Shown in pieces: positions 1 through 64,000 of a DNA stretch of 64,000 nucleotides. The stretch lies in contig CAJYKB010000074.1 of assembly GCA_913774925.1 (NCBI GenBank), forward strand, positions 1 through 64,000. Reading direction: 5' to 3'. Source of the stretch: an uncultured Sphingomonas sp. (GTDB taxonomy: Bacteria > Pseudomonadota > Alphaproteobacteria > Sphingomonadales > Sphingomonadaceae). A program made the translations under genes and the position numbers. The number at the start of each line of letters is the position of its first letter. The first letter of the stretch is position 1. The notes beneath the pieces are model-generated. The model ran no database searches. It worked only from the letters and a program-made list of their open reading frames with translations, and was not told the DNA's origin.

Positions 1-581
1 AAGCGCAGGTAGATCAGCCCGATGACGAACAGGCCCAATCCGACGGGCGTATAGTCGAACATGCCGAACGGCTGGCCCGTCATCTGCCCCCGCGCGCGGC
101 TGACGATGATGTTGGGCGAGGTGCCGACCAGCGTCATCAGCCCGCCGAGCAGCGCGGCGAACGACATCGGCATCAGGAAGACGGAGGGGCTGGCGTCGTT
201 CTTCTTCGCCATCTGGAACGAGGCCGGCATCAGCATCGCCAGCGCGCCGATGTTCTTCACCAGCGCGCTGGCGAAACCGACCGAGGCGGTCAGCACCAGC
301 AATTGCGAGCGGACGCGCGTGACGCGCCGCCCGACGCGTCGCAACGCACGCTCGACCACGCCCGAGCGCTGCACCGCGGCGGAGATGACCAAGGCGGAGC
401 CGACGATGACGACGATATCGTCGGAGAACCCCTTGAACGCGTCCGCGGGGGAGACGATGCCGAGCAGCAGCGCGGCGAGGAGCGCGACGATCGCGGTCAC
501 GTCGTAGCGGAACCGGCCCCAGATGAAGAGCGCCATCATGCCGATGAGCGTCGCTATGGAGAGGATCTGGGGCAGCGTCAT
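1..581 (-). CDS. SLC13-family permease (N-terminal part; runs off left edge)
   Basis: Minus-strand translation from ATG at 581: MTLPQILSIATLIGMMALFIWGRFRYDVTAIVALLAALLLG...FKGFSDDIVVIVGSALVISAAV...LVGTSPNIIVSRARGQ. Open to the window edge, so absent from the ORF track. Confidence 0.85.
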   Translation of the reverse strand, partial: MTLPQILSIATLIGMMALFIWGRFRYDVTAIVALLAALLLGIVSPADAFKGFSDDIVVIVGSALVISAAVQRSGVVERALRRVGRRVTRVRSQLLVLTASVGFASALVKNIGALAMLMPASFQMAKKNDASPSVFLMPMSFAALLGGLMTLVGTSPNIIVSRARGQMTGQPFGMFDYTPVGLGLFVIGLIYLR

Positions 582-679
582 CGTCGAGGCAGGAATGCGC
601 GAAACGCCGACAATGTCCGCGCCTTTGCGCAACTTGTCGCGGCGGCGCGAGTACGATGGCGTCGTCGGGCCGGATGAAA

Positions 680-755
680 TGGTGGGTCCGCCGGGGCTCG
701 AACCCGGGACCTCTCGATTAAAAGTCGCTTGCTCTACCGACTGAGCTACGGACCC
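680..755 (-). tRNA. tRNA-Lys (anticodon TTT), CCA encoded
   Basis: Minus strand GGGTCCGTAGCTCAGTCGGTAGAGCAAGCGACTTTTAATCGAGAGGTCCCGGGTTCGAGCCCCGGCGGACCCACCA folds as a cloverleaf; loop CTTTTAA. Confidence 0.95.
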
Positions 756-1244
756 TCACCATCTCCCGCGCGGCCTATTGATCGGGCGGGCGCGGGTCAA
801 CCGGGCATGAAGATGGCGCACGCGCAACCCCGTCGCCGGATCGCGCCAGTCGGGCGCCACCGCCAGCAGCGGGCGAAGGACGAAGGCGCGCGTGCGATAG
901 GCGGGATGCGGGATGACGAGCGGGCGGGTGGCAAGGCGTCCGCCGCTCCACAGCACGATGTCGAGGTCGAGGACGCGTGCGCCCCAGCGGCGTCCGGCGC
1001 GGCGCCCGGCGGCACGCTCGACCGCCTTCAGCCGGGCGAGCAGCGCGGCGGGCGCCTCGTCGCTGTCGATCAGCGCGGCGGCATTGGCGAAGCGGCGGAT
1101 CGAGGGGCCGAGCGGGGGCGTGTCGATGATCGGCGAGGCGGTGCCGCCTAGCAAGGCCAGCGCGGCGCGCACTTCCGCGCGCGGCGTGCCGTGACGGCCC
1201 CGCCGGTTGCCGCCGACCGCGATCGCATAGGTTGAAATGGCCAT
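756..1244 (-). CDS. folK: 2-amino-4-hydroxy-6-hydroxymethyldihydropteridine diphosphokinase
   Basis: MAISTYAIAVGGNRRGRHG...RRAGRRWGARVLDLDIVLWSGG...LVIPHPAYRTRAFVLRPLLAVAPDW; HPPK motifs. Confidence 0.93.
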   Translation of the reverse strand: MAISTYAIAVGGNRRGRHGTPRAEVRAALALLGGTASPIIDTPPLGPSIRRFANAAALIDSDEAPAALLARLKAVERAAGRRAGRRWGARVLDLDIVLWSGGRLATRPLVIPHPAYRTRAFVLRPLLAVAPDWRDPATGLRVRHLHARLTRARPINRPRGRW

Positions 1245-1268
1245 AGCGCGCCCGAATATCGCACGGCC

Positions 1269-1931
1269 ATGGATTTCGCACCCTCTCCCATCCCCGCGAG
1301 CGAACCGCCACGCGACTGTCCCCTCTGCCCGCGCCTGGTCGGGGTGCGTCACGCGCTGCGCGCCGAGCATCCCGACTGGTGGAACGCGCCGGTCAATGCT
1401 TTCGGCGACCCCGACGCCTGGCTGGCGATCGTGGGGCTGGCGCCGGGCAGGCAGGGGGCGAACCGGACCGGGCGCCCCTTCACCGGCGACTATTCGGGCG
1501 ACCTGCTGTTCGGCACGCTCGCGAAATACGGGCTGGCGGAGGGGGCGTATGACGGGCGGCCGGAGGATTCGCTGCGGCTGACCGGCGCGGTCATCATCAA
1601 CGCGGTCAAATGCCTGCCGCCCGAGAACAAGCCGACGACGCAGGAGATCCACAACTGCCGCCCGTTCCTGGCGGGGCAGGCGGCGGCGCTGCCGAACGTG
1701 CGCGTGTTCGTCGCGCTGGGGCAGATCGCGCACCAGTCGACCGTCAAGGTGATGGGGGGGCGGCTTCCCAAGGCCCGCTTCGCGCATCTGGCGGAGCACC
1801 GCATGCCGGACGGGCGCGTACTGATCGATAGCTATCACTGCAGCCGCTACAACCAGAACACCGGGCGGCTGACGCAGGAGATGTTCGAGGCGGTCTTCGC
1901 GCGTGCGCTGGAGGTGATGGGGGCGATGTGA
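1269..1931 (+). CDS. type-5 uracil-DNA glycosylase
   Basis: CPLCPRLV..GLAPGRQGANRTGRPFTGDYSGDLLF..NAVKCLPPENKPT..DSYHCSRYNQNTGRLT motifs. Confidence 0.88.
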   Translation: MDFAPSPIPASEPPRDCPLCPRLVGVRHALRAEHPDWWNAPVNAFGDPDAWLAIVGLAPGRQGANRTGRPFTGDYSGDLLFGTLAKYGLAEGAYDGRPEDSLRLTGAVIINAVKCLPPENKPTTQEIHNCRPFLAGQAAALPNVRVFVALGQIAHQSTVKVMGGRLPKARFAHLAEHRMPDGRVLIDSYHCSRYNQNTGRLTQEMFEAVFARALEVMGAM

Positions 1932-1935
1932 CCCT

Positions 1936-2026
1936 CGTGCTCCTGCGCACGCAGGAGCCCAGGGTGGCGGGGCACCACAGGCGTTGTTCAGCTTGGCTCT
2001 GGGCTCCTGCCTGCGCAGGAGCACGG
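1936..2026. repeat. REP-like doublet, family A
   Basis: ctcctgcgcacgcaggagcccagggt ... ctctgggctcctgcctgcgcaggagcac; also near 7107, 45455, 49261 and 61185. Confidence 0.8.
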
Positions 2027-2053
2027 CCCGCTTGGATCGCTGTTCCGAGGGTG

Positions 2054-2905
2054 TCAGATGTCCTGCACCAGCCGGCCGTACAGCTCCGGGCGGCGGTCGC
2101 GGAAGAAGCCGAAGGCGGCGCGGTGGCGCTTGACGCGATCGAGGTCGAGCGTCGCGGTGATGACGCCTTCCTCTTCGCGGTCCAGCTCGGCCAGCACGTC
2201 GCCGCGTTCGTCGGTGATGAAGCTGGTGCCGTAGAAGGTCTGACCGTGCTCGGTGCCGACGCGGTTCGCGGCGATCACCGGGACGACGTTGGACACCGCA
2301 TGCCCGACCATCGCGCGCCGCCACAGCCGCGCGGTGTCGAGCGAGGTGTCGTGCGGCTCGCTGCCGATCGCGGTGGGGTAGAAGAGCAGCTCCGCGCCCA
2401 TCAGCATCATCGCGCGCGCCGTTTCGGGATACCATTGGTCCCAGCACACCCCGACGCCCAGCGTGGTGCGATCGGGCCCCTTCCACACCTTGAACCCGGT
2501 ATTGCCGGGGCGGAAGTAGAACTTTTCCTCATAGCCGGGGCCATCGGGAATGTGGCTCTTGCGATAGATGCCCTGGATCTCGCCATCGGGGCCGATCATC
2601 GCCAGCGAGTTATAGTGGTGCGGCCCGTCCAGCTCGAAGAAGCTGGTGGGGATCCACACCTTCAGCGCCTCGGCCAGCGCCTGCATCGCCAGCACCGCCT
2701 TGTGCTCGCCCGCCGGGGCGGCGTTGGCGAAGAGCGATTCGTCCTCGAGGCGGCAGAAATATTCGCCCTCGAACAATTCGGGCGGGAGGATCACCTGTGC
2801 GCCGCGCGCATGCGCCTCGCGCACGGCGTCGGACACCTTGGCGATGTTCGCGTCGATGTCGGCGGAAAAGGCGAGCTGGAGCGCGGCGACGGTGATCTGG
2901 GTCAT
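2054..2905 (-). CDS. aguB: N-carbamoylputrescine amidase
   Basis: Nitrilase fold: PPELFEGEYFC, RKSHIPDGPGYEEKFYF, GVGVCWDQWYPE. Confidence 0.92.
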   Translation of the reverse strand: MTQITVAALQLAFSADIDANIAKVSDAVREAHARGAQVILPPELFEGEYFCRLEDESLFANAAPAGEHKAVLAMQALAEALKVWIPTSFFELDGPHHYNSLAMIGPDGEIQGIYRKSHIPDGPGYEEKFYFRPGNTGFKVWKGPDRTTLGVGVCWDQWYPETARAMMLMGAELLFYPTAIGSEPHDTSLDTARLWRRAMVGHAVSNVVPVIAANRVGTEHGQTFYGTSFITDERGDVLAELDREEEGVITATLDLDRVKRHRAAFGFFRDRRPELYGRLVQDI

Positions 2906-2961
2906 GCGCGCGCAGATAGAGAGGCGGGGGGGCGGGGGGAAGGGGGCTTGCCCCTGACCCC

Positions 2962-3083
2962 GTTCGTCCCGAGCAGGGATCGAGCTTGTCGAGAGCCCGT
3001 GTCGAGGGATGTGGCGATGGGAGGCGACCCCTCGATACGCCGTCTCGACAGGCTCGACGGCTACTCGGGGCGAACGGGTGGTG
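2962..3083. repeat. REP-like doublet, family C
   Basis: cgttcgtcccgagcagggatcgagcttgtcgag ... ctcgacaggctcgacggctactcggggcgaacg; similar at 15838-15962 and 56995-57102. Confidence 0.7.
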
Positions 3084-3095
3084 GCGGAGATCCGC

Positions 3096-3833
3096 CTAGA
3101 ACCCCCGTCCCGGCAGGGTCGGCACCACCAGCGGCGGGCGGACGCGGCGCGCCAGCTGGAACGACACGCCGATCACCGCGGCGTGATTCATGTTGGCGCG
3201 GCCGTTCACCGCGCGCTGGCGCTGGTTGAGATAGCCGAACTCCATCGCGACATCCTCGCGCAGCGGCACCTGGAGCCCGGCGAAGGTCCACAGGTCGTCA
3301 TAGCCCTTGCGCGCGCCCCAGTCGGCCTTGCTCAGGTTCCAGTACAGCTCGGTCGAGGCGACCGCGGTCGGCCCCGCGCCGGGCTCCTTGCCCAGCGGCA
3401 GCGCGAAGAGCAGCTGCTGCGCCACGCGGACGTTCCAATCCTGACCCGTCGAGCGCTTGCGCTCCTCCAGCCGGGTCTGCATCCGCACGCCGACGCGGCC
3501 GATATTGCCGATGCGATAGCCGAACTGCTGGAAGAAGCGGTCCTCGTGCAGCCCGAAGATGCGCGCGCCATCGATATAGGCGTAGAGATAGCCGCCCGAG
3601 GCGATCAGATTGTCGTTGACGCGGTACGAGATGACCGGCGGGATGATCGTGATCGGCGCGGTCGCGGCATTGGGGGTCGACACGCGCGGCTGGATGTCCA
3701 TCGTCGCGAAGACGTTGTCGCCCAGCGGCGCGGTGACCTGGATACTGCCCCAGATCTGCCCGCCGTGGTTGATCTCGTCCGCGTGCGCGACGGCGGGGAG
3801 CAGCAGCGCGGCGAGCGGCCAGTAGCGGATCAT
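3096..3833 (-). CDS. DUF2490 domain-containing (outer-membrane-like) protein
   Basis: Signal peptide [40 protein letters not shown]...[30 protein letters not shown] overlap with the upstream transporter gene. Confidence 0.75.
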
Positions 3834-5164
3834 CCGATCAGCAGCCCGGCGAGCGCGGCGGACATCAGGTTGGCGAGGCTGCCCGCCGCCAGCGCGCGCA
3901 AGCCCAGCCGCGCGATCGTCGGGCGCTGATTGGGGGCGAGGCTGCCCGTGACCGCCATCTGGATAGCGATCGAGGAGAAATTGGCAAATCCGCACAGCGC
4001 GAAGGTCACCACCGCAATCGTGCGCGGCGACAGCTGCGCGGCCTGCTTGCCGAGGTCGATATAGGCGACGAATTCGTTGAGCACGATCTTCTCGCCGAAC
4101 AGTCCGCCGGCGATTCCCGCCTCGTTCCACGGCACGTTGAGCAGGAACATGATCGGCTGGAAGACATAGCCCAGCAGCCCCTGGAAGCTGAGCCCTGGGA
4201 GCCCGACCAGCCCGCCCAGGCTGCCGAGCAGCCCGTTGGCGAGCGCGACGAGCGCGACGAACGCCAGCACCATCGCGCCGACCGCGACCGCCAGCTTGAC
4301 CCCGGTCTGCGCGCCCTGTGCCGCCGCCATGATGAGGTTGGCGGGCTTCTCCTCGTCGTGCGTCGCCTCGGGCAGCGGCTCGCCGGGCGTGCCCTCCGGC
4401 AGCAGCGCGGCGGGGCCCTGCCCGCTGATGCGCGACTCGGCGAGCGCGATCTGGCGGTTCTCGTCGGGCAGGTCGCCGAGCGGCAGCTCTCCTTCGGGGG
4501 GCTGCACCCGGTCGGGCATGACGATCTTCGCCATCAGGATGCCGCCCGGCGCCGCCATGAAGCTGGCGGCGAGGAGATAGTCGATGCTGATCCCCATCGA
4601 GGCATAGGCGGCCAGGATGGTGCCCGCCACGCCCGCCATCCCGCTAGTCATCACGGTGAACAGCTGCGCCGGCGTCAGCCCGGCGAGATAGGGGCGGATG
4701 ACGAGCGGCGATTCGCTCTGCCCGACGAAGATATTGGCGGCGGCGCACAGGCTTTCGACCTTCGACACGCCGATCACCTTCTCGATCGCGCCACCGACCC
4801 AGCGCACGACGCGCTGCATCACGCCCAGGTAGTAGAGGATCGACACCAGGCTGGCGAAGAAGATGATGACCGGAAGTGCCGCGATCGCGAAGCTCTGCCC
4901 GCCGACGTCGGGCGCGGCGAGGCGGCCGAAGAGGAACTCGGTGCCCTTCTGCGAATAGCCGAGCAATGCCGCGACCCCGCCCGACGCCCCCGCGAGTGCG
5001 GCGCGTCCCGGCCCCCAGTAGAGAACGATGGTCGCGATCAGCACCTGGAGCGCGAAGGCGCTGCCCACGACGCGCAGCCGGATCGCACGCCGGTCGGCGG
5101 ACAACAGCACCGCGAGCAGCAGGATGACGACGATGCCCGCGAGGCCGATGAGGATTCTCTGCAT
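3830..5164 (-). CDS. NupC-type concentrative nucleoside transporter
   Basis: [73 protein letters not shown] motifs. Confidence 0.92.
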
Positions 5165-5275
5165 TCTTCCGCTGGTTCCGCGAGGTTGCCGGTCACGCGG
5201 CCCCCCGCGCGGAGGCGCACCTTTACACGCGTGCGCGTGGGTGGCCAGCCCTTGTCGGCCCGTCAGCCGTTGCCC

Positions 5276-5416
5276 GGGCCTTGAGCCGGGGTCCCGCTTC
5301 TCCGCCCCCACCCACCCACCGCCGTCATTCCCGCGAAGGCGGGAATCCATAACCTCTGACGTTCCGGCCCTTGCGCGGACCTGCGGATCTGGATCCCCGC
5401 CTCCGCGGGGATGACG
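5276..5416. repeat. REP cluster: partial family F followed by a family B doublet
   Basis: ccgtcattcccgcgaaggcgggaatccata ... tctggatccccgcctccgcggggatgacg; closely matches 61236-61327 and 51306-51401. Confidence 0.8.
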
Positions 5417-5539
5417 AAGGGGGCGGGCGAGGACGAAGCGGCCGGGGATGACGAACAGTGGGTGACGGGTGGTGGGGCGGAGAAAAAGCGCGCGACGGAA
5501 CGTGTTGCCCGCGCCGCCCGCCCTCCGCTATCGAGCGGC

Positions 5540-6178
5540 ATGGAACCTGCCGCTCCCCGTCCGCTCATCGCGCGCTCGATGTTCGTGCTGTCGATCCTGT
5601 ACGGCGGGATGGTCTGCATGGCGGGGGTGCTGGGGGTGAAGCAGGTCGCGCTCGGGCCGCTGGCGGTCGAGGCGGGGATCTTCGCCTTTCTGATGCTGGT
5701 TGCGATGTCGAGCGCGGTCGCGGAACTCCATGGGCAGCATATCGCGACGCTGCTTGTACGGCTGGGGTTCGTGCCGCTGCTGGTATCCGCCGCGCTGATC
5801 CAGCTGGTGCTGGTGCTGCCGCACGATCCGGGGATGTACCCGCCCGCGGTCGATGCCTTCCCGGTGGTGGTCGGGCAGAGCGCGCGGATGATGATCGCGG
5901 GGCTGATCTCCTACGGCATCTCGCAGACGCTGAACGTCGCGATCTTCTCGAAACTCTCGGCCGGGGAGGGGCGCGGCGCGTGGTGGCGCGGCATGATCGC
6001 CAGCATCGTCAGCCAGGTCGTCGATACGGTGCTGTTCATCTCCATCTCGTTCCTGGGCGAGCGGCCGATCCTGGCGCTGATGGCGGGGCAGATGCTGACC
6101 AAGGTGGTGCTGTCGATCGTGCTGGTGCCGCTGCTCATCACCTTCTTCGTGCGGCTGGGACGGCGACTGGACGCCTGA
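5540..6178 (+). CDS. queuosine precursor transporter (YhhQ/VUT family)
   Basis: Multi-pass; [40 protein letters not shown] is characteristic of the YhhQ family. Confidence 0.85.
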
Positions 6179-6192
6179 CCTATCGCGTCGCT

Positions 6193-7101
6193 ATGGCGCA
6201 GGTCATGACCGATCCTACCGTGACCCCCGCGCTGAAGGCCGAGACGCTGGTCGAGGCGCTGCCGTATCTCCAGCGTTACGCCGGCGCGACCTTCGTCGTG
6301 AAATACGGCGGCCATGCGATGGGCGATCCCGAGGCGCAGGCCGATTTCGCCGAGGACGTCGTGCTGCTCAAGGCGGTGGGGATCAATCCGGTCGTGGTCC
6401 ACGGCGGCGGGCCGCAGATCGGGCGGATGCTCAAACGGCTGGGCGTCGAGTCGCGCTTCGTCGACGGCCTGCGCGTGACCGACGCCGAAACCGCGCAGAT
6501 CGCGGAAATGGTGCTGGCGGGGTCGATCAACAAGGAAATCGTCAGTTGGATCGGGCGCGCCGGGGGGCGCGCGGTCGGCATTTCGGGCAAGGACGGCGGG
6601 CTGGTGCAGGCGGAGAAGGTCGGTCGCTCCGACCCCGATCCGCTCCAGGGGATCGAGCGCAAGGTCGACCTGGGCTTCGTCGGCGAGCCGGTGGCGGTCG
6701 ACCGCCGCATCATCGACACGCTGAGTGCGGACGGCATCATCCCGGTGATCGCGCCGATCGGCATCGGCGCGGACGGGCATACGTACAACATCAACGCCGA
6801 CACGATGGCGGGCGCGATCGCGGCGGCGCTGGGGGCAAAGCGCTTCTTCCTGCTGACCGATGTCGCGGGGGTGCTGGACAAGCAGGGGCAGCTGATGAGC
6901 GACCTGGACCCCGCCGCGGTCAAGCGCCTGCGCGAGGACGGCACGATCAGCGGCGGCATGATCCCCAAGCTGGAGACGTGCGTCGCCGCGGTCGAGGCGG
7001 GGGTGGACGCCGCGGTGGTGCTGGATGGGCGCGTGCCGCACGCGATGCTGCTGGAGATCTTCACGAAGCGCGGCGCGGGAACGCTGATCCGGCGGGGGTG
7101 A
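6193..7101 (+). CDS. argB: acetylglutamate kinase
   Basis: [56 protein letters not shown] motifs. Confidence 0.96.
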
Positions 7102-7106
7102 CGATC

Positions 7107-7201
7107 CTTGTGCTCCTGCGCACGCAGGAGCACAGGGTTCCGCGTAGCGACGATCGTTGTTCTGCGGGGCCCTGGGCTCCGGCGTTCGCCGGAGCACACG
7201 G
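7107..7201. repeat. REP-like doublet, family A
   Basis: gtgctcctgcgcacgcaggagcacagggttcc ... ccctgggctccggcgttcgccggagcac. Confidence 0.8.
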
Positions 7202-7272
7202 CAACCCGTTCCCATCCCCGCCAAGGTGCCCTATATCCACCACACACCCTCTCGGAGACGCACCGCGTGCTG

Positions 7273-7575
7273 ATGTTGACCCTTATCCAGATCCTGCAGG
7301 TGATCTTCCAGGTCGTCCGCTGGGTCATCCTGATCCAGTTCGTGCTGTCGCTGCTGATCGTGTTCAACATCATCAACACGTCCAGCCCCTTCATCCGCTC
7401 GCTGCACGACGGGCTGGACCGGCTGACGGAGCCGCTCTACCGCCCGATCCGCCGCTTCCTGCCGACGAGCAACGGGATCGACTTCGCGCCGATGGTGGTC
7501 CTGCTGCTGCTGGTGATCTTCAACATCATCCTGAACAATATCGCGACCAGCATCATGGCGGGCGGCGCGCTCTGA
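7273..7575 (+). CDS. YggT family membrane protein
   Basis: MLTLIQILQVIFQVVRWVILIQFVLSLLIVFNIIN...LTEPLYRPIRRFLPTSNGIDFAPMVVLLLL. An in-frame GTG at 7267 is an alternative start. Confidence 0.88.
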   Translation: MLTLIQILQVIFQVVRWVILIQFVLSLLIVFNIINTSSPFIRSLHDGLDRLTEPLYRPIRRFLPTSNGIDFAPMVVLLLLVIFNIILNNIATSIMAGGAL

Positions 7576-7874
7576 GCGCATGGGCGGCCACCGCCGGGGG
7601 GCTGACGATCGCGGTCCGCGCCACCCCGCGCGGCGGGCGTGACGCGCTGCTGGCGGGGACCGACGAGCATTTCGTCGCGCGGCTTGCCGCCCCGCCGGTG
7701 GAGGGGGCGGCGAACGATGCGCTGGTGGCGCTGGTCGCGCGCCATTTCGGGGTGCCGCGCCGCGACGTGACGCTGGTGGCGGGGCACCGCGCGCGGATCA
7801 AGCGCGTGGCGGTCGCGGGCGACGCCGTGACGCTGGCGGAAATCGCCGCATCGCTCTATGCGGCGGCCCCATGA
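7572..7874 (+). CDS. DUF167 (YggU-type) protein; start codon unclear, possibly CTG
   Basis: [29 protein letters not shown]...[42 protein letters not shown]. Follows yggT; no plausible ATG/GTG/TTG found in frame. Confidence 0.75.
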
Positions 7875-8740
7875 CGGCGACGATGATCGATGGGAAGGCC
7901 TTTGCGGCCGGGCTGCGTGAGCGCGTGGGCGCGGCGGCGGCCGAATTCACCGGACGGACCGGCCGCAAGCCGGGGCTGGCGGTGGTGCTGGTGGGGGAAG
8001 ACCCCGCCAGCGCGGTCTATGTCCGCTCCAAGGGCAAGGCGACCGTCGCGGCGGGGATGGAGAGCATCGAGCATCGCCTGCCCGCCGACACCACGCAGGA
8101 CGCGCTGATCGCGCTGATCGATGCGCTGAACGCGGACGCGGCGGTCGACGGCATCCTGGTCCAGCTGCCGCTCCCCCGGCACATCGACGAGCAGGCGGTG
8201 CTGATCCGCATCGATCCCGACAAGGATGTCGACGGCTTCCACCCGGTCAACGCCGGGCGGCTGGCGACTGGCATGGACGGGCTGGTGCCGTGCACGCCGC
8301 TGGGCTGCATCCTGCTGCTGAAGGACCGCCATGCCTCGCTGTCCGGGATGGAGGCGGTGGTGATCGGCCGCTCCAACATCGTCGGCAAGCCAATGGCGCA
8401 ATTGCTGCTGAAGGAAAGCTGCACCGTCACCACGGTGCACAGCCGCACTCGCGACGTCGCCGATCACGTGCGCCGCGCCGACATCGTCGTGGCGGCGGTG
8501 GGCATCCCAGCGTTCGTGAAGGCGGACTGGGTGAAGCCGGGCGCGACCGTCATCGACGTGGGCATCAACCGGACCGAGGCCGGGCTGGTCGGGGACGTCG
8601 ATCCCGCCGTAGCGGACGTGGCGGGTGCGATGACGCCGGTGCCGGGCGGGGTGGGGCCGATGACGATCGCGGTGCTGATGCGCAACACATTGGTCGCCGC
8701 GCATCGCCGCGCCGGATTGCCCGCGCCGGAGGGGCTGTGA
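7871..8740 (+). CDS. folD: bifunctional methylenetetrahydrofolate dehydrogenase / methenyltetrahydrofolate cyclohydrolase
   Basis: [47 protein letters not shown] motifs. Confidence 0.97.
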
Positions 8741-9501
8741 TCCTGCTCGCGCTCGCCGCGCAGGCGAGCGCGGTGGATGCGGAGCGTGCCTTCGCCGCGA
8801 CGGCCCATGTGAAGGGGCAATGGACCGCCTTCCGCCGGTTTGCGGCGGACGATGCGGTGATGTTCGTGCCGCAGGCGGTGAAGGCGCAGGACTGGCTCAA
8901 GAACCGCAAGGATCCTCCGACCTCGGTGCAATGGCAGCCCGCCACCGTCTTCGAATCGTGCGATGGCGAACGCGCGGTGACGACGGGGCCGTGGACCGCG
9001 GAAGGGAACAGGCACGGCACCTTCACGACGCTGTGGGTGAAGAGCGAGGACGGCTGGCACTGGAGGATGGACCATGGCCGCGACACGCCGCAGCCGGTCG
9101 CCGCGCCGCAGGCGGTTCGTCATGTCCGCCCGGCGTGCGACGCCCTGCCGACCGATGCCGACGTGGACGATCGCAACCGGCGGCTGATGTCGCTGTTCGG
9201 CGGCACGGAGCGGAGCGAGGCGGAATGGTATCGCGAGCGCGTCGCGCTCGACGGGTTCGCGGACGAGGTGCTGGTGCAGCGCGACGGTGCGATGCCGGCC
9301 ACGGGCGCGCCGCGCGACCTGCCCGAGATGGCGTTGCCCGGCGTCGTGATCGCGGGCGAGAGCCAGGACGGAACGCTGCATTGGCGCAGCGCGCCGCTGA
9401 AGGGGAAGCCCGGCGCGCACGACCTGATCGTCAGCCAGTGGCAGGGGCGCGCGAAGGGCTGGCGCATCGTGCTGTATGAGACGACAGGGATGACGCCATG
9501 A
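8737..9501 (+). CDS. hypothetical protein with NTF2/DUF4440-like N-terminus
   Basis: GTG start overlaps the folD stop; [70 protein letters not shown]. Confidence 0.65.
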
Positions 9502-10115
9502 TCGAATTGTTCGTCTCCGCCTTCGTCACCTTTTTCGTCGTCATCGACCCGCCGGGCTGCGCGCCGATCTTCGCCGGGCTGACCGCGGGCGCCAGCGCCG
9601 AGCACCGCCGCGCGATGGCGATCCGCGCCGTCATGGTCGCGGCGGGCATCCTGCTGACCTTCGCCTTCATCGGGGAGCCGCTGCTCCACGGGCTGGGGAT
9701 CGAGCTGGCCAGCTTCCGCATCGCGGGCGGGATCATGCTGTTCCTGATCGCGCTGGAGATGGTGTTCGAGAAGCGCACGCAGCGGCGCGAGGATCGCGCG
9801 TCCAAGATCTCGCCGGAGGAAGCGGACGACGTGTCGATCTTCCCCATGGCAATGCCGATGATCGCGGGGCCTGGATCGATCGCGACCGTCATGCTGCTGA
9901 TGGCGCGCGCGCAGGGCGTGGCCAGTTCGGCGGTGGTGATGGCGGCGCTGGCGGCGAACCTGGCGCTGATGCTGGTGTCGCTGCTGGCGGCGGGGCCGCT
10001 GATGCGCGTGCTGGGCGCGAAGATCGAGGCGGTCATCACGCGGCTGCTCGGCGTGCTGCTGGCGGCGCTGGCGGTGCAGTTCGTCATCGACGGGGTGATG
10101 GAGCAGTTGAAGTAA
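9498..10115 (+). CDS. MarC family integral membrane protein
   Basis: FFVVIDPPGCAPIFAGLT, FPMAMPMIAGPGSIATVMLL motifs. Confidence 0.92.
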   Translation: MIELFVSAFVTFFVVIDPPGCAPIFAGLTAGASAEHRRAMAIRAVMVAAGILLTFAFIGEPLLHGLGIELASFRIAGGIMLFLIALEMVFEKRTQRREDRASKISPEEADDVSIFPMAMPMIAGPGSIATVMLLMARAQGVASSAVVMAALAANLALMLVSLLAAGPLMRVLGAKIEAVITRLLGVLLAALAVQFVIDGVMEQLK

Positions 10116-10226
10116 AGCCCCTCCCCTTCAGGGGAGGGGTTGGGGTGGGGCAGTCAGGAGTCACGGTCACCGGTTTCGGTGAGACCTCCCCCACCCCCAC
10201 CCCCCCCCGGAAGGGGAGGGGCTTTA
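10115..10226. repeat. REP-like doublet, family E
   Basis: agcccctccccttcaggggaggggttggggtggggc ... cccccacccccacccccccccggaaggggaggggcttt; similar at 13257-13352 and (half) 44311-44336. Confidence 0.8.
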
Positions 10227-10230
10227 GGCG

Positions 10231-12012
10231 TCATTCGATCCGGAACGCCCGGAACGGCGAGCCCTTCACCAGCGGCACCGGCACCAGCCACGCGAACGTC
10301 TCGCCGCGCGCCAGGCGGCTGTAGAACCCTGCCGGCGCCTTCGCGCGGTAGTTGGTCGATTCGGCCATGTTGGGGCAGACCAGCAGGATCGTCGCGCCGT
10401 GGCGCTTCATGATCGCGCGGGCTTCCTCCGGCGAGCGTTCGAAGGCGTGGTGGACGTCCAGGATCGCGTCGCCGTTGCGGTGGTATGGCCCGGCGATCGC
10501 ATCGTGATGCGTCAGCGTGATGAGCCGCGGGCCGAGATCGACGAAGGTGAACATCGTCTGCGCCGGGATGCGGTTGAGCGGGGCCATCGCGGGGATCGTC
10601 AGGCAGCGCCCAGTGGCGCGGTTGACGCGCTGGACATAGGGCTTGGGCGAATCGATCCGGAACCAGTCGATCGCCAGCTGCGCGAACGACCCCGACAGCA
10701 CGACGAAGGCGGCGACCGCGGCGAACCCCTTCACGAAGCGGTGGCGCGGGGCGAGCAGCCACGGCACCAGCATCCACGCCAGCGCCGCCGCGCCGGGGAT
10801 CGCGAGCAGCTGCGCCGCCGGCCCCGCGCGCGCCTGCCACAGCAGCATCAGCGCGGCGAATGCCCCGAACAGCGCGACGCAGGCCCAGCCGAGCATTCGC
10901 CGGTCGAAGCGCGCGCGCCAAGTCGCCAGCACCGCGCCGATCAGCCCGATCAGCGGCAGCGTGACGATCGGCAGCGCGACGCGCAGCGGGTGCTTGTAGA
11001 TCGGCTTGGCCTCGCGCACGTTGGCGAGCCAGGTGGAATAGAGTTCCGGCGACACCTGCTCCGGGCGACCGAGGCATTGCGGGAAGGCGAGCGCGAAGAA
11101 CGCCGCCAGCGCCGCCCCCGCCGCCACGGTGAGGGCGAGGCGCACGCCCGCGTGACGCGGCGACCACAGCGCCAGCGCCAGCAACAGCGCGCCCGCCAGC
11201 ACCATCGTCGACAGCCACACCGGAGTGAGCGCATCGCAGCGCAGGACGCGATTGGCGTAGGAGGTGAAGGCGGCATAGCCCGCCGCGGTGCCGCCGCCGA
11301 GCGACAGCGCATAGGCCATCAGCCGCGGGCGCTCCGCGACGTCCCAGACCCACGACAGAGCGATGATCGCGCCCGCCATTGCGGCATAGGGCAGCATCTC
11401 CAGCCCGATCGTGAACGACACCGCGGTGGCGATGCCGACCAGCGCGCCGCCGCGCGCGCGCGCAGGGTCGCACAGCCCTGCCACCGTCACCGCCAGCATC
11501 GCCAGCTGCCAGCCGTGGTGGTCGATGCGGTCGGGCATGAACATGCCCAGGCACACGGTGGTGGCGACGAACAGCGCCACGCCCAGCGGCCAGGCGAGCG
11601 GCGCCACCAGACGCCGGATCGTGGCGCCGAGCGCGACCAGCGCAACGCCCATCGGCAGCATCGGCGCGATGCCGCATGCCAGCCGCTCCGCCTGCGCCAC
11701 GCCGACGATCGGGCGCAGCAGCACGATCAGCGCGGCGATCGGGAGGTCGACCAGCCGCGACCAGTGGATGTCGAACCCCGTGGGCGGGTTCATGCGATAG
11801 TTGCGCAGGTCGAACCACGCCTGGCCCCCCAGCCACGCGCGCACCTGCATCAGCCGCATATTGTCGTCGGTATCGCCCAGCGACAGCCACTGGATCGCGT
11901 TCCAGCGCTTCCACAGATACCAGACCATGATGACCGCCCAGGCATAGAGCGTCAGGCGGATCCAGCGGCGGTCGAGCACCTGTGCCGCGCGTGTCAGCGT
12001 TGGACGGGTCAA
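10231..12012 (-). CDS. large polytopic membrane protein (glycosyltransferase-like, uncharacterised)
   Basis: 593 aa, many hydrophobic helices; DTDDNMRLMQVRAWLGGQAWFDLRNYRMNPPTGFDIHWSRLVDLPIA resembles GT-C-type membrane proteins. Confidence 0.7.
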   Translation of the reverse strand: MTRPTLTRAAQVLDRRWIRLTLYAWAVIMVWYLWKRWNAIQWLSLGDTDDNMRLMQVRAWLGGQAWFDLRNYRMNPPTGFDIHWSRLVDLPIAALIVLLRPIVGVAQAERLACGIAPMLPMGVALVALGATIRRLVAPLAWPLGVALFVATTVCLGMFMPDRIDHHGWQLAMLAVTVAGLCDPARARGGALVGIATAVSFTIGLEMLPYAAMAGAIIALSWVWDVAERPRLMAYALSLGGGTAAGYAAFTSYANRVLRCDALTPVWLSTMVLAGALLLALALWSPRHAGVRLALTVAAGAALAAFFALAFPQCLGRPEQVSPELYSTWLANVREAKPIYKHPLRVALPIVTLPLIGLIGAVLATWRARFDRRMLGWACVALFGAFAALMLLWQARAGPAAQLLAIPGAAALAWMLVPWLLAPRHRFVKGFAAVAAFVVLSGSFAQLAIDWFRIDSPKPYVQRVNRATGRCLTIPAMAPLNRIPAQTMFTFVDLGPRLITLTHHDAIAGPYHRNGDAILDVHHAFERSPEEARAIMKRHGATILLVCPNMAESTNYRAKAPAGFYSRLARGETFAWLVPVPLVKGSPFRAFRIE

Positions 12013-12094
12013 AAGGCTTCCTTCACCGGCGCCGTGGTATTAGGGGCGCCTCGCGGCGGCGTGCTTACGCTCACGCGCGCAAAGGGCAAGGTTC

Positions 12095-12517
12095 TTGGCA
12101 GCGGCACGTTTCCCCTCCTTCGTCAGTCCGGCCCGCCGCGAGGCGTTCTGGCAGCTGGTCCGCTTCGGCGTGACCGGGGGGGCGATGACCGCCTTCTACG
12201 CCGCGATCTACTGGCCGCTGGCGACCTATGTGATGAACCCCAATCTGGCGGTGGTGGTCGCGTTCCTGGCAGCGACCGCGGTCGGGCGGTTCGCGCATGG
12301 CGCGGTCAGCTTTCGCGGCTATGGCACGCGCAATGCGCGGACGGCGCGTCGATTCTTCCTTGTCCAGCTGCTCGGGTTCGTGCTTCAGCAGGGTTTCACC
12401 TGGGTGCTGGTCACCGGCCCCTTCTTTCACGGCCCGACGTGGTGGCCGCTGGTTCCCGCCGTGTCGGTGGTGCCGCTGCTTACCTTCGGACTGCAACGTA
12501 ACTGGGTTTTTCGATAG
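12095..12517 (+). CDS. GtrA family protein
   Basis: FWQLVRFGVTGGAMTAFYAAIYWPL...FGLQRNWVFR; four-TM GtrA pattern. Confidence 0.85.
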   Translation: MAAARFPSFVSPARREAFWQLVRFGVTGGAMTAFYAAIYWPLATYVMNPNLAVVVAFLAATAVGRFAHGAVSFRGYGTRNARTARRFFLVQLLGFVLQQGFTWVLVTGPFFHGPTWWPLVPAVSVVPLLTFGLQRNWVFR

Positions 12518-12520
12518 ACC

Positions 12521-13249
12521 ATGGACCGCCGCGTCTACGATCGCATGGCCGAGCATGATTCCACCCATTGGTGGTATCGCGCGCGGCGCGACATCCTGTC
12601 CGATTATCTGACGCGCCATGCCGCGCTGCCCGGGGACGCGTCGATCCTGGAGATCGGGTGCGGCACCGGGCACAACCTGCCGATGCTGGCGCAGTTCGGC
12701 ACGGTCGATGCGATCGAGATCGATCCCGCCGCGCGCGCCATCGCCAGTCAGCGGCTGGGCCGCGCGGTGGGCGAGGCGCCGCTGCCCGAGCTGCCCGGCG
12801 TGCCGCGCGGCAGCTACGACCTGATCGCGGTGCTCGACGTGGTGGAGCATATCGAGGACGATGTCGCCGCCCTCGCCGCGATGCGCGAGTGCCTGGCGCC
12901 GGACGGCAAGGTGCTGATCGCGGTGCCTGCGCACCAGTGGATGTGGAGCGCGCACGACGTCGTGAACCACCACCACCGCCGCTATTCGAAGGCTGGTCTG
13001 GTCAAGGCGATCCGCGCCGCGGGCCTTAAGGAGCGCGGGTTGACCTATTTCAACTCGCTGCTGTTCCCGCTCGCCGCCGCGGCGCGGGTGGCGGGGCGGA
13101 TCACCGGGCGCGACGATAGCGACGACTCGCCCCCCGCCGCGCCGGTAAACGCGCTGTTCGAGCGGATCTTCCGGGCGGAGCGGCATCTGGTCGGGCGGGT
13201 GCCGATGCCGATCGGGGTGTCGATCCTGACGCTGGCGGAGCGGGGGTGA
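12521..13249 (+). CDS. class I SAM-dependent methyltransferase
   Basis: ILEIGCGTGHNLPMLAQFG motif I; DLIAVLDVVEHIEDD. Confidence 0.9.
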   Translation: MDRRVYDRMAEHDSTHWWYRARRDILSDYLTRHAALPGDASILEIGCGTGHNLPMLAQFGTVDAIEIDPAARAIASQRLGRAVGEAPLPELPGVPRGSYDLIAVLDVVEHIEDDVAALAAMRECLAPDGKVLIAVPAHQWMWSAHDVVNHHHRRYSKAGLVKAIRAAGLKERGLTYFNSLLFPLAAAARVAGRITGRDDSDDSPPAAPVNALFERIFRAERHLVGRVPMPIGVSILTLAERG

Positions 13250-13256
13250 CGCTGGA

Positions 13257-13352
13257 GCCCCTCCCCTTCAGGGGAGGGGTTGGGGTGGGGCCGTGACGGG
13301 CGAAGGTCTCTGCGAGGCTCTCCCCACCCCCTTCCCCCCCCCTAGAGGGGAG
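13257..13352. repeat. REP-like doublet, family E
   Basis: gcccctccccttcaggggaggggttggggtgggg ... ccccaccccctt..agaggggaggggcttt. Confidence 0.8.
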
Positions 13353-13364
13353 GGGCTTTCGCGA

Positions 13365-13781
13365 TCACTCCCCCATCAGGTGTAGCACCACCTGCCGCCG
13401 GTGCGGGGCGGTGCGGTGTTCGAAGAGGTAGACGCCCTGCCAGGTGCCGAGCGTCATCCGCGCGTCGGCGACGGGGATCGAGAGCGACACCGCCGTCAGC
13501 GCGGTCTTGAGATGCGCGGGCATGTCGTCCGGCCCCTCGTCGTCATGCTCGTAGTCGCGCGATTCGGGGGCGAGCTTCGCGAAATAGCGCTCCAGGTCGC
13601 GGCGCACCGCGGGGGCGGCGTTTTCGTTGATGAGGAGCGAGGCGGAGGTGTGGCGGCAGAAGACCGTCAGCAGCCCGGTGGCGATCCCCTGCGCGGCGAG
13701 CCAGCGTGCGACCTCGTCGGTGATCTCGACCAGCCCCTGACCGCGCGTCGCGATCGTCAGCACGGTCTGTGCCTGCCGCAT
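13365..13781 (-). CDS. YjbQ family protein (secondary thiamine-phosphate synthase-like)
   Basis: TVFCRHTSASLLINENAAPAVRRDLE, LGTWQGVYLFEHR motifs. Confidence 0.93.
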   Translation of the reverse strand: MRQAQTVLTIATRGQGLVEITDEVARWLAAQGIATGLLTVFCRHTSASLLINENAAPAVRRDLERYFAKLAPESRDYEHDDEGPDDMPAHLKTALTAVSLSIPVADARMTLGTWQGVYLFEHRTAPHRRQVVLHLMGE

Positions 13782-14152
13782 CAGAACAGCCGGCCGCCGT
13801 CGGGGACCGGCTCGCCGGGCGACACCAGCACGACCTTGCCGTCGGCATCGGGGAAGCCGAGCGTCAGGACCTGCGACATGAACTTGCCGATCTGACGCGG
13901 GGGGAAATTCACCACCGCCGCGACCTGCCGCCCGATCAGCGCGTCGCAGGTGTAATGTTCGGTGATCTGCGCCGACGAGCGCTTCCTCCCCAGCGTCGGG
14001 CCGAAGTCGATCGTCAGCTTGTACGCGGGCTTGCGCGCCTCCGGAAAGGGTTCGGCGGCGACGATCGTGCCGACGCGGACGTCGACCTTCAGGAAATCGT
14101 CGAAGGCGATCGTCGGCGCCGCCTCGGCACCGGCGTCATGCGTGACGTGCAT
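13781..14152 (-). CDS. csaA: tRNA-binding protein, CsaA-like
   Basis: FLKVDVRVGTIVAAEPFPEARKPAYKLTIDFG...SQVLTLGFPDADGKVVLVSP. Confidence 0.92.
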   Translation of the reverse strand: MHVTHDAGAEAAPTIAFDDFLKVDVRVGTIVAAEPFPEARKPAYKLTIDFGPTLGRKRSSAQITEHYTCDALIGRQVAAVVNFPPRQIGKFMSQVLTLGFPDADGKVVLVSPGEPVPDGGRLF

Positions 14153-14823
14153 CAGAAATCCGGGTTCTCGTAGTAATTGGGCGGCTCGATCCCGCTGATC
14201 CGCTCGGCCAGCAGCGGGCGGAAGCTGCGCCGGCTTTTGAAGGCGGAATACCACGCCTTGGTATGCGCGTGCCCGGTCCAGTCGATCCCGCCGAGATAGT
14301 CGGCGACCGAAATCTGCGCCGCGGCGGCGAGGTCGGCGAGGCTGATCGTCGAGCCCGCGATCCATTTGCGGTGATCGAGCAGGAAGTCGATATAGTCGAG
14401 GTGCCCGACCGCATTCTTCATCGCCTCCCGCAGCCGCGATGCGTCGGGGGTCGTGCGGTGGACGATGCGCTTCATCATGCGCTCTTCCAGCAGCGGCTGC
14501 GTCACGTCGCGGTGGAAATGCGTGTCGAACCACGCCACCAGCCGGCGGATCTCCGCGCGATCAGCGGCGGTGCCGTTGATCATCGCGGCGCGCTCCACCG
14601 TTTCCTCGAAATATTCGCAGATCGCCATCGAATCGACCAGCACGATGCCGCGCTCGTGATCGGTCATCACCGGGGTCTGCCCGGCGGGATTCATGTCGAC
14701 GAAGGCGTCGCGGCGTTCCCACGGATGTTCGCGCACCAGCTGATAGCCCACGTCCTTTTCATTCAGGAGCGTGCGCAGCTTGCGCGTGAAGGGACACAGC
14801 GGGAACTGATAGAGCTGCCACAT
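14152..14823 (-). CDS. glutathione S-transferase family protein
   Basis: MWQLYQFPLCPFTRKLRTLLNEKDVGYQLV...PVMTDHERGIVLVDSMAICEYFEE. Confidence 0.88.
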   Translation of the reverse strand: MWQLYQFPLCPFTRKLRTLLNEKDVGYQLVREHPWERRDAFVDMNPAGQTPVMTDHERGIVLVDSMAICEYFEETVERAAMINGTAADRAEIRRLVAWFDTHFHRDVTQPLLEERMMKRIVHRTTPDASRLREAMKNAVGHLDYIDFLLDHRKWIAGSTISLADLAAAAQISVADYLGGIDWTGHAHTKAWYSAFKSRRSFRPLLAERISGIEPPNYYENPDF

Positions 14824-14954
14824 AGCCCGTGCTGTTAGGCGCAAAGGGCGGGGCGGGGGAAGCGCTTACATGGGGGTCGACCGACTTAGCCGCACGGCCC
14901 CTCGCGTACGGTCGCGTCGCTCGACTCCGTGCCCAGTTGCTGTATTAAGGCAGC

Positions 14955-15311
14955 ATGGCAGCGCTCAGCAGCGACGACTCCCCGGTGTACCTTCGTCTGC
15001 GCGGTACGATCGCGGCGGCGATTTTGCGCGGGGAGTATGGTGCCGGCGATCAGCTGCCCTCGGTCCGTGCGCTCGCGGCCGAGCACGGCGCCAATCCGCT
15101 CACCGTGGCGAAGGCGTATCAGAGCTTCCAGGACGACGGCTATGTCGAGGTGCGGCGCGGCGTCGGCATGTTCGTGCTGGCGGGCGCGGCGGAGCGACTG
15201 CGCGATGCCGAGCGCGCCGATTTCGTGGCGCAGCAATGGCCGCGCATCCGCGAGCGGATCGAACTGCTCGGGCTGGATGCGGCGGACCTGCTGGAACGTC
15301 GCCCGGCCTGA
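14955..15311 (+). CDS. GntR family transcriptional regulator (short, YtrA-like)
   Basis: VYLRLRGTIAAAILRGEYGAGDQLPSVRALAAEHGANPLTVAKAYQSFQDDGYVEVRRGVGMFV. Confidence 0.9.
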   Translation: MAALSSDDSPVYLRLRGTIAAAILRGEYGAGDQLPSVRALAAEHGANPLTVAKAYQSFQDDGYVEVRRGVGMFVLAGAAERLRDAERADFVAQQWPRIRERIELLGLDAADLLERRPA

Positions 15312-15327
15312 GGTTATGGTCGCGCGG

Positions 15328-15825
15328 ATGACACGCCGCCCGCTCTCGATCGCCATCGCCATCGCTGCCGCTTTGTCGCTTGCCGCCTGCCAGCAGCAGC
15401 CCGCGCCATCACCTGCCGCGACGCCCACGCCGACCCCGTCCGCGTCGCCCAGCGCCACTGCGAGCGCGACGGCGACGCTGACACGCTACGTCGGCAGCTA
15501 TCCCAGCGACACGGTCGGCACGACCAGCTTCCTGTCGGACCCGGCGGTGCGCGCGGCGGTCGCCGCCGCGGTCGCCGATCCCGGCATCCGCGAGCGCGTG
15601 CTGGATGCGGAGGCGACCGCGACCCCCATCGCGCTGGTGGAGGGGCGGGTGCTGTCCTATGCGTGCGAACCGCACAATTGCGGGCCGCACAATTGGGCGA
15701 TCGCGGTGACGCCCGACGCGAAGACCGCGGCGGTGTGCTATTACGATCAGGATGCGCAGGAGGCGCGCTGGTATCCGCAGGGCGCCGGCCCCAACCCCCA
15801 GGGCGGCTGTCCCTCGGGGGAATGA
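15328..15825 (+). CDS. putative lipoprotein with Ivy-like (lysozyme inhibitor) CxPHxC motif
   Basis: Lipobox LSLAAC; P/A/T/S-rich linker; VLSYACEPHNCGPHNWAIAVTPDAKTAAVCYYD. In-frame ATG at 15316 is an alternative start. Confidence 0.6.
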   Translation: MTRRPLSIAIAIAAALSLAACQQQPAPSPAATPTPTPSASPSATASATATLTRYVGSYPSDTVGTTSFLSDPAVRAAVAAAVADPGIRERVLDAEATATPIALVEGRVLSYACEPHNCGPHNWAIAVTPDAKTAAVCYYDQDAQEARWYPQGAGPNPQGGCPSGE

Positions 15826-15837
15826 CGATGGTTACGT

Positions 15838-15962
15838 CATCGCCCGTTCGCTTCGAGTAGCCGCCGAGCTTGTCGAGGCGGCGTATCGAGAGGTCGTTCC
15901 CCGGACGCTTGCTCTTGATACGGGGTCTCGGCAGGATTGACCCCTACTCGAGCCGAACGGGT
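15838..15962. repeat. REP-like doublet, family C
   Basis: cccgttcgcttcgagtagccgccgagcttgtcgag ... cctactcgagccgaacggg. Confidence 0.65.
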
Positions 15963-15971
15963 CGGCCGGCA

Positions 15972-16928
15972 TCAGCTTCGCCGGATCAGCGCGCGGGCCA
16001 GCCGGCGGTCCTCCAGCGAATAATATAGCCAGATCGCGCCGTCCGCGACCACCACCGACGCGGCGAAGGCGATGTCGGTCGCGCTGCGGTCGTCGACCGG
16101 GGGCGGGGTGACGAGCGGCTGGATGCCACGCGCGACGACGCGGGTGTAGTCGGCATCGAACGCGACCCAGCCGATCCGCCAGCGTGCGTCGCGGGTCGCG
16201 CCGTTGTAGAACATCACCGGTATTGCGGGATTGTCGCGCAGCAGCGGGCCGGTCGACAGATGCCAGTCGTCCCAGCTGTCCTCGCGCGGCATGAACGGCG
16301 TCGGCTGCTCGGTCCATGGCCCCGCGACGCCCGCGCCCACCGCCAGCCCGATGCGCGACGCCTCGTCCGCGGCATATTCATAGAACAGCCGCCAGCGCCC
16401 GTCGTCGCTGCGGTCGACCGTCGCCTCCTTGGTATTGCCCTCCGACTTGGACGAGGCGAGCGCGACGCCGCTCTTCACCAGCCGGTCGAGCGAGGGGCCG
16501 GCGGCGTAGGACAGCTCGCCATGCGCATGGTCGGCGAGCACGCCTGAATAGTAGACGACGTAGCCGTCCGCGGTCCGCACGACGGTGGGATCCTCCACCC
16601 CGCCGGCGTCGTGATCGTCGGGGCCGGGGACGATCGAGGGGGCGTCCAGCATCGCGAAGCGGATGCCGTCCCGGCTCCACCCCGCCCAGATCTGGCCGGT
16701 ATCGACCAGTGGCTCGCCGGGCCGCGTGACGGCGCGCACCATGATGCCCCAGCGGCCGTCGTCCTCGCGCCAGACGAACGGGCTCATCAGGTCGCGCGCC
16801 ATCAAGGCGGGTGGGCCGTCGAGCGTGACGCTTTCTATCCGCTTGACGTTGAAATCGAGCGCGAGGTCGCTTGCGCCGACGCCGTCCTTGCGGTGCGGGT
16901 CGGCGGTGGAGGCGGTTCCGTGCATCAT
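15972..16928 (-). CDS. glycoside hydrolase/phosphorylase of the five-bladed propeller type (GH130/GH43-like)
   Basis: HDAGGVEDPTVVRTADGYVVYYSGV...PVMFYNGATRDARWRIGWVAFD. Confidence 0.7.
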   Translation of the reverse strand: MMHGTASTADPHRKDGVGASDLALDFNVKRIESVTLDGPPALMARDLMSPFVWREDDGRWGIMVRAVTRPGEPLVDTGQIWAGWSRDGIRFAMLDAPSIVPGPDDHDAGGVEDPTVVRTADGYVVYYSGVLADHAHGELSYAAGPSLDRLVKSGVALASSKSEGNTKEATVDRSDDGRWRLFYEYAADEASRIGLAVGAGVAGPWTEQPTPFMPREDSWDDWHLSTGPLLRDNPAIPVMFYNGATRDARWRIGWVAFDADYTRVVARGIQPLVTPPPVDDRSATDIAFAASVVVADGAIWLYYSLEDRRLARALIRRS

Positions 16929-17692
16929 GCTCCCAGCGCCTGCATCAGCGACAGCCCGCCGTCGATGACGATCCGCGCGCCGGTGATGTAGCGCGCCTTG
17001 TCGGAGGCGAGGAAGACCGCGAGGTCCGCGACCTCCGCCGGATCGCCCGCCCGGCCCATGGGGATGTTGCGTTCCAGCGACTGGCGATAGGCGGCGTCGG
17101 TCTGCGCCCGCGCGTTCATCGGGGTCAGGATCATCCCCGGCTCGATCGCATTGACGCGGATGCCGCGCGGCGCCTCCTCGATCGCCAGCGTCTCGACCAG
17201 GTTAGACAGCCCGCCCTTGGCCGCGCAATAGTCCGCGCCGCCCGCGCGGACCGCATAAGCGTGGATCGACGAGATATGAATGATCGCGGCGTCGCCCGTC
17301 GCCTCGCCGCGCCCGGTCAGGAAACGGCGCGAGGTGAGGAAGGCGCCGGTCAGATCGGTGTCGATCAGCCGCCGCCACTGGTCGAGCTGCATCGTGCGGA
17401 CGGTCACCCCGCTCATGTTCAGGCCGGCGGAATTGACGAGCACGTCGGGCCGACCCCATGCCTTCTCCACCGCGGCGAAGGCCGCGTCGACGGAGGCCTC
17501 GTCATCGACGTGCGCCTGGACCGTCATCGCTTCCGCGCCGCCGTCACGCACCGCGCCCGCGGTGCGCTCCGCGGCGGCGGCGTCGGCGAAATAGAGGATC
17601 GCGACCCGGTCGCCCTGCTGGCCGAAAGCAGCGGCGCACGCGGCCCCGATGCCCGATTCCGCCCCCGTCACCACTACCGTCCGCCGCGTCAT
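16925..17692 (-). CDS. SDR family oxidoreductase
   Basis: MTRRTVVVTGAESGIGAACAAAFGQ...IHISSIHAYAVRAGGADYCAAKGG; ATG at 17692. Confidence 0.9.
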   Translation of the reverse strand: MTRRTVVVTGAESGIGAACAAAFGQQGDRVAILYFADAAAAERTAGAVRDGGAEAMTVQAHVDDEASVDAAFAAVEKAWGRPDVLVNSAGLNMSGVTVRTMQLDQWRRLIDTDLTGAFLTSRRFLTGRGEATGDAAIIHISSIHAYAVRAGGADYCAAKGGLSNLVETLAIEEAPRGIRVNAIEPGMILTPMNARAQTDAAYRQSLERNIPMGRAGDPAEVADLAVFLASDKARYITGARIVIDGGLSLMQALGA

Positions 17693-17821
17693 CGCCACAC
17701 GTCTCCATGCTGTTGCGGCGGGGTAACGATCGAGCGACGGGTTGGTGGCACGACGATCCAACCGGCGCGCTGTGCGGGTGGTGGATACGTCTGTTTTCTT
17801 GGATTCCTCGAGCGAGGAAAA

Positions 17822-17839
17822 TGGCGCCCAGAAGAGGAC
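17822..17839 (+). repeat. distal att core (duplicated tRNA-Leu 3' end)
   Basis: tggcgcccagaagaggac, 17/18 identical to 32301-32318. Confidence 0.85.
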
Positions 17840-17862
17840 AGGCAAACGCTGTCCCATTAGGT

Positions 17863-17880
17863 CGTATTTTCAATGACTTC
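17863..17880 (+). repeat. terminal inverted repeat, left copy
   Basis: CGTATTTTCAATGACTTC; reverse complement present at 32259-32276 with one mismatch. Confidence 0.8.
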
Positions 17881-18122
17881 GCGCGGCCAATGAGAGCACT
17901 TGTGTAGCAGTCCGACGGACCAGCGGCAAGACGGGTTTAGGTCGAGGCGGATCGGGGCATCACGTAGCGGTTGCAAGAGCAAGACCCAACAAGTGGCAGC
18001 GTAATGTTTCCACCTGTACTCCCTTGCGCCGGAGGCTGAGCCATCCTATATGTATTGCACGAGTTTCGGGGAGCTTTCCCCTTCCGAGATAGACGGGCTG
18101 AGCATTCGGTGCTGCCCAACCT

Positions 18123-19262
18123 TTACCCCGCCGACAGCATGGTCTTAACAGAGGCCTCGACAGCTGAGTTGGTGACGAACTCCGTCCAGCCTTTGAACCA
18201 GGCGCCGATGCGCTCTAGTCGGCTGAGGGCTGACGCTTCTTTTGCTAGCTCCTCAAGCTTCGCTACAATCTCGTCTACGCGCCCCGCGTGCTCGGCTGCG
18301 AACAGCTTGAGGGCGTCTGCAAACGCCTGATCGCCACCTGTTTTTGGAGCCGTAACTGTGAGGTTGCCGAAGCGGTCGAGCGCCCGCGCCGTGAGCTCCT
18401 TCAGACCGAGTCGGTGTTTCGCAATCGCGTCATCATCCATAACCGCTGTCAGGAAGTCGTTCGCGTGAAGGACTGAGTTGAGGTGCGAAAAGAGGACTCG
18501 TCGCGCGCGTTCTTGTGGGTTCTCGGCTTCCACGCGCTCTGAAACTTGGACAGTCACGGTGTTGCGGCGCTGGGCCTTTGCCACTGACGTGAGAAACATG
18601 TGGCCTTCGCTTGCGTCTACAATGTCCCGTCTGTCGCCTGGAATGACTATGGGCGTGCGCTTAGTTGCTCGAATATGAAGTGAAGGCGCGCCCACCTTGA
18701 ACGTCTTACCCATGAGCTCGGCGGCGGGATATTCGTGTCTCTTGGAATGCAAGGTAGTGGCAGCCAGGTAAGCCAGCCCCAACGCCTCGCCACACCGCTC
18801 CAACGAAGCTTGCGAGCGCGTCCCGTCGCCCGATCTGACCTCGACCAAAACATCGGAAATTGATCGGGCGAGCAAAGGAAGATCGTAAGCCGCGTTGGAC
18901 GCCTCAAAGAGCTGGCGCTCGGCGTCTACATCTGCATTGAAGCCAATTTCGAAGCGACCGGAGATGTCGCCGTCAAAATAGAGGCGTCGGAACCACAGCC
19001 GCAGCGGCACTGAACTTGCCCACTTCGGCTGAGTATGATGGCCAGGCCTTGGAAAAGCTAACGCGTGTTCGAACTCAATGTAGGCCCGTTCTCCCACGAG
19101 CCCATAAGCCTTGGCGTTCCGTGTCGACATGCCGCCGAAGTTGCGAATGAAGCTTTCGCCTGGGTCATCAGCCCGCCAATTCGGACGAGGGGACCGCCCA
19201 AGCTCATCTGTATGAAGCCCACGCAAATCCACGAACGGCAGTTGTAGCAGCGCGAACATCAT
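18123..19262 (-). CDS. hypothetical protein, 379 aa, family not recognised
   Basis: Long minus-strand ORF with GGGGAGGA just upstream of ATGATG; visibly less GC-rich than the core genes; C-terminal helical KLEELAKEASALSRLERIGAWFKGWTEFVTNSAVEASVKTMLSAG. Confidence 0.75.
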   Translation of the reverse strand: MMFALLQLPFVDLRGLHTDELGRSPRPNWRADDPGESFIRNFGGMSTRNAKAYGLVGERAYIEFEHALAFPRPGHHTQPKWASSVPLRLWFRRLYFDGDISGRFEIGFNADVDAERQLFEASNAAYDLPLLARSISDVLVEVRSGDGTRSQASLERCGEALGLAYLAATTLHSKRHEYPAAELMGKTFKVGAPSLHIRATKRTPIVIPGDRRDIVDASEGHMFLTSVAKAQRRNTVTVQVSERVEAENPQERARRVLFSHLNSVLHANDFLTAVMDDDAIAKHRLGLKELTARALDRFGNLTVTAPKTGGDQAFADALKLFAAEHAGRVDEIVAKLEELAKEASALSRLERIGAWFKGWTEFVTNSAVEASVKTMLSAG

Positions 19263-19382
19263 TCCTCCCCATCGCTCAGCTTAGAATGTACGGCGGCGTT
19301 TACGAATGTCCACTCTTGGATCCAAGTCGTGCTGCAAGTGAACTAAAGGAAAAAAGCAGGCCCACGCGAAGAGACGCTAGAT

Positions 19383-19937
19383 TCACTCTGCGACCCCAAG
19401 GGCTCTGTAAACGCTCCCTCGACCGATCTTAAGGCGGCGCGCGATCTCGGCGGGACGAACGCCTTCGGCCTTCAGGCGCCGGACCTCTTCAACCGGGACC
19501 GAGGGCTTCCGGCCCTTGTAGACGCCGGCTCCTTTCGCCTTAGCGATGCCCTCCATCTGACGTTCGCGCCGGATGGCAGTCTCGAACTGTGCGAAGACCG
19601 CGAGCATCTGGAGGAACGCGACGCCGGCCGGTGTAGACGTGTCGATGGGCTGCTCGGTCGCGCGCAGGAACGCCCCACGTTCCTTCAGGGTGGCGACGAT
19701 CTTCTCCAGGTCCGCGACGGACCGAGCCAGCCGGTCGATGCGTGTGACCATGAGGGTGTCACCGGGGCGGATGAAGTCGAGCAAGGTTGCCAACTCCTGC
19801 CTTTCCTTGGTCGAGGTGCCACTCCTCTTCTCGCTGCGGACGATGTGACAGCCAGCCGCGCGGAGCGCTGACTCCTGGATCGAGCAGTCCTGATCTTCGG
19901 TGCTGACTCTCGCGTATCCGTAGGTCTGTGACGTCAT
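19383..19937 (-). CDS. serine recombinase (resolvase/invertase family)
   Basis: TYGYARVSTEDQDCSIQESAL...GDTLMVTRIDRLARSVADLEKIV...FAQFETAIRRERQMEGIAKAK with C-terminal HTH EIARRLKIGRGSVYRAL. Confidence 0.95.
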   Translation of the reverse strand: MTSQTYGYARVSTEDQDCSIQESALRAAGCHIVRSEKRSGTSTKERQELATLLDFIRPGDTLMVTRIDRLARSVADLEKIVATLKERGAFLRATEQPIDTSTPAGVAFLQMLAVFAQFETAIRRERQMEGIAKAKGAGVYKGRKPSVPVEEVRRLKAEGVRPAEIARRLKIGRGSVYRALGVAE

Positions 19938-19942
19938 GTTGG

Positions 19943-20063
19943 TGTCCCAATAGGATCTAGACCATGATCGGATAATTGTCCGAAATCGAAAGTCAACCCT
20001 ATTGGGACGCTGAGGTTGTCCCACCTGAACGTTCTGCTCGGGTATACCCGACTGGGACACCCA
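19943..20063. promoter_or_regulatory. res-like recombination/operator site for the serine recombinase
   Basis: Perfect 11-bp IR GTCCCAATAGG (19944-19954)/CCTATTGGGAC (19999-20009); palindrome CGGGTATACCCG (20039-20050); further TGTCCCA/TGGGACA halves at 20018 and 20053. Confidence 0.65.
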
Positions 20064-20099
20064 CTGGACAAGCTTGATGGAAGCGGTCCATCTCAGACC

Positions 20100-20591
20100 A
20101 TGCTTGAAGCGCCCATGGGCCCGTTTTCGGACCACGCAAACCTCGACGCCCTCGCCCACCGTTTCTTTCGGCAGTTCTCGCGCACCGAATATGCCCTCAA
20201 GGCTGTCGGTCTCATGACGCGGCCGACGGGGCGGGCCGAGGCTGACTGGAAAGCGTTTGGAGATGAGATAGATCAGGCATTTCTTGCTCTACGCGCCGAG
20301 CGGGACGATTTGAGAACGGCCTGCGATTACATGCTCAATAGGCCACCAAAGAAGCAAGTCGCACGGGACGGGCGGCTCGAGTGGAGCGATAGCAGTCCGC
20401 AAGCCACGACCGAAACCGCCCTGCTATTGCAATACGTGTGTCGTGTCCGAAACAACCTCTTCCATGGCGGCAAGTTCAACGGCCGTTGGTTCGATCCCGA
20501 GCGTAGCGAAGAGCTGATCAGTCACGCCCTCACCATACTCGGTTTCAGCATCCAACAATCGCCAAAGGTTTTGGAAGCCTTTACCCACTGA
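20100..20591 (+). CDS. HEPN-motif protein (uncharacterised)
   Basis: HRFFRQFSRTEYALKAVG...LLLQYVCRVRNNLFHGGKFNGRWFDPERSEELISHALTIL; Rx4H motif RNNLFH. An upstream TTG (20016) is an alternative start. Confidence 0.65.
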   Translation: MLEAPMGPFSDHANLDALAHRFFRQFSRTEYALKAVGLMTRPTGRAEADWKAFGDEIDQAFLALRAERDDLRTACDYMLNRPPKKQVARDGRLEWSDSSPQATTETALLLQYVCRVRNNLFHGGKFNGRWFDPERSEELISHALTILGFSIQQSPKVLEAFTH

Positions 20592-20742
20592 GGATGGGTA
20601 CGGGGGGCGGTGGCGACGGTCCATCTTCGCTATGGCGCTTCGGATTTTTGAGCCAGAACCATTCGACTACGAGCCCCGGTGACGCGCGTACGTCACCTGA
20701 GCGCTCACACTACTAAAAAGGGGAAATTGGCTCGCCCGGCGA

Positions 20743-23291
20743 TCACGCGAACATGTAGGTCGCCCCTCGCACGGTCTGGAGGTCGAGTTCCCCGACAGGG
20801 GGCAACGGCGGCAGGGCGCCAATCAGCTTGGTGTGCGGTTCCAACTGCTCCACCAACTCGGCCCTGAACCGCGCCAGCGGGTCGGCTTCGTACATAGCGA
20901 CGAACGTATCACGCAGGATTGCCGCGAGGCGGTCTGTGTCGGCAGCATGGGTGCCGAAGCTGTCGTGGATTACCGCGAGGTCGCAGATTCCTGCATCGTG
21001 CGCCGCCACGACCGTGAGCATGAGATGTGCGGCGTCGAGCGAATGAACGAAGTTGGGAGCGATCCCCGCCTGCGCCTGCCGACCGTCCGTTGTCGGAACG
21101 CGCTTCTCATCGATCCATTCGGCGAGTGTTCGGGCTCCCGCTTCCTCCGCGATCTGGAGTTGCAGCCGCTTGCCGCGAAACGTCGTCTCGATGCGCCCTG
21201 CCTTCGTGTTCGCATAGCGTTGCAGGACAGGCAGGCCAGCCGGTGTCGTCCACCACAGCGGTAGGTCGAGCGCGCTGATAGCCTTGGCTGCCGCTTTGAG
21301 CCACTCCATCGCGGCGCGAGCTGCGGGCACTGTATCACCGATCAGGCAATAGAGCCGCGTCGCGAGCCATGTCGCCGATTCGAAGTTGTCCGCGCCTCCG
21401 AGATGGGGTGGCTGGCCGTTGATGGCTGCGGCTTCGTCGAGGCGGGCCAGCTCGGCTCTGATCTGATCGCCCATGCCGCGCGCTGTGGCGGAATAGACGT
21501 AGGTCATGCAGGGCCGCTTCACGACCCCGCGCGTGATCTTGCCGTCTTTCCAAGGAGCCGCGCCGGGGTCTTGCGAGGCATCGACCATCGCCTGCGCTTT
21601 CGCCGCGACGAGTGCGTAGATGTCGCCTGGGCTGTCGCTGGGTGTCAGGTTTACGTGCGGAGCCGCCTGCGCGTCTCGAAGCAGCGCTGTGAGATGCTGG
21701 AGGCCGGAGTTCGACCCATCAATGGCTATTGGCAAGTGCGAGACGAATGCTTCGCCGTGCCGGAGATAGCCCGCCCATTCAAAGCATGCGGCGAGCGCCG
21801 CCCACGGCTTGTCTGCGGTCGTCCAGAAGCGGGCGCCGTCCAACGGATCGCTGGCGCTATCGAGGATGTGAGCCCGGTGCTGCTCGACCCAGGCGATACG
21901 CTCCTCGAAGCGGAGCTTGTCGATCCCGAACACATTGGCGACGTGGATCGCAAGCCAGCGCGCACCCGAGGGGCCCAGCGGCTTCCCACGAGCGAACTCG
22001 ATCAGGGAGCGGCCGATGTCGCCTGCTTGCGGGTGGGGGCCACCCTGCGGGATCGGATAAACGCGCCCCCGGAAGTCGAGATCGTGCGGGAAGTAGATGG
22101 CAGAGAAGTCGGCCAGCTTGCGTGCGACCCAGAGCTGTTGCGCCAGGGCCAGACGTTTGCCACGTCCGGCAGCGTTGCGTGCATGAACCTTGGCGGCATC
22201 CCGCTTCCAGCGCTCGACTGCCTCGGGATCGTCCTCCACCAGTGGGCGGGCCGGGATCGGCTCGGGCTCGCGCGGCGGAACGCCGGCCAGGGCGCCACCT
22301 TCGGTCGTGAGGCGTTCCAGGACCTCCAGCAGCGGCCGGTTCACGCGCCAGCCCGTCGTCTGGACTGCGTTCACCGCCCGATAGACGATGGCATATCGAC
22401 GCTGCTGAGTTCGTCGCCATAGGCACGGCTGTGCGAGCCTACTAGCCGCGTCCCGATGGGCGGCGTGAGGTATCCGCCGTCTGTCGGGGTCGTCCACGGG
22501 CAAGGCGGAACCACCATGGGTAGAGGGATCGGGTCCAACAGCTCGCAGCGCTCGTGCTGTGTTTCGAGCCAGTCGTGCATCGCCTCCGTGAGGCACAGCC
22601 TACGTTCGCGGCGGATCTGCTTGCCGACGTTGGTCTGGATCAGCTTCAGCTCGAACAGGCCGGTGGCCTCTATGGCGAGTTCGATCAGCTTGAGCCCGAC
22701 CGTCACCAATTCGTGCTGGGACCAGTTGAGCGCGACGCCCTCGGCGTCCTGGATCGCTTCGATGGCGCGCTGACGCTTCTGGCTAACCATTGCGCGCCCC
22801 GCGAGGCTCCGCTGGAGTCCCTCGGCACCCTCTGGGTTGAGCCGGGCGAACTCCTCGGCTCGCAGATGGTCGAGCACCGCATTTCCGACGGTCTTCGCCG
22901 CGCCCTGCGCGCGAACTTCGCGGGCGCCTGCTTGGATGGCGCAGCGCAGGGTAAGATAGGCCAGGGGCTCCGGCTCTGCTTGCGCCTGGTCGAGGAGGTC
23001 AAAGGCTGCGTGGCGCCGCCCTGCTCGCCCTGACTTCGCATCCACCAGGAAGGCGCGAATTGCGTCCGCTGTTGGCTTGAGCGTCCGTCGCAGCATCGCC
23101 CGCCCCGGTGGTAGCGATGCCTCGTCGCTACTGGGGCCGATGGCGTCGATCCAGGGCGCGTTGCGCTTGTTCCGGTAGCGCGCCTTCCCGAGCGCACGGG
23201 ATTCGGCTTCAAGGTCCTGCTGGACCTCAATGAGATCAACGTCGGTAATGGTAATGGTCCTGATGCTTTGGCCGTCCGTTGGGTCGATCAA
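20743..23291 (-). pseudogene. T7-like single-subunit DNA-directed RNA polymerase, interrupted by one frameshift at about 22390 (pseudogene, recoded, or sequencing error)
   Basis: N-terminal ORF 23291-22371 (TTG start overlapping the hsdR stop) and C-terminal ORF to 20743 together read as one T7-RNAP-type protein: AIDGSNSGLQHLTALLRD, TRGVVKRPCMTYVYS, GIAPNFVHSLDAAHLMLTVV, LAVIHDSFGTHAAD, C-terminal TYMFA. Confidence 0.93.
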
Positions 23292-26200
23292 CCGGCGGCG
23301 GTCTCCTCTTCGACAACGCCCTCGCCCTTCCGCAGTGCTTCGTAGAGCTGCCCAGGGCCGAGCAGGATGTCCTTCAGCCCCGCGCGCACCTTGTCCGAGC
23401 CGAGCGCCTGCTGGCTCATCTTCTGGTGCGCGTCGAGCGCGTCGATGATCGCGTTCAGCAGCTCATTGTCTAGCGTCGGCGAGGCAGCGAACTGCGCCTT
23501 GCTGTTGTTCATCGCCTGCATGGTGAGCTCGTCGGACTCCAGCAGCTTTCCCTTGATCACCTCGTTCACGTAGACGAGCTGATCGCCGTCCGTCAGCTCG
23601 CCATCGAACAGGTCGTTCACGCGCTGGATGATCTCGCGGAGGAGCGCCTTCTGCCTCTCCTGGATCGAACCGGAGCCGGCCTCGCCCACCGGCGGAATCT
23701 TCGGGGCCTCGCCGCCCATCAGCATCGGCTGCTTGTCCATCTTCTTCAGCGCGTGGTGCGTGAGCTGCAGCTGTGAGACGTCCACCGCCACGCGCTCCCG
23801 GCCGAAATCGAGCAGCCGCACGAGGTATTTGAAGAACAGGAAGCGCTTCTCGATGTCCGTGTTGCCGTAGTCGAACATCTGGCTGAGGAAGGTGTAGATC
23901 CGGATGAACGTCTGCGCGTCGGTCTTGAAGAGCGTGAGCGTGCCCATCTCGTCGCTTGCCGCCTGGGCAGCCTTCTCGTCATCAAGCGCGTCGGCGGCCT
24001 CCTTGGCGGCCTTGGCTGCGGCGAAGCGCTTCAGGAGCCGATCCGCGACCGGCCCGAGCGCCCCGGCAAGGTCCCCCTGGGTGGACTTCGGGTCCATCGC
24101 GACGGCCGCCACACGATCCACTTCGAAGCTGTCGTACCAGCCGCCAGAATCGAGCTTCGCGCGCATGTCGTAGACCAGGTTGGGATCGGTGACGCCTTCG
24201 AGCTCTGCCGTCTCATAGTAGGTCCGGAACGCGGCCAGTACCTCCTGGGAGCTGTTCACGAAATCGAGGATATAGGTCGTGTCCTTGCCCGGATGGGCGC
24301 GGTTGAGGCGCGACAGCGTCTGCACTGCCTGGACGCCCGCCAGGCGCCGGTCGACATACATGCCGCACAGCAGCGGCTGGTCGAACCCGGTCTGGAACTT
24401 GTTGGCCACAAGCAGCAGGTGATAGTCGGTCGCCTTGAAGGCGTCGCGGATGTCGCGGCCCTTCAGGTTCGGGTTGAGCTCCTTGCTCGCCTCGCTCAGC
24501 GGCTCCGGCGACGAATCCGGATCGTTCACCTCGCCCGAGAAGGCGACGAGCGTGCCCAGCGGATAGCCCTTGCCCTTGATGTAGCGGTCGATGGCGAGCT
24601 TCCACCGAACCGCTTCCTTGCGGCTCGCCAGCACCACCATGGCCTTGGCCTTGCCGTCGAGCAGCGGCTGCACGTTCTCGCGGAAGTGCTCGACGACGAT
24701 CTGGACCTTCTGCGCGATGTTGTAGGGGTGCAGGCTCACCCACTGCATGATCCCCTTCGTCGCCGCCGACCGCTCGACCTCAGTTTCCTCCAGTTCCTGG
24801 CCGCCATGCGCCAGCCGGAACGCCAGCTTGTAGGGCGTGTAGTTCTTCAGCACGTCGAGGATGAAGCCCTCCTCGATGGCCTGGCGCATCGAATAGACGT
24901 GGAACGGCTCCGGCAGGCCGCCCGGTTGCTTCACGCGCCCGAAGAGCTGGAGCGTCTTCGCCTTCGGGGTTGCCGTGAAGGCAACGTAGGTCACGCCGGT
25001 GTCGCTCGCCCGCGCCGCCATCTGGGCGGCCAGCAGGTCTTCGGTGTCGATCTCGCCGCCGTCCTGGAGCTCCGCAATCTCTTCGGGCGAGAGCACTTCC
25101 TTGAGCTTCGCCGCTGCCTCGCCCGTCTGCGAGCTGTGCGCCTCGTCCGCAATCACCGCGAAGCGTTTGCCGTCGGTCGCCGCGAGCTCCCGCACCGCCT
25201 GGAGGGCATAGGGGAAGGTCTGGATGGTGCAGACGATGATCTTCTTGCCGGCCTTCAGCGCGTCGGCCAGCTGCGCGCTCTTGCTGCCGCTCTCGCTCTT
25301 GATCGTCTCGACGACGCCCGTGGTGCGCTGGAAATCGAACAGCGCATCCTGCAGCTGTCCGTCGATCACCCGCCGGTCGGACACGACGATCACCGTCGAG
25401 AACAGCTTCTCGTCATTCGCGTCGTGGAGCTCGGAGAGGAAGTGCGCGGTCCAGGCGATGGAGTTGGTCTTGCCCGATCCCGCCGAGTGCTGGACGAGGT
25501 ACTTGGCGCCGACGCCCTCCTGGAGGATCGCGGCCTGGAGCTTCCGCGTCACGTCAAGCTGGTGATAGCGCGGGAAGATGATCGCGCGAATGGCCTTCTT
25601 TTCGTCGCGCTGGGTGACGAGGTAACGGCCCAGCAGCTCCAGCCAGCTGTCGCGCTGCCACACCTGCTCCCACAGGTACGACGTGGCGTGGCCGAAGGGC
25701 AGCGTGGGGTTGCCCTTGCCGCCATGATCGCCCTGGTTGAACGGCAGGAAGTGCGTGGCCGGCCCCGCCAGCTTGGTCGTCATCATCACTTCGCGGTTCG
25801 AAACGGCGAAGTGCACCAGCGCACCCGATGGGAAGCTCAGCAGCGGCTCGCGTTCGTGCCCTTTCTGCTGCGGCAGCCTGTCGTGCTTGTACTGGTCGAC
25901 CGCATCCTGCACCGATTGGGTGAAGTCGGTCTTCAGCTCCACGGTGGCGACAGGGAGGCCGTTGAGGAACAGCACCAGGTCGATGCAGTTCTCGTTGGCC
26001 AGGCTGTAGCGGACTTGCCGCACCACGCGGAGCCGGTTGGCGCTGTAGCGGGCGACGACGTCCGGGTTCATGCCTATCGCCGGCTTGAATTGGGCGAGCT
26101 GGATCGTGCCGCGCACACCGATGGTGTCGACGCCGTTGCGCAGCACGTCGAGCGTCCCACGGTCGTCCAGCGACTTGCGTACGCGGTCGAGCAGGAGCGC

Positions 26201-26404
26201 CTCCGCCGAGGCGCCATGCAGCTTGGTCAGGCTCTCCCAAGCCTTTGGCTGGGTCTCCTGTATCCAGGCAACCAGATCGGCCGGGAACAGCGCGCGCTTG
26301 CGGTCATAGGCCTGCGCATCGCCTGCCTCGTACAGCCAGCCCTTGGAGGCAAGGATGGTGCAGACCTCGCTTTCGAAGCTGATCTCCTCGTGCAGGCGGC
26401 TCAT
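23288..26404 (-). CDS. hsdR: type I restriction endonuclease subunit R
   Basis: IDLVLFLNGLPVATVELKTDF nuclease motif, QHSAGSGKTNSIAW Walker A, ADEAHSSQTG, VANKFQTGFDQPLL. Confidence 0.97.
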   Translation of the reverse strand: MSRLHEEISFESEVCTILASKGWLYEAGDAQAYDRKRALFPADLVAWIQETQPKAWESLTKLHGASAEALLLDRVRKSLDDRGTLDVLRNGVDTIGVRGTIQLAQFKPAIGMNPDVVARYSANRLRVVRQVRYSLANENCIDLVLFLNGLPVATVELKTDFTQSVQDAVDQYKHDRLPQQKGHEREPLLSFPSGALVHFAVSNREVMMTTKLAGPATHFLPFNQGDHGGKGNPTLPFGHATSYLWEQVWQRDSWLELLGRYLVTQRDEKKAIRAIIFPRYHQLDVTRKLQAAILQEGVGAKYLVQHSAGSGKTNSIAWTAHFLSELHDANDEKLFSTVIVVSDRRVIDGQLQDALFDFQRTTGVVETIKSESGSKSAQLADALKAGKKIIVCTIQTFPYALQAVRELAATDGKRFAVIADEAHSSQTGEAAAKLKEVLSPEEIAELQDGGEIDTEDLLAAQMAARASDTGVTYVAFTATPKAKTLQLFGRVKQPGGLPEPFHVYSMRQAIEEGFILDVLKNYTPYKLAFRLAHGGQELEETEVERSAATKGIMQWVSLHPYNIAQKVQIVVEHFRENVQPLLDGKAKAMVVLASRKEAVRWKLAIDRYIKGKGYPLGTLVAFSGEVNDPDSSPEPLSEASKELNPNLKGRDIRDAFKATDYHLLLVANKFQTGFDQPLLCGMYVDRRLAGVQAVQTLSRLNRAHPGKDTTYILDFVNSSQEVLAAFRTYYETAELEGVTDPNLVYDMRAKLDSGGWYDSFEVDRVAAVAMDPKSTQGDLAGALGPVADRLLKRFAAAKAAKEAADALDDEKAAQAASDEMGTLTLFKTDAQTFIRIYTFLSQMFDYGNTDIEKRFLFFKYLVRLLDFGRERVAVDVSQLQLTHHALKKMDKQPMLMGGEAPKIPPVGEAGSGSIQERQKALLREIIQRVNDLFDGELTDGDQLVYVNEVIKGKLLESDELTMQAMNNSKAQFAASPTLDNELLNAIIDALDAHQKMSQQALGSDKVRAGLKDILLGPGQLYEALRKGEGVVEEETAAG

Positions 26405-27345
26405 GCGCGCTTCCCTAGAAGGTCCTCAAACTCATCTTCGATCTTGGCGGCTTCCCATTCCTTGTAGGTCATCTCGCTCCCTTCGAGCCGCCACGATTGA
26501 GGGCCGCTCGCAGCGCGGCCGAAAACGACCGTTGCGGCGGCACTCGGGCTGCTGAAGGCATAGCTCTCGGTGAATACGCAGTGGCTGCCTTGTGGCGCGA
26601 GTACCCCCGAGCGAATCAGCTCGGAATAGAGGCCGGCGTAGTTGTGATGGGCAAGCCCGGCCCAGTCGCGCCGTGCTGTCGACCCTGCCTGAACGATGAA
26701 CTCGCCGTCGACAAGGACAGCGGTTGCCCGAATGGCGTGCTTCTGGTTTTCCAACACGAAGCGCTGTGACGACGCGTCTGCGGTAGCGACTTCCGCAGTC
26801 GGAGCCGTCTCCGTCTTTGCTTTCGCCGCGGTCGGGCGGGCGCGATGGATGAACATGTCGACCCGAACGGCTGGTAGCACGATGAAGAGGTTCTCCAGGA
26901 ATGCCTCCATCTTCGCCACGTCCGCCTCGCTGAGCGCCGCAAGGGTTGGGTTGGTGCCGTTGTCGAGCGGCACGCGACCGATGGCCCGCGCCTCGGCGAT
27001 CAGCCGGGCCTCCAAGTAGCGGACATGGGCCTTGTTGAGCTTGTTGGCGGCTGCCGTGATCAGGACGGCGCTCGTCCACCATTCCTTGCGAACGTCGTGG
27101 CTGCGGATGCGGGCGGAAATGTCTTCGCCTTCGCCGACATAGGCGCGGGGTTCGCCCTCCTGCTCGCCGATTAGCAGGTAGACGCCGGCATAGCTCGCCT
27201 CCGGCCGTGCCAGCGCTTCCGCGATTTGAGTGCGCGGCGCCATCAGAACGTGGCCGGTCCAGTTGAACAGCTCGGCCGTGAGCATGCCGTCGGGCCGGCC
27301 ATCGATGTAGTGGAGCTCCAGAGAGCGACCGATGGCGCGTGTCAT
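26401..27345 (-). CDS. GIY-YIG nuclease family protein (DUF4357-type C-terminus likely)
   Basis: GVYLLIGEQEGEPRAYVGEGEDISARIRSHDVRKEWWTSAVLI...KAHVRYLEARLIAEA; ATGA overlaps both neighbours. Confidence 0.85.
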   Translation of the reverse strand: MTRAIGRSLELHYIDGRPDGMLTAELFNWTGHVLMAPRTQIAEALARPEASYAGVYLLIGEQEGEPRAYVGEGEDISARIRSHDVRKEWWTSAVLITAAANKLNKAHVRYLEARLIAEARAIGRVPLDNGTNPTLAALSEADVAKMEAFLENLFIVLPAVRVDMFIHRARPTAAKAKTETAPTAEVATADASSQRFVLENQKHAIRATAVLVDGEFIVQAGSTARRDWAGLAHHNYAGLYSELIRSGVLAPQGSHCVFTESYAFSSPSAAATVVFGRAASGPQSWRLEGSEMTYKEWEAAKIEDEFEDLLGKRA

Positions 27346-28667
27346 GCCGCCTCCGCCTTGATGGCCTCAACATCGCGCACGTCGATTTGCCCAGTGACGG
27401 CTGCCGAGATGACGCACGCGCGCCGCTCAAGAAGGAGCGCGACATTTTCATCGATGGCTTCCAAAAGGAGTTGGATGGCGCTGCAGGCTCGCGAAAGGTT
27501 CGGCAGTATTAGCCTCTGCTCATCAACGGGAGGCAGCGCAACCACGAAACTTCCGATTTGCGAAGGACTAATATGTGGCACGCTGACACCCGTCATTTCG
27601 GGCACACAGTGATGATGGAATGCTTCCCCGGCTAGTAGGTGAGGGATATACTCGGGTATGATGGCTGAAGAAGGTCTAAGCGCGGCGACTCGTTGCAATA
27701 GAAGGCAAGGAAGGTCATCATGTGATACCTGCGCTACGCGAAGTCCGTCCCCAATCCACGGGCGATCCATGCCAAGCACAATATCGCCAGCTTGTAGTTC
27801 GTATTCGTCTAGACCGTCATTATCTTCGCGTTGCCAGTATACGACGTCATCCCACCGCATTCGCCCGACTGCGATGTTAACACCCCGCAACAACGGCGTT
27901 TGCTCGGGAGCGGTCTTGAAGCCAGCCGATGGAAATGCGTAACCGGACAGCACATTGATTTCGCGCTTTAGCGGGATCACTCGCCAATGCGCTGGCACCT
28001 CGCCTAGCCACTCCACGCCGGAGTCTTTCATGGACACCGCCGGGTCCAGCCCCTTGGTAACCACGTGGGAGATGACGGCCTGGCGCTTCTCCTTGAGCAG
28101 CTCGATGAGCCGTCGCTGCTCCTCCACCAGCGCATCGATATTGGCCGTCTCGCGGTCGAGGAAGGCGGCGATGGCAGCCTGTTCCGAAACGGGCGGAACC
28201 GCCAGCACAATGTTCCGCATCTCCGAGAAGTTCGTACTCCAGAGATCCGCTACGATCCCCTTGCCAACACGATAGTACTCCTCCTGAAACGACACAGAGC
28301 GGAAGAGATGATGGGCGAAACGTCCGTCGATCTCGGAGCTGGGTTCTAGAACCGTGTTGATCAGAGAAGTGGAGCCGTCCAATTCGGATAGGCCAGATGA
28401 GCCCTTGCGGTCCGAGCGGCTATTGATAACGAAGTCTCCTGCCCTAACCAACTTGCGATTATCACCGTCATCGGTCTTGGCTGCCGTTTCGAGCTGAGGA
28501 AGAATGCCGTTTTTGGTCACAGACAGAGGCGGAAAGTCCTTGTCACTGACCTTAGTCCGACGCTCATCGAAGTAGTGAGCAAGACGTTTCAGGTACCAAT
28601 GTGATGGAACTTGACCCAGCCAAACGAGGCCGCTCTCTTGATAGCTCGGGTACGCCGGAAAGCTCAC
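27342..28667 (-). CDS. hsdS: type I restriction enzyme specificity subunit
   Basis: Two target-recognition halves with repeated conserved regions: [13 protein letters not shown] / [54 protein letters not shown] / [13 protein letters not shown]. Confidence 0.95.
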
Positions 28668-30499
28668 GCCGCTAGCCCCTCGATCATAGCCTTGATCCGG
28701 TCAGTTACCTGCTTCAGGTCGGCGTCGATCTCCTCCAGCGGCCGAGGTGCCTCGAACACGTAGAACTGGCGGCTGAACGGCACCTCGTAGCCGACCTTCG
28801 TCTTGCTCTCGTCGATCCACGCATCCGGCGCATGTGGCAGCACCTCGCGCTTGAAGTAAGCGTCGACGTCCTCGGCCAGCGGCACGTTCTCGGTATCGCG
28901 CAGGGCGCTGTCCGCCTGCGGCTTGCCCTTGTTCTTGCCGCGCTCGCCCAGGACGATCTTGCCTGCCGCGTCGCGCAGTGGGCGCTCGACGGTGATCGTG
29001 CGGTAGCCGAAGGCGCTGTTGGGGAAGATGCGGGAGAGCGGCACCAGCTTCACCTTGCCGCTCTGCGGTGCCTCCGGGGACTTCTCACCCGCCCACGCGA
29101 TCTCGCGCGCCACTTCCTTGCCTTCGGCATCGAGCACGATGGCAATCTCGGCGGCTTCCGCGCGGCCGAACAGCTCGGTGATCTGCCGGATATGCTCCTC
29201 GCCCAGCTCCTTGCGCTTGGAGCCGAGCGACTTGCGCATCTTGCGCCAGAAGCCCGAGCCATCGATCAGCTGCACCAGCCCCTTGCGGCCGGCCGGCTTC
29301 CGGTTCGAGACGATCCAGACATAGGTCGCGATGCCGGTGTTGAAGAACATGTCGGTCGGCAGCGCGATGATGGCTTCGACCAGGTCGTTCTCCAGCACGT
29401 AGCGCCGAATCTCGCTCTCGCCGCTGCCCGCGCCGCCGGTGAACAGCGGGGAGCCGTTGAGCACGATGCCGAACCGGCAGCCGCCCTCGGTCGCCGGGCG
29501 CATCTTCGCCAGCATGTGGAGCAGGAACAGCATCGAGCCGTCCGAGACGCGCGGCAGGCCGGGGCCGAAGCGCCCGTTGAAGCCCTGCTGCTCATGCTCG
29601 CGGCGGACTTCCTTCTCGACCTTCTTCCACTCGACGCCGAACGGCGGGTTGGCCAGCATATAGTCGAAGGTCTTGCCGGGGTGTCCGTCCTCCGACAGCG
29701 TGTTGCCGAAGGCGATGTTGGAGACGCTCTGCCCCTTGATGAGCATGTCCGCCTTGCAGATTGCGTAAGACTCCGGGTTGAGCTCCTGGCCCGAGATGGT
29801 CAGGCGGGCGCCGGGGTTGAGCTCCGCCAGACGCTCTTCGGCAACCGACAGCATGCCGCCGGTGCCTGCGGTGGGGTCGTAGATCGTCCGCACCACACCG
29901 GGCTTGGACAGCGCGGCGTCGTCCTCGACGAAGATCAGGTTGACCATCAGGTTGATCACCTCACGCGGCGTGAAGTGATCGCCTGCGGTTTCGTTCGAGG
30001 CCTCGGCGAACTTGCGGATCAGCTCCTCGAACACCAGGCCCATCTGGCTGTTCGGCACCTTGTCCGGGTGCAGGTCGATGCCGGCGAACTTCTCGGTGAC
30101 CAGGAACAGCAGCTTGGCGCGGGCGAGCTTGTCGATCTGGTTGTGGAACTCGAACTTCTCGAAGATGTCCCGCACCTCTTCCGAGAAGTCCTGGACGTAG
30201 GAGGTCAGGTTCGCGGCGATGTTGTCCGGGTCCCCCAGCAGCTTCTGGAGGTCCATCGGCGAGGTGTTGAAGAAGTTCGTCTCGGCCTTGCGGCGCAGGA
30301 AGGGCTCCGGGTTCAGGCCTGACTTCTCGCGCAGCTCCAGTTCAGCCAGCACGGCCGCCTTGGTCGGCTCCAGGACGCAGTCGAGGCGCCGCAGGACCGT
30401 GAAGGGCAGGATGACGGAGCCGTAGTCGGCCGGCTTGTAGTCGCCGCGCAGCAAGTCCGCGACCGACCAGATGAAAGCCGAGAGTGCCTGGTGGTTCAT
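28664..30499 (-). CDS. hsdM: type I restriction enzyme methyltransferase subunit
   Basis: [10 protein letters not shown] and NPPFGVEW (N6-adenine MTase motifs); [17 protein letters not shown]. Confidence 0.97.
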
Positions 30500-30559
30500 G
30501 TTTCCCCCTTCGAACCTCGCACTCCATGGCGAGTTTCCGTGACGCGAGTAAAGTCGAGA

Positions 30560-32266
30560 TTAGTCCTTGGCCGCATGGAGGTGCGACAGATCCAGGTCCG
30601 GGTAGGTGATCCTCTCCAGCGCCCTGGCGAAATCCTTCACCGTGAAGCCCTTGCCGTAGCTCTTCTCCGAGCCGCCGGATTCACGACCCAGAAGCGCTCG
30701 GCCCAGTGCGGTGCCGTATAGGTCTGCGGCGATCAGGCGATCCTCCACGCCGTGCCGGAAACTATGCATCCCCAGCTTCGTGCCGGTGAGGCCGAGGTCC
30801 TTCACAATCTTCACGAACCATTCGCCCAGCTTCGCGCCGGCTTGGCCCCGCACATTCGCCTTCGCGTCGGGGAACAGCAGTTCCTCCGGTTTGGCGACCT
30901 TGCAGCGATGCTTGAGAAAGGCGGCGAAGCCCATGCGCACCAGCTCGGGGTGCAGCGGCAAGTCGCGGCGGCTGTAGCTGGTCTTCAGGGAGCGGCCGGC
31001 ATGTGCACGAATACGGAGCGCGGTCAGGCCATCCACCTCCTCGACGTCCGCGATGCGCAGCCCGGCGATTTCGCCCAGCCGCGCGCCGGTGAATAGCGCG
31101 ACCAGTGGAATCCAGAAGCGCCCCGGCCGGGCCATGTCGGGCTTCGCGGGGGCGACCCAGGGATCGGAGGTGAACAGCGTCTGGAGCTGGGGTGCCGTGA
31201 ACGGATCGCGCTTGTCGATTTCCGCCACGCTATCCTTGACCGCCAGGCCGGTGAAGGGCGTGCTGGTGATCCAGCCTTCCTTCATCGCCCATTTGAAGAG
31301 CGCCGCGATATGCGCAAGGTAGGCGCGGTTGATCGTTGCCGGTTTAATGGGCTCGATCTTCAGGCGCTTGCCCGCCTCGATTGCCTGCGGCACCGACAAT
31401 CCCTTCAGGGCGGCATGGCGGCCCATCCCAGCCGGCAAGTCACGCAGCATGGCGACCACCCCGCGCGCATCCTCGCGGGTCACTGAGGAGGCGTCCCGAT
31501 CCCCGAGGATGTCCTTCAGGGCTCGGAAGGGCGCCTCGACGGCCTCACGGCTCGATGCGCTCCAATCCTTCCACTTGGCCTCTTTATATGCTTTGATCAG
31601 CGCATTGACGGAGTGGTCCGGCGCATCGGCCTTGATCTCCAGAGCGCGGGCCAGCCGGGGATCGGAAGGAGCTGCCCCCTCCATGCCCTGCAATTGCTGT
31701 GCGATGCCTCGATGCAGTTCGGTGAACGCGAGGTGCAGCATCGACTTCAGCGCGTCGCGGCTGGGGCTCTCCTCAGGGATCGGAAGGCCCTGCTGCGCGA
31801 TCAGAGTGTTCGCGGCGCTTTCGACAGCCCAATAGTCCTGCCGCGCCTGCGCAGCCTCCAGCGAGGCCACGCGGCCCTGCACCTCCGCCAGTGTGGCCTT
31901 GGCTTCCACTGGAGATAGCGCCCGGTTGATCCGGTAGGCCGGCAGCGCTGTGCGATAGAAGAGGGCGGTAAGGCGGGCGATTTCGGGTTCGGCCAAGTCG
32001 CGGAAGCGGCTGTCCGCCAATCGGTCCCGCGCCTGCTGCACGCGCGCCTCGTATTCGGAAGCGATCAGCACAAGCATGGCCTGTGCCTTCTTCCGGTCGG
32101 CTTCACCCGTCGACTTCGTGAATTCGCCTGGCAGGATCGCAGCCACATCGCTGGGCCAGCGCTTGCGGACCTGCCACAAGCTGGAGCCCTTACGACGACT
32201 CAATCGGAACATCTTCTCAAGCCTTTGCGTAGCACTATTGTGTAGCACTGGCCGCCTGGAAGACAT
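30560..32266 (-). CDS. tyrosine-type site-specific integrase
   Basis: ALFTGARLGEIAGLRIADVEE, MHSFRHGVEDRL, ESGGSEKSYGKGF (catalytic R, HxxR, Y). Start may be the internal ATG at 32212. Confidence 0.93.
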   Translation of the reverse strand: MSSRRPVLHNSATQRLEKMFRLSRRKGSSLWQVRKRWPSDVAAILPGEFTKSTGEADRKKAQAMLVLIASEYEARVQQARDRLADSRFRDLAEPEIARLTALFYRTALPAYRINRALSPVEAKATLAEVQGRVASLEAAQARQDYWAVESAANTLIAQQGLPIPEESPSRDALKSMLHLAFTELHRGIAQQLQGMEGAAPSDPRLARALEIKADAPDHSVNALIKAYKEAKWKDWSASSREAVEAPFRALKDILGDRDASSVTREDARGVVAMLRDLPAGMGRHAALKGLSVPQAIEAGKRLKIEPIKPATINRAYLAHIAALFKWAMKEGWITSTPFTGLAVKDSVAEIDKRDPFTAPQLQTLFTSDPWVAPAKPDMARPGRFWIPLVALFTGARLGEIAGLRIADVEEVDGLTALRIRAHAGRSLKTSYSRRDLPLHPELVRMGFAAFLKHRCKVAKPEELLFPDAKANVRGQAGAKLGEWFVKIVKDLGLTGTKLGMHSFRHGVEDRLIAADLYGTALGRALLGRESGGSEKSYGKGFTVKDFARALERITYPDLDLSHLHAAKD

Positions 32267-32276
32267 TGAAAATACG
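32259..32276 (-). repeat. terminal inverted repeat, right copy
   Basis: Minus strand CGTATTTTCAATGTCTTC, 17/18 identical to 17863-17880. Confidence 0.8.
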
Positions 32277-32300
32277 TGTTTTCAACCCCCTAGGGGGAAG

Positions 32301-32387
32301 TGGTGCCCAGAAGAGGACTCGAACCTCCACGACCTTGCGATCGCCAGCACCTGAAGCTGGTGCGTCTACCAATTCCGCCATCTGGGC
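32301..32387 (-). tRNA. tRNA-Leu (anticodon CAG), CCA encoded; integration target
   Basis: Minus strand GCCCAGATGGCGGAATTGGTAGACGCACCAGCTTCAGGTGCTGGCGATCGCAAGGTCGTGGAGGTTCGAGTCCTCTTCTGGGCACCA; long variable arm; loop TTCAGGT. Confidence 0.95.
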
Positions 32388-32543
32388 ACGGGGTAGGCCG
32401 GCGCCTCTAGGGGGCGGATGGCGGACCTGTCAACACCTCTTTTTCGCATCGTGCGTTATCGGTGCGACGGCGCACGCCCGAGCCTTGTCTTCGCGGGGCC
32501 GGGCGGGCAAGGCGCGTCGAGGCTCGGGCTTGAGGTGAAGGAT

Positions 32544-33470
32544 ATGGACGGCAAGCTGGTGACGCTGATCGGCGGCGGTGGGTTCCTGGGGCGGTATATC
32601 GCCCAGGCGCTGCTGAAGCGGGGCGCGCGGGTGCGCGCGGCGCAACGCGATCCGCGGCAGGCGTTCTTCCTGAAGCCGCTGGGCGGGCTGGGGCAGACGC
32701 AGTTCGTCGCGGCCGACGTGACCCGCCCCGATACTATCGTGTGCGCGGTCCAGGGCGCGGCGGCGGTCGTCAATCTGGTCGGCGTATTCGGCAACGACGC
32801 GCAGCGCATCCACGTCGACGGCGCGCGCGCTGTGGCGGAGGCGGCGACCGACGAGGGCGCGGCGCTGGTCCATGTCTCCGCGATCGGCGCGGACGTTAAC
32901 GGCGATTCGCTCTACGCGCGCACCAAGGGCGCGGGCGAAGGGGCGGTGCGCGCCGCCGCGCCGCATGCCACGATCCTGCGCCCCTCCACCGTGTTCGGGC
33001 GTGAGGATCAGTTCATCAACCGCTTCGCCGGGATGATCGCGACGCTGCCGGTGGTCCCGGTTTTGCGCGGCGCGGCGCGGTTCCAGCCGGTCTATGTCGG
33101 CGACGTCGCGCAGGCGGCGGTTGCCGCGCTGGACGACGAGGAGGCGTTTGGCGGCCGTACGTTCGAGCTGGGCGGGCCGGAAGTGCTGACCATGCTGGAG
33201 CTGCACGAGCGGATCGCGCGGCATATCGGGCGGACGCCGCGGCTGCTCGCGCTGCCGGATGCTGTCGGCGGGGTGCTGGCGTCGCTGCCGGGGACGCCCA
33301 TCTCCGCGGATCAGTGGAAGATGCTGGGGCATGATTCGGTCGTGTCGTCGCAGGCGGAGGGGCTTTCGGCGCTGGGCGTGACGCCGACCCCGCTCGACGC
33401 GGTCGCGCCGGGCTGGCTGGTGCACTATCGCCGCGCGGGCCGCTTCGGATTGATCCAGCACGCACGCTGA
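32544..33470 (+). CDS. NAD(P)-binding protein, complex I NDUFA9-like
   Basis: KLVTLIGGGGFLGRYIAQALLKRGARVRAAQRDP...LRPSTVFGREDQFINRFAGMI...YVGDVAQAAVAAL. Confidence 0.9.
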   Translation: MDGKLVTLIGGGGFLGRYIAQALLKRGARVRAAQRDPRQAFFLKPLGGLGQTQFVAADVTRPDTIVCAVQGAAAVVNLVGVFGNDAQRIHVDGARAVAEAATDEGAALVHVSAIGADVNGDSLYARTKGAGEGAVRAAAPHATILRPSTVFGREDQFINRFAGMIATLPVVPVLRGAARFQPVYVGDVAQAAVAALDDEEAFGGRTFELGGPEVLTMLELHERIARHIGRTPRLLALPDAVGGVLASLPGTPISADQWKMLGHDSVVSSQAEGLSALGVTPTPLDAVAPGWLVHYRRAGRFGLIQHAR

Positions 33471-33515
33471 CGGGCAAGCCGCGCCGGCAACCTCCTCCTC
33501 CCGAAAGGGGCATTC

Positions 33516-34325
33516 GTGAACGACCTTCTGACCATCATCCTCCTGGGCATCGTCGAGGGGGTGACGGAGTTCCTGCCCGTTTCCTCGACCGGGCACCTCG
33601 TTCTGGCCGGCGCGCTGCTGGGGATGAAGGAAGCCGATGCGACCTTCGACATCGTGATCCAGCTGGGCGCGATCCTGGCGGTGATCGTGCTGTTCTGGCG
33701 GCGCTTCCTGGCGGTGGGGCACGGGCTGCTGCGCCGCGATGCCGGTGCGATCCGCTTCACGCGCAACATCCTGCTGGGGTTCCTGCCCTCGGCGGTGGTG
33801 GGGATGATCGCGTATTCTGCGATCCGCGCACTACTGGAGGCGCCGGGGACGGGGCCGTTCGTGGTCGCGGTGGCGCTGATCGTTGGCGGGATCGCGATCC
33901 TGTTCATCGAGCGGACCGTGCCGCCCGCCGCCAAGACATCGGTCGAGGCGATGAGCTGGCGCGTGGCGCTGGGCATCGGTGTCGTGCAGTGCCTGTCGAT
34001 GATCCCCGGCGTCAGCCGCTCGGGCGCGACGATCATGGGTGCGCGGGCGATGCGGATCGATCAGGAGACGGCGGCGGAATACAGCTTCTTCCTGGCGATC
34101 CCGACGATGATGGGCGCGACGACGCTGGCGCTGTGGAAGAGCCGTCACGAGTTGGGCAACGCGCACTTCTCCGCGATCGCGATCGGGTTCGTCGTCTCGT
34201 TCGTGGTCGCTTTGGGGGTCATCCGATGGTTCATGGCGATCGTGACCCGGCACGGCTTCGCGCCCTTTGCGTGGTATCGAATCGTCGCTGGCACCGTCGC
34301 GCTGGCCTTGCTGGCGATGCGGTAG
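33516..34325 (+). CDS. uppP: undecaprenyl-diphosphatase
   Basis: [40 protein letters not shown]. Confidence 0.97.
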
Positions 34326-34481
34326 GGCCGGATCGAACCTAAAAAAGCGTGCCACTTCTTGCTGCGACGCAAAATCTGACGAGAAGGGCAATTATTTAGG
34401 TAATACGGGCTGCCCTATTGCCGTCAAAAGGCGTGACAAGTCGCGCGGCGTGTGAGACGTGGGGGGGGTGGAGGATCCTTC

Positions 34482-35921
34482 ATGGCTGACATGCTGAAGT
34501 TCGTTGATCGTGCGCAATCCTATCCCGCCAAGCGGACGGCGGAGGAGCGGGCCGAGGACTTTCGCGAGATCGCCGAGAAATATGCGGTCGTCGCGGCGGA
34601 GGATCAGGCGGGGCGCTGCTCGCAGTGCGGCGTGCCCTATTGTTCGGTCCACTGCCCGCTGCACAACCATATCCCCGACTGGCTGCGGCTGACCGCGGAG
34701 GGGCGGCTGCGCGAGGCGTACGAGCTGAGCAACGCGACCTCGACCATGCCCGAGATCTGCGGGCGGATCTGTCCGCAGGACCGGCTGTGCGAGGGCAATT
34801 GCGTCATCGAGTTCACCGGGCACGGCGCAGTGACGATCGGATCGGTCGAGAAGTTCATCACCGACACCGCTTGGGCCGAGGGCTGGGTCGAGCCGCTGGT
34901 GCCGGGGCCGGCGCGCGGGCAGTCGGTGGGGGTCATCGGTGCCGGGCCGGCGGGGCTGACCGCGGCGGAATATCTGCGCGCGCACGGCTATGAGGTGCAT
35001 GTCTACGATCGGCACGACCGCGCGGGCGGGCTGCTGACCTATGGAATCCCGGGGTTCAAGCTGGAAAAGCCGGTGGTGATGCGCCGGATCGAGCGGTTGA
35101 AGGCGGGCGGAATCACCTTCCACGAGGGGTTCGAGGTGGGGCGCGACGCGTCGCTGGACGAGTTGCGGGGCCGTCACGACGCGCTGCTGATCGCCACGGG
35201 CGTCTACAAGGCGCGCGCGATCGAGGTCGGCGGTAACGATCTGATGGGGGTGGTGCCCGCGCTGGACTATCTGATCGCATCCAACCGCAAGGGGTTCGGC
35301 GACGACGTGCCGGAATATGAGGACGGCCGCCTGAACGCGAAGGGCAAGAACGTTGTCGTGATCGGCGGCGGCGATACCGCGATGGACTGCGTCCGGACTG
35401 CGATCCGTCAGGGTGCTGCGAGCGTGAAGTGCCTGTATCGCCGCGACCGCGCCAACATGCCGGGCTCGCAGCGCGAGGTCGCCAATGCCGAGGAGGAGGG
35501 CGTCGAGTTCGTCTGGCTCTCCGCCCCGGCGTCGTTCGCCGGCGCGGACGGGCAGGTGGCGACGGTGCGCGCCAATCGGATGCGGCTGGGTGCTCCCGAT
35601 GCGAGTGGCCGCCGCGCGCCCGAGGTCGATCCCGGCGGCGCGGAGGACATGCCCGCCGACCTCGTCATCAAGGCGCTGGGCTTCGACGCGGAAGAGCTGC
35701 CGCATCTGTGGGACGCGCCGGAGCTGGGGGTGACGCGCTGGGGCACGGTGCTGGTCGACAGCAAGACGCTGATGACGTCGCTGGACGGCGTGTTCGCGGC
35801 GGGGGATATCGTGCGCGGCGCGTCGCTGGTCGTCTGGGCGATCCGCGACGGGCGCGACGTCGCCGCGACGATGCACAACCACCTGAAGGCGAAGGCGCGA
35901 GAGGCGAAGGTGGCTGCGTGA
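34482..35921 (+). CDS. gltD: glutamate synthase small subunit
   Basis: CSQCGVPYCSVHCPLHNHIPDWLRL; GAGPAGLTAAEYLRAHGYEVHVYDRHDRAGGLLTYGIPGFKLEK. Confidence 0.97.
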   Translation: MADMLKFVDRAQSYPAKRTAEERAEDFREIAEKYAVVAAEDQAGRCSQCGVPYCSVHCPLHNHIPDWLRLTAEGRLREAYELSNATSTMPEICGRICPQDRLCEGNCVIEFTGHGAVTIGSVEKFITDTAWAEGWVEPLVPGPARGQSVGVIGAGPAGLTAAEYLRAHGYEVHVYDRHDRAGGLLTYGIPGFKLEKPVVMRRIERLKAGGITFHEGFEVGRDASLDELRGRHDALLIATGVYKARAIEVGGNDLMGVVPALDYLIASNRKGFGDDVPEYEDGRLNAKGKNVVVIGGGDTAMDCVRTAIRQGAASVKCLYRRDRANMPGSQREVANAEEEGVEFVWLSAPASFAGADGQVATVRANRMRLGAPDASGRRAPEVDPGGAEDMPADLVIKALGFDAEELPHLWDAPELGVTRWGTVLVDSKTLMTSLDGVFAAGDIVRGASLVVWAIRDGRDVAATMHNHLKAKAREAKVAA

Positions 35922-36214
35922 GGCTGGAGCCGGACGAGGTTGAAGCGATCCGACGCGCCGCGCGACAAGCGTTCGGCGGCGACGTGGTTGTTCGCCTCTT
36001 CGGCAGTCGGGTGGACGAAACGCGCCGGGGTGGCGACATCGACCTTCATGTCGAGGTGCACGACGACATTGACGAGTGGGCCGCGCGGGCGCGTTTCGAA
36101 AGCGCTCTTTTCGCGCAGATCGAGGAGCAGCGGGTCGATCTCGTCCTTCACCGTCGCGGCGAGGCGCTCGCTGCGATCGACCGGATTGCGCTGCGCGACG
36201 GGGTGGTCCTGTGA
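35918..36214 (+). CDS. MNT-type minimal nucleotidyltransferase (MntA-like antitoxin)
   Basis: VVVRLFGSRVDETRRGGDIDLHVEV (GS-x9-DxD); GTG start overlaps the gltD stop. Confidence 0.8.
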   Translation: MRLEPDEVEAIRRAARQAFGGDVVVRLFGSRVDETRRGGDIDLHVEVHDDIDEWAARARFESALFAQIEEQRVDLVLHRRGEALAAIDRIALRDGVVL

Positions 36215-36688
36215 CCCGCGACGGCGAGATCGCGATGCTGCGGGAACATCTGGCCACGACCGCACGGTTGGCGGATCGCCTGGCGCTGCTTCGCGAACGG
36301 TTGAAGCCCCTCATGCCGATCGACGCCGATCGATTGCGGGGGCTGGACCCCGACAGCGACGTGAATGTGCTCGCCTTCCTCAAGACCTTCGAGCAGTTGG
36401 AGGATACGCTGGGACGCACGTTGAAGACGATCGCGATGCTGATGCAGCTCGGCCGGATCGACCGTCTGACGCCACGCGATGTGGCGCAGCGGTCCGCCGC
36501 GCTGGGCGTGATCGACGATCCCAAGGTCTGGGCCGATGCCGTCCGCGTCCGCAACGAACTGGCCCATGAATATCCGCTGCGCCCCGACAAGCAGGCGGCG
36601 CAGGTCAATGCCGCCTGGACGACGAGCGACGTGCTCTTCCAGACCCGGCAGTCCATCGACAACTTCGTAGAGCGGGAAAGGCTTCTAC

Positions 36689-36702
<14 letters not shown>
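36211..36702 (+). CDS. HEPN protein, HepT-like toxin
   Basis: ADAVRVRNELAHEYPL contains Rx4HxY; directly follows MNT gene; GTGA overlap. Confidence 0.78.
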
Positions 36703-41203
<4,501 letters not shown>

Positions 41204-41210
41204 TCCCTTC

Positions 41211-41304
41211 TGTTCCCCGGCGAAGGCCGGGGTCCAGTTACGGGTCGGTCGCGGGATGCGGCACGGTTTCCCAACTGGGCCCCGGCCTTCGCCGGGGAAC
41301 GGTC
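41211..41304. repeat. REP-like doublet, family D
   Basis: gttccccggcgaaggccggggtccag ... actgggccccggccttcgccggggaac; also near 52734 and 58258. Confidence 0.8.
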
Positions 41305-41893
41305 ATGCCTCGGGTGACGGGTTCCACTCGCTCCACAGCTTCGCCTCGTCCGGGCGCGGGCGTTCGTCGAGCGGGCGGCCGGGGGTGCCGATGAACATGA
41401 ACCCCGCGATCCGCTCCGGTGCTCCGCCGAACGCATCGCGCACGCGGTCGGAGAACGCCGGCCAGCCGGTCAGCCAGCCGCCCGCGAAGCCGTGCGCATG
41501 GACCGCGTGGAGCAGGTTCATGCAGGCCGCACCCGCCGACAGCTCCTGCTCCCACATCGGGATGTGGCTGTCGGTGCGCGGGGAAAAGAGCGCGACGACC
41601 AAGGCGGGCGCCTGGCGCGCGAACTGCTCCATCGCGTCAAGCTCGGCGCGCTTCGCCTCCGGGCGTTCGGCGCGATAGGCGTCGACCAGCAGCGCGGCGA
41701 GCGCATCGCGGCGGTCGTCGGGGACGATGACGAAGCGCCACGGCGCCAGCTTGCCGTGGTCCGGGGTGCGCCCGGCGAGCCGGATCATCGCGATCAGCTG
41801 GGCCCGGTCGGGGGCGGGGGCGACCAGATCGCGCGGCTTGCCCGAACGGCGCGAGGCGAGCAGCGCGAGCGGAGAGGAGGTGTCGTTGAACAT
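41303..41893 (-). CDS. nitroreductase family protein
   Basis: MFNDTSSPLALLASRRSGKPRDLVAPAPDRAQLIAMIRLAGRTPDHGKLAPWRFVIV. Confidence 0.9.
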   Translation of the reverse strand: MFNDTSSPLALLASRRSGKPRDLVAPAPDRAQLIAMIRLAGRTPDHGKLAPWRFVIVPDDRRDALAALLVDAYRAERPEAKRAELDAMEQFARQAPALVVALFSPRTDSHIPMWEQELSAGAACMNLLHAVHAHGFAGGWLTGWPAFSDRVRDAFGGAPERIAGFMFIGTPGRPLDERPRPDEAKLWSEWNPSPEA

Positions 41894-41995
41894 CGCCACC
41901 CAGATAGAGGCCCGCGCGGCGTATTTACAGCGCCGGCTTTGCCGCTAGTCTCCGCCGCAACCAATTTTTCGCGTCGACGTAGGAGCGTACTTCCC

Positions 41996-43603
41996 TTGCC
42001 CATCATTCCGACGATCGCGCTCGGTTTCCTGGTGCTGCTGCTGGGTGGCGGCATCGCCGCCGCGGTGCGCCCGGGCGACGAGTTCGCCGGTCACCCCAAA
42101 GGCCTGTACGTCCTGTTCTTCGTCGAGATGTGGGAGCGCTTCTCTTATTACGGGATGCGCGCGCTGCTGATCTTCTACCTGACCAAGCACTGGCTGTTCG
42201 ACGACGGCAAGTCCAACCTGATCTACGGCGCCTATACCGCGCTGACCTATGTCACCCCGCTGATGGGCGGCTATCTCGCGGACCGATACCTGGGACAGCG
42301 CAAGGCGGTGACGTACGGTGCGGTGCTGCTGACGATCGGCCATGCGCTGATGGCGGTGGAGGGCGACGGCGGGCAGGCGTCGGGCGCGATCAACGTGTTC
42401 TGGCTGGCGCTCGCCTTCATCATCATGGGTGTCGGCTTCCTGAAGGCCAACGTGTCGGTGATCGTGGGGCAGCTATATCCGCTGACCGACGTGCGGCGGG
42501 ACGGCGCCTATACGATCTTCTATATAGGCATCAACACGGGTGCGGCGATCGGGACGATCCTGGCCGGCTGGCTGGGCGAGACCTATGGCTGGGCGTACGG
42601 CTTCGGCGCGGCGGGGGTCGGCATGCTGCTGGGCCTCGTCGTCTTCGTGCTGGGCCGCCCGCTGCTGATGGGGCGCGGCGAACCGCCGGCGGCGCTGGCG
42701 CGCGGGCGCGAATGGAGCATCTACGGTATCGGCGTCGCGTCGGTGGCGGTGATCTGGGCGCTGATCCAGTATCAGGACGTGATGGAGACGCTGCTGATCG
42801 TGTGCGGTGTCGGGTTGCTCGGCTATGTGCTGTTCGCCAGCCTGAAACTGGAGCCGCATGCGCGCGACCGGATGCTGGCGATCCTGTTCCTGATCGCGCT
42901 GAACCCCGTCTTCTGGGGGCTCTTCGAACAGGCGGGCGGGTCGCTGAACCTCTATACCGATCGCTTCGTCGATCGCGGCGGGGTGCCGGCATCGCTGTTC
43001 CAGTCGATCAACCCGATCTACATCGTGCTGCTGGGGCCGCTGTTCGCGGGGCTGTGGGTGTTCCTGGGCAGGCGCGGGTGGGAGCCGTCCGCCCCGGCGA
43101 AGTTCGGGCTGGCGCTGGCGCAGATCGCGCTCAGCTTCCTGTTGTTCGTCTGGGGCGCGCGGATGATGGGGCCGGGGGTCGCGACGCCCGTCTTCCTCGT
43201 CTTCATGATCTATTTCTTCCAGACCAGCGGCGAGCTGTGCCTGTCGCCGGTGGGGCTGTCGGCGATGAACCGGCTGGCGCCGCAGCACCTCGCCAGCCTC
43301 ATCATGGGGGCGTGGTTCTACATGACCGCGGTCGGCAATTTCGTCGCGGGCAAGATCGGCGAGGCGACCGGCGGCGAGGGCGGCACGATGACGCAGGAGG
43401 GAACGCTCGCGATCTACAATACCGTCGGCTGGTGGGCGATGGGGATCGCGGTGGCGGTGCTGGCGGTCAGCCCGCTGATCCGGCGGCTGATGCACCTGGA
43501 TACGCTGCGCGACAGCCCCGATCATGCGATGGCGGGCGAGCGCGAACTGGCAGAGCCGGCCGCCGCCGGCATCGACACGGCGACGGAGACGCGCCGACCT
43601 TAG
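41996..43603 (+). CDS. peptide MFS transporter (POT/PTR2 family)
   Basis: LYVLFFVEMWERFSYYGMRALLIFYLTKH; GGYLADRYLGQRKAV; TTG start with AGGAG 10-15 nt upstream. Confidence 0.93.
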   Translation: MPIIPTIALGFLVLLLGGGIAAAVRPGDEFAGHPKGLYVLFFVEMWERFSYYGMRALLIFYLTKHWLFDDGKSNLIYGAYTALTYVTPLMGGYLADRYLGQRKAVTYGAVLLTIGHALMAVEGDGGQASGAINVFWLALAFIIMGVGFLKANVSVIVGQLYPLTDVRRDGAYTIFYIGINTGAAIGTILAGWLGETYGWAYGFGAAGVGMLLGLVVFVLGRPLLMGRGEPPAALARGREWSIYGIGVASVAVIWALIQYQDVMETLLIVCGVGLLGYVLFASLKLEPHARDRMLAILFLIALNPVFWGLFEQAGGSLNLYTDRFVDRGGVPASLFQSINPIYIVLLGPLFAGLWVFLGRRGWEPSAPAKFGLALAQIALSFLLFVWGARMMGPGVATPVFLVFMIYFFQTSGELCLSPVGLSAMNRLAPQHLASLIMGAWFYMTAVGNFVAGKIGEATGGEGGTMTQEGTLAIYNTVGWWAMGIAVAVLAVSPLIRRLMHLDTLRDSPDHAMAGERELAEPAAAGIDTATETRRP

Positions 43604-43622
43604 CAGCAAGGAGGGATGATCC

Positions 43623-44297
43623 ATGGGGGAAGTGACGCTCGCTGCACTCGCGTTCGTGGGGACGCACTTCCTGCTGTCGCATCCCCTGCGCGCACCTTTG
43701 GTGGCGCGCATCGGGGAGCGCGGTTTCCTGGGGTTGTATTCGCTGGTCGCCGCGGTGACGCTGGGGTGGCTGGTGTTCGCCTATCGCGCCGCACCGCCCG
43801 GCGTGCCGCTGTGGCCGGTCGGTGACGCGCTGTGGGCGGTGGCGACCGTCGTCATGCTGGTGGCGAGCGTGTTGTTCATGGGGTCGCTGGTGCGCAACCC
43901 CGCGCTACCCGACCCGACCGCGCGGGCGAAGGCGGTGCCCGAGCCGCACGGCGTGTTCGCGATCACGCGGCACCCGATGATGTGGGGGTTCGCGCTATGG
44001 GGCGTGGCGCATATCCTGGTCTATCCGGATCCGTCCAACGTCGTGCTGGCGGGGGCGATCATCGTGCTGGCGCTGGTGGGGGCGGCGGCGCAGGACCGCA
44101 AGAAGGCGCAGTTGCAGCCCGATTTCTGGCCGGAATGGGAGCGGCGGACGAGTTTCGTGCCGTTCGCGCGCGGGATGCGCCTGCGCGGGCTGGGCGGGCA
44201 CGCGCTGGGCGGCGGCGTCGTGGTGTGGCTGGTGGCGACCTGGGCGCACCTGCCGCTGGCCGGATGGGCCGCGGGGGTGTGGCGGTGGGTGTTGTAG
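43623..44297 (+). CDS. NnrU family membrane protein
   Basis: LAFVGTHFLLSHPLRAPLVARIGERGFLGLYSLVA; PHGVFAITRHPMMWGFALWGVAHIL. Confidence 0.9.
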   Translation: MGEVTLAALAFVGTHFLLSHPLRAPLVARIGERGFLGLYSLVAAVTLGWLVFAYRAAPPGVPLWPVGDALWAVATVVMLVASVLFMGSLVRNPALPDPTARAKAVPEPHGVFAITRHPMMWGFALWGVAHILVYPDPSNVVLAGAIIVLALVGAAAQDRKKAQLQPDFWPEWERRTSFVPFARGMRLRGLGGHALGGGVVVWLVATWAHLPLAGWAAGVWRWVL

Positions 44298-44348
44298 GTA
44301 GCTGAAGAGTCCCTCCCCTGAAGGGGAGGGGCTTTCTTGCCGGCGAGC

Positions 44349-45401
44349 TTACCCCGCCTTCTTCTCCAGCGCGTGGGCGGCTTCGGCCATCAGCGTGGCG
44401 ATGATGTCGGCGATCGGCTCTTCCTTCGTCACCATGCCGACCGACTGGCCCGCCATCACGCTGCCATGCTCGACGTCGCCGTCGATCACCGCGCGGCGCA
44501 GCGCGCCGGCCCAGTAATGCTCGATCTGCAACTGCGCCTCGGCCATGGCGACGTTGCCCTCGTCGAGCGACTGCGCGACCTCGCGCTGCTTGGCGGTGAA
44601 CAGCTCGCCGCCCGCGTTCTTCAGCGCGCGCACGGGAATGACGGGGAGGCGCGGATCGATCTGGACGCTGGCGACCGCGTCGCGCGCGCTGGCGCGGATG
44701 AACGCCTTCTTGAAATTGGGGTGCGCAATCGATTCGGTCGCGCAGACGAAGCGGGTGCCGAGCTGGACCCCGGCGGCACCCATGTCGAGATAGCCCGCGA
44801 TCGCCTCGCCGCGGCCGATCCCGCCCGCGACGAAGACGGGGACATCCTCGGCGATGACGGGCAGCATCTCCTGCGCCAGGACGCTGGTGGAGACGGGGCC
44901 GATATGGCCGCCGGCCTCCATCCCCTCGATCACCAGCGCGTCGACGCCGGAGCGGATGAGCTTCTTGGCGAGCGCCAGCGTCGGCGCGAAGCAGATCACC
45001 TTTGCACCCGATGCCTTGATTGCCTCCAGCGAGCCCTTGGGCGGCAGCCCCCCGGCGAGGACGACGTGGCCGACCTCATGGCGCGCGCAGACCGCGATCA
45101 GTTCGTCCAACTGCGGGTGCATGGTGATGAGGTTGACGCCGAACGGGCGCGATGTGAGCGCCTTCGTCGCGGCGATCTCCGCATCGAGCAATGCGGGCGT
45201 CATCGCGCCGCAAGCGATCACGCCGAACCCGCCCGCGTTGGACATGGCAGCGACGAGGTTGCGCTCCGACACCCAGGACATGGCGCCGGCCATGATCGCG
45301 ACGTCGACGCCGAGGAAATGCGCGCCGCGCGCCATGCGGCGGGCGAGGCGCGCAGCGCCGCTGGTGTCGGTGGGGGAGGGGGCGATGAGCGTGTCGGTCA
45401 T
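44349..45401 (-). CDS. NAD(P)H-dependent flavin oxidoreductase / nitronate monooxygenase family
   Basis: GAMSWVSERNLVAAMSNAGGFGVIACGAM; VIEGMEAGGHIGPVS; VFVAGGIGRGEAIAGYLDMGAAGVQLGTRFVCATES. Confidence 0.92.
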   Translation of the reverse strand: MTDTLIAPSPTDTSGAARLARRMARGAHFLGVDVAIMAGAMSWVSERNLVAAMSNAGGFGVIACGAMTPALLDAEIAATKALTSRPFGVNLITMHPQLDELIAVCARHEVGHVVLAGGLPPKGSLEAIKASGAKVICFAPTLALAKKLIRSGVDALVIEGMEAGGHIGPVSTSVLAQEMLPVIAEDVPVFVAGGIGRGEAIAGYLDMGAAGVQLGTRFVCATESIAHPNFKKAFIRASARDAVASVQIDPRLPVIPVRALKNAGGELFTAKQREVAQSLDEGNVAMAEAQLQIEHYWAGALRRAVIDGDVEHGSVMAGQSVGMVTKEEPIADIIATLMAEAAHALEKKAG

Positions 45402-45454
45402 CGCGACTGACTATGCGGGTGCGATGGTTTGGGCAAGTTGTCGGGCGTTGCCGT

Positions 45455-45542
45455 GTTCCGGCGAACGCCGGAACCCAGGGTCACGCAGAGCAGCACCTGT
45501 TGCGCTTGGAACCCTGGGCTCCTGCGTTCGCAGGAGCACAGA
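45455..45542. repeat. REP-like doublet, family A
   Basis: gttccggcgaacgccggaacccagggtcacg ... ccctgggctcctgcgttcgcaggagcac. Confidence 0.8.
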
Positions 45543-45546
45543 AAAA

Positions 45547-46662
45547 TCACGCCAGCGCGGCTTCCAGCGTGGCGCTGGGCAGGCCCAGTTCGTCGGCGAC
45601 GGCGGGGTAGGTGATCTTGCCGTCCCACACGTTCAGCCCGGCGGCGAGGTGCGGGTCCTGACGCAGCGCATCCTTCCAGCCCAGCCCGGCAATGCGCAGC
45701 GCGTGCGGCAGCGTCACGTTGTTGAGCGCGTAGGTGCTGGTGCGCGCCACCGCGCCCGGCATGTTGGCGACGCAATAATGGACCACGCCGTCGACGACAT
45801 AGGTCGGCTCCGCATGGGTCGTCGCGCGGCTCGTCTCGAAGCAGCCGCCCTGGTCGATCGCGACGTCGACCAGCACCGCGCCGCGCTGCATCGTCTTGAG
45901 CATCTCGGCGGAGACCAGCTTCGGCGCGGCGGCGCCCGCGACCAGTACCGCGCCGATCACGAGGTCGGCTTCCGCGACGCACTCGGCGACGTTGGCGGCA
46001 TTCGCGAAGCGGGTCTTGGCGCGCGCCTCGAAATGCACCGCGAGGCGCTCCAGCACCTCGGGGCTGCGGTCGAGGATGGTGACGTCCGCACCCAGCCCGG
46101 CCGCCATCTGCGCCGCGTTGAACCCGACGACGCCGCCGCCCAGGATCGCGACCTTGCCCGGCCGCACGCCGGGAACGCCGCCCAGCAGCACGCCGCGCCC
46201 GCCGTTTGCCTTCTCCAGCGCGGTGGCGCCGGCCTGGATCGACATGCGGCCCGCGACCTGGCTCATCGGCTTCAGCAGCGGCAGCGCGCCGGAGCGGTCG
46301 GTGACCGTCTCATAGGCGATGCAGGTCGCGCCCGACGCGATCAGGTCCTTCGCCTGCTCGGGATCCGGCGCGAGGTGGAGGTAGGTGAACAGGATCTGCC
46401 CGCGGCGCAGCATCGCGCGCTCGACCGGCTGCGGTTCCTTGACCTTCACGATCATCTCGGCGGCGTCGAACACGGCCTTGGCGTCCGGCAGCAGCTTCGC
46501 GCCGGCGGCGGCATAATCCTCGTCGCTGGAGCCGATGCCGACGCCCGCACCGCTTTCGACCAGCACCTCATGCCCGTGCGCGACCAGCTCGCGCGCGCTT
46601 TCCGGGGTCAGACCGACGCGATATTCGTGCGTCTTGATCTCGCGTACCGTACCTACGATCAT
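45547..46662 (-). CDS. ald: alanine dehydrogenase
   Basis: [44 protein letters not shown]...[29 protein letters not shown]. Confidence 0.96.
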
Positions 46663-46780
46663 GCCATATGCTCCTGCCCCGGTGATGCGGCGGGTATAGC
46701 CGCGGTTCCGTGGCGAAAGTGCGCAAAGTGCGGCCGCATAGCGCTTGCGGTGGGTGATGTACCCGCTATTGGCCGCATTC

Positions 46781-47248
46781 ATGGGAATTTCGTTCGATCG
46801 CGCCGATGCGGCGCTGCTCGCCCTGCTGCAACGCGACTCCAGCCGCTCGATCGCGGAACTGGCGGCGGATGCGGGGCTGTCGCCGTCCAGCTGCCAGCGG
46901 CGCATCAAGGCGCTGGAGGCGGCGGGGGTGATCGACGGCTATCACGCGCGGCTGGACCCCGTGCGGATCGGGCTCGACCTGCAGGCGCTGGTCGAGATTT
47001 CGCTGACCAGCCAGAACCGCGACGTGCTGGAGCGGTTCGAGGCGGCGGTGATGCGCTATGACGAGATCCTGGAGTGCGACCTGATGGCGGGGCACGCGGA
47101 CTATGTGCTGCGCGTCGCGGCGCGCGACCTGAAGCATTTTGACGACATTCACCGCAACTGCCTCTCACAGCTGCCAGAGGTCGCGGCGATGCGGACCTAT
47201 TTCGCGATCCGCCCGATCAAGCGGTGGAGCGGGTATCCGGTGCGGTGA
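46781..47248 (+). CDS. Lrp/AsnC family regulator, divergent from ald (probable ald regulator)
   Basis: LLALLQRDSSRSIAELAADAGLSPSSCQRRIKALEAAGVIDGYHARLDPVRIGLDLQALVEISL. Confidence 0.92.
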   Translation: MGISFDRADAALLALLQRDSSRSIAELAADAGLSPSSCQRRIKALEAAGVIDGYHARLDPVRIGLDLQALVEISLTSQNRDVLERFEAAVMRYDEILECDLMAGHADYVLRVAARDLKHFDDIHRNCLSQLPEVAAMRTYFAIRPIKRWSGYPVR

Positions 47249-47254
47249 CGCGAA

Positions 47255-48886
47255 CTAACGCCACCCCTTCGCGCGCGAGGTGTGGCCGATGCCGGGGTTG
47301 AAGGCGTTGCACGGGTCGAGCGTGCGGTAGTGATCCGCCAGCGCGGGCTTGGCGGTGTAGAGGTGGCCGACATTGTGCTCGGCCGGGTATTCCGCGCCGC
47401 ACGCATCGAGCGCGTCGTGGATCGCGTGCTCCACCGCGGCGGCATCCGCATCGGCGCGGACGATATAGTCGTGGTGGAAGACGTGGCAGAAGAAGTGGCC
47501 GTAGAGCAGTGCGTGCTCGATTGCGGGGGCGGCCGCGCCGGTCAGATCGCGGGTCCAGCCATCGTCGTTGCGGCGGAGCGCGAAGTCGAGCGCGACGACC
47601 TCCCCGCCATGGACCGCGCGATAGCGGACCGCGGCGCCCGCCACCGCGAACCGGTGGAGGAACGCGGCCTGCGCCTCCTCCGCGCTGCATTCGAAATGCG
47701 CGTCGGGCAGGTGCGTGGCGAGCCAGGCGCGGGTGGGGACGATGCCCTCGTCGGCGACCTTCAGTATCAGATGGTGCGCGAAGCGGTCGCGATATGCGCG
47801 CATCCGCCGCGGCAAATGGTCGGGCAGGTGCCGCGACAGGCGCTGGAGCAGGCGATCGCCGAGCGCCGGGCGGCGGGTGATGCGGTCGACCCAGCCGCGC
47901 AGCGCGAAGAGCGCGGGCAGGCGTGCGGTGCCGAGCGTGCGGATCGCGAGGAACGTGTCCTTGCCGTAGAAGTCGGCGATGTCGAACGCAGTGCGGTGGA
48001 CGTACTCGCCGGAGATCGGGAGCGGCATGTCGGGGGCGAGCATCGCGCGGCGCAGCGCGGTCAATTCTGCCGGGTCGTTCGTCCCGATGTAGAAGGTGGC
48101 GGTCTGCGCATCGCGCGGAAAGGTGTCGAGCCGGACCGCGAAGAGCATGACCTTGCCAGCACTTCCTGACGCCTCGAACAGGCGGGCGGGGTCGGCGTTG
48201 AAGCGTGCGGGGGTTTCGGCGTCGGTGTCTCGGACGTGCGCGGCGTACCGGTCGTCGGAGGCGCGCGCATTGGTGGGCGCGGGGGTGAAGTCGCCGCGCT
48301 CGACTCGGGTCAGGATCGCCTCCGGGTCGTCGCCGAGCGGGATGCCGAGGTGGTTGACGAGCGTCAGGCGGCCATCCGCGGTCACCTGCGCGTAAAGCGC
48401 CAGCTCGGTATAGGCGGGGCCGCGGCGGACCAGCGCGCCGCCCGAATTGTTGCACACGCCGCCGATCACCGACGCGCCGATGCACGACGAGCCGATCACC
48501 GAATGCGGCTCCCGTCCGAGCGGGGCGAGGAGGCGCTCCAGCCGATCGAGCGTCGCGCCGGGCAGGCACACCACCTGCCGCCCGCCGTCGATCGTGTGGA
48601 TACCGTCGATCCGCGTCAGGCTCATCAGCACGACGGGGCGGTCGTAGTACCCGTCCGGGGTGGAGCCGCCGGTGAGGCCGGTATTGGCGGCCTGCGCGAT
48701 GACGATGACGTCGGCGGCGACGCAGGCGGCGAGCGCGCGCCATTGTTCGACCAGCGTGCCGGGGCGCACCACCGCCAGTACCTCGCCCGCGCCATAGCGA
48801 TAGCCGGTAGCGAAGCGTCGGGTGGCATCGCCGGTCAGGACGTGGCGGCGCCCGACGATGTCGCGCAGGCGGGCGAGGAGATCCAT
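47255..48886 (-). CDS. dld: quinone-dependent D-lactate dehydrogenase
   Basis: ANTGLTGGSTPDG; SVIGSSCIGASVIGGVCNNSGGALVRRGPAYTELALYAQ; FCHVFHHDYIV; EYPAEHNVGHLY. Confidence 0.95.
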   Translation of the reverse strand: MDLLARLRDIVGRRHVLTGDATRRFATGYRYGAGEVLAVVRPGTLVEQWRALAACVAADVIVIAQAANTGLTGGSTPDGYYDRPVVLMSLTRIDGIHTIDGGRQVVCLPGATLDRLERLLAPLGREPHSVIGSSCIGASVIGGVCNNSGGALVRRGPAYTELALYAQVTADGRLTLVNHLGIPLGDDPEAILTRVERGDFTPAPTNARASDDRYAAHVRDTDAETPARFNADPARLFEASGSAGKVMLFAVRLDTFPRDAQTATFYIGTNDPAELTALRRAMLAPDMPLPISGEYVHRTAFDIADFYGKDTFLAIRTLGTARLPALFALRGWVDRITRRPALGDRLLQRLSRHLPDHLPRRMRAYRDRFAHHLILKVADEGIVPTRAWLATHLPDAHFECSAEEAQAAFLHRFAVAGAAVRYRAVHGGEVVALDFALRRNDDGWTRDLTGAAAPAIEHALLYGHFFCHVFHHDYIVRADADAAAVEHAIHDALDACGAEYPAEHNVGHLYTAKPALADHYRTLDPCNAFNPGIGHTSRAKGWR

Positions 48887-48894
48887 GCGCGGCG

Positions 48895-49254
48895 CTATAC
48901 GCTGGTCGTCAGCATCCCGTCGACCACCGTGACCGGCCATGGCGTCAGCCGCGCGCCCGCGCACGGGCCGCCGACGCAGGCGCCGTCCTCGACCCGGAAC
49001 AGCGCGGCGTGCCAGCTGCACGCGATGACCGATCCGTCGGGGGTGAGATACTGGTCGAGCGTCTGCGCCAGCGGTAGCCCCATGTGCGGGCAGCGGTCGA
49101 CATAGCCGAACACGCGGTCGCCGCGGCGCACGACGAAGCCGTGGAAGCGCCCGGCGCGCATCTGAAGGACGAAGTTGCGCGCGGTGTTGTCGGGGATGAG
49201 GTCGAGCGGGCCGAGGGTGACGCCCGCGGGGGTGGCGGTGAGGCGGTCGGTCAT
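48895..49254 (-). CDS. Rieske (2Fe-2S) protein
   Basis: VDRCPHMGLPLAQTLDQYLTPDGSVIACSWHAALFRVEDGACVGGPCAGARL; CxH ... CxxH. Confidence 0.9.
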   Translation of the reverse strand: MTDRLTATPAGVTLGPLDLIPDNTARNFVLQMRAGRFHGFVVRRGDRVFGYVDRCPHMGLPLAQTLDQYLTPDGSVIACSWHAALFRVEDGACVGGPCAGARLTPWPVTVVDGMLTTSV

Positions 49255-49260
49255 GCGCCG

Positions 49261-49352
49261 CGCTCCTGCGCACGCAGGAGTCCAGGGTTACGGAGTGAAA
49301 CGACGGTGGTCGCGCGCGGCCCTAGGTTCCGGCGTACGCCGGAACACGGTGT
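49261..49352. repeat. REP-like doublet, family A
   Basis: gctcctgcgcacgcaggagtccagggttacgg ... ccctaggttccggcgtacgccggaacac. Confidence 0.8.
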
Positions 49353-49363
49353 GTGCGGCCTCG

Positions 49364-49993
49364 TCACGCATCCGCATCCGGCTGCACCGCGGGGTGCGCG
49401 GCGGCGACGGCGGGGAGGGCGCGGGCTTTCTCCGCGACGGCCATCAGCGCGGGATAGGGCGTCAGGTCGACGGCGAAGCGTTCCGCGCCATAGACCTGCG
49501 GCACGAGGTGGCAGTCCGCCAGCGTCGGCGCGTCACCGAACGCGAAGCCCGCGCCGTGACGCGCGATCAGCACCTCCAGCGCGGCGAAGCCGTCCGCGAT
49601 CCAGCGCGCGATCCAGCGTTGCACGGTCGCTTCGTCCGCGGACAGGTCGTGGCGGAGCGCGTTCAGGATGCGCAGGTTGTTGATCGGGTGGATGTCGCAG
49701 GCGACGATCGCGGCCATCGCGCGGACGATCGCGCGGTCGGATGCGCGGGAGGGCAGCAGCGGCGGCTCCGGCCACGTCTCCTCGATCCACTCGAGGATCG
49801 CGGGGCTTTGCGTCAGGACGCCGTCGTCGGTTTGGAGCGCGGGCACCAGCGGCTGCGGGTTGAGCGCGCCCAGCGCGCGCTGTTCGCCGCGGCGCAGATC
49901 GTGGGTCACCTGTTCGTAGGCGACACCCTTCAACGCCAGCGCGATGCGGACGCGGTAGGCCGCGCTGGAGCGCCAGTAGCCGTGCAGGATCAC
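49364..49993 (-). CDS. maiA: maleylacetoacetate isomerase
   Basis: [33 protein letters not shown]...[32 protein letters not shown] start overlapping the hmgA stop. Confidence 0.93.
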
Positions 49994-51273
49994 GGAAGCC
50001 GCGCCTTCATGAAGCCCTTCCACACGTCGTCATAGTCGAGCTGCATCGTCGGCGTCTCCATCGCCCAGCGGGTGGGGCGGACGACGTGGCGCGTTTCGAA
50101 CATGAAGGCCATGGTCTCGGCGATCTTCACGGGCTTGAGATCCGCGGTGGAGGCCTTCTCGTGGGTCGCCTGATCGGGGCCGTGGCCGTTCATCTGGTTG
50201 TGGAGCGACGCGCCGCCTGGCGCGAACCCGCCCCCTTCCTTCGCATCATAGGCGCCGGTGATGAGGCCCATGAACTCGCTCATGACGTTGCGGTGGAACC
50301 ATGGCGGGCGGAACGTGTCCTCCGCCACCATCCAGCGCGGCGGGAAGATCACGAAGTCGCAGTTCGCGGTGCCGGGCGTGTCGCTGGGCGAGGTCAGCAC
50401 GGTGAAGATCGAGGGGTCGGGATGGTCGAAACTGACGGTGTTGATGGTGTTGAAGCGCGTCAGATCGTAGCGGCAGGGGGCGAGATTGCCGTGCCAGGCG
50501 ACGACGTCGAACGGCGAATGGTCGAGCTGCGTCGACCATAGAGCGCCCTGAAACTTCTGGATGACGGTGAAGGGGGCGTCGATATCCTCGAACCACGCCG
50601 CCGGCGTCTCGAAATCGCGCGGATTGGCGAGGCCGTTGGCGCCGATCGGGCCGAGGTCGGGGAGGCGAAACAGGCTCCCGTAATTTTCGCAGACATAGCC
50701 GCGCGCGGCGCCATCGGGCAGGCGAACGCGGAAGCGCACGCCGCGCGGGATCAGTGCGATCTGGAGAGGGGCGACGTCGAGGCGACCCAGCTCGGTATCG
50801 ATCGCGAGGCGGCCGTGCTGCGGCACGATCAGCAGTTCGCCGTCGGCGGAGAAGAAGGCACGCTCCATGTCGGCATTGGCGGCGTAGAGATGGATTCCGA
50901 CGCCGGATTGCTCCGCCACGCTGCCGGTGCCGCCGTAGCTGACGAGGCCGTCGAGCCAGTCGGTGGGCGTTTCGGGAAGCGGTAGCGGATCCCAGCGCAG
51001 CCGGTTGGGGCTGGGCGGCACGTCGTCGAACGGCGCGGACTTCAGGTGCGGGGCGCCGTCGTAGCGGACGAACGGCGGATGCTGCGCGGTGGGGCGCAGG
51101 CGGTAGAGCCAGCTGCGGCGGTTCTCATGCCGCGGCGCGGTGAAGGCGGTGCCGGAGAGTTGCTCGGCATAGAGGCCGAAGGGCGTGCGCTGCGGCGAGT
51201 TGCGGCCGATCGGGAGCGCGTGCGCGACGGCCTCGGTCGCGACGTGATTGGCGAAGCCGGGGTGGTAGGTCAT
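49990..51273 (-). CDS. hmgA: homogentisate 1,2-dioxygenase
   Basis: [84 protein letters not shown]-type motif. Confidence 0.97.
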
Positions 51274-51305
51274 CCTTGTCCTCTCCTTACGCCGTCATGC
51301 CCCTT

Positions 51306-51445
51306 TACGTCATCCCCGCGGAGGCGGGGATCCAGAAACGCCGGATGTCGATGGAGCCACAGCGTCAACGTATCTGGATTCCCGCCTTCGCGGGAATGAC
51401 GGGGTGGGTATTTTACCCGTCACCCCGGGTTAGGCCCGGGGTGAC
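51306..51445. repeat. REP cluster: family B doublet plus family F arm
   Basis: gtcatccccgcggaggcggggatccagaaacg ... ctggattcccgccttcgcgggaatgacgg, then cgtcaccccgggttaggcccggggtgac. Confidence 0.8.
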
Positions 51446-51572
51446 CTGTGGGATTTCGGTCCCGCTCCCCAAACGCCGGCCCGTCGGACCCGGCGAAGCC
51501 GTGCCCTGTGGGCCGGCTTCGCCGTGCCGGCCGGGCGCGGGCCGCGCCGGCGCGCGGCGTGAGGTCGACGCT

Positions 51573-52643
51573 TTACGCGTCGACCGTCACCACGCCGCGC
51601 CGGATCTGGTCCAGCTCGATGCTCTCGTACAGCGCCTGGAAATTGCCGTTGCCGAAGCCCTCGTTGCCCTTGCGCTGGATGATCTCGAAGAAGATCGGGC
51701 CGAACATGTTCTCGGTGAAGATCTGGAGCAGAATGCCCTCCTCCTCCACGTCGCCGTCGATCAGGATGCGGTTCTCCTTCAGGCGTGCCAGATCCTCGCC
51801 ATGTCCGGGGACGCGCTTGTCGACCAGCTCGTAATAGGTCTCGATCGTGTCCTGCAGCTTGACTCCGCGCGCGCGCAGCTTCTCCACGGTCGCGTAGATG
51901 TCGTCGGTGGTGAGCGCGAGGTGCTGGATCCCCTCGCCGTTATATTCGCGGATGAACTCCTCGATCTGGCTCTTGTCGTCCTGGCTCTCGTTGAGCGGGA
52001 TGCGGATCGCGCGGTCGGGGGCGATCATCGCCTGGCTGAAAAGGCCGGTCGCCTTGCCCTTGATGTCGAAATACTTCTGCTCCTCGAAGCCGAAGATCTG
52101 CCCGTAGAATTCCGCCCAGACGCGCATCTGGCCGCGGTTGACGTTGTGGGTGAGGTGGTCGAGCAGATCGAGCCCGACGTTGTTCTCCGCCTCGGCCTGC
52201 GCGGCGCCCGGCACCTGCTGCCAATCGTCGTAGATCGTCCCCGCCGCGCCGTGGCGGTCGACGAGGTAGAGCAGCGAGCCGCCGATGCCCTGGAGCACAT
52301 AGGCGCCGTCGCCCAGCGCGCTGCGCGACGCATCGGCGGGCTTCGCGCCGCGGGCGAGTGCGGCGTCATAGGCGGCGCGGGCGTCCTGGACGCGGAAGGC
52401 CATGCCGCTGGCGGACGGGCCGTGCGCGGCGCGGAAGTCGGCGGCCTGCCCCTCCGCCATGCGGTTCAGCAGCAGGTTGATGCGTCCCTGCTTGTAGCGG
52501 ACGACGTCGCGTGTCGGGTGGCGCGAGGCGGCGACGAAGCCGAACTGCTCCAGCTGTGCGGCCATGCGATCGGGGTCGGGCGAGGTGAATTCGCAGAACT
52601 CGAACCCGTCGAGGCCCATCGGGTTGACGTCCATATGGTCCAT
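51573..52643 (-). CDS. hppD: 4-hydroxyphenylpyruvate dioxygenase
   Basis: NPMGLDGFEFCEFTSPD; GVGEGIQHLAL-equivalent NGEGIQHLALTTDDIYATV; TENMFGPIFFEIIQRKGNEGFGNGNFQALYESIE. Confidence 0.97.
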   Translation of the reverse strand: MDHMDVNPMGLDGFEFCEFTSPDPDRMAAQLEQFGFVAASRHPTRDVVRYKQGRINLLLNRMAEGQAADFRAAHGPSASGMAFRVQDARAAYDAALARGAKPADASRSALGDGAYVLQGIGGSLLYLVDRHGAAGTIYDDWQQVPGAAQAEAENNVGLDLLDHLTHNVNRGQMRVWAEFYGQIFGFEEQKYFDIKGKATGLFSQAMIAPDRAIRIPLNESQDDKSQIEEFIREYNGEGIQHLALTTDDIYATVEKLRARGVKLQDTIETYYELVDKRVPGHGEDLARLKENRILIDGDVEEEGILLQIFTENMFGPIFFEIIQRKGNEGFGNGNFQALYESIELDQIRRGVVTVDA

Positions 52644-52733
52644 GAAGCGCGCCTTCGTCGAAGATGGTATCAGATGAGACGAGTGTGACGCGATAGCGGG
52701 GTGGTGTCAATGGATACTATCCCGATCCTTGTA

Positions 52734-52819
52734 CCCCCGGCGCAGGCCGGGGTCCCGTCAGGAGACGTGACCGTATCTCGCGCGTGGCCCGATACCGGAC
52801 CCCGGCCTGCGCCGGGGAA
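52734..52819. repeat. REP-like doublet, family D
   Basis: gtacccccggcgcaggccggggtcccg ... ggaccccggcctgcgccggggaac. Confidence 0.75.
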
Positions 52820-52823
52820 CACA

Positions 52824-53711
52824 TCACTCCCACCGCGCCGGATCGATCGTCGCCTTCAGGAACGTGACGAACGCGGTCACGGCGGGCGGGACCGCGGCGG
52901 CGCGGGGGTGGACGGCCCAGATGGCGAGGTCGTCCGGCCCCTCCCATTCCGGCAACACGCGCACCAGCGCGCCGCTCGCCAGCGCGTCGCCCACGTCCCA
53001 CAGCGAGCGCAGCGCGATGCCGACGCCGGTCAGTGCGAGTTCGCGGACGACCTCGCTGGAGTTGGTGCGGACATGGCTGGTGCCGTCGACCGCGCGTCGT
53101 CGCGCGCCGGGGCCGACGAGGCGCCACGGCCATTGCCCCTCCGCCGCGAGCAGGCGGTGGGTCGACAGCGCCGTGGGGGTGACGGGCGTCCCCGCCTGCG
53201 CCAGATAGGCGGGGCTGGCGCACAGCACGCGGCGGTTGCGCCCCAGCCGGTGCGCGGCGAGGCTGGCGGGGACGTCGGCGGCGATGCGGATCGCGACGTC
53301 GATGCGCTGCGCGATCAGATCGGCATAGGCGTCGGTCAGGTCGAGCTCGACCGCGATGCGCGGGTGCGCCGCAAGGAAGGCATGGAGCTGCGGGGTGACG
53401 TGGAGCCGCCCGAACGAGGTCGGGGCGGACACACGCAGCCGCCCGGCGGGATGCGCGCTGGTGCCCATCACGCGGTGCTCCGCCTCGCGCAGCGATTGCA
53501 GGATGATCGCGATGTCGGCGTGGAACGCCTCGCCCGCGTCCGTCAGCGACAGGCGGCGCGTGGTGCGATGGACGAGGCGTACGCCCAGCCGTGCCTCCAG
53601 CCGCGCCAGCCGTTTCGACACCATCGCGGGCGAGATGGCGAGCGTGCGCGCGGCGGCGCTGAGGCTGCCCGCGTCCACCACTTGCGCGAACAGCGCGTAA
53701 TCCGGGTCCAT
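52824..53711 (-). CDS. LysR family transcriptional regulator
   Basis: ALFAQVVDAGSLSAAARTLAISPAMVSKRLARLEARLGVRLVHRTTRRLSLTDAG. Confidence 0.94.
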   Translation of the reverse strand: MDPDYALFAQVVDAGSLSAAARTLAISPAMVSKRLARLEARLGVRLVHRTTRRLSLTDAGEAFHADIAIILQSLREAEHRVMGTSAHPAGRLRVSAPTSFGRLHVTPQLHAFLAAHPRIAVELDLTDAYADLIAQRIDVAIRIAADVPASLAAHRLGRNRRVLCASPAYLAQAGTPVTPTALSTHRLLAAEGQWPWRLVGPGARRRAVDGTSHVRTNSSEVVRELALTGVGIALRSLWDVGDALASGALVRVLPEWEGPDDLAIWAVHPRAAAVPPAVTAFVTFLKATIDPARWE

Positions 53712-53804
53712 TCGTTCCCCATGGGAAAAACTGTTTGGCGATCTTCGCTGCTACCGAAGCGATGGCAGGGCGTCTAGATTGGTGGGACGGAAGAGGAGAC
53801 GGAC

Positions 53805-55910
53805 GTGGCGGAACGGTACGAGGATCGCGCAGGGCTGAAGGTCGCGGCGGCATTGGCGGCGTTCGTCGAGGAGCGCGCGCTGCCGGGGACGGGCATCGAC
53901 GCGGCGACGTTCTGGCAGGGGGCGGCGGACATCTTCGCGACGTTCGCGCCGGAAAATGCGCGGCTGCTGGCGGTGCGGGACGCGCTGCAGGCGAAGATCG
54001 ACGTCTGGCATGACGATCGTGCGGGCAAGCCGATCGACCAGCGAGACTATCAGGCGTTCCTGCGCGAGATCGGCTATCTGGTCGAGGAACCGGCGCCGTT
54101 CGCGATCGGCTCCGAAAAGGTGGATGCGGAGATCGCGACCTCCGCCGGGCCGCAGCTGGTGGTGCCGATCCTGAACGCACGCTTCCTGCTCAATGCCGCC
54201 AATGCGCGCTGGGGCAGCCTGTACGACGCGCTGTACGGCACCGATGCGCTGCCGGGCGCGGCGGCGGGGAAGGGCTATGACGCGGCGCGCGGGAGCCAGG
54301 TGATCGCCTGGGCGAAGGCGTTCCTCGACCGCAGCGTGCCGCTCGCGGACGGCTCATGGGCGGACTGGCAGGGCGGCGACCCGGTACTCGCGGACCCGGC
54401 GCAACTGGTCGGGCACGCGGGCGACAATGTGCTGCTCCGGCACAACGGGCTGCATATCGAGCTGGTGATCGATCGCAGCCATCCGATCGGGCGCGACGAT
54501 TCTTCGGGGCTGGCCGACGTGGTGCTCGAATCCGCGCTGACGACGATCGCGGACCTGGAGGATTCGGTCGCGGCGGTCGATGCGGCGGACAAGGTGGCGG
54601 CCTATGCCAACTGGCTGGGCCTGATGAAGGGCGACCTGACCGAGACGTTCGAGAAGAACGGTGCTGCGATGACGCGGCGGCTGAACGCGGATCGCGATTA
54701 TGTCGCGCCCGACGGCACCGCGTTCACGCTGCCGGGACGCAGCCTGATGTTCGTGCGCAACGTCGGCCATCTGATGACCACGCCCGCGGTGCGGCTGGCG
54801 GACGGCAGCGAGGCGCCGGAGGGGATTCTCGACGCGATCGTCACCACGCTGATCGCGACGCACGATAAGGGCACGAACAGCCGCGCGGGCTCGATCTATA
54901 TCGTGAAGCCCAAGATGCACGGGCCGGAGGAAGTCGCCTTCACGAACCGGCTGTTCGATGCGGTCGAGGATCTGCTGGGCCTGGCGCGCCACACGATCAA
55001 GGTGGGCGTAATGGACGAGGAGCGGCGCACCTCGGCCAATCTGGCGGCGTGCATCCATGCGGTGAAGGACCGGATCGTCTTCATCAACACCGGCTTCCTG
55101 GATCGCACCGGGGACGAGATGCACACGTCGATGCGCGCCGGCCCCATGATCCGCAAGGGCGAGATGAAGAACGCCGGCTGGATCAAGGCGTATGAGGATC
55201 GCAACGTGCAGATCGGGCTCGCCTGCGGGCTGTCGGGCAAGGCGCAGATCGGCAAGGGGATGTGGGCCGCGCCCGACCGCATGGCCGACATGCTGGAGCA
55301 GAAGCGCGCGCATCCCATGACCGGCGCGAACACCGCCTGGGTGCCGTCACCCACCGCCGCAACGCTGCACGCGACGCATTATCACGACGTCGACGTCTTC
55401 GCGCGACGCGAGGCGCGGCTGGCGGAGGGGGTGACGTCGCTCGACGCCTTGCTCGACGTGCCGGTCGCGATCGGGCGCAACTGGCACGCGGACGAGGTGC
55501 GCGAGGAGCTGGACAATAACGCGCAGGGTATCCTGGGCTATGTCGTGCGCTGGGTCGATCAGGGGGTGGGCTGTTCCAAGGTGCCCGACATCCACGACGT
55601 CGGGCTGATGGAGGACCGCGCGACGCTGCGCATCTCCAGCCAGCATATGGCGAACTGGCTGCGCCACGGCGTCGCCACCGCGGACGAGGCGGATGCGGCG
55701 CTCAAGCGGATGGCGGCGAAGGTGGACGCGCAGAACGCGGGCGACCCGATGTATGAGCCGATGGCGGGGCGTGAGGCGGACAGCCTGGCGTACCAGGCGG
55801 CGCGCGCGCTGGTGTTCGAGGGGGAGGCGCAGCCGAGCGGCTATACCGAGCCGCTGCTCCACCGCTTCCGCGCGGAGAAGAAGGCGGGCTTCCCGTCACC
55901 CCGGGCTTGA
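53805..55910 (+). CDS. glcB: malate synthase G
   Basis: [81 protein letters not shown]. Confidence 0.97.
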
Positions 55911-55982
55911 CCCGGGGTCCCGCTTCTCCTTCTTCCCGCCGTTTGCAGAAGCGGGACCCCGGCTCAAGGCCGGGGTGACGAA
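55896..55982. repeat. REP-like doublet, family F
   Basis: gtcaccccgggcttgacccggggtcccgcttctcc ... gaagcgggaccccggctcaaggccggggtgacg; overlaps the 3' end of glcB. Confidence 0.8.
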
Positions 55983-56938
55983 GCGGCTTCCCCCAGCCGC
56001 CGCGCGATCACGGCGCAGGCGATCAGCTGGATCTGGTGGAACAGCATCACCGGCAGGATGACCATGCCGACCTGCGCCGCAGGGAACAGCACGCCCGCGA
56101 TCGGCACGCCCGAGGCGAGGCTCTTCTTCGACCCGCAGAACAGCAGCACGATCGCGTCGGCGCGCGGCAGCCGCAGCGCCCTGGCCGCGAACCAGGTCGC
56201 CGCCAGCACGACCGCGAGCAGCACGCCGCAGATCGCGAGCAGGACGCCAAGATCCGCGCCCGAGACGCGGTGCCACAGCCCGTCCGCCACCGCGGCGCCG
56301 AAGGCGGTATAGACGACGAGCAGGATCGAACCGCGGTCGACCGTCGTCACCAGCGACTTGCGCTTCGCGATCCAGCCTGCGGTCCACGGGCGCGACAGGT
56401 GGCCGACGACGAAGGGGGCCAGCAGCTGGAGCACGATCCCCTCCGCCTGCGCGAGCGAGACGTGCGCCTGGCCAGCGCCCTTCATCAGCAGCGTGACGAG
56501 CAGCGGTGTGACGACGATCCCGGCGAGGTTGGAGAAACTGGCGCTGCACACCGCCGCGGCGACGTTGCCGCGCGCGATCGAGGTGAAGGCTATCGACGAC
56601 TGCACGGTGGAGGGCAGCAGCGTCAGGAACAGCACGCCCGCCGCCAGCAGCGGATCGAGCAGCGGAAGCGCGGTGATGCCGAGGCCGAGCAGCGGGAACA
56701 GCACGAAGGTGGTCGCGAAGACGGCGGCGTGGAGGCGCACGTTGCGCAGCCCGTCGACGATCGCCTCGCGCGACAGCTTCGCGCCGTGGAGGAAGAAGAG
56801 CAGCACGATCCCGGCATCCGCCGCCCGGCCGAACCACGTCGCCGCGGCGCCGACCGGCGGCAGGATCGATGCGATCGCGACGGTGGCGAGCAGCATCAGG
56901 ACGAAGGGTTCGAAGACGGCGAGGATCTTGCGCAGCAT
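55964..56938 (-). CDS. bile acid:sodium symporter-like transporter (SBF-like)
   Basis: FEPFVLMLLATVAIASILPPVG; LLPSTVQSSIAFTSIARGNVAAAVCSASFSNLAGI; FCGSKKSLASGVPIAGVLF. Confidence 0.9.
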   Translation of the reverse strand: MLRKILAVFEPFVLMLLATVAIASILPPVGAAATWFGRAADAGIVLLFFLHGAKLSREAIVDGLRNVRLHAAVFATTFVLFPLLGLGITALPLLDPLLAAGVLFLTLLPSTVQSSIAFTSIARGNVAAAVCSASFSNLAGIVVTPLLVTLLMKGAGQAHVSLAQAEGIVLQLLAPFVVGHLSRPWTAGWIAKRKSLVTTVDRGSILLVVYTAFGAAVADGLWHRVSGADLGVLLAICGVLLAVVLAATWFAARALRLPRADAIVLLFCGSKKSLASGVPIAGVLFPAAQVGMVILPVMLFHQIQLIACAVIARRLGEAASSPRP

Positions 56939-56994
56939 GTCAGCGCCTTAGGGGGTGTCGGGCGGCGGGGGTAGGGTGGTCGAATTGCCACCGT

Positions 56995-57102
56995 TCGCCC
57001 TGAGGACAGGCTGAGCTTGTCGAAGCCTCGTCTCGAAGGGGCTGCGCCTATGCTTCGAGACGGCACTTCGACAAGCTCAGTGCCTCCTCAGCACGAACGG
57101 AG
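56995..57102. repeat. REP-like doublet, family C
   Basis: gttcgccctgaggacaggctgagcttgtcgaag ... cttcgacaagctcagtgcctcctcagcacgaacgg. Confidence 0.75.
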
Positions 57103-57112
57103 GTTGAGGAGG

Positions 57113-58303
57113 CTACTCCCCCGCGTCCGACCGTTCCCCCGCGATCCAGGTCGCGGTGACGCGGCGGTCGTCGTTCCAGTGGACGAGGTCCGCCATCAGC
57201 CCGGGGCGGATCGCGCCCCGCACGTCCGCCATGCGCAGGAAGACGGCGGGGTTGCCGCTCGCCAGCCGCGAGGCGGTGACGATCGAGCAGCCCATCAGGT
57301 CCATCGCGTTGCGCACCGCCTGCGCCATGCTGAGCGCGGAGCCCGCCAGCGTGTCGTCGGGGCCGCGGCAGGTGCCGTCGACGACGCGGATGTCCTGCCC
57401 CATCAGTGCGAACCCGCCCGCGCTGCCGCCGACCGGCGGCATCGCATCGGTGACCAGCATCACGCCGTCGCTGCCACGCGCCGCCAGCGCGATGCGGCAG
57501 GTCGCGGGGTGGACATGGACGCCGTCGACGATCAGCCCGAAATGGGTGGCGCGATCCTCCAGCGCGGCGCCGACCATGCCGGGCTCGCGGCTGCCGAGCC
57601 CGGTCATCGCGTTGAACAGATGGGTGAACCCGGCCAGCCCGGCGTGGATCGCGGCGCGGGTGCGCGCGTAATCGGCCAGGCTGTGCGCGGCGGCGACGAT
57701 CACCCCGGCATCGGCGAGCGCGCGAATGCTGGAGTCGTCGGTCAGTTCGGGCGCCAGCGTGACGATGCGCACGCCCGCGGTAGGCGCGGTGAGCCGCGCG
57801 ATGACGCCCGCGTCGATCGCGGTGAAGACCCCCGCATCGTGGATGCCCTTCTTCGCGGGGTTCAGGTGCGGCCCCTCGATATGCAGGCCCAGCACGCCGG
57901 GGACGTGCGCGGCGAGCGCCTCCTCGCCCGCGGCGATCGCGGCACCGACCACCGCGGGGCGGTCGCTGATGAGGGTCGGGAAAATGCCGGTGGTGCCGTA
58001 GCGCCGGTGCGCGGCGGCGATGGCGCGAATGCCGTCGACGGTCGGCGCGTCGTTGAAGAGCACGTCGCCGCCGCCGTTGACTTGCGTGTCGATGAAGCCG
58101 GGCATCAGCCAGCCGCCGCCGAGGTCGACGCGCTCGGTCGCGGCGGGGATCGCGGCATCGGGGACGATGTCGAGGATGCGCGCGCCATGGATCAGCAGCG
58201 TATGGCCGTCCGCGACGCCGTCGGGCAGGACGATGCGCGCGCCGGTGAGCGCCTGCCTGTTCCCCGGCGAAGGCCGGGGTCCAGCTGGGAGCCTTGTCCG
58301 CAT
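57113..58303 (-). CDS. nagA: N-acetylglucosamine-6-phosphate deacetylase; N-terminus altered by a REP insertion
   Basis: GGWLMPGFIDTQVNGGGDVLFND; LGLHIEGPHLNPAKKGIHD; TDAMPPVGG; N-terminal LPAGPRPSPGNRQ is encoded by the repeat. Confidence 0.93.
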   Translation of the reverse strand: MRTRLPAGPRPSPGNRQALTGARIVLPDGVADGHTLLIHGARILDIVPDAAIPAATERVDLGGGWLMPGFIDTQVNGGGDVLFNDAPTVDGIRAIAAAHRRYGTTGIFPTLISDRPAVVGAAIAAGEEALAAHVPGVLGLHIEGPHLNPAKKGIHDAGVFTAIDAGVIARLTAPTAGVRIVTLAPELTDDSSIRALADAGVIVAAAHSLADYARTRAAIHAGLAGFTHLFNAMTGLGSREPGMVGAALEDRATHFGLIVDGVHVHPATCRIALAARGSDGVMLVTDAMPPVGGSAGGFALMGQDIRVVDGTCRGPDDTLAGSALSMAQAVRNAMDLMGCSIVTASRLASGNPAVFLRMADVRGAIRPGLMADLVHWNDDRRVTATWIAGERSDAGE

Positions 58304-58351
58304 TCTACGATGGTCCCCCCAACTGGGCCCCGGCCTTCGCCCGGGAACTCG
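58258..58351. repeat. REP-like doublet, family D, inside the nagA 5' end
   Basis: gttccccggcgaaggccggggtccagctggg ... aactgggccccggccttcgcccgggaac. Confidence 0.85.
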
Positions 58352-58363
58352 GATAATTAGTCA

Positions 58364-59410
58364 TCACAACGTCCTCGTCACTTTGGCGAGGTGCGGGGGC
58401 TGGTCGGGATCGCGGCCGCGCGCGCGAGCGAGTTGCTCGGCGAGGCCGTAGAAGGCCTGCAACCCCGCGATCGCGGCGACGAAGGGGTCGTCGCCCTCCC
58501 CGGCGGCGGGGAGGACCAGCGCCGCGCCGCCGATCGCATCGGCCGGGCCGGTCGCGAGCACCTGCGCACCGCGCGCGGTGAAGTCGGCGACGCGCTCCGC
58601 CACCCCGGCACGTGCGGCGTCGGCGGGGGCGAAGAGCAGCACCGGATCGTCCGCGCCGATCAGCGTCATAGGGCCGTGCGCGACCTCGGCGACGCTGAAC
58701 GCCTCGGCATGAAGGCCGGAGGTTTCCTTGAGCTTCAGCGCCGCCTCGCCCGCGATGGGCAGCGTCGGGCCGCGGCCCAGCACCAGCAGCGAGGCGGCGT
58801 CGCTCAGCAGCGGGATCGCCGCGCCCCAGTCCTGTGCCGCGGCGGCATCGAGCCGGTCGGCGACGGTCGCCAGCGCAGCGCGGAGCGTGGCATCGCCGGT
58901 CCATTCCGCGGTCAGGTGCACCAGCGCCACCAGCGTCGCGAGCAGCGACTTGGTCGCCGCCACGCTGCGTTCCGCGCCGGCGTGGACGGGGATGGCGATG
59001 TCGGCGAGGTCCGCGAGCGGGGAGGCGGCATCGTTGACGATCGCCACTACGCACGCGCCCAGCGCCCGCGCGTCCTGCGCCGCGGCGATCAGGTCGGGGC
59101 TGCGGCCCGATTGCGAGATCGCGATCAGCGGCACGCCCGCGAACTTGGGCGAGGTGGCGTGGTAGAGCGAGCCGATCGACGGCGAGTGGCTGAGGACGGG
59201 CACGCCGCCGCGCGTCTCCAGCAGCACCTTGGCGAAGGCGGCGGCCTGGTCCGAGCTGCCGCGCGCCAGCGTCGCGGCGAACGGCGGGGCGAGCGCGCGC
59301 AACCGCTCGCCCGCCGCGCGCATCAGATCGGCGTTGCGGGTCAGCTGCTCGCGAACGCGTGAGGGTGCCTCCAGCATCTCGGCGCGCATCAGCGTGGTCG
59401 AACCTGTCAT
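58364..59410 (-). CDS. SIS-domain sugar isomerase/deaminase (GlmS-like C-terminal type)
   Basis: LARGSSDQAAAFAKVLLE; AISQSGRSPDLIAA; SVAATKSLLATL; EVAHGPMTLIG. Confidence 0.9.
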   Translation of the reverse strand: MTGSTTLMRAEMLEAPSRVREQLTRNADLMRAAGERLRALAPPFAATLARGSSDQAAAFAKVLLETRGGVPVLSHSPSIGSLYHATSPKFAGVPLIAISQSGRSPDLIAAAQDARALGACVVAIVNDAASPLADLADIAIPVHAGAERSVAATKSLLATLVALVHLTAEWTGDATLRAALATVADRLDAAAAQDWGAAIPLLSDAASLLVLGRGPTLPIAGEAALKLKETSGLHAEAFSVAEVAHGPMTLIGADDPVLLFAPADAARAGVAERVADFTARGAQVLATGPADAIGGAALVLPAAGEGDDPFVAAIAGLQAFYGLAEQLARARGRDPDQPPHLAKVTRTL

Positions 59411-59444
59411 GATCCCGCTCTACCATGCGCGGATGACGGTTCAA

Positions 59445-59516
59445 TGGTATCCGAATGGTGCGGGCATAACCGCGGGTCATCTTTACAGAATGACCGGGTT
59501 CGTGGTCTGATAATGG
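59445..59516. promoter_or_regulatory. candidate operator pair in the divergent SIS-gene/murQ promoter
   Basis: TGGTATCCGAATGG (59445-59458) and TGGTCTGATAATGG (59503-59516), 10/14 identical; a GntR/UTRA regulator gene is two genes downstream. Confidence 0.3.
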
Positions 59517-59520
59517 CATC

Positions 59521-60405
59521 ATGAGTACCGAGACCAACGATCCGCGCTTCGCGCATATCGACCAATGGCCGCTGGCGGACGCGGTGCAGGCGATGTGGGA
59601 GGGGCAGCTGGCCGCGGTCGCCGCGGTCCAGTCGCAGGTGCCCGCGATCGCCGCCGCCGCGGAGGCCGCCGCGGCGCGGCTGGGGCGGAGCGGACGGCTC
59701 GCCTATGCCGGCGCGGGCACGTCGGGGCGGATCGCGGTGCAGGACGGGGTGGAGTTGTACCCCACGTTCAACTGGCCGCAGGAACGGCTCGTCTTCCTGA
59801 TGGCGGGTGGTCTTTCCGCGCTGACCGAGGCGGCGGAAGGCGCGGAGGACGACGGCGATGCGGCGCGGCGCGCGGTGGCGGAGGCCGGGTTGGGCGCGGC
59901 GGACGTGCTGGTCGCGGTGGCGGCGAGCGGGCGGACGCCCTTCACCCGCGCGGCGGTGGCGGCGGCACGCGCAGCGGGTGCGCTGACGATCGCGCTCGCC
60001 AACAATGCCGGCGCGCCGCTGCTGGCGGATGCCGAGCATGCGCTGCTGGTCGACACCGGGACCGAGCTGATCGCGGGATCGACGCGGATGAAGGCGGGAA
60101 CCGCGCAGAAGGCGGTGCTGAACATGCTGTCGACCGCGATCATGCTGCGCCGCGGGCTGGTCCACGACGGGCTGATGGTCAACATGCGCGTGTCGAACGA
60201 CAAGCTGCGCGCGCGGGCGCAGCGGATGGTGGCGGACATCGCGGGCGTCGATGCGGATGCCGCCGCGGCGGCGCTGGCGGCGGGGGGCGAGGAGATTCGC
60301 GCCGGGGTGCTGATCGCGCTGGGCGCGGCGCCGGACGAGGCGGCGAGGCTGGTGGCGGGCCACGATACGCTGCGGCAGGCGATGGCGGCGTTCCGTCATG
60401 CGTGA
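59521..60405 (+). CDS. murQ: N-acetylmuramic acid 6-phosphate etherase
   Basis: GRLAYAGAGTSGRIAVQDGVELYPTFNW; GTELIAGSTRMKAGTAQKAVLNMLST. Confidence 0.96.
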   Translation: MSTETNDPRFAHIDQWPLADAVQAMWEGQLAAVAAVQSQVPAIAAAAEAAAARLGRSGRLAYAGAGTSGRIAVQDGVELYPTFNWPQERLVFLMAGGLSALTEAAEGAEDDGDAARRAVAEAGLGAADVLVAVAASGRTPFTRAAVAAARAAGALTIALANNAGAPLLADAEHALLVDTGTELIAGSTRMKAGTAQKAVLNMLSTAIMLRRGLVHDGLMVNMRVSNDKLRARAQRMVADIAGVDADAAAAALAAGGEEIRAGVLIALGAAPDEAARLVAGHDTLRQAMAAFRHA

Positions 60406-61150
60406 GCTGCTCGCCGCGCGTGAGGCGGATGCGACGCCGCTGTACCTCCAGCTGGCGCGCAACCTGCGCCAGCATCTGGCGAGCGGGGCGATCGATGCGG
60501 GCAGCGCGCTGCCGTCCGAACGCGACCTGAGCGCGATGACGAGCATGTCGCGCGTTACCGTGCGCAAGGCGATCGAGCAGTTGATCGCGGAGGGGGTGCT
60601 GGTCCGCAAGCAGGGATCGGGCACGTTCGTCGCGCGGCGGATCGATGCGGCGGGATCGGTGCTGTCGAGCTTCAGCGACGACGCGCGCGCGCGTGGCGAG
60701 GATCCGGGCACGGTCTGGATCAGCAAGGCGTACGGCGAGCCGACCGAGGAGGAGGCCGCCGCGCTGGGCGTCGCGCCCGGCACGCGCGTCGCGCGGCTGG
60801 GGCGGGTGCGGTTGTCGGGGGGCGAGCCGCTGGCGATCGAACATGCGGTGGTGCCCGCGCAATATCTGCCGCGGCTGGAGGCGATCGACGCGTCGCTCTA
60901 CGCCGCGCTGGCGGCGGCGGGAGTGCGCCCGGCGACGGGAACGCAGCGGCTGCGTGCGTGCCTCGCCACCCCGACCGAGGCGGGGATATTGAGCACGCGC
61001 GCGAATGCGGCGGTGTTGCGGATCGAGCGCGTGACGCTGACCGCGGCGGGCGAGGCGGTGGAGTTCACGCGGTCGGTGTACCGCGGCGACCGGTACGATT
61101 TCGTGTCCGAGCTGAGCGGACTGCCGGGTGGGGGGACGACGGCGGATTAG
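60398..61150 (+). CDS. GntR family regulator with UTRA domain (NagR-like)
   Basis: PLYLQLARNLRQHLASGAIDAGSALPSERDLSAMTSMSRVTVRKAIEQLIAEGVLVRKQGSGTFVARR. Confidence 0.93.
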   Translation: MRELLAAREADATPLYLQLARNLRQHLASGAIDAGSALPSERDLSAMTSMSRVTVRKAIEQLIAEGVLVRKQGSGTFVARRIDAAGSVLSSFSDDARARGEDPGTVWISKAYGEPTEEEAAALGVAPGTRVARLGRVRLSGGEPLAIEHAVVPAQYLPRLEAIDASLYAALAAAGVRPATGTQRLRACLATPTEAGILSTRANAAVLRIERVTLTAAGEAVEFTRSVYRGDRYDFVSELSGLPGGGTTAD

Positions 61151-61184
61151 GGCGGCGCGCAGAGAAACGGCCGAGGCGAGCTAT

Positions 61185-61327
61185 AACCCTGGGCTCCTGC
61201 CTTCGCAGGAGCACGGTGCGATGGCCCCGCCACCGTCATTCCCGCGAAGGCGGGAATCCATAACCGTTGACGTTTCGCCTCTTGCGAGAACCTGCGCGTC
61301 TGGATCCCCGCCTCCGCGGGGATGACG
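61185..61327. repeat. REP cluster: family A single arm plus family B doublet
   Basis: ccctgggctcctgccttcgcaggagcac then ccgtcattcccgcgaaggcgggaatccata ... ctggatccccgcctccgcggggatgacgg. Confidence 0.8.
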
Positions 61328-61341
61328 GTGACCGGGGGGCG

Positions 61342-62337
61342 TCAGGAACGCCTCGCCGTCAGGCCCGCCAGTGCGGCGAGGCCCAGCGTCGCGCCGACCG
61401 CGGTCGCGGTCAGCGCCGGGTGGCGGCCGGCGGTGGCATAGACGCTGGTGCGGCGGCCGGGCTGGACGCCGGAGCGTTCGCGGCCGTCGTCGCCCTGCGG
61501 TGCGGTCAGGTTGTTGCCGGGCGTCTTCGCGCGCGCCGGATCGCGCAGCCACGGGAGGAGCGCGCCGCCGAACCGGTCGAGCAGCGCGGGGAAATGCTGC
61601 GCGGTCAGCACCTGCAGCTTGCCCATGCCACCGACCGTCACGTCGCGCGTCGGCCGCACCGCGGCGTCGACGATGGCGCGCGCGACGAGGTCGGGGTCAT
61701 AGACCGGGGGCGGCAGCAGCGCCTCGCCGTCGAGGTGGTTGGCGGCATGCTGCGCCACCGGCGTGTCGGTGCCCGACGGCTTCACCAAAGTGACCGAGAT
61801 GGGGAGGCGATCCGCCTCGATCTCGATCCGGAGCGAGCCGACATAGCCCTTCACCGCGTGCTTCGTGGCGGCATAGGCGCCCATGCCGGGGCCGGGGATG
61901 TCGGACACGATCGAGCCGAGCGAGATGAGCGCGCCGCCCTCGCGCTGGAGGTTTTCGACCGCGACGAGGCATCCGTGGACGGTGCCGGTGTAGTTGGTGC
62001 GCCATAGCGCCTCGTGCTCGTCCATCGGCGTGTCGACCAGCTTGGCATAAATGGCGACGCCGGCGGCGTTGACCCAGGTATCGATGCGGCCGAACCGCTC
62101 GACCGCCTTCGCCGCTGCGCGCTGCACGTCGCGCAGATCGGTGACGTCGGCGGTCGCGAAGTCCGCGTTGCTGCCGATATCGCGCGCGATGCTCGCGAGG
62201 GCATCGCCGTCGCGCGCCACCAGCATCACCTTCGCGCCTTTCTCTGCCGCCATGCGCGCGGTGGCGAGGCCGATGCCGGAACTGGCGCCGGTGATGAGCA
62301 TGACCTGCTGGTCGAGCGGCTTCAGGTGGGGGCGCAT
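61342..62337 (-). CDS. SDR family oxidoreductase
   Basis: VMLITGASSGIGLATARMAAEKGAKVMLVARD; NAAGVAIYAKLVDT; GAYAATKHAVKGYVGSLRIE. Confidence 0.93.
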   Translation of the reverse strand: MRPHLKPLDQQVMLITGASSGIGLATARMAAEKGAKVMLVARDGDALASIARDIGSNADFATADVTDLRDVQRAAAKAVERFGRIDTWVNAAGVAIYAKLVDTPMDEHEALWRTNYTGTVHGCLVAVENLQREGGALISLGSIVSDIPGPGMGAYAATKHAVKGYVGSLRIEIEADRLPISVTLVKPSGTDTPVAQHAANHLDGEALLPPPVYDPDLVARAIVDAAVRPTRDVTVGGMGKLQVLTAQHFPALLDRFGGALLPWLRDPARAKTPGNNLTAPQGDDGRERSGVQPGRRTSVYATAGRHPALTATAVGATLGLAALAGLTARRS

Positions 62338-62440
62338 CCGGGTTCCTTTCGCTGTAAGCCGTTGAGAACACGCGGGCGGGCGCGATGTTGCGTGACGACG
62401 ATCGCGGGGGCTATCCTGGCGCGAACGACGGGGGATCGAG

Positions 62441-64000
62441 ATGCGGGCGATGATCGGGGCGGTGTTGGGTCTGGTGCTGGCGGCGGGTGCCGCACACGCG
62501 CAGGAGGCGCCGCCGCCGGTGCGCTACGAGGTCGCGTTCCCCGATCCGGCGCATCATCTGGCGCGCGTGACCGCGACGTGGCGCGGGGTGCCGGCGGGAC
62601 CGTTCAGGGTGCAGATGTCGCGCTCGTCGCCGGGGCGCTATGCGCTGCACGAATTCGCGAAGAACGTGTTCGACGTGCAGGCGGTGGACGGCGCAGGCCG
62701 CGCGCTGCCGGTGACGCGCAGCGATCCCTATGGCTGGAGCGTCGCGGCGGGGGCGGAGGGGACGGTCAGCGTCACCTATTCGCTCTACGGCGACCGCGGC
62801 GACGGCACCTACGACCAGATCGACGCGACCCATGCGCATCTCAACATGCCCGCGACGATGATGTGGGCGACCGGCTATGACGCGTCGCCGGTGGAGGTCG
62901 CCTTCGCGCCGGTCGACCCGTCGTGGAAGATCGCGACGCAGCTGATGCCGGTGCCGGGCGTGCCGAACCGCTTCCGCGCGCGCGACCTGCAATATCTGAT
63001 GGATAGCCCGGTCGAGATGTCCGACCATATGGTGCGCGAGTGGAAGGTCGGCGATCAGACCATCCGCATCGCCGCGCACCATCCCGGCACCGCCGCGCAG
63101 ATGGACCAGCTGGCGGCGCAGGTGCAGCGACTGGTGCCGCAGCATGCCGCGCTGTTCGGCGAATGGCCGCGTTTCGACGGCGGCAGCTATACCTTCATCG
63201 CCGATTACATGCCGCAGATCAGCGGCGACGGGATGGAGCATCGCAACTCCACGATCGTCACCACGCCGACCCCGCTGGGCGGCGACAAAGCAGCGCAGCT
63301 GGGCACGATCTCGCACGAGTTCATCCATGCCTGGAACGTCGAGCGCATGCGCCCGGCGGAGCTGGAGCCGTTCGATTTCTCGCGCGCGAACGCCACGCCG
63401 TCGCTGTGGCTGGCGGAGGGGTTCACCAATTACTACGGCCCGATGATGCTGCGGCGCGCCGGGCTGAGCGATGTCGACGGGTTCCTGGCGGAGATGTCGT
63501 CGCAATATGACGGCATCCTGCGCTCGCCCGCGCGCGCGTTCGCGGGGCCGCAGGAGGCGAGCATCCGCGCCCCGCTGGCGGATGCCGCGACCTCGATCGA
63601 CCCGGTCGCACCGCAGGCGCGCATTTCCTATTATCCTTACGGCGCGGTGGTCGCGATGCTGCTGGACCTGTCGATCCGGCAGCGCTTCCCGAAGCTGACG
63701 CTGGACGATTACATGCGCCATCTGTGGCGCGCGTACGGCCGCACCGAGACACCGTACCGCCCCGACGACCTGCGCCGCGCGCTGGCGACGGTGACGGGGG
63801 ATGCGGCGTTCGCGGATGCCTTCTTCGCCGAGACGATCGCCGGGCACGAATTGCCCGACGCCGCGCCGCTGCTGGCGCAGGCGGGGCTGGTGGCGCGGCC
63901 GGCGAACCCCGGCAGGCCGTGGATCGGCGCGCCCAAGGCGAGCGCGACCGACGCCGGGGTCTTGCTGGCCGCGGCGCCGGTCACGAGCTCTCCGCTCTAC
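62441..64000 (+). CDS. M61 family metallopeptidase (runs off right edge)
   Basis: Signal peptide MRAMIGAVLGLVLAAGAAHAQ; zinc motif GTISHEFIHAWNVERMRP; WLAEGFTNYY. Open to the window edge. Confidence 0.93.
   Translation, partial: MRAMIGAVLGLVLAAGAAHAQEAPPPVRYEVAFPDPAHHLARVTATWRGVPAGPFRVQMSRSSPGRYALHEFAKNVFDVQAVDGAGRALPVTRSDPYGWSVAAGAEGTVSVTYSLYGDRGDGTYDQIDATHAHLNMPATMMWATGYDASPVEVAFAPVDPSWKIATQLMPVPGVPNRFRARDLQYLMDSPVEMSDHMVREWKVGDQTIRIAAHHPGTAAQMDQLAAQVQRLVPQHAALFGEWPRFDGGSYTFIADYMPQISGDGMEHRNSTIVTTPTPLGGDKAAQLGTISHEFIHAWNVERMRPAELEPFDFSRANATPSLWLAEGFTNYYGPMMLRRAGLSDVDGFLAEMSSQYDGILRSPARAFAGPQEASIRAPLADAATSIDPVAPQARISYYPYGAVVAMLLDLSIRQRFPKLTLDDYMRHLWRAYGRTETPYRPDDLRRALATVTGDAAFADAFFAETIAGHELPDAAPLLAQAGLVARPANPGRPWIGAPKASATDAGVLLAAAPVTSSPLY

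Follow-up and report, generated by a model that had tools for sequence, protein, structure and literature searches.

A phage-type, single-subunit RNA polymerase appears to be a lasting part of small mobile restriction islands in Sphingomonas and its relatives. The comparisons described below indicate that the polymerase has a conserved active core, that it is linked to type I restriction-modification (R-M) genes, that each of the five genomes scanned holds one predicted cognate promoter, and that this promoter and a block of DNA behind it are under constraint. Our best explanation, to which we give about an even chance, is that the domesticated polymerase and the promoter behind its stop codon form a cis-paired orthogonal unit serving a single island transcription unit. 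Single-subunit RNA polymerases in bacterial genomes are normally taken as prophage genes; in these islands, one seems to have remained active without any phage. No type I R-M system with such a polymerase was found in the open-access literature. The new polymerase-promoter pair is also a potential tool.

The island and its polymerase gene

The window, a stretch of 64,000 nucleotides from an uncultured Sphingomonas sp., contains an element of 14.5 kb. A 14-bp direct repeat marks its two ends, at 17826 and at 32305, and the second copy lies inside a tRNA-Leu gene (Table 1). Related copies are designated L002 (Sphingomonas phyllosphaerae FA2), L003 (uncultured Sphingomonas), L004 (Croceicoccus MAG), L005 (Novosphingobium BW1), L070 (G216) and L092 (G398). 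The integrase, the tRNA target and the flanking direct repeats of an integrative element are all present in the window, L002, L003 and L092. In the window, hsdM, hsdS and hsdR form one operon, as in a type I R-M system, with a DUF4357/PDC-S14 gene between hsdS and hsdR and the polymerase gene last. The order hsdM-hsdS-accessory gene-hsdR is the same as in the type I R-M islands with accessory genes known from PADLOC (PDC-S14, PDC-S02). What sets the present island apart is the polymerase gene, added at the end of the operon together with a promoter of its own. The polymerase is matched by no PADLOC model, and no known anti-phage defence system among the PADLOC models covers it.

Table 1. Features of the island in the window, with positions on the whole stretch
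Feature	Position	Strand	Evidence or remark
tRNA-Leu, integration site, with one 14-bp repeat at 32305-32318	32301..32387	-	
Tyrosine integrase	30560..32266	-	phrog_1 integrase, E 1.7e-28
hsdM	28664..30499	-	PF02384, E 2e-56
hsdS	27342..28667	-	PF01420; PADLOC Specificity_I
Accessory gene	26401..27345	-	DUF4357 / PADLOC candidate PDC-S14
hsdR	23288..26404	-	HSDR_N, SWI2_SNF2, PADLOC REase_I
RNA polymerase, N-terminal part, frame 1	22371..23291	-	PF14700, E 1.4e-10; phrog_414, E 7e-40
RNA polymerase, C-terminal catalytic part, frame 2	20743..22401	-	PF00940, E 9e-111; phrog_414; T7 catalytic residues kept
Predicted phage-type promoter AATTTCCCCTTTTTAGTAGT, predicted start ~20710	20709..20728	-	phage-only matrix rank 2; single genome copy
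First 17 nt of predicted transcript, conserved	20694..20710	-	unchanged in window, L002, L003
Conserved 65-nt block without an ORF common to all copies	20602..20666	-	0-1 differences, against 12-17% at polymerase 4-fold sites
Antisense ORF, phrog_19013	20016..20591	+	E 5.5e-45
res-like repeats GTCCCANTNGGG, upstream of resolvase	19938..20061	-	sequence
Serine resolvase	19383..19937	-	PF00239, E 1e-38; ORF open from 20159, likely start 19937
Uncharacterised cargo ORF, 379 aa	18123..19262	-	
Second 14-bp repeat copy, far end of element	17826..17839	no strand	

The sequence-only reading had described the last gene as a phage-type polymerase across nearly its whole length, and this was confirmed by the profile matches to PF14700 in the N-terminal part and to PF00940 in the C-terminal part. 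The alignment contains all of the hallmark residues (T7 D537, R627, K631, Y639, H811 and D812) and the C-terminal FA, which places the protein among the T7-type single-subunit RNA polymerases; its catalytic residues are the same as those of T3 and T7. Different from T3 and T7 is an insert of about 14 residues that follows the specificity loop, found only in the R-M polymerase clade among the sequences aligned. The islands also differ from these phages in having no phage genome and no phage DNA polymerase that we could find. The element had been said to hold no phage structural genes, and this held in a tblastn search with the genes of Caulobacter phage S2B: the polymerase was the sole match in the window and the R-M loci, and the linked capsid, tail, DNA polymerase and primase genes of an Autographiviridae phage or prophage were not detected.

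In the window, the polymerase gene (minus strand, 23291-20743) is split between two frames by a one-base shift near 22,387; because the genome assembly is a draft, 81% complete, the shift may be genuine or arise from an assembly error. The homologues in L003, L004, L005, L070 and L092 are single open frames and thus intact copies. In the named isolate S. phyllosphaerae FA2, the copy is free of internal stops across the match but has no obvious start codon at the hsdR junction. As first described, the polymerase gene overlaps hsdR by 4 nt (23288-23291), and overlaps also occur at the remaining hsd junctions. The TTG start proposed with them is not conserved, however: L002 has no in-frame TTG at this junction, and in L070 and L004 an ATG follows the hsdR stop at a distance of about 50 nt. 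An AlphaFold model of the polymerase, built from six sequences, gave a mean pLDDT of 44 and was set aside.

The other genes of the islands vary. Unrelated candidate defence genes replace each other between hsdS and hsdR, with PDC-S14 in the window (26401-27345) and PDC-S02 in L003 (L003:4945-5988). The phrog_19013 antisense ORF, located between the conserved block and res, is present in the window copy only and absent from L002, L003, L005, L070 and L092. The cargo ORF of the window has no match in Pfam, PHROG, PADLOC or NCBIfam. In L003, a cargo gene adjoining the resolvase (L003:12697-13926) showed weak Lar restriction-alleviation and DUF4145 matches, and in L070 the genes downstream of the resolvase include a SieB-like (superinfection exclusion) one (L070:7009-7605).

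Recurrence of the hsdR linkage and origin of the polymerase

A type I hsdR gene precedes the polymerase gene in six of the six copies with readable upstream DNA (window, L002, L003, L004, L070 and L092), with a 108-aa ORF between the two genes in L092. The upstream side of the seventh copy, L005, ends at the contig end in what we take to be the terminal part of an IS630-like transposase, and the linkage is not readable there. L092 has an R-M system of another type I family (HsdM 25% and HsdR 23% identical to those of the window), and despite this non-homologous R-M family its polymerase is the nearest relative of the group formed by the window, L002 and L003. The DNA of L002 and L092 is 98% identical from the res site to the att site and 72% identical in the polymerase gene, which suggests that modules have been exchanged at res. 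The integration site is tRNA-Leu in the window and L003 and tRNA-Gln in L002 and L092, and L070 lies beside tRNA-Tyr. Taken together, the different R-M family of L092, the exchange at res and the differing tRNA sites indicate that the association of the polymerase with type I R-M persists through changes of R-M family, integrase, tRNA site and cargo. This raises the question of what a mobile defence island gains from transcription that does not depend on the host RNA polymerase.

The linkage is not reciprocal, since four R-M operons have no polymerase gene (G113, the closest, with HsdR 94% identical, and G241, G324 and G211). Conversely, no hsd match was obtained in 27 loci with polymerases outside the R-M clade. 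The seven known copies of the R-M clade fall into four sequence groups, all from Sphingomonadaceae or Erythrobacteraceae. No further member was found in IMG/VR, nor, besides that of the window itself, in a sample of 385 genomes of the class.

In the maximum-likelihood tree, the seven R-M polymerases formed one clade (100/100), and a group of 13 rows (100/99) joined them with phage S2B, Mycobacterium phage jiawei, a viral contig, the S2B-like prophages G026 and G609 and the prophage remnant G347. The tree places the R-M clade as sister to integrase-bearing, S2B-like viruses. The nearest relatives, S2B and jiawei (Autographiviridae with an integrase), are about 50% identical over the C-terminal part; these are complete viruses, for which the stretch read contains about three promoters, whereas the islands keep the polymerase and one promoter next to type I R-M. 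The dN/dS ratio was about 0.09-0.2 wherever it was computable, many distant pairs giving no estimate, and these values indicate strong purifying selection on the polymerase. The proposal of the sequence-only reading that a phage polymerase had been recruited into an R-M island is thus well supported, as the polymerase does not group inside the phage clade sampled and is found with hsdR again in other genomes. The outcome named there as refuting it, a place inside a recent phage clade with no recurrent hsdR linkage, was tested and did not occur.

Within the R-M clade, the polymerases of L004 and L005 are 98% identical in the C-terminal part and 87% in the N-terminal part, a mosaic pattern suggestive of recombination within the gene. 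In the remnant G347 (L074:8835-11411), the polymerase and the C-terminal part of an integrase form one in-frame fusion.

The predicted promoter and the stretch behind it

A motif search over whole S2B stretches returned only GC-rich repeats, and the promoter emerged when the search was limited to intergenic DNA. Phage S2B has three near-identical intergenic sites, AATTACCCCATGYCCTAGGRG, one ahead of the polymerase gene, one immediately after it and one ahead of the connector gene. All R-M polymerase genes have a site of this class, in the same register, 12-15 nt after the stop codon, in the place of the S2B copy directly behind its polymerase gene. The site reads AATTACCCCTTCATATA followed by GAACC in L004 and L005, AATTACCCCTTCTTATA followed by GAGCC in L070, CATTTGCCCCTTCTCTATA followed by GAG in L092, and (C/A)ATTTCCCCTTTTTAGTA followed by GTG in L002, L003 and the window; in L092 and in the last three there is one extra base between CCCC and the start. 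Scored with a matrix derived solely from nine phage or prophage sites, this site ranked first in L004, L005, L070 and L092 and 4th-5th in L002/L003; in the window it came second among 128 thousand positions. The chance of such a score within 20 offsets was 4e-5 to 2e-3 per locus. The R-M operons without a polymerase showed no strong site (best score 8.0 in 1200 nt; true sites range from 7.9, the weakest, to 20.8, the strongest). Each of five whole genomes contained exactly one copy when matches to the pattern with up to 3 mismatches were counted, a search from which diverged promoters would escape; G398 is not among these five genomes, each of which was scanned with a matching pattern.

The upstream half of the promoter, AATTACCCC, is also that of S2B, but its core (-8 to -1) has diverged from those of the S2B-like phage promoters seen. 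In the R-M clade the position of T7 N748, which a residue-base rule links to the promoter sequence, is occupied by E or D; it is thus acidic as in T3, whose promoter likewise carries CC at -11/-10. The geometry is also like that of T3 and T7, in which the phi1.05 / phi1.1A promoter lies 12-26 nt behind the polymerase stop. The island promoter sits directly behind the polymerase gene and, as long as the element is integrated, points away from hsd. Of the three roles that the sequence-only reading had proposed, a driver of element genes is therefore the nearest to the evidence; the role of sensor or decoy fared less well, as discussed below.

Behind the promoter no ORF is common to all copies, and the res/resolvase region follows. 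A comparison of L002 with L003 shows no change in the promoter, in the initial 17 nt of the predicted transcript or in the 65-nt block, while the 4-fold sites of the polymerase gene differ by 16.7% (P 5.7e-6 for the block). This difference indicates that the promoter and the block are under selective constraint. The stretch varies in length, and the block lies about 45 nt from the predicted start in the window and about 300-400 nt in others; its similarity between the two halves of the clade is weak. The stretches of L070 and L005 are 68.5% identical over 143 nt, with a set of hairpins in which 11 pairs are changed on both sides, a set resting on two independent sequences, and folding was better than that of shuffled sequences for L070 only. 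No Rfam covariance model of a known RNA family matched the stretch behind the promoter, and neither phage homologues of the L070 stretch nor plasmid homologues of the L005 stretch were found. A conserved short peptide found no general support: a 10-codon ATG...TAG frame is found in the block in the window, L002, L003 and L092, and is missing in L005 and L070.

Possible roles of the polymerase and its promoter

In the proposed cis-paired unit, the polymerase would be expressed weakly, as the final cistron of the hsd operon, would initiate at its private promoter and would transcribe the conserved stretch behind it, with transcription probably continuing into the res/resolvase region. The RNA of the unit, or the act of making it, would then serve the island. 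The simplest form would be a noncoding RNA made independently of the host RNA polymerase. We propose only tentatively that the pair makes such a dedicated RNA for defence or island maintenance and that this is a new, R-M-linked system.

Several other readings were weighed. The promoter may instead drive the life cycle of the element, which we consider rather unlikely. In the excised circle it would read the resolvase, the cargo, attP, int and hsdM-S-R-RNAP as a self-amplifying loop, so that strong island expression would occur only in the circle, for example in a new cell, and the integrated transcript would run into the chromosome. In agreement with this, all genes of the window element except one antisense ORF are on one strand, and the att repeats lie at tRNA genes, such that joining the ends would bring the promoter to hsdM in each element. 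Temperate T7-like phages and prophages such as LUZ100 and Pasto carry a polymerase and an integrase, as the island does, but they are whole viruses, and the island is without every S2B gene tested except the polymerase. The LUZ100 polymerase is under its own promoter (PMC10134795), and this phage has been proposed to use polymerase self-amplification (PMC10134795). However, the integrase of L002 and L092 and the cargo gene of L003 face the opposite way, and this reading alone does not require a conserved stretch behind the promoter. In another reading, the polymerase, promoter and conserved stretch would prime replication of the excised element as in the T7/T3 primary origin, with res and the resolvase resolving multimers. 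The T3 geometry, in which the promoter is 12 nt behind the polymerase stop and the annotated replication origin adjoins it, is consistent with this, as is the presence of the resolvase and res-like repeats beside the unit in all copies with readable DNA. We nevertheless regard it as unlikely, because the region is about 60% GC and not AT-rich, the S2B DNA polymerase had no match in the element, and no rep gene was recognised.

A sensor or decoy against S2B-like phages, in which the polymerase or its promoter engages phage DNA or the phage polymerase, would suit an R-M island with candidate defence genes in a family that has S2B-like prophages, and the shared upstream half of the promoter is compatible with it. 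We consider this improbable, since the promoter core has diverged from the phage promoters, no recognisable defence gene lies directly under it, and it adjoins its own polymerase; the diverged core likewise disfavours the promoter as bait for a phage polymerase. The least probable reading by far is the chance insertion of a phage fragment that is now decaying. The frameshift of the window copy and the four related R-M operons without a polymerase could be taken in its favour, but a chance remnant is rejected by the single clade, the recurrent linkage, the strong purifying selection and the conserved, matching promoter.

Outside the R-M clade, a Planctomycetota MAG (L006:9194-13001) encodes a single-subunit RNA polymerase with 38-39% identity near a large serine recombinase and a DUF488 gene, directly followed by a Schlafen AlbA_2 / HATPase_c_4 protein. 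This locus is perhaps a second, unrelated capture.
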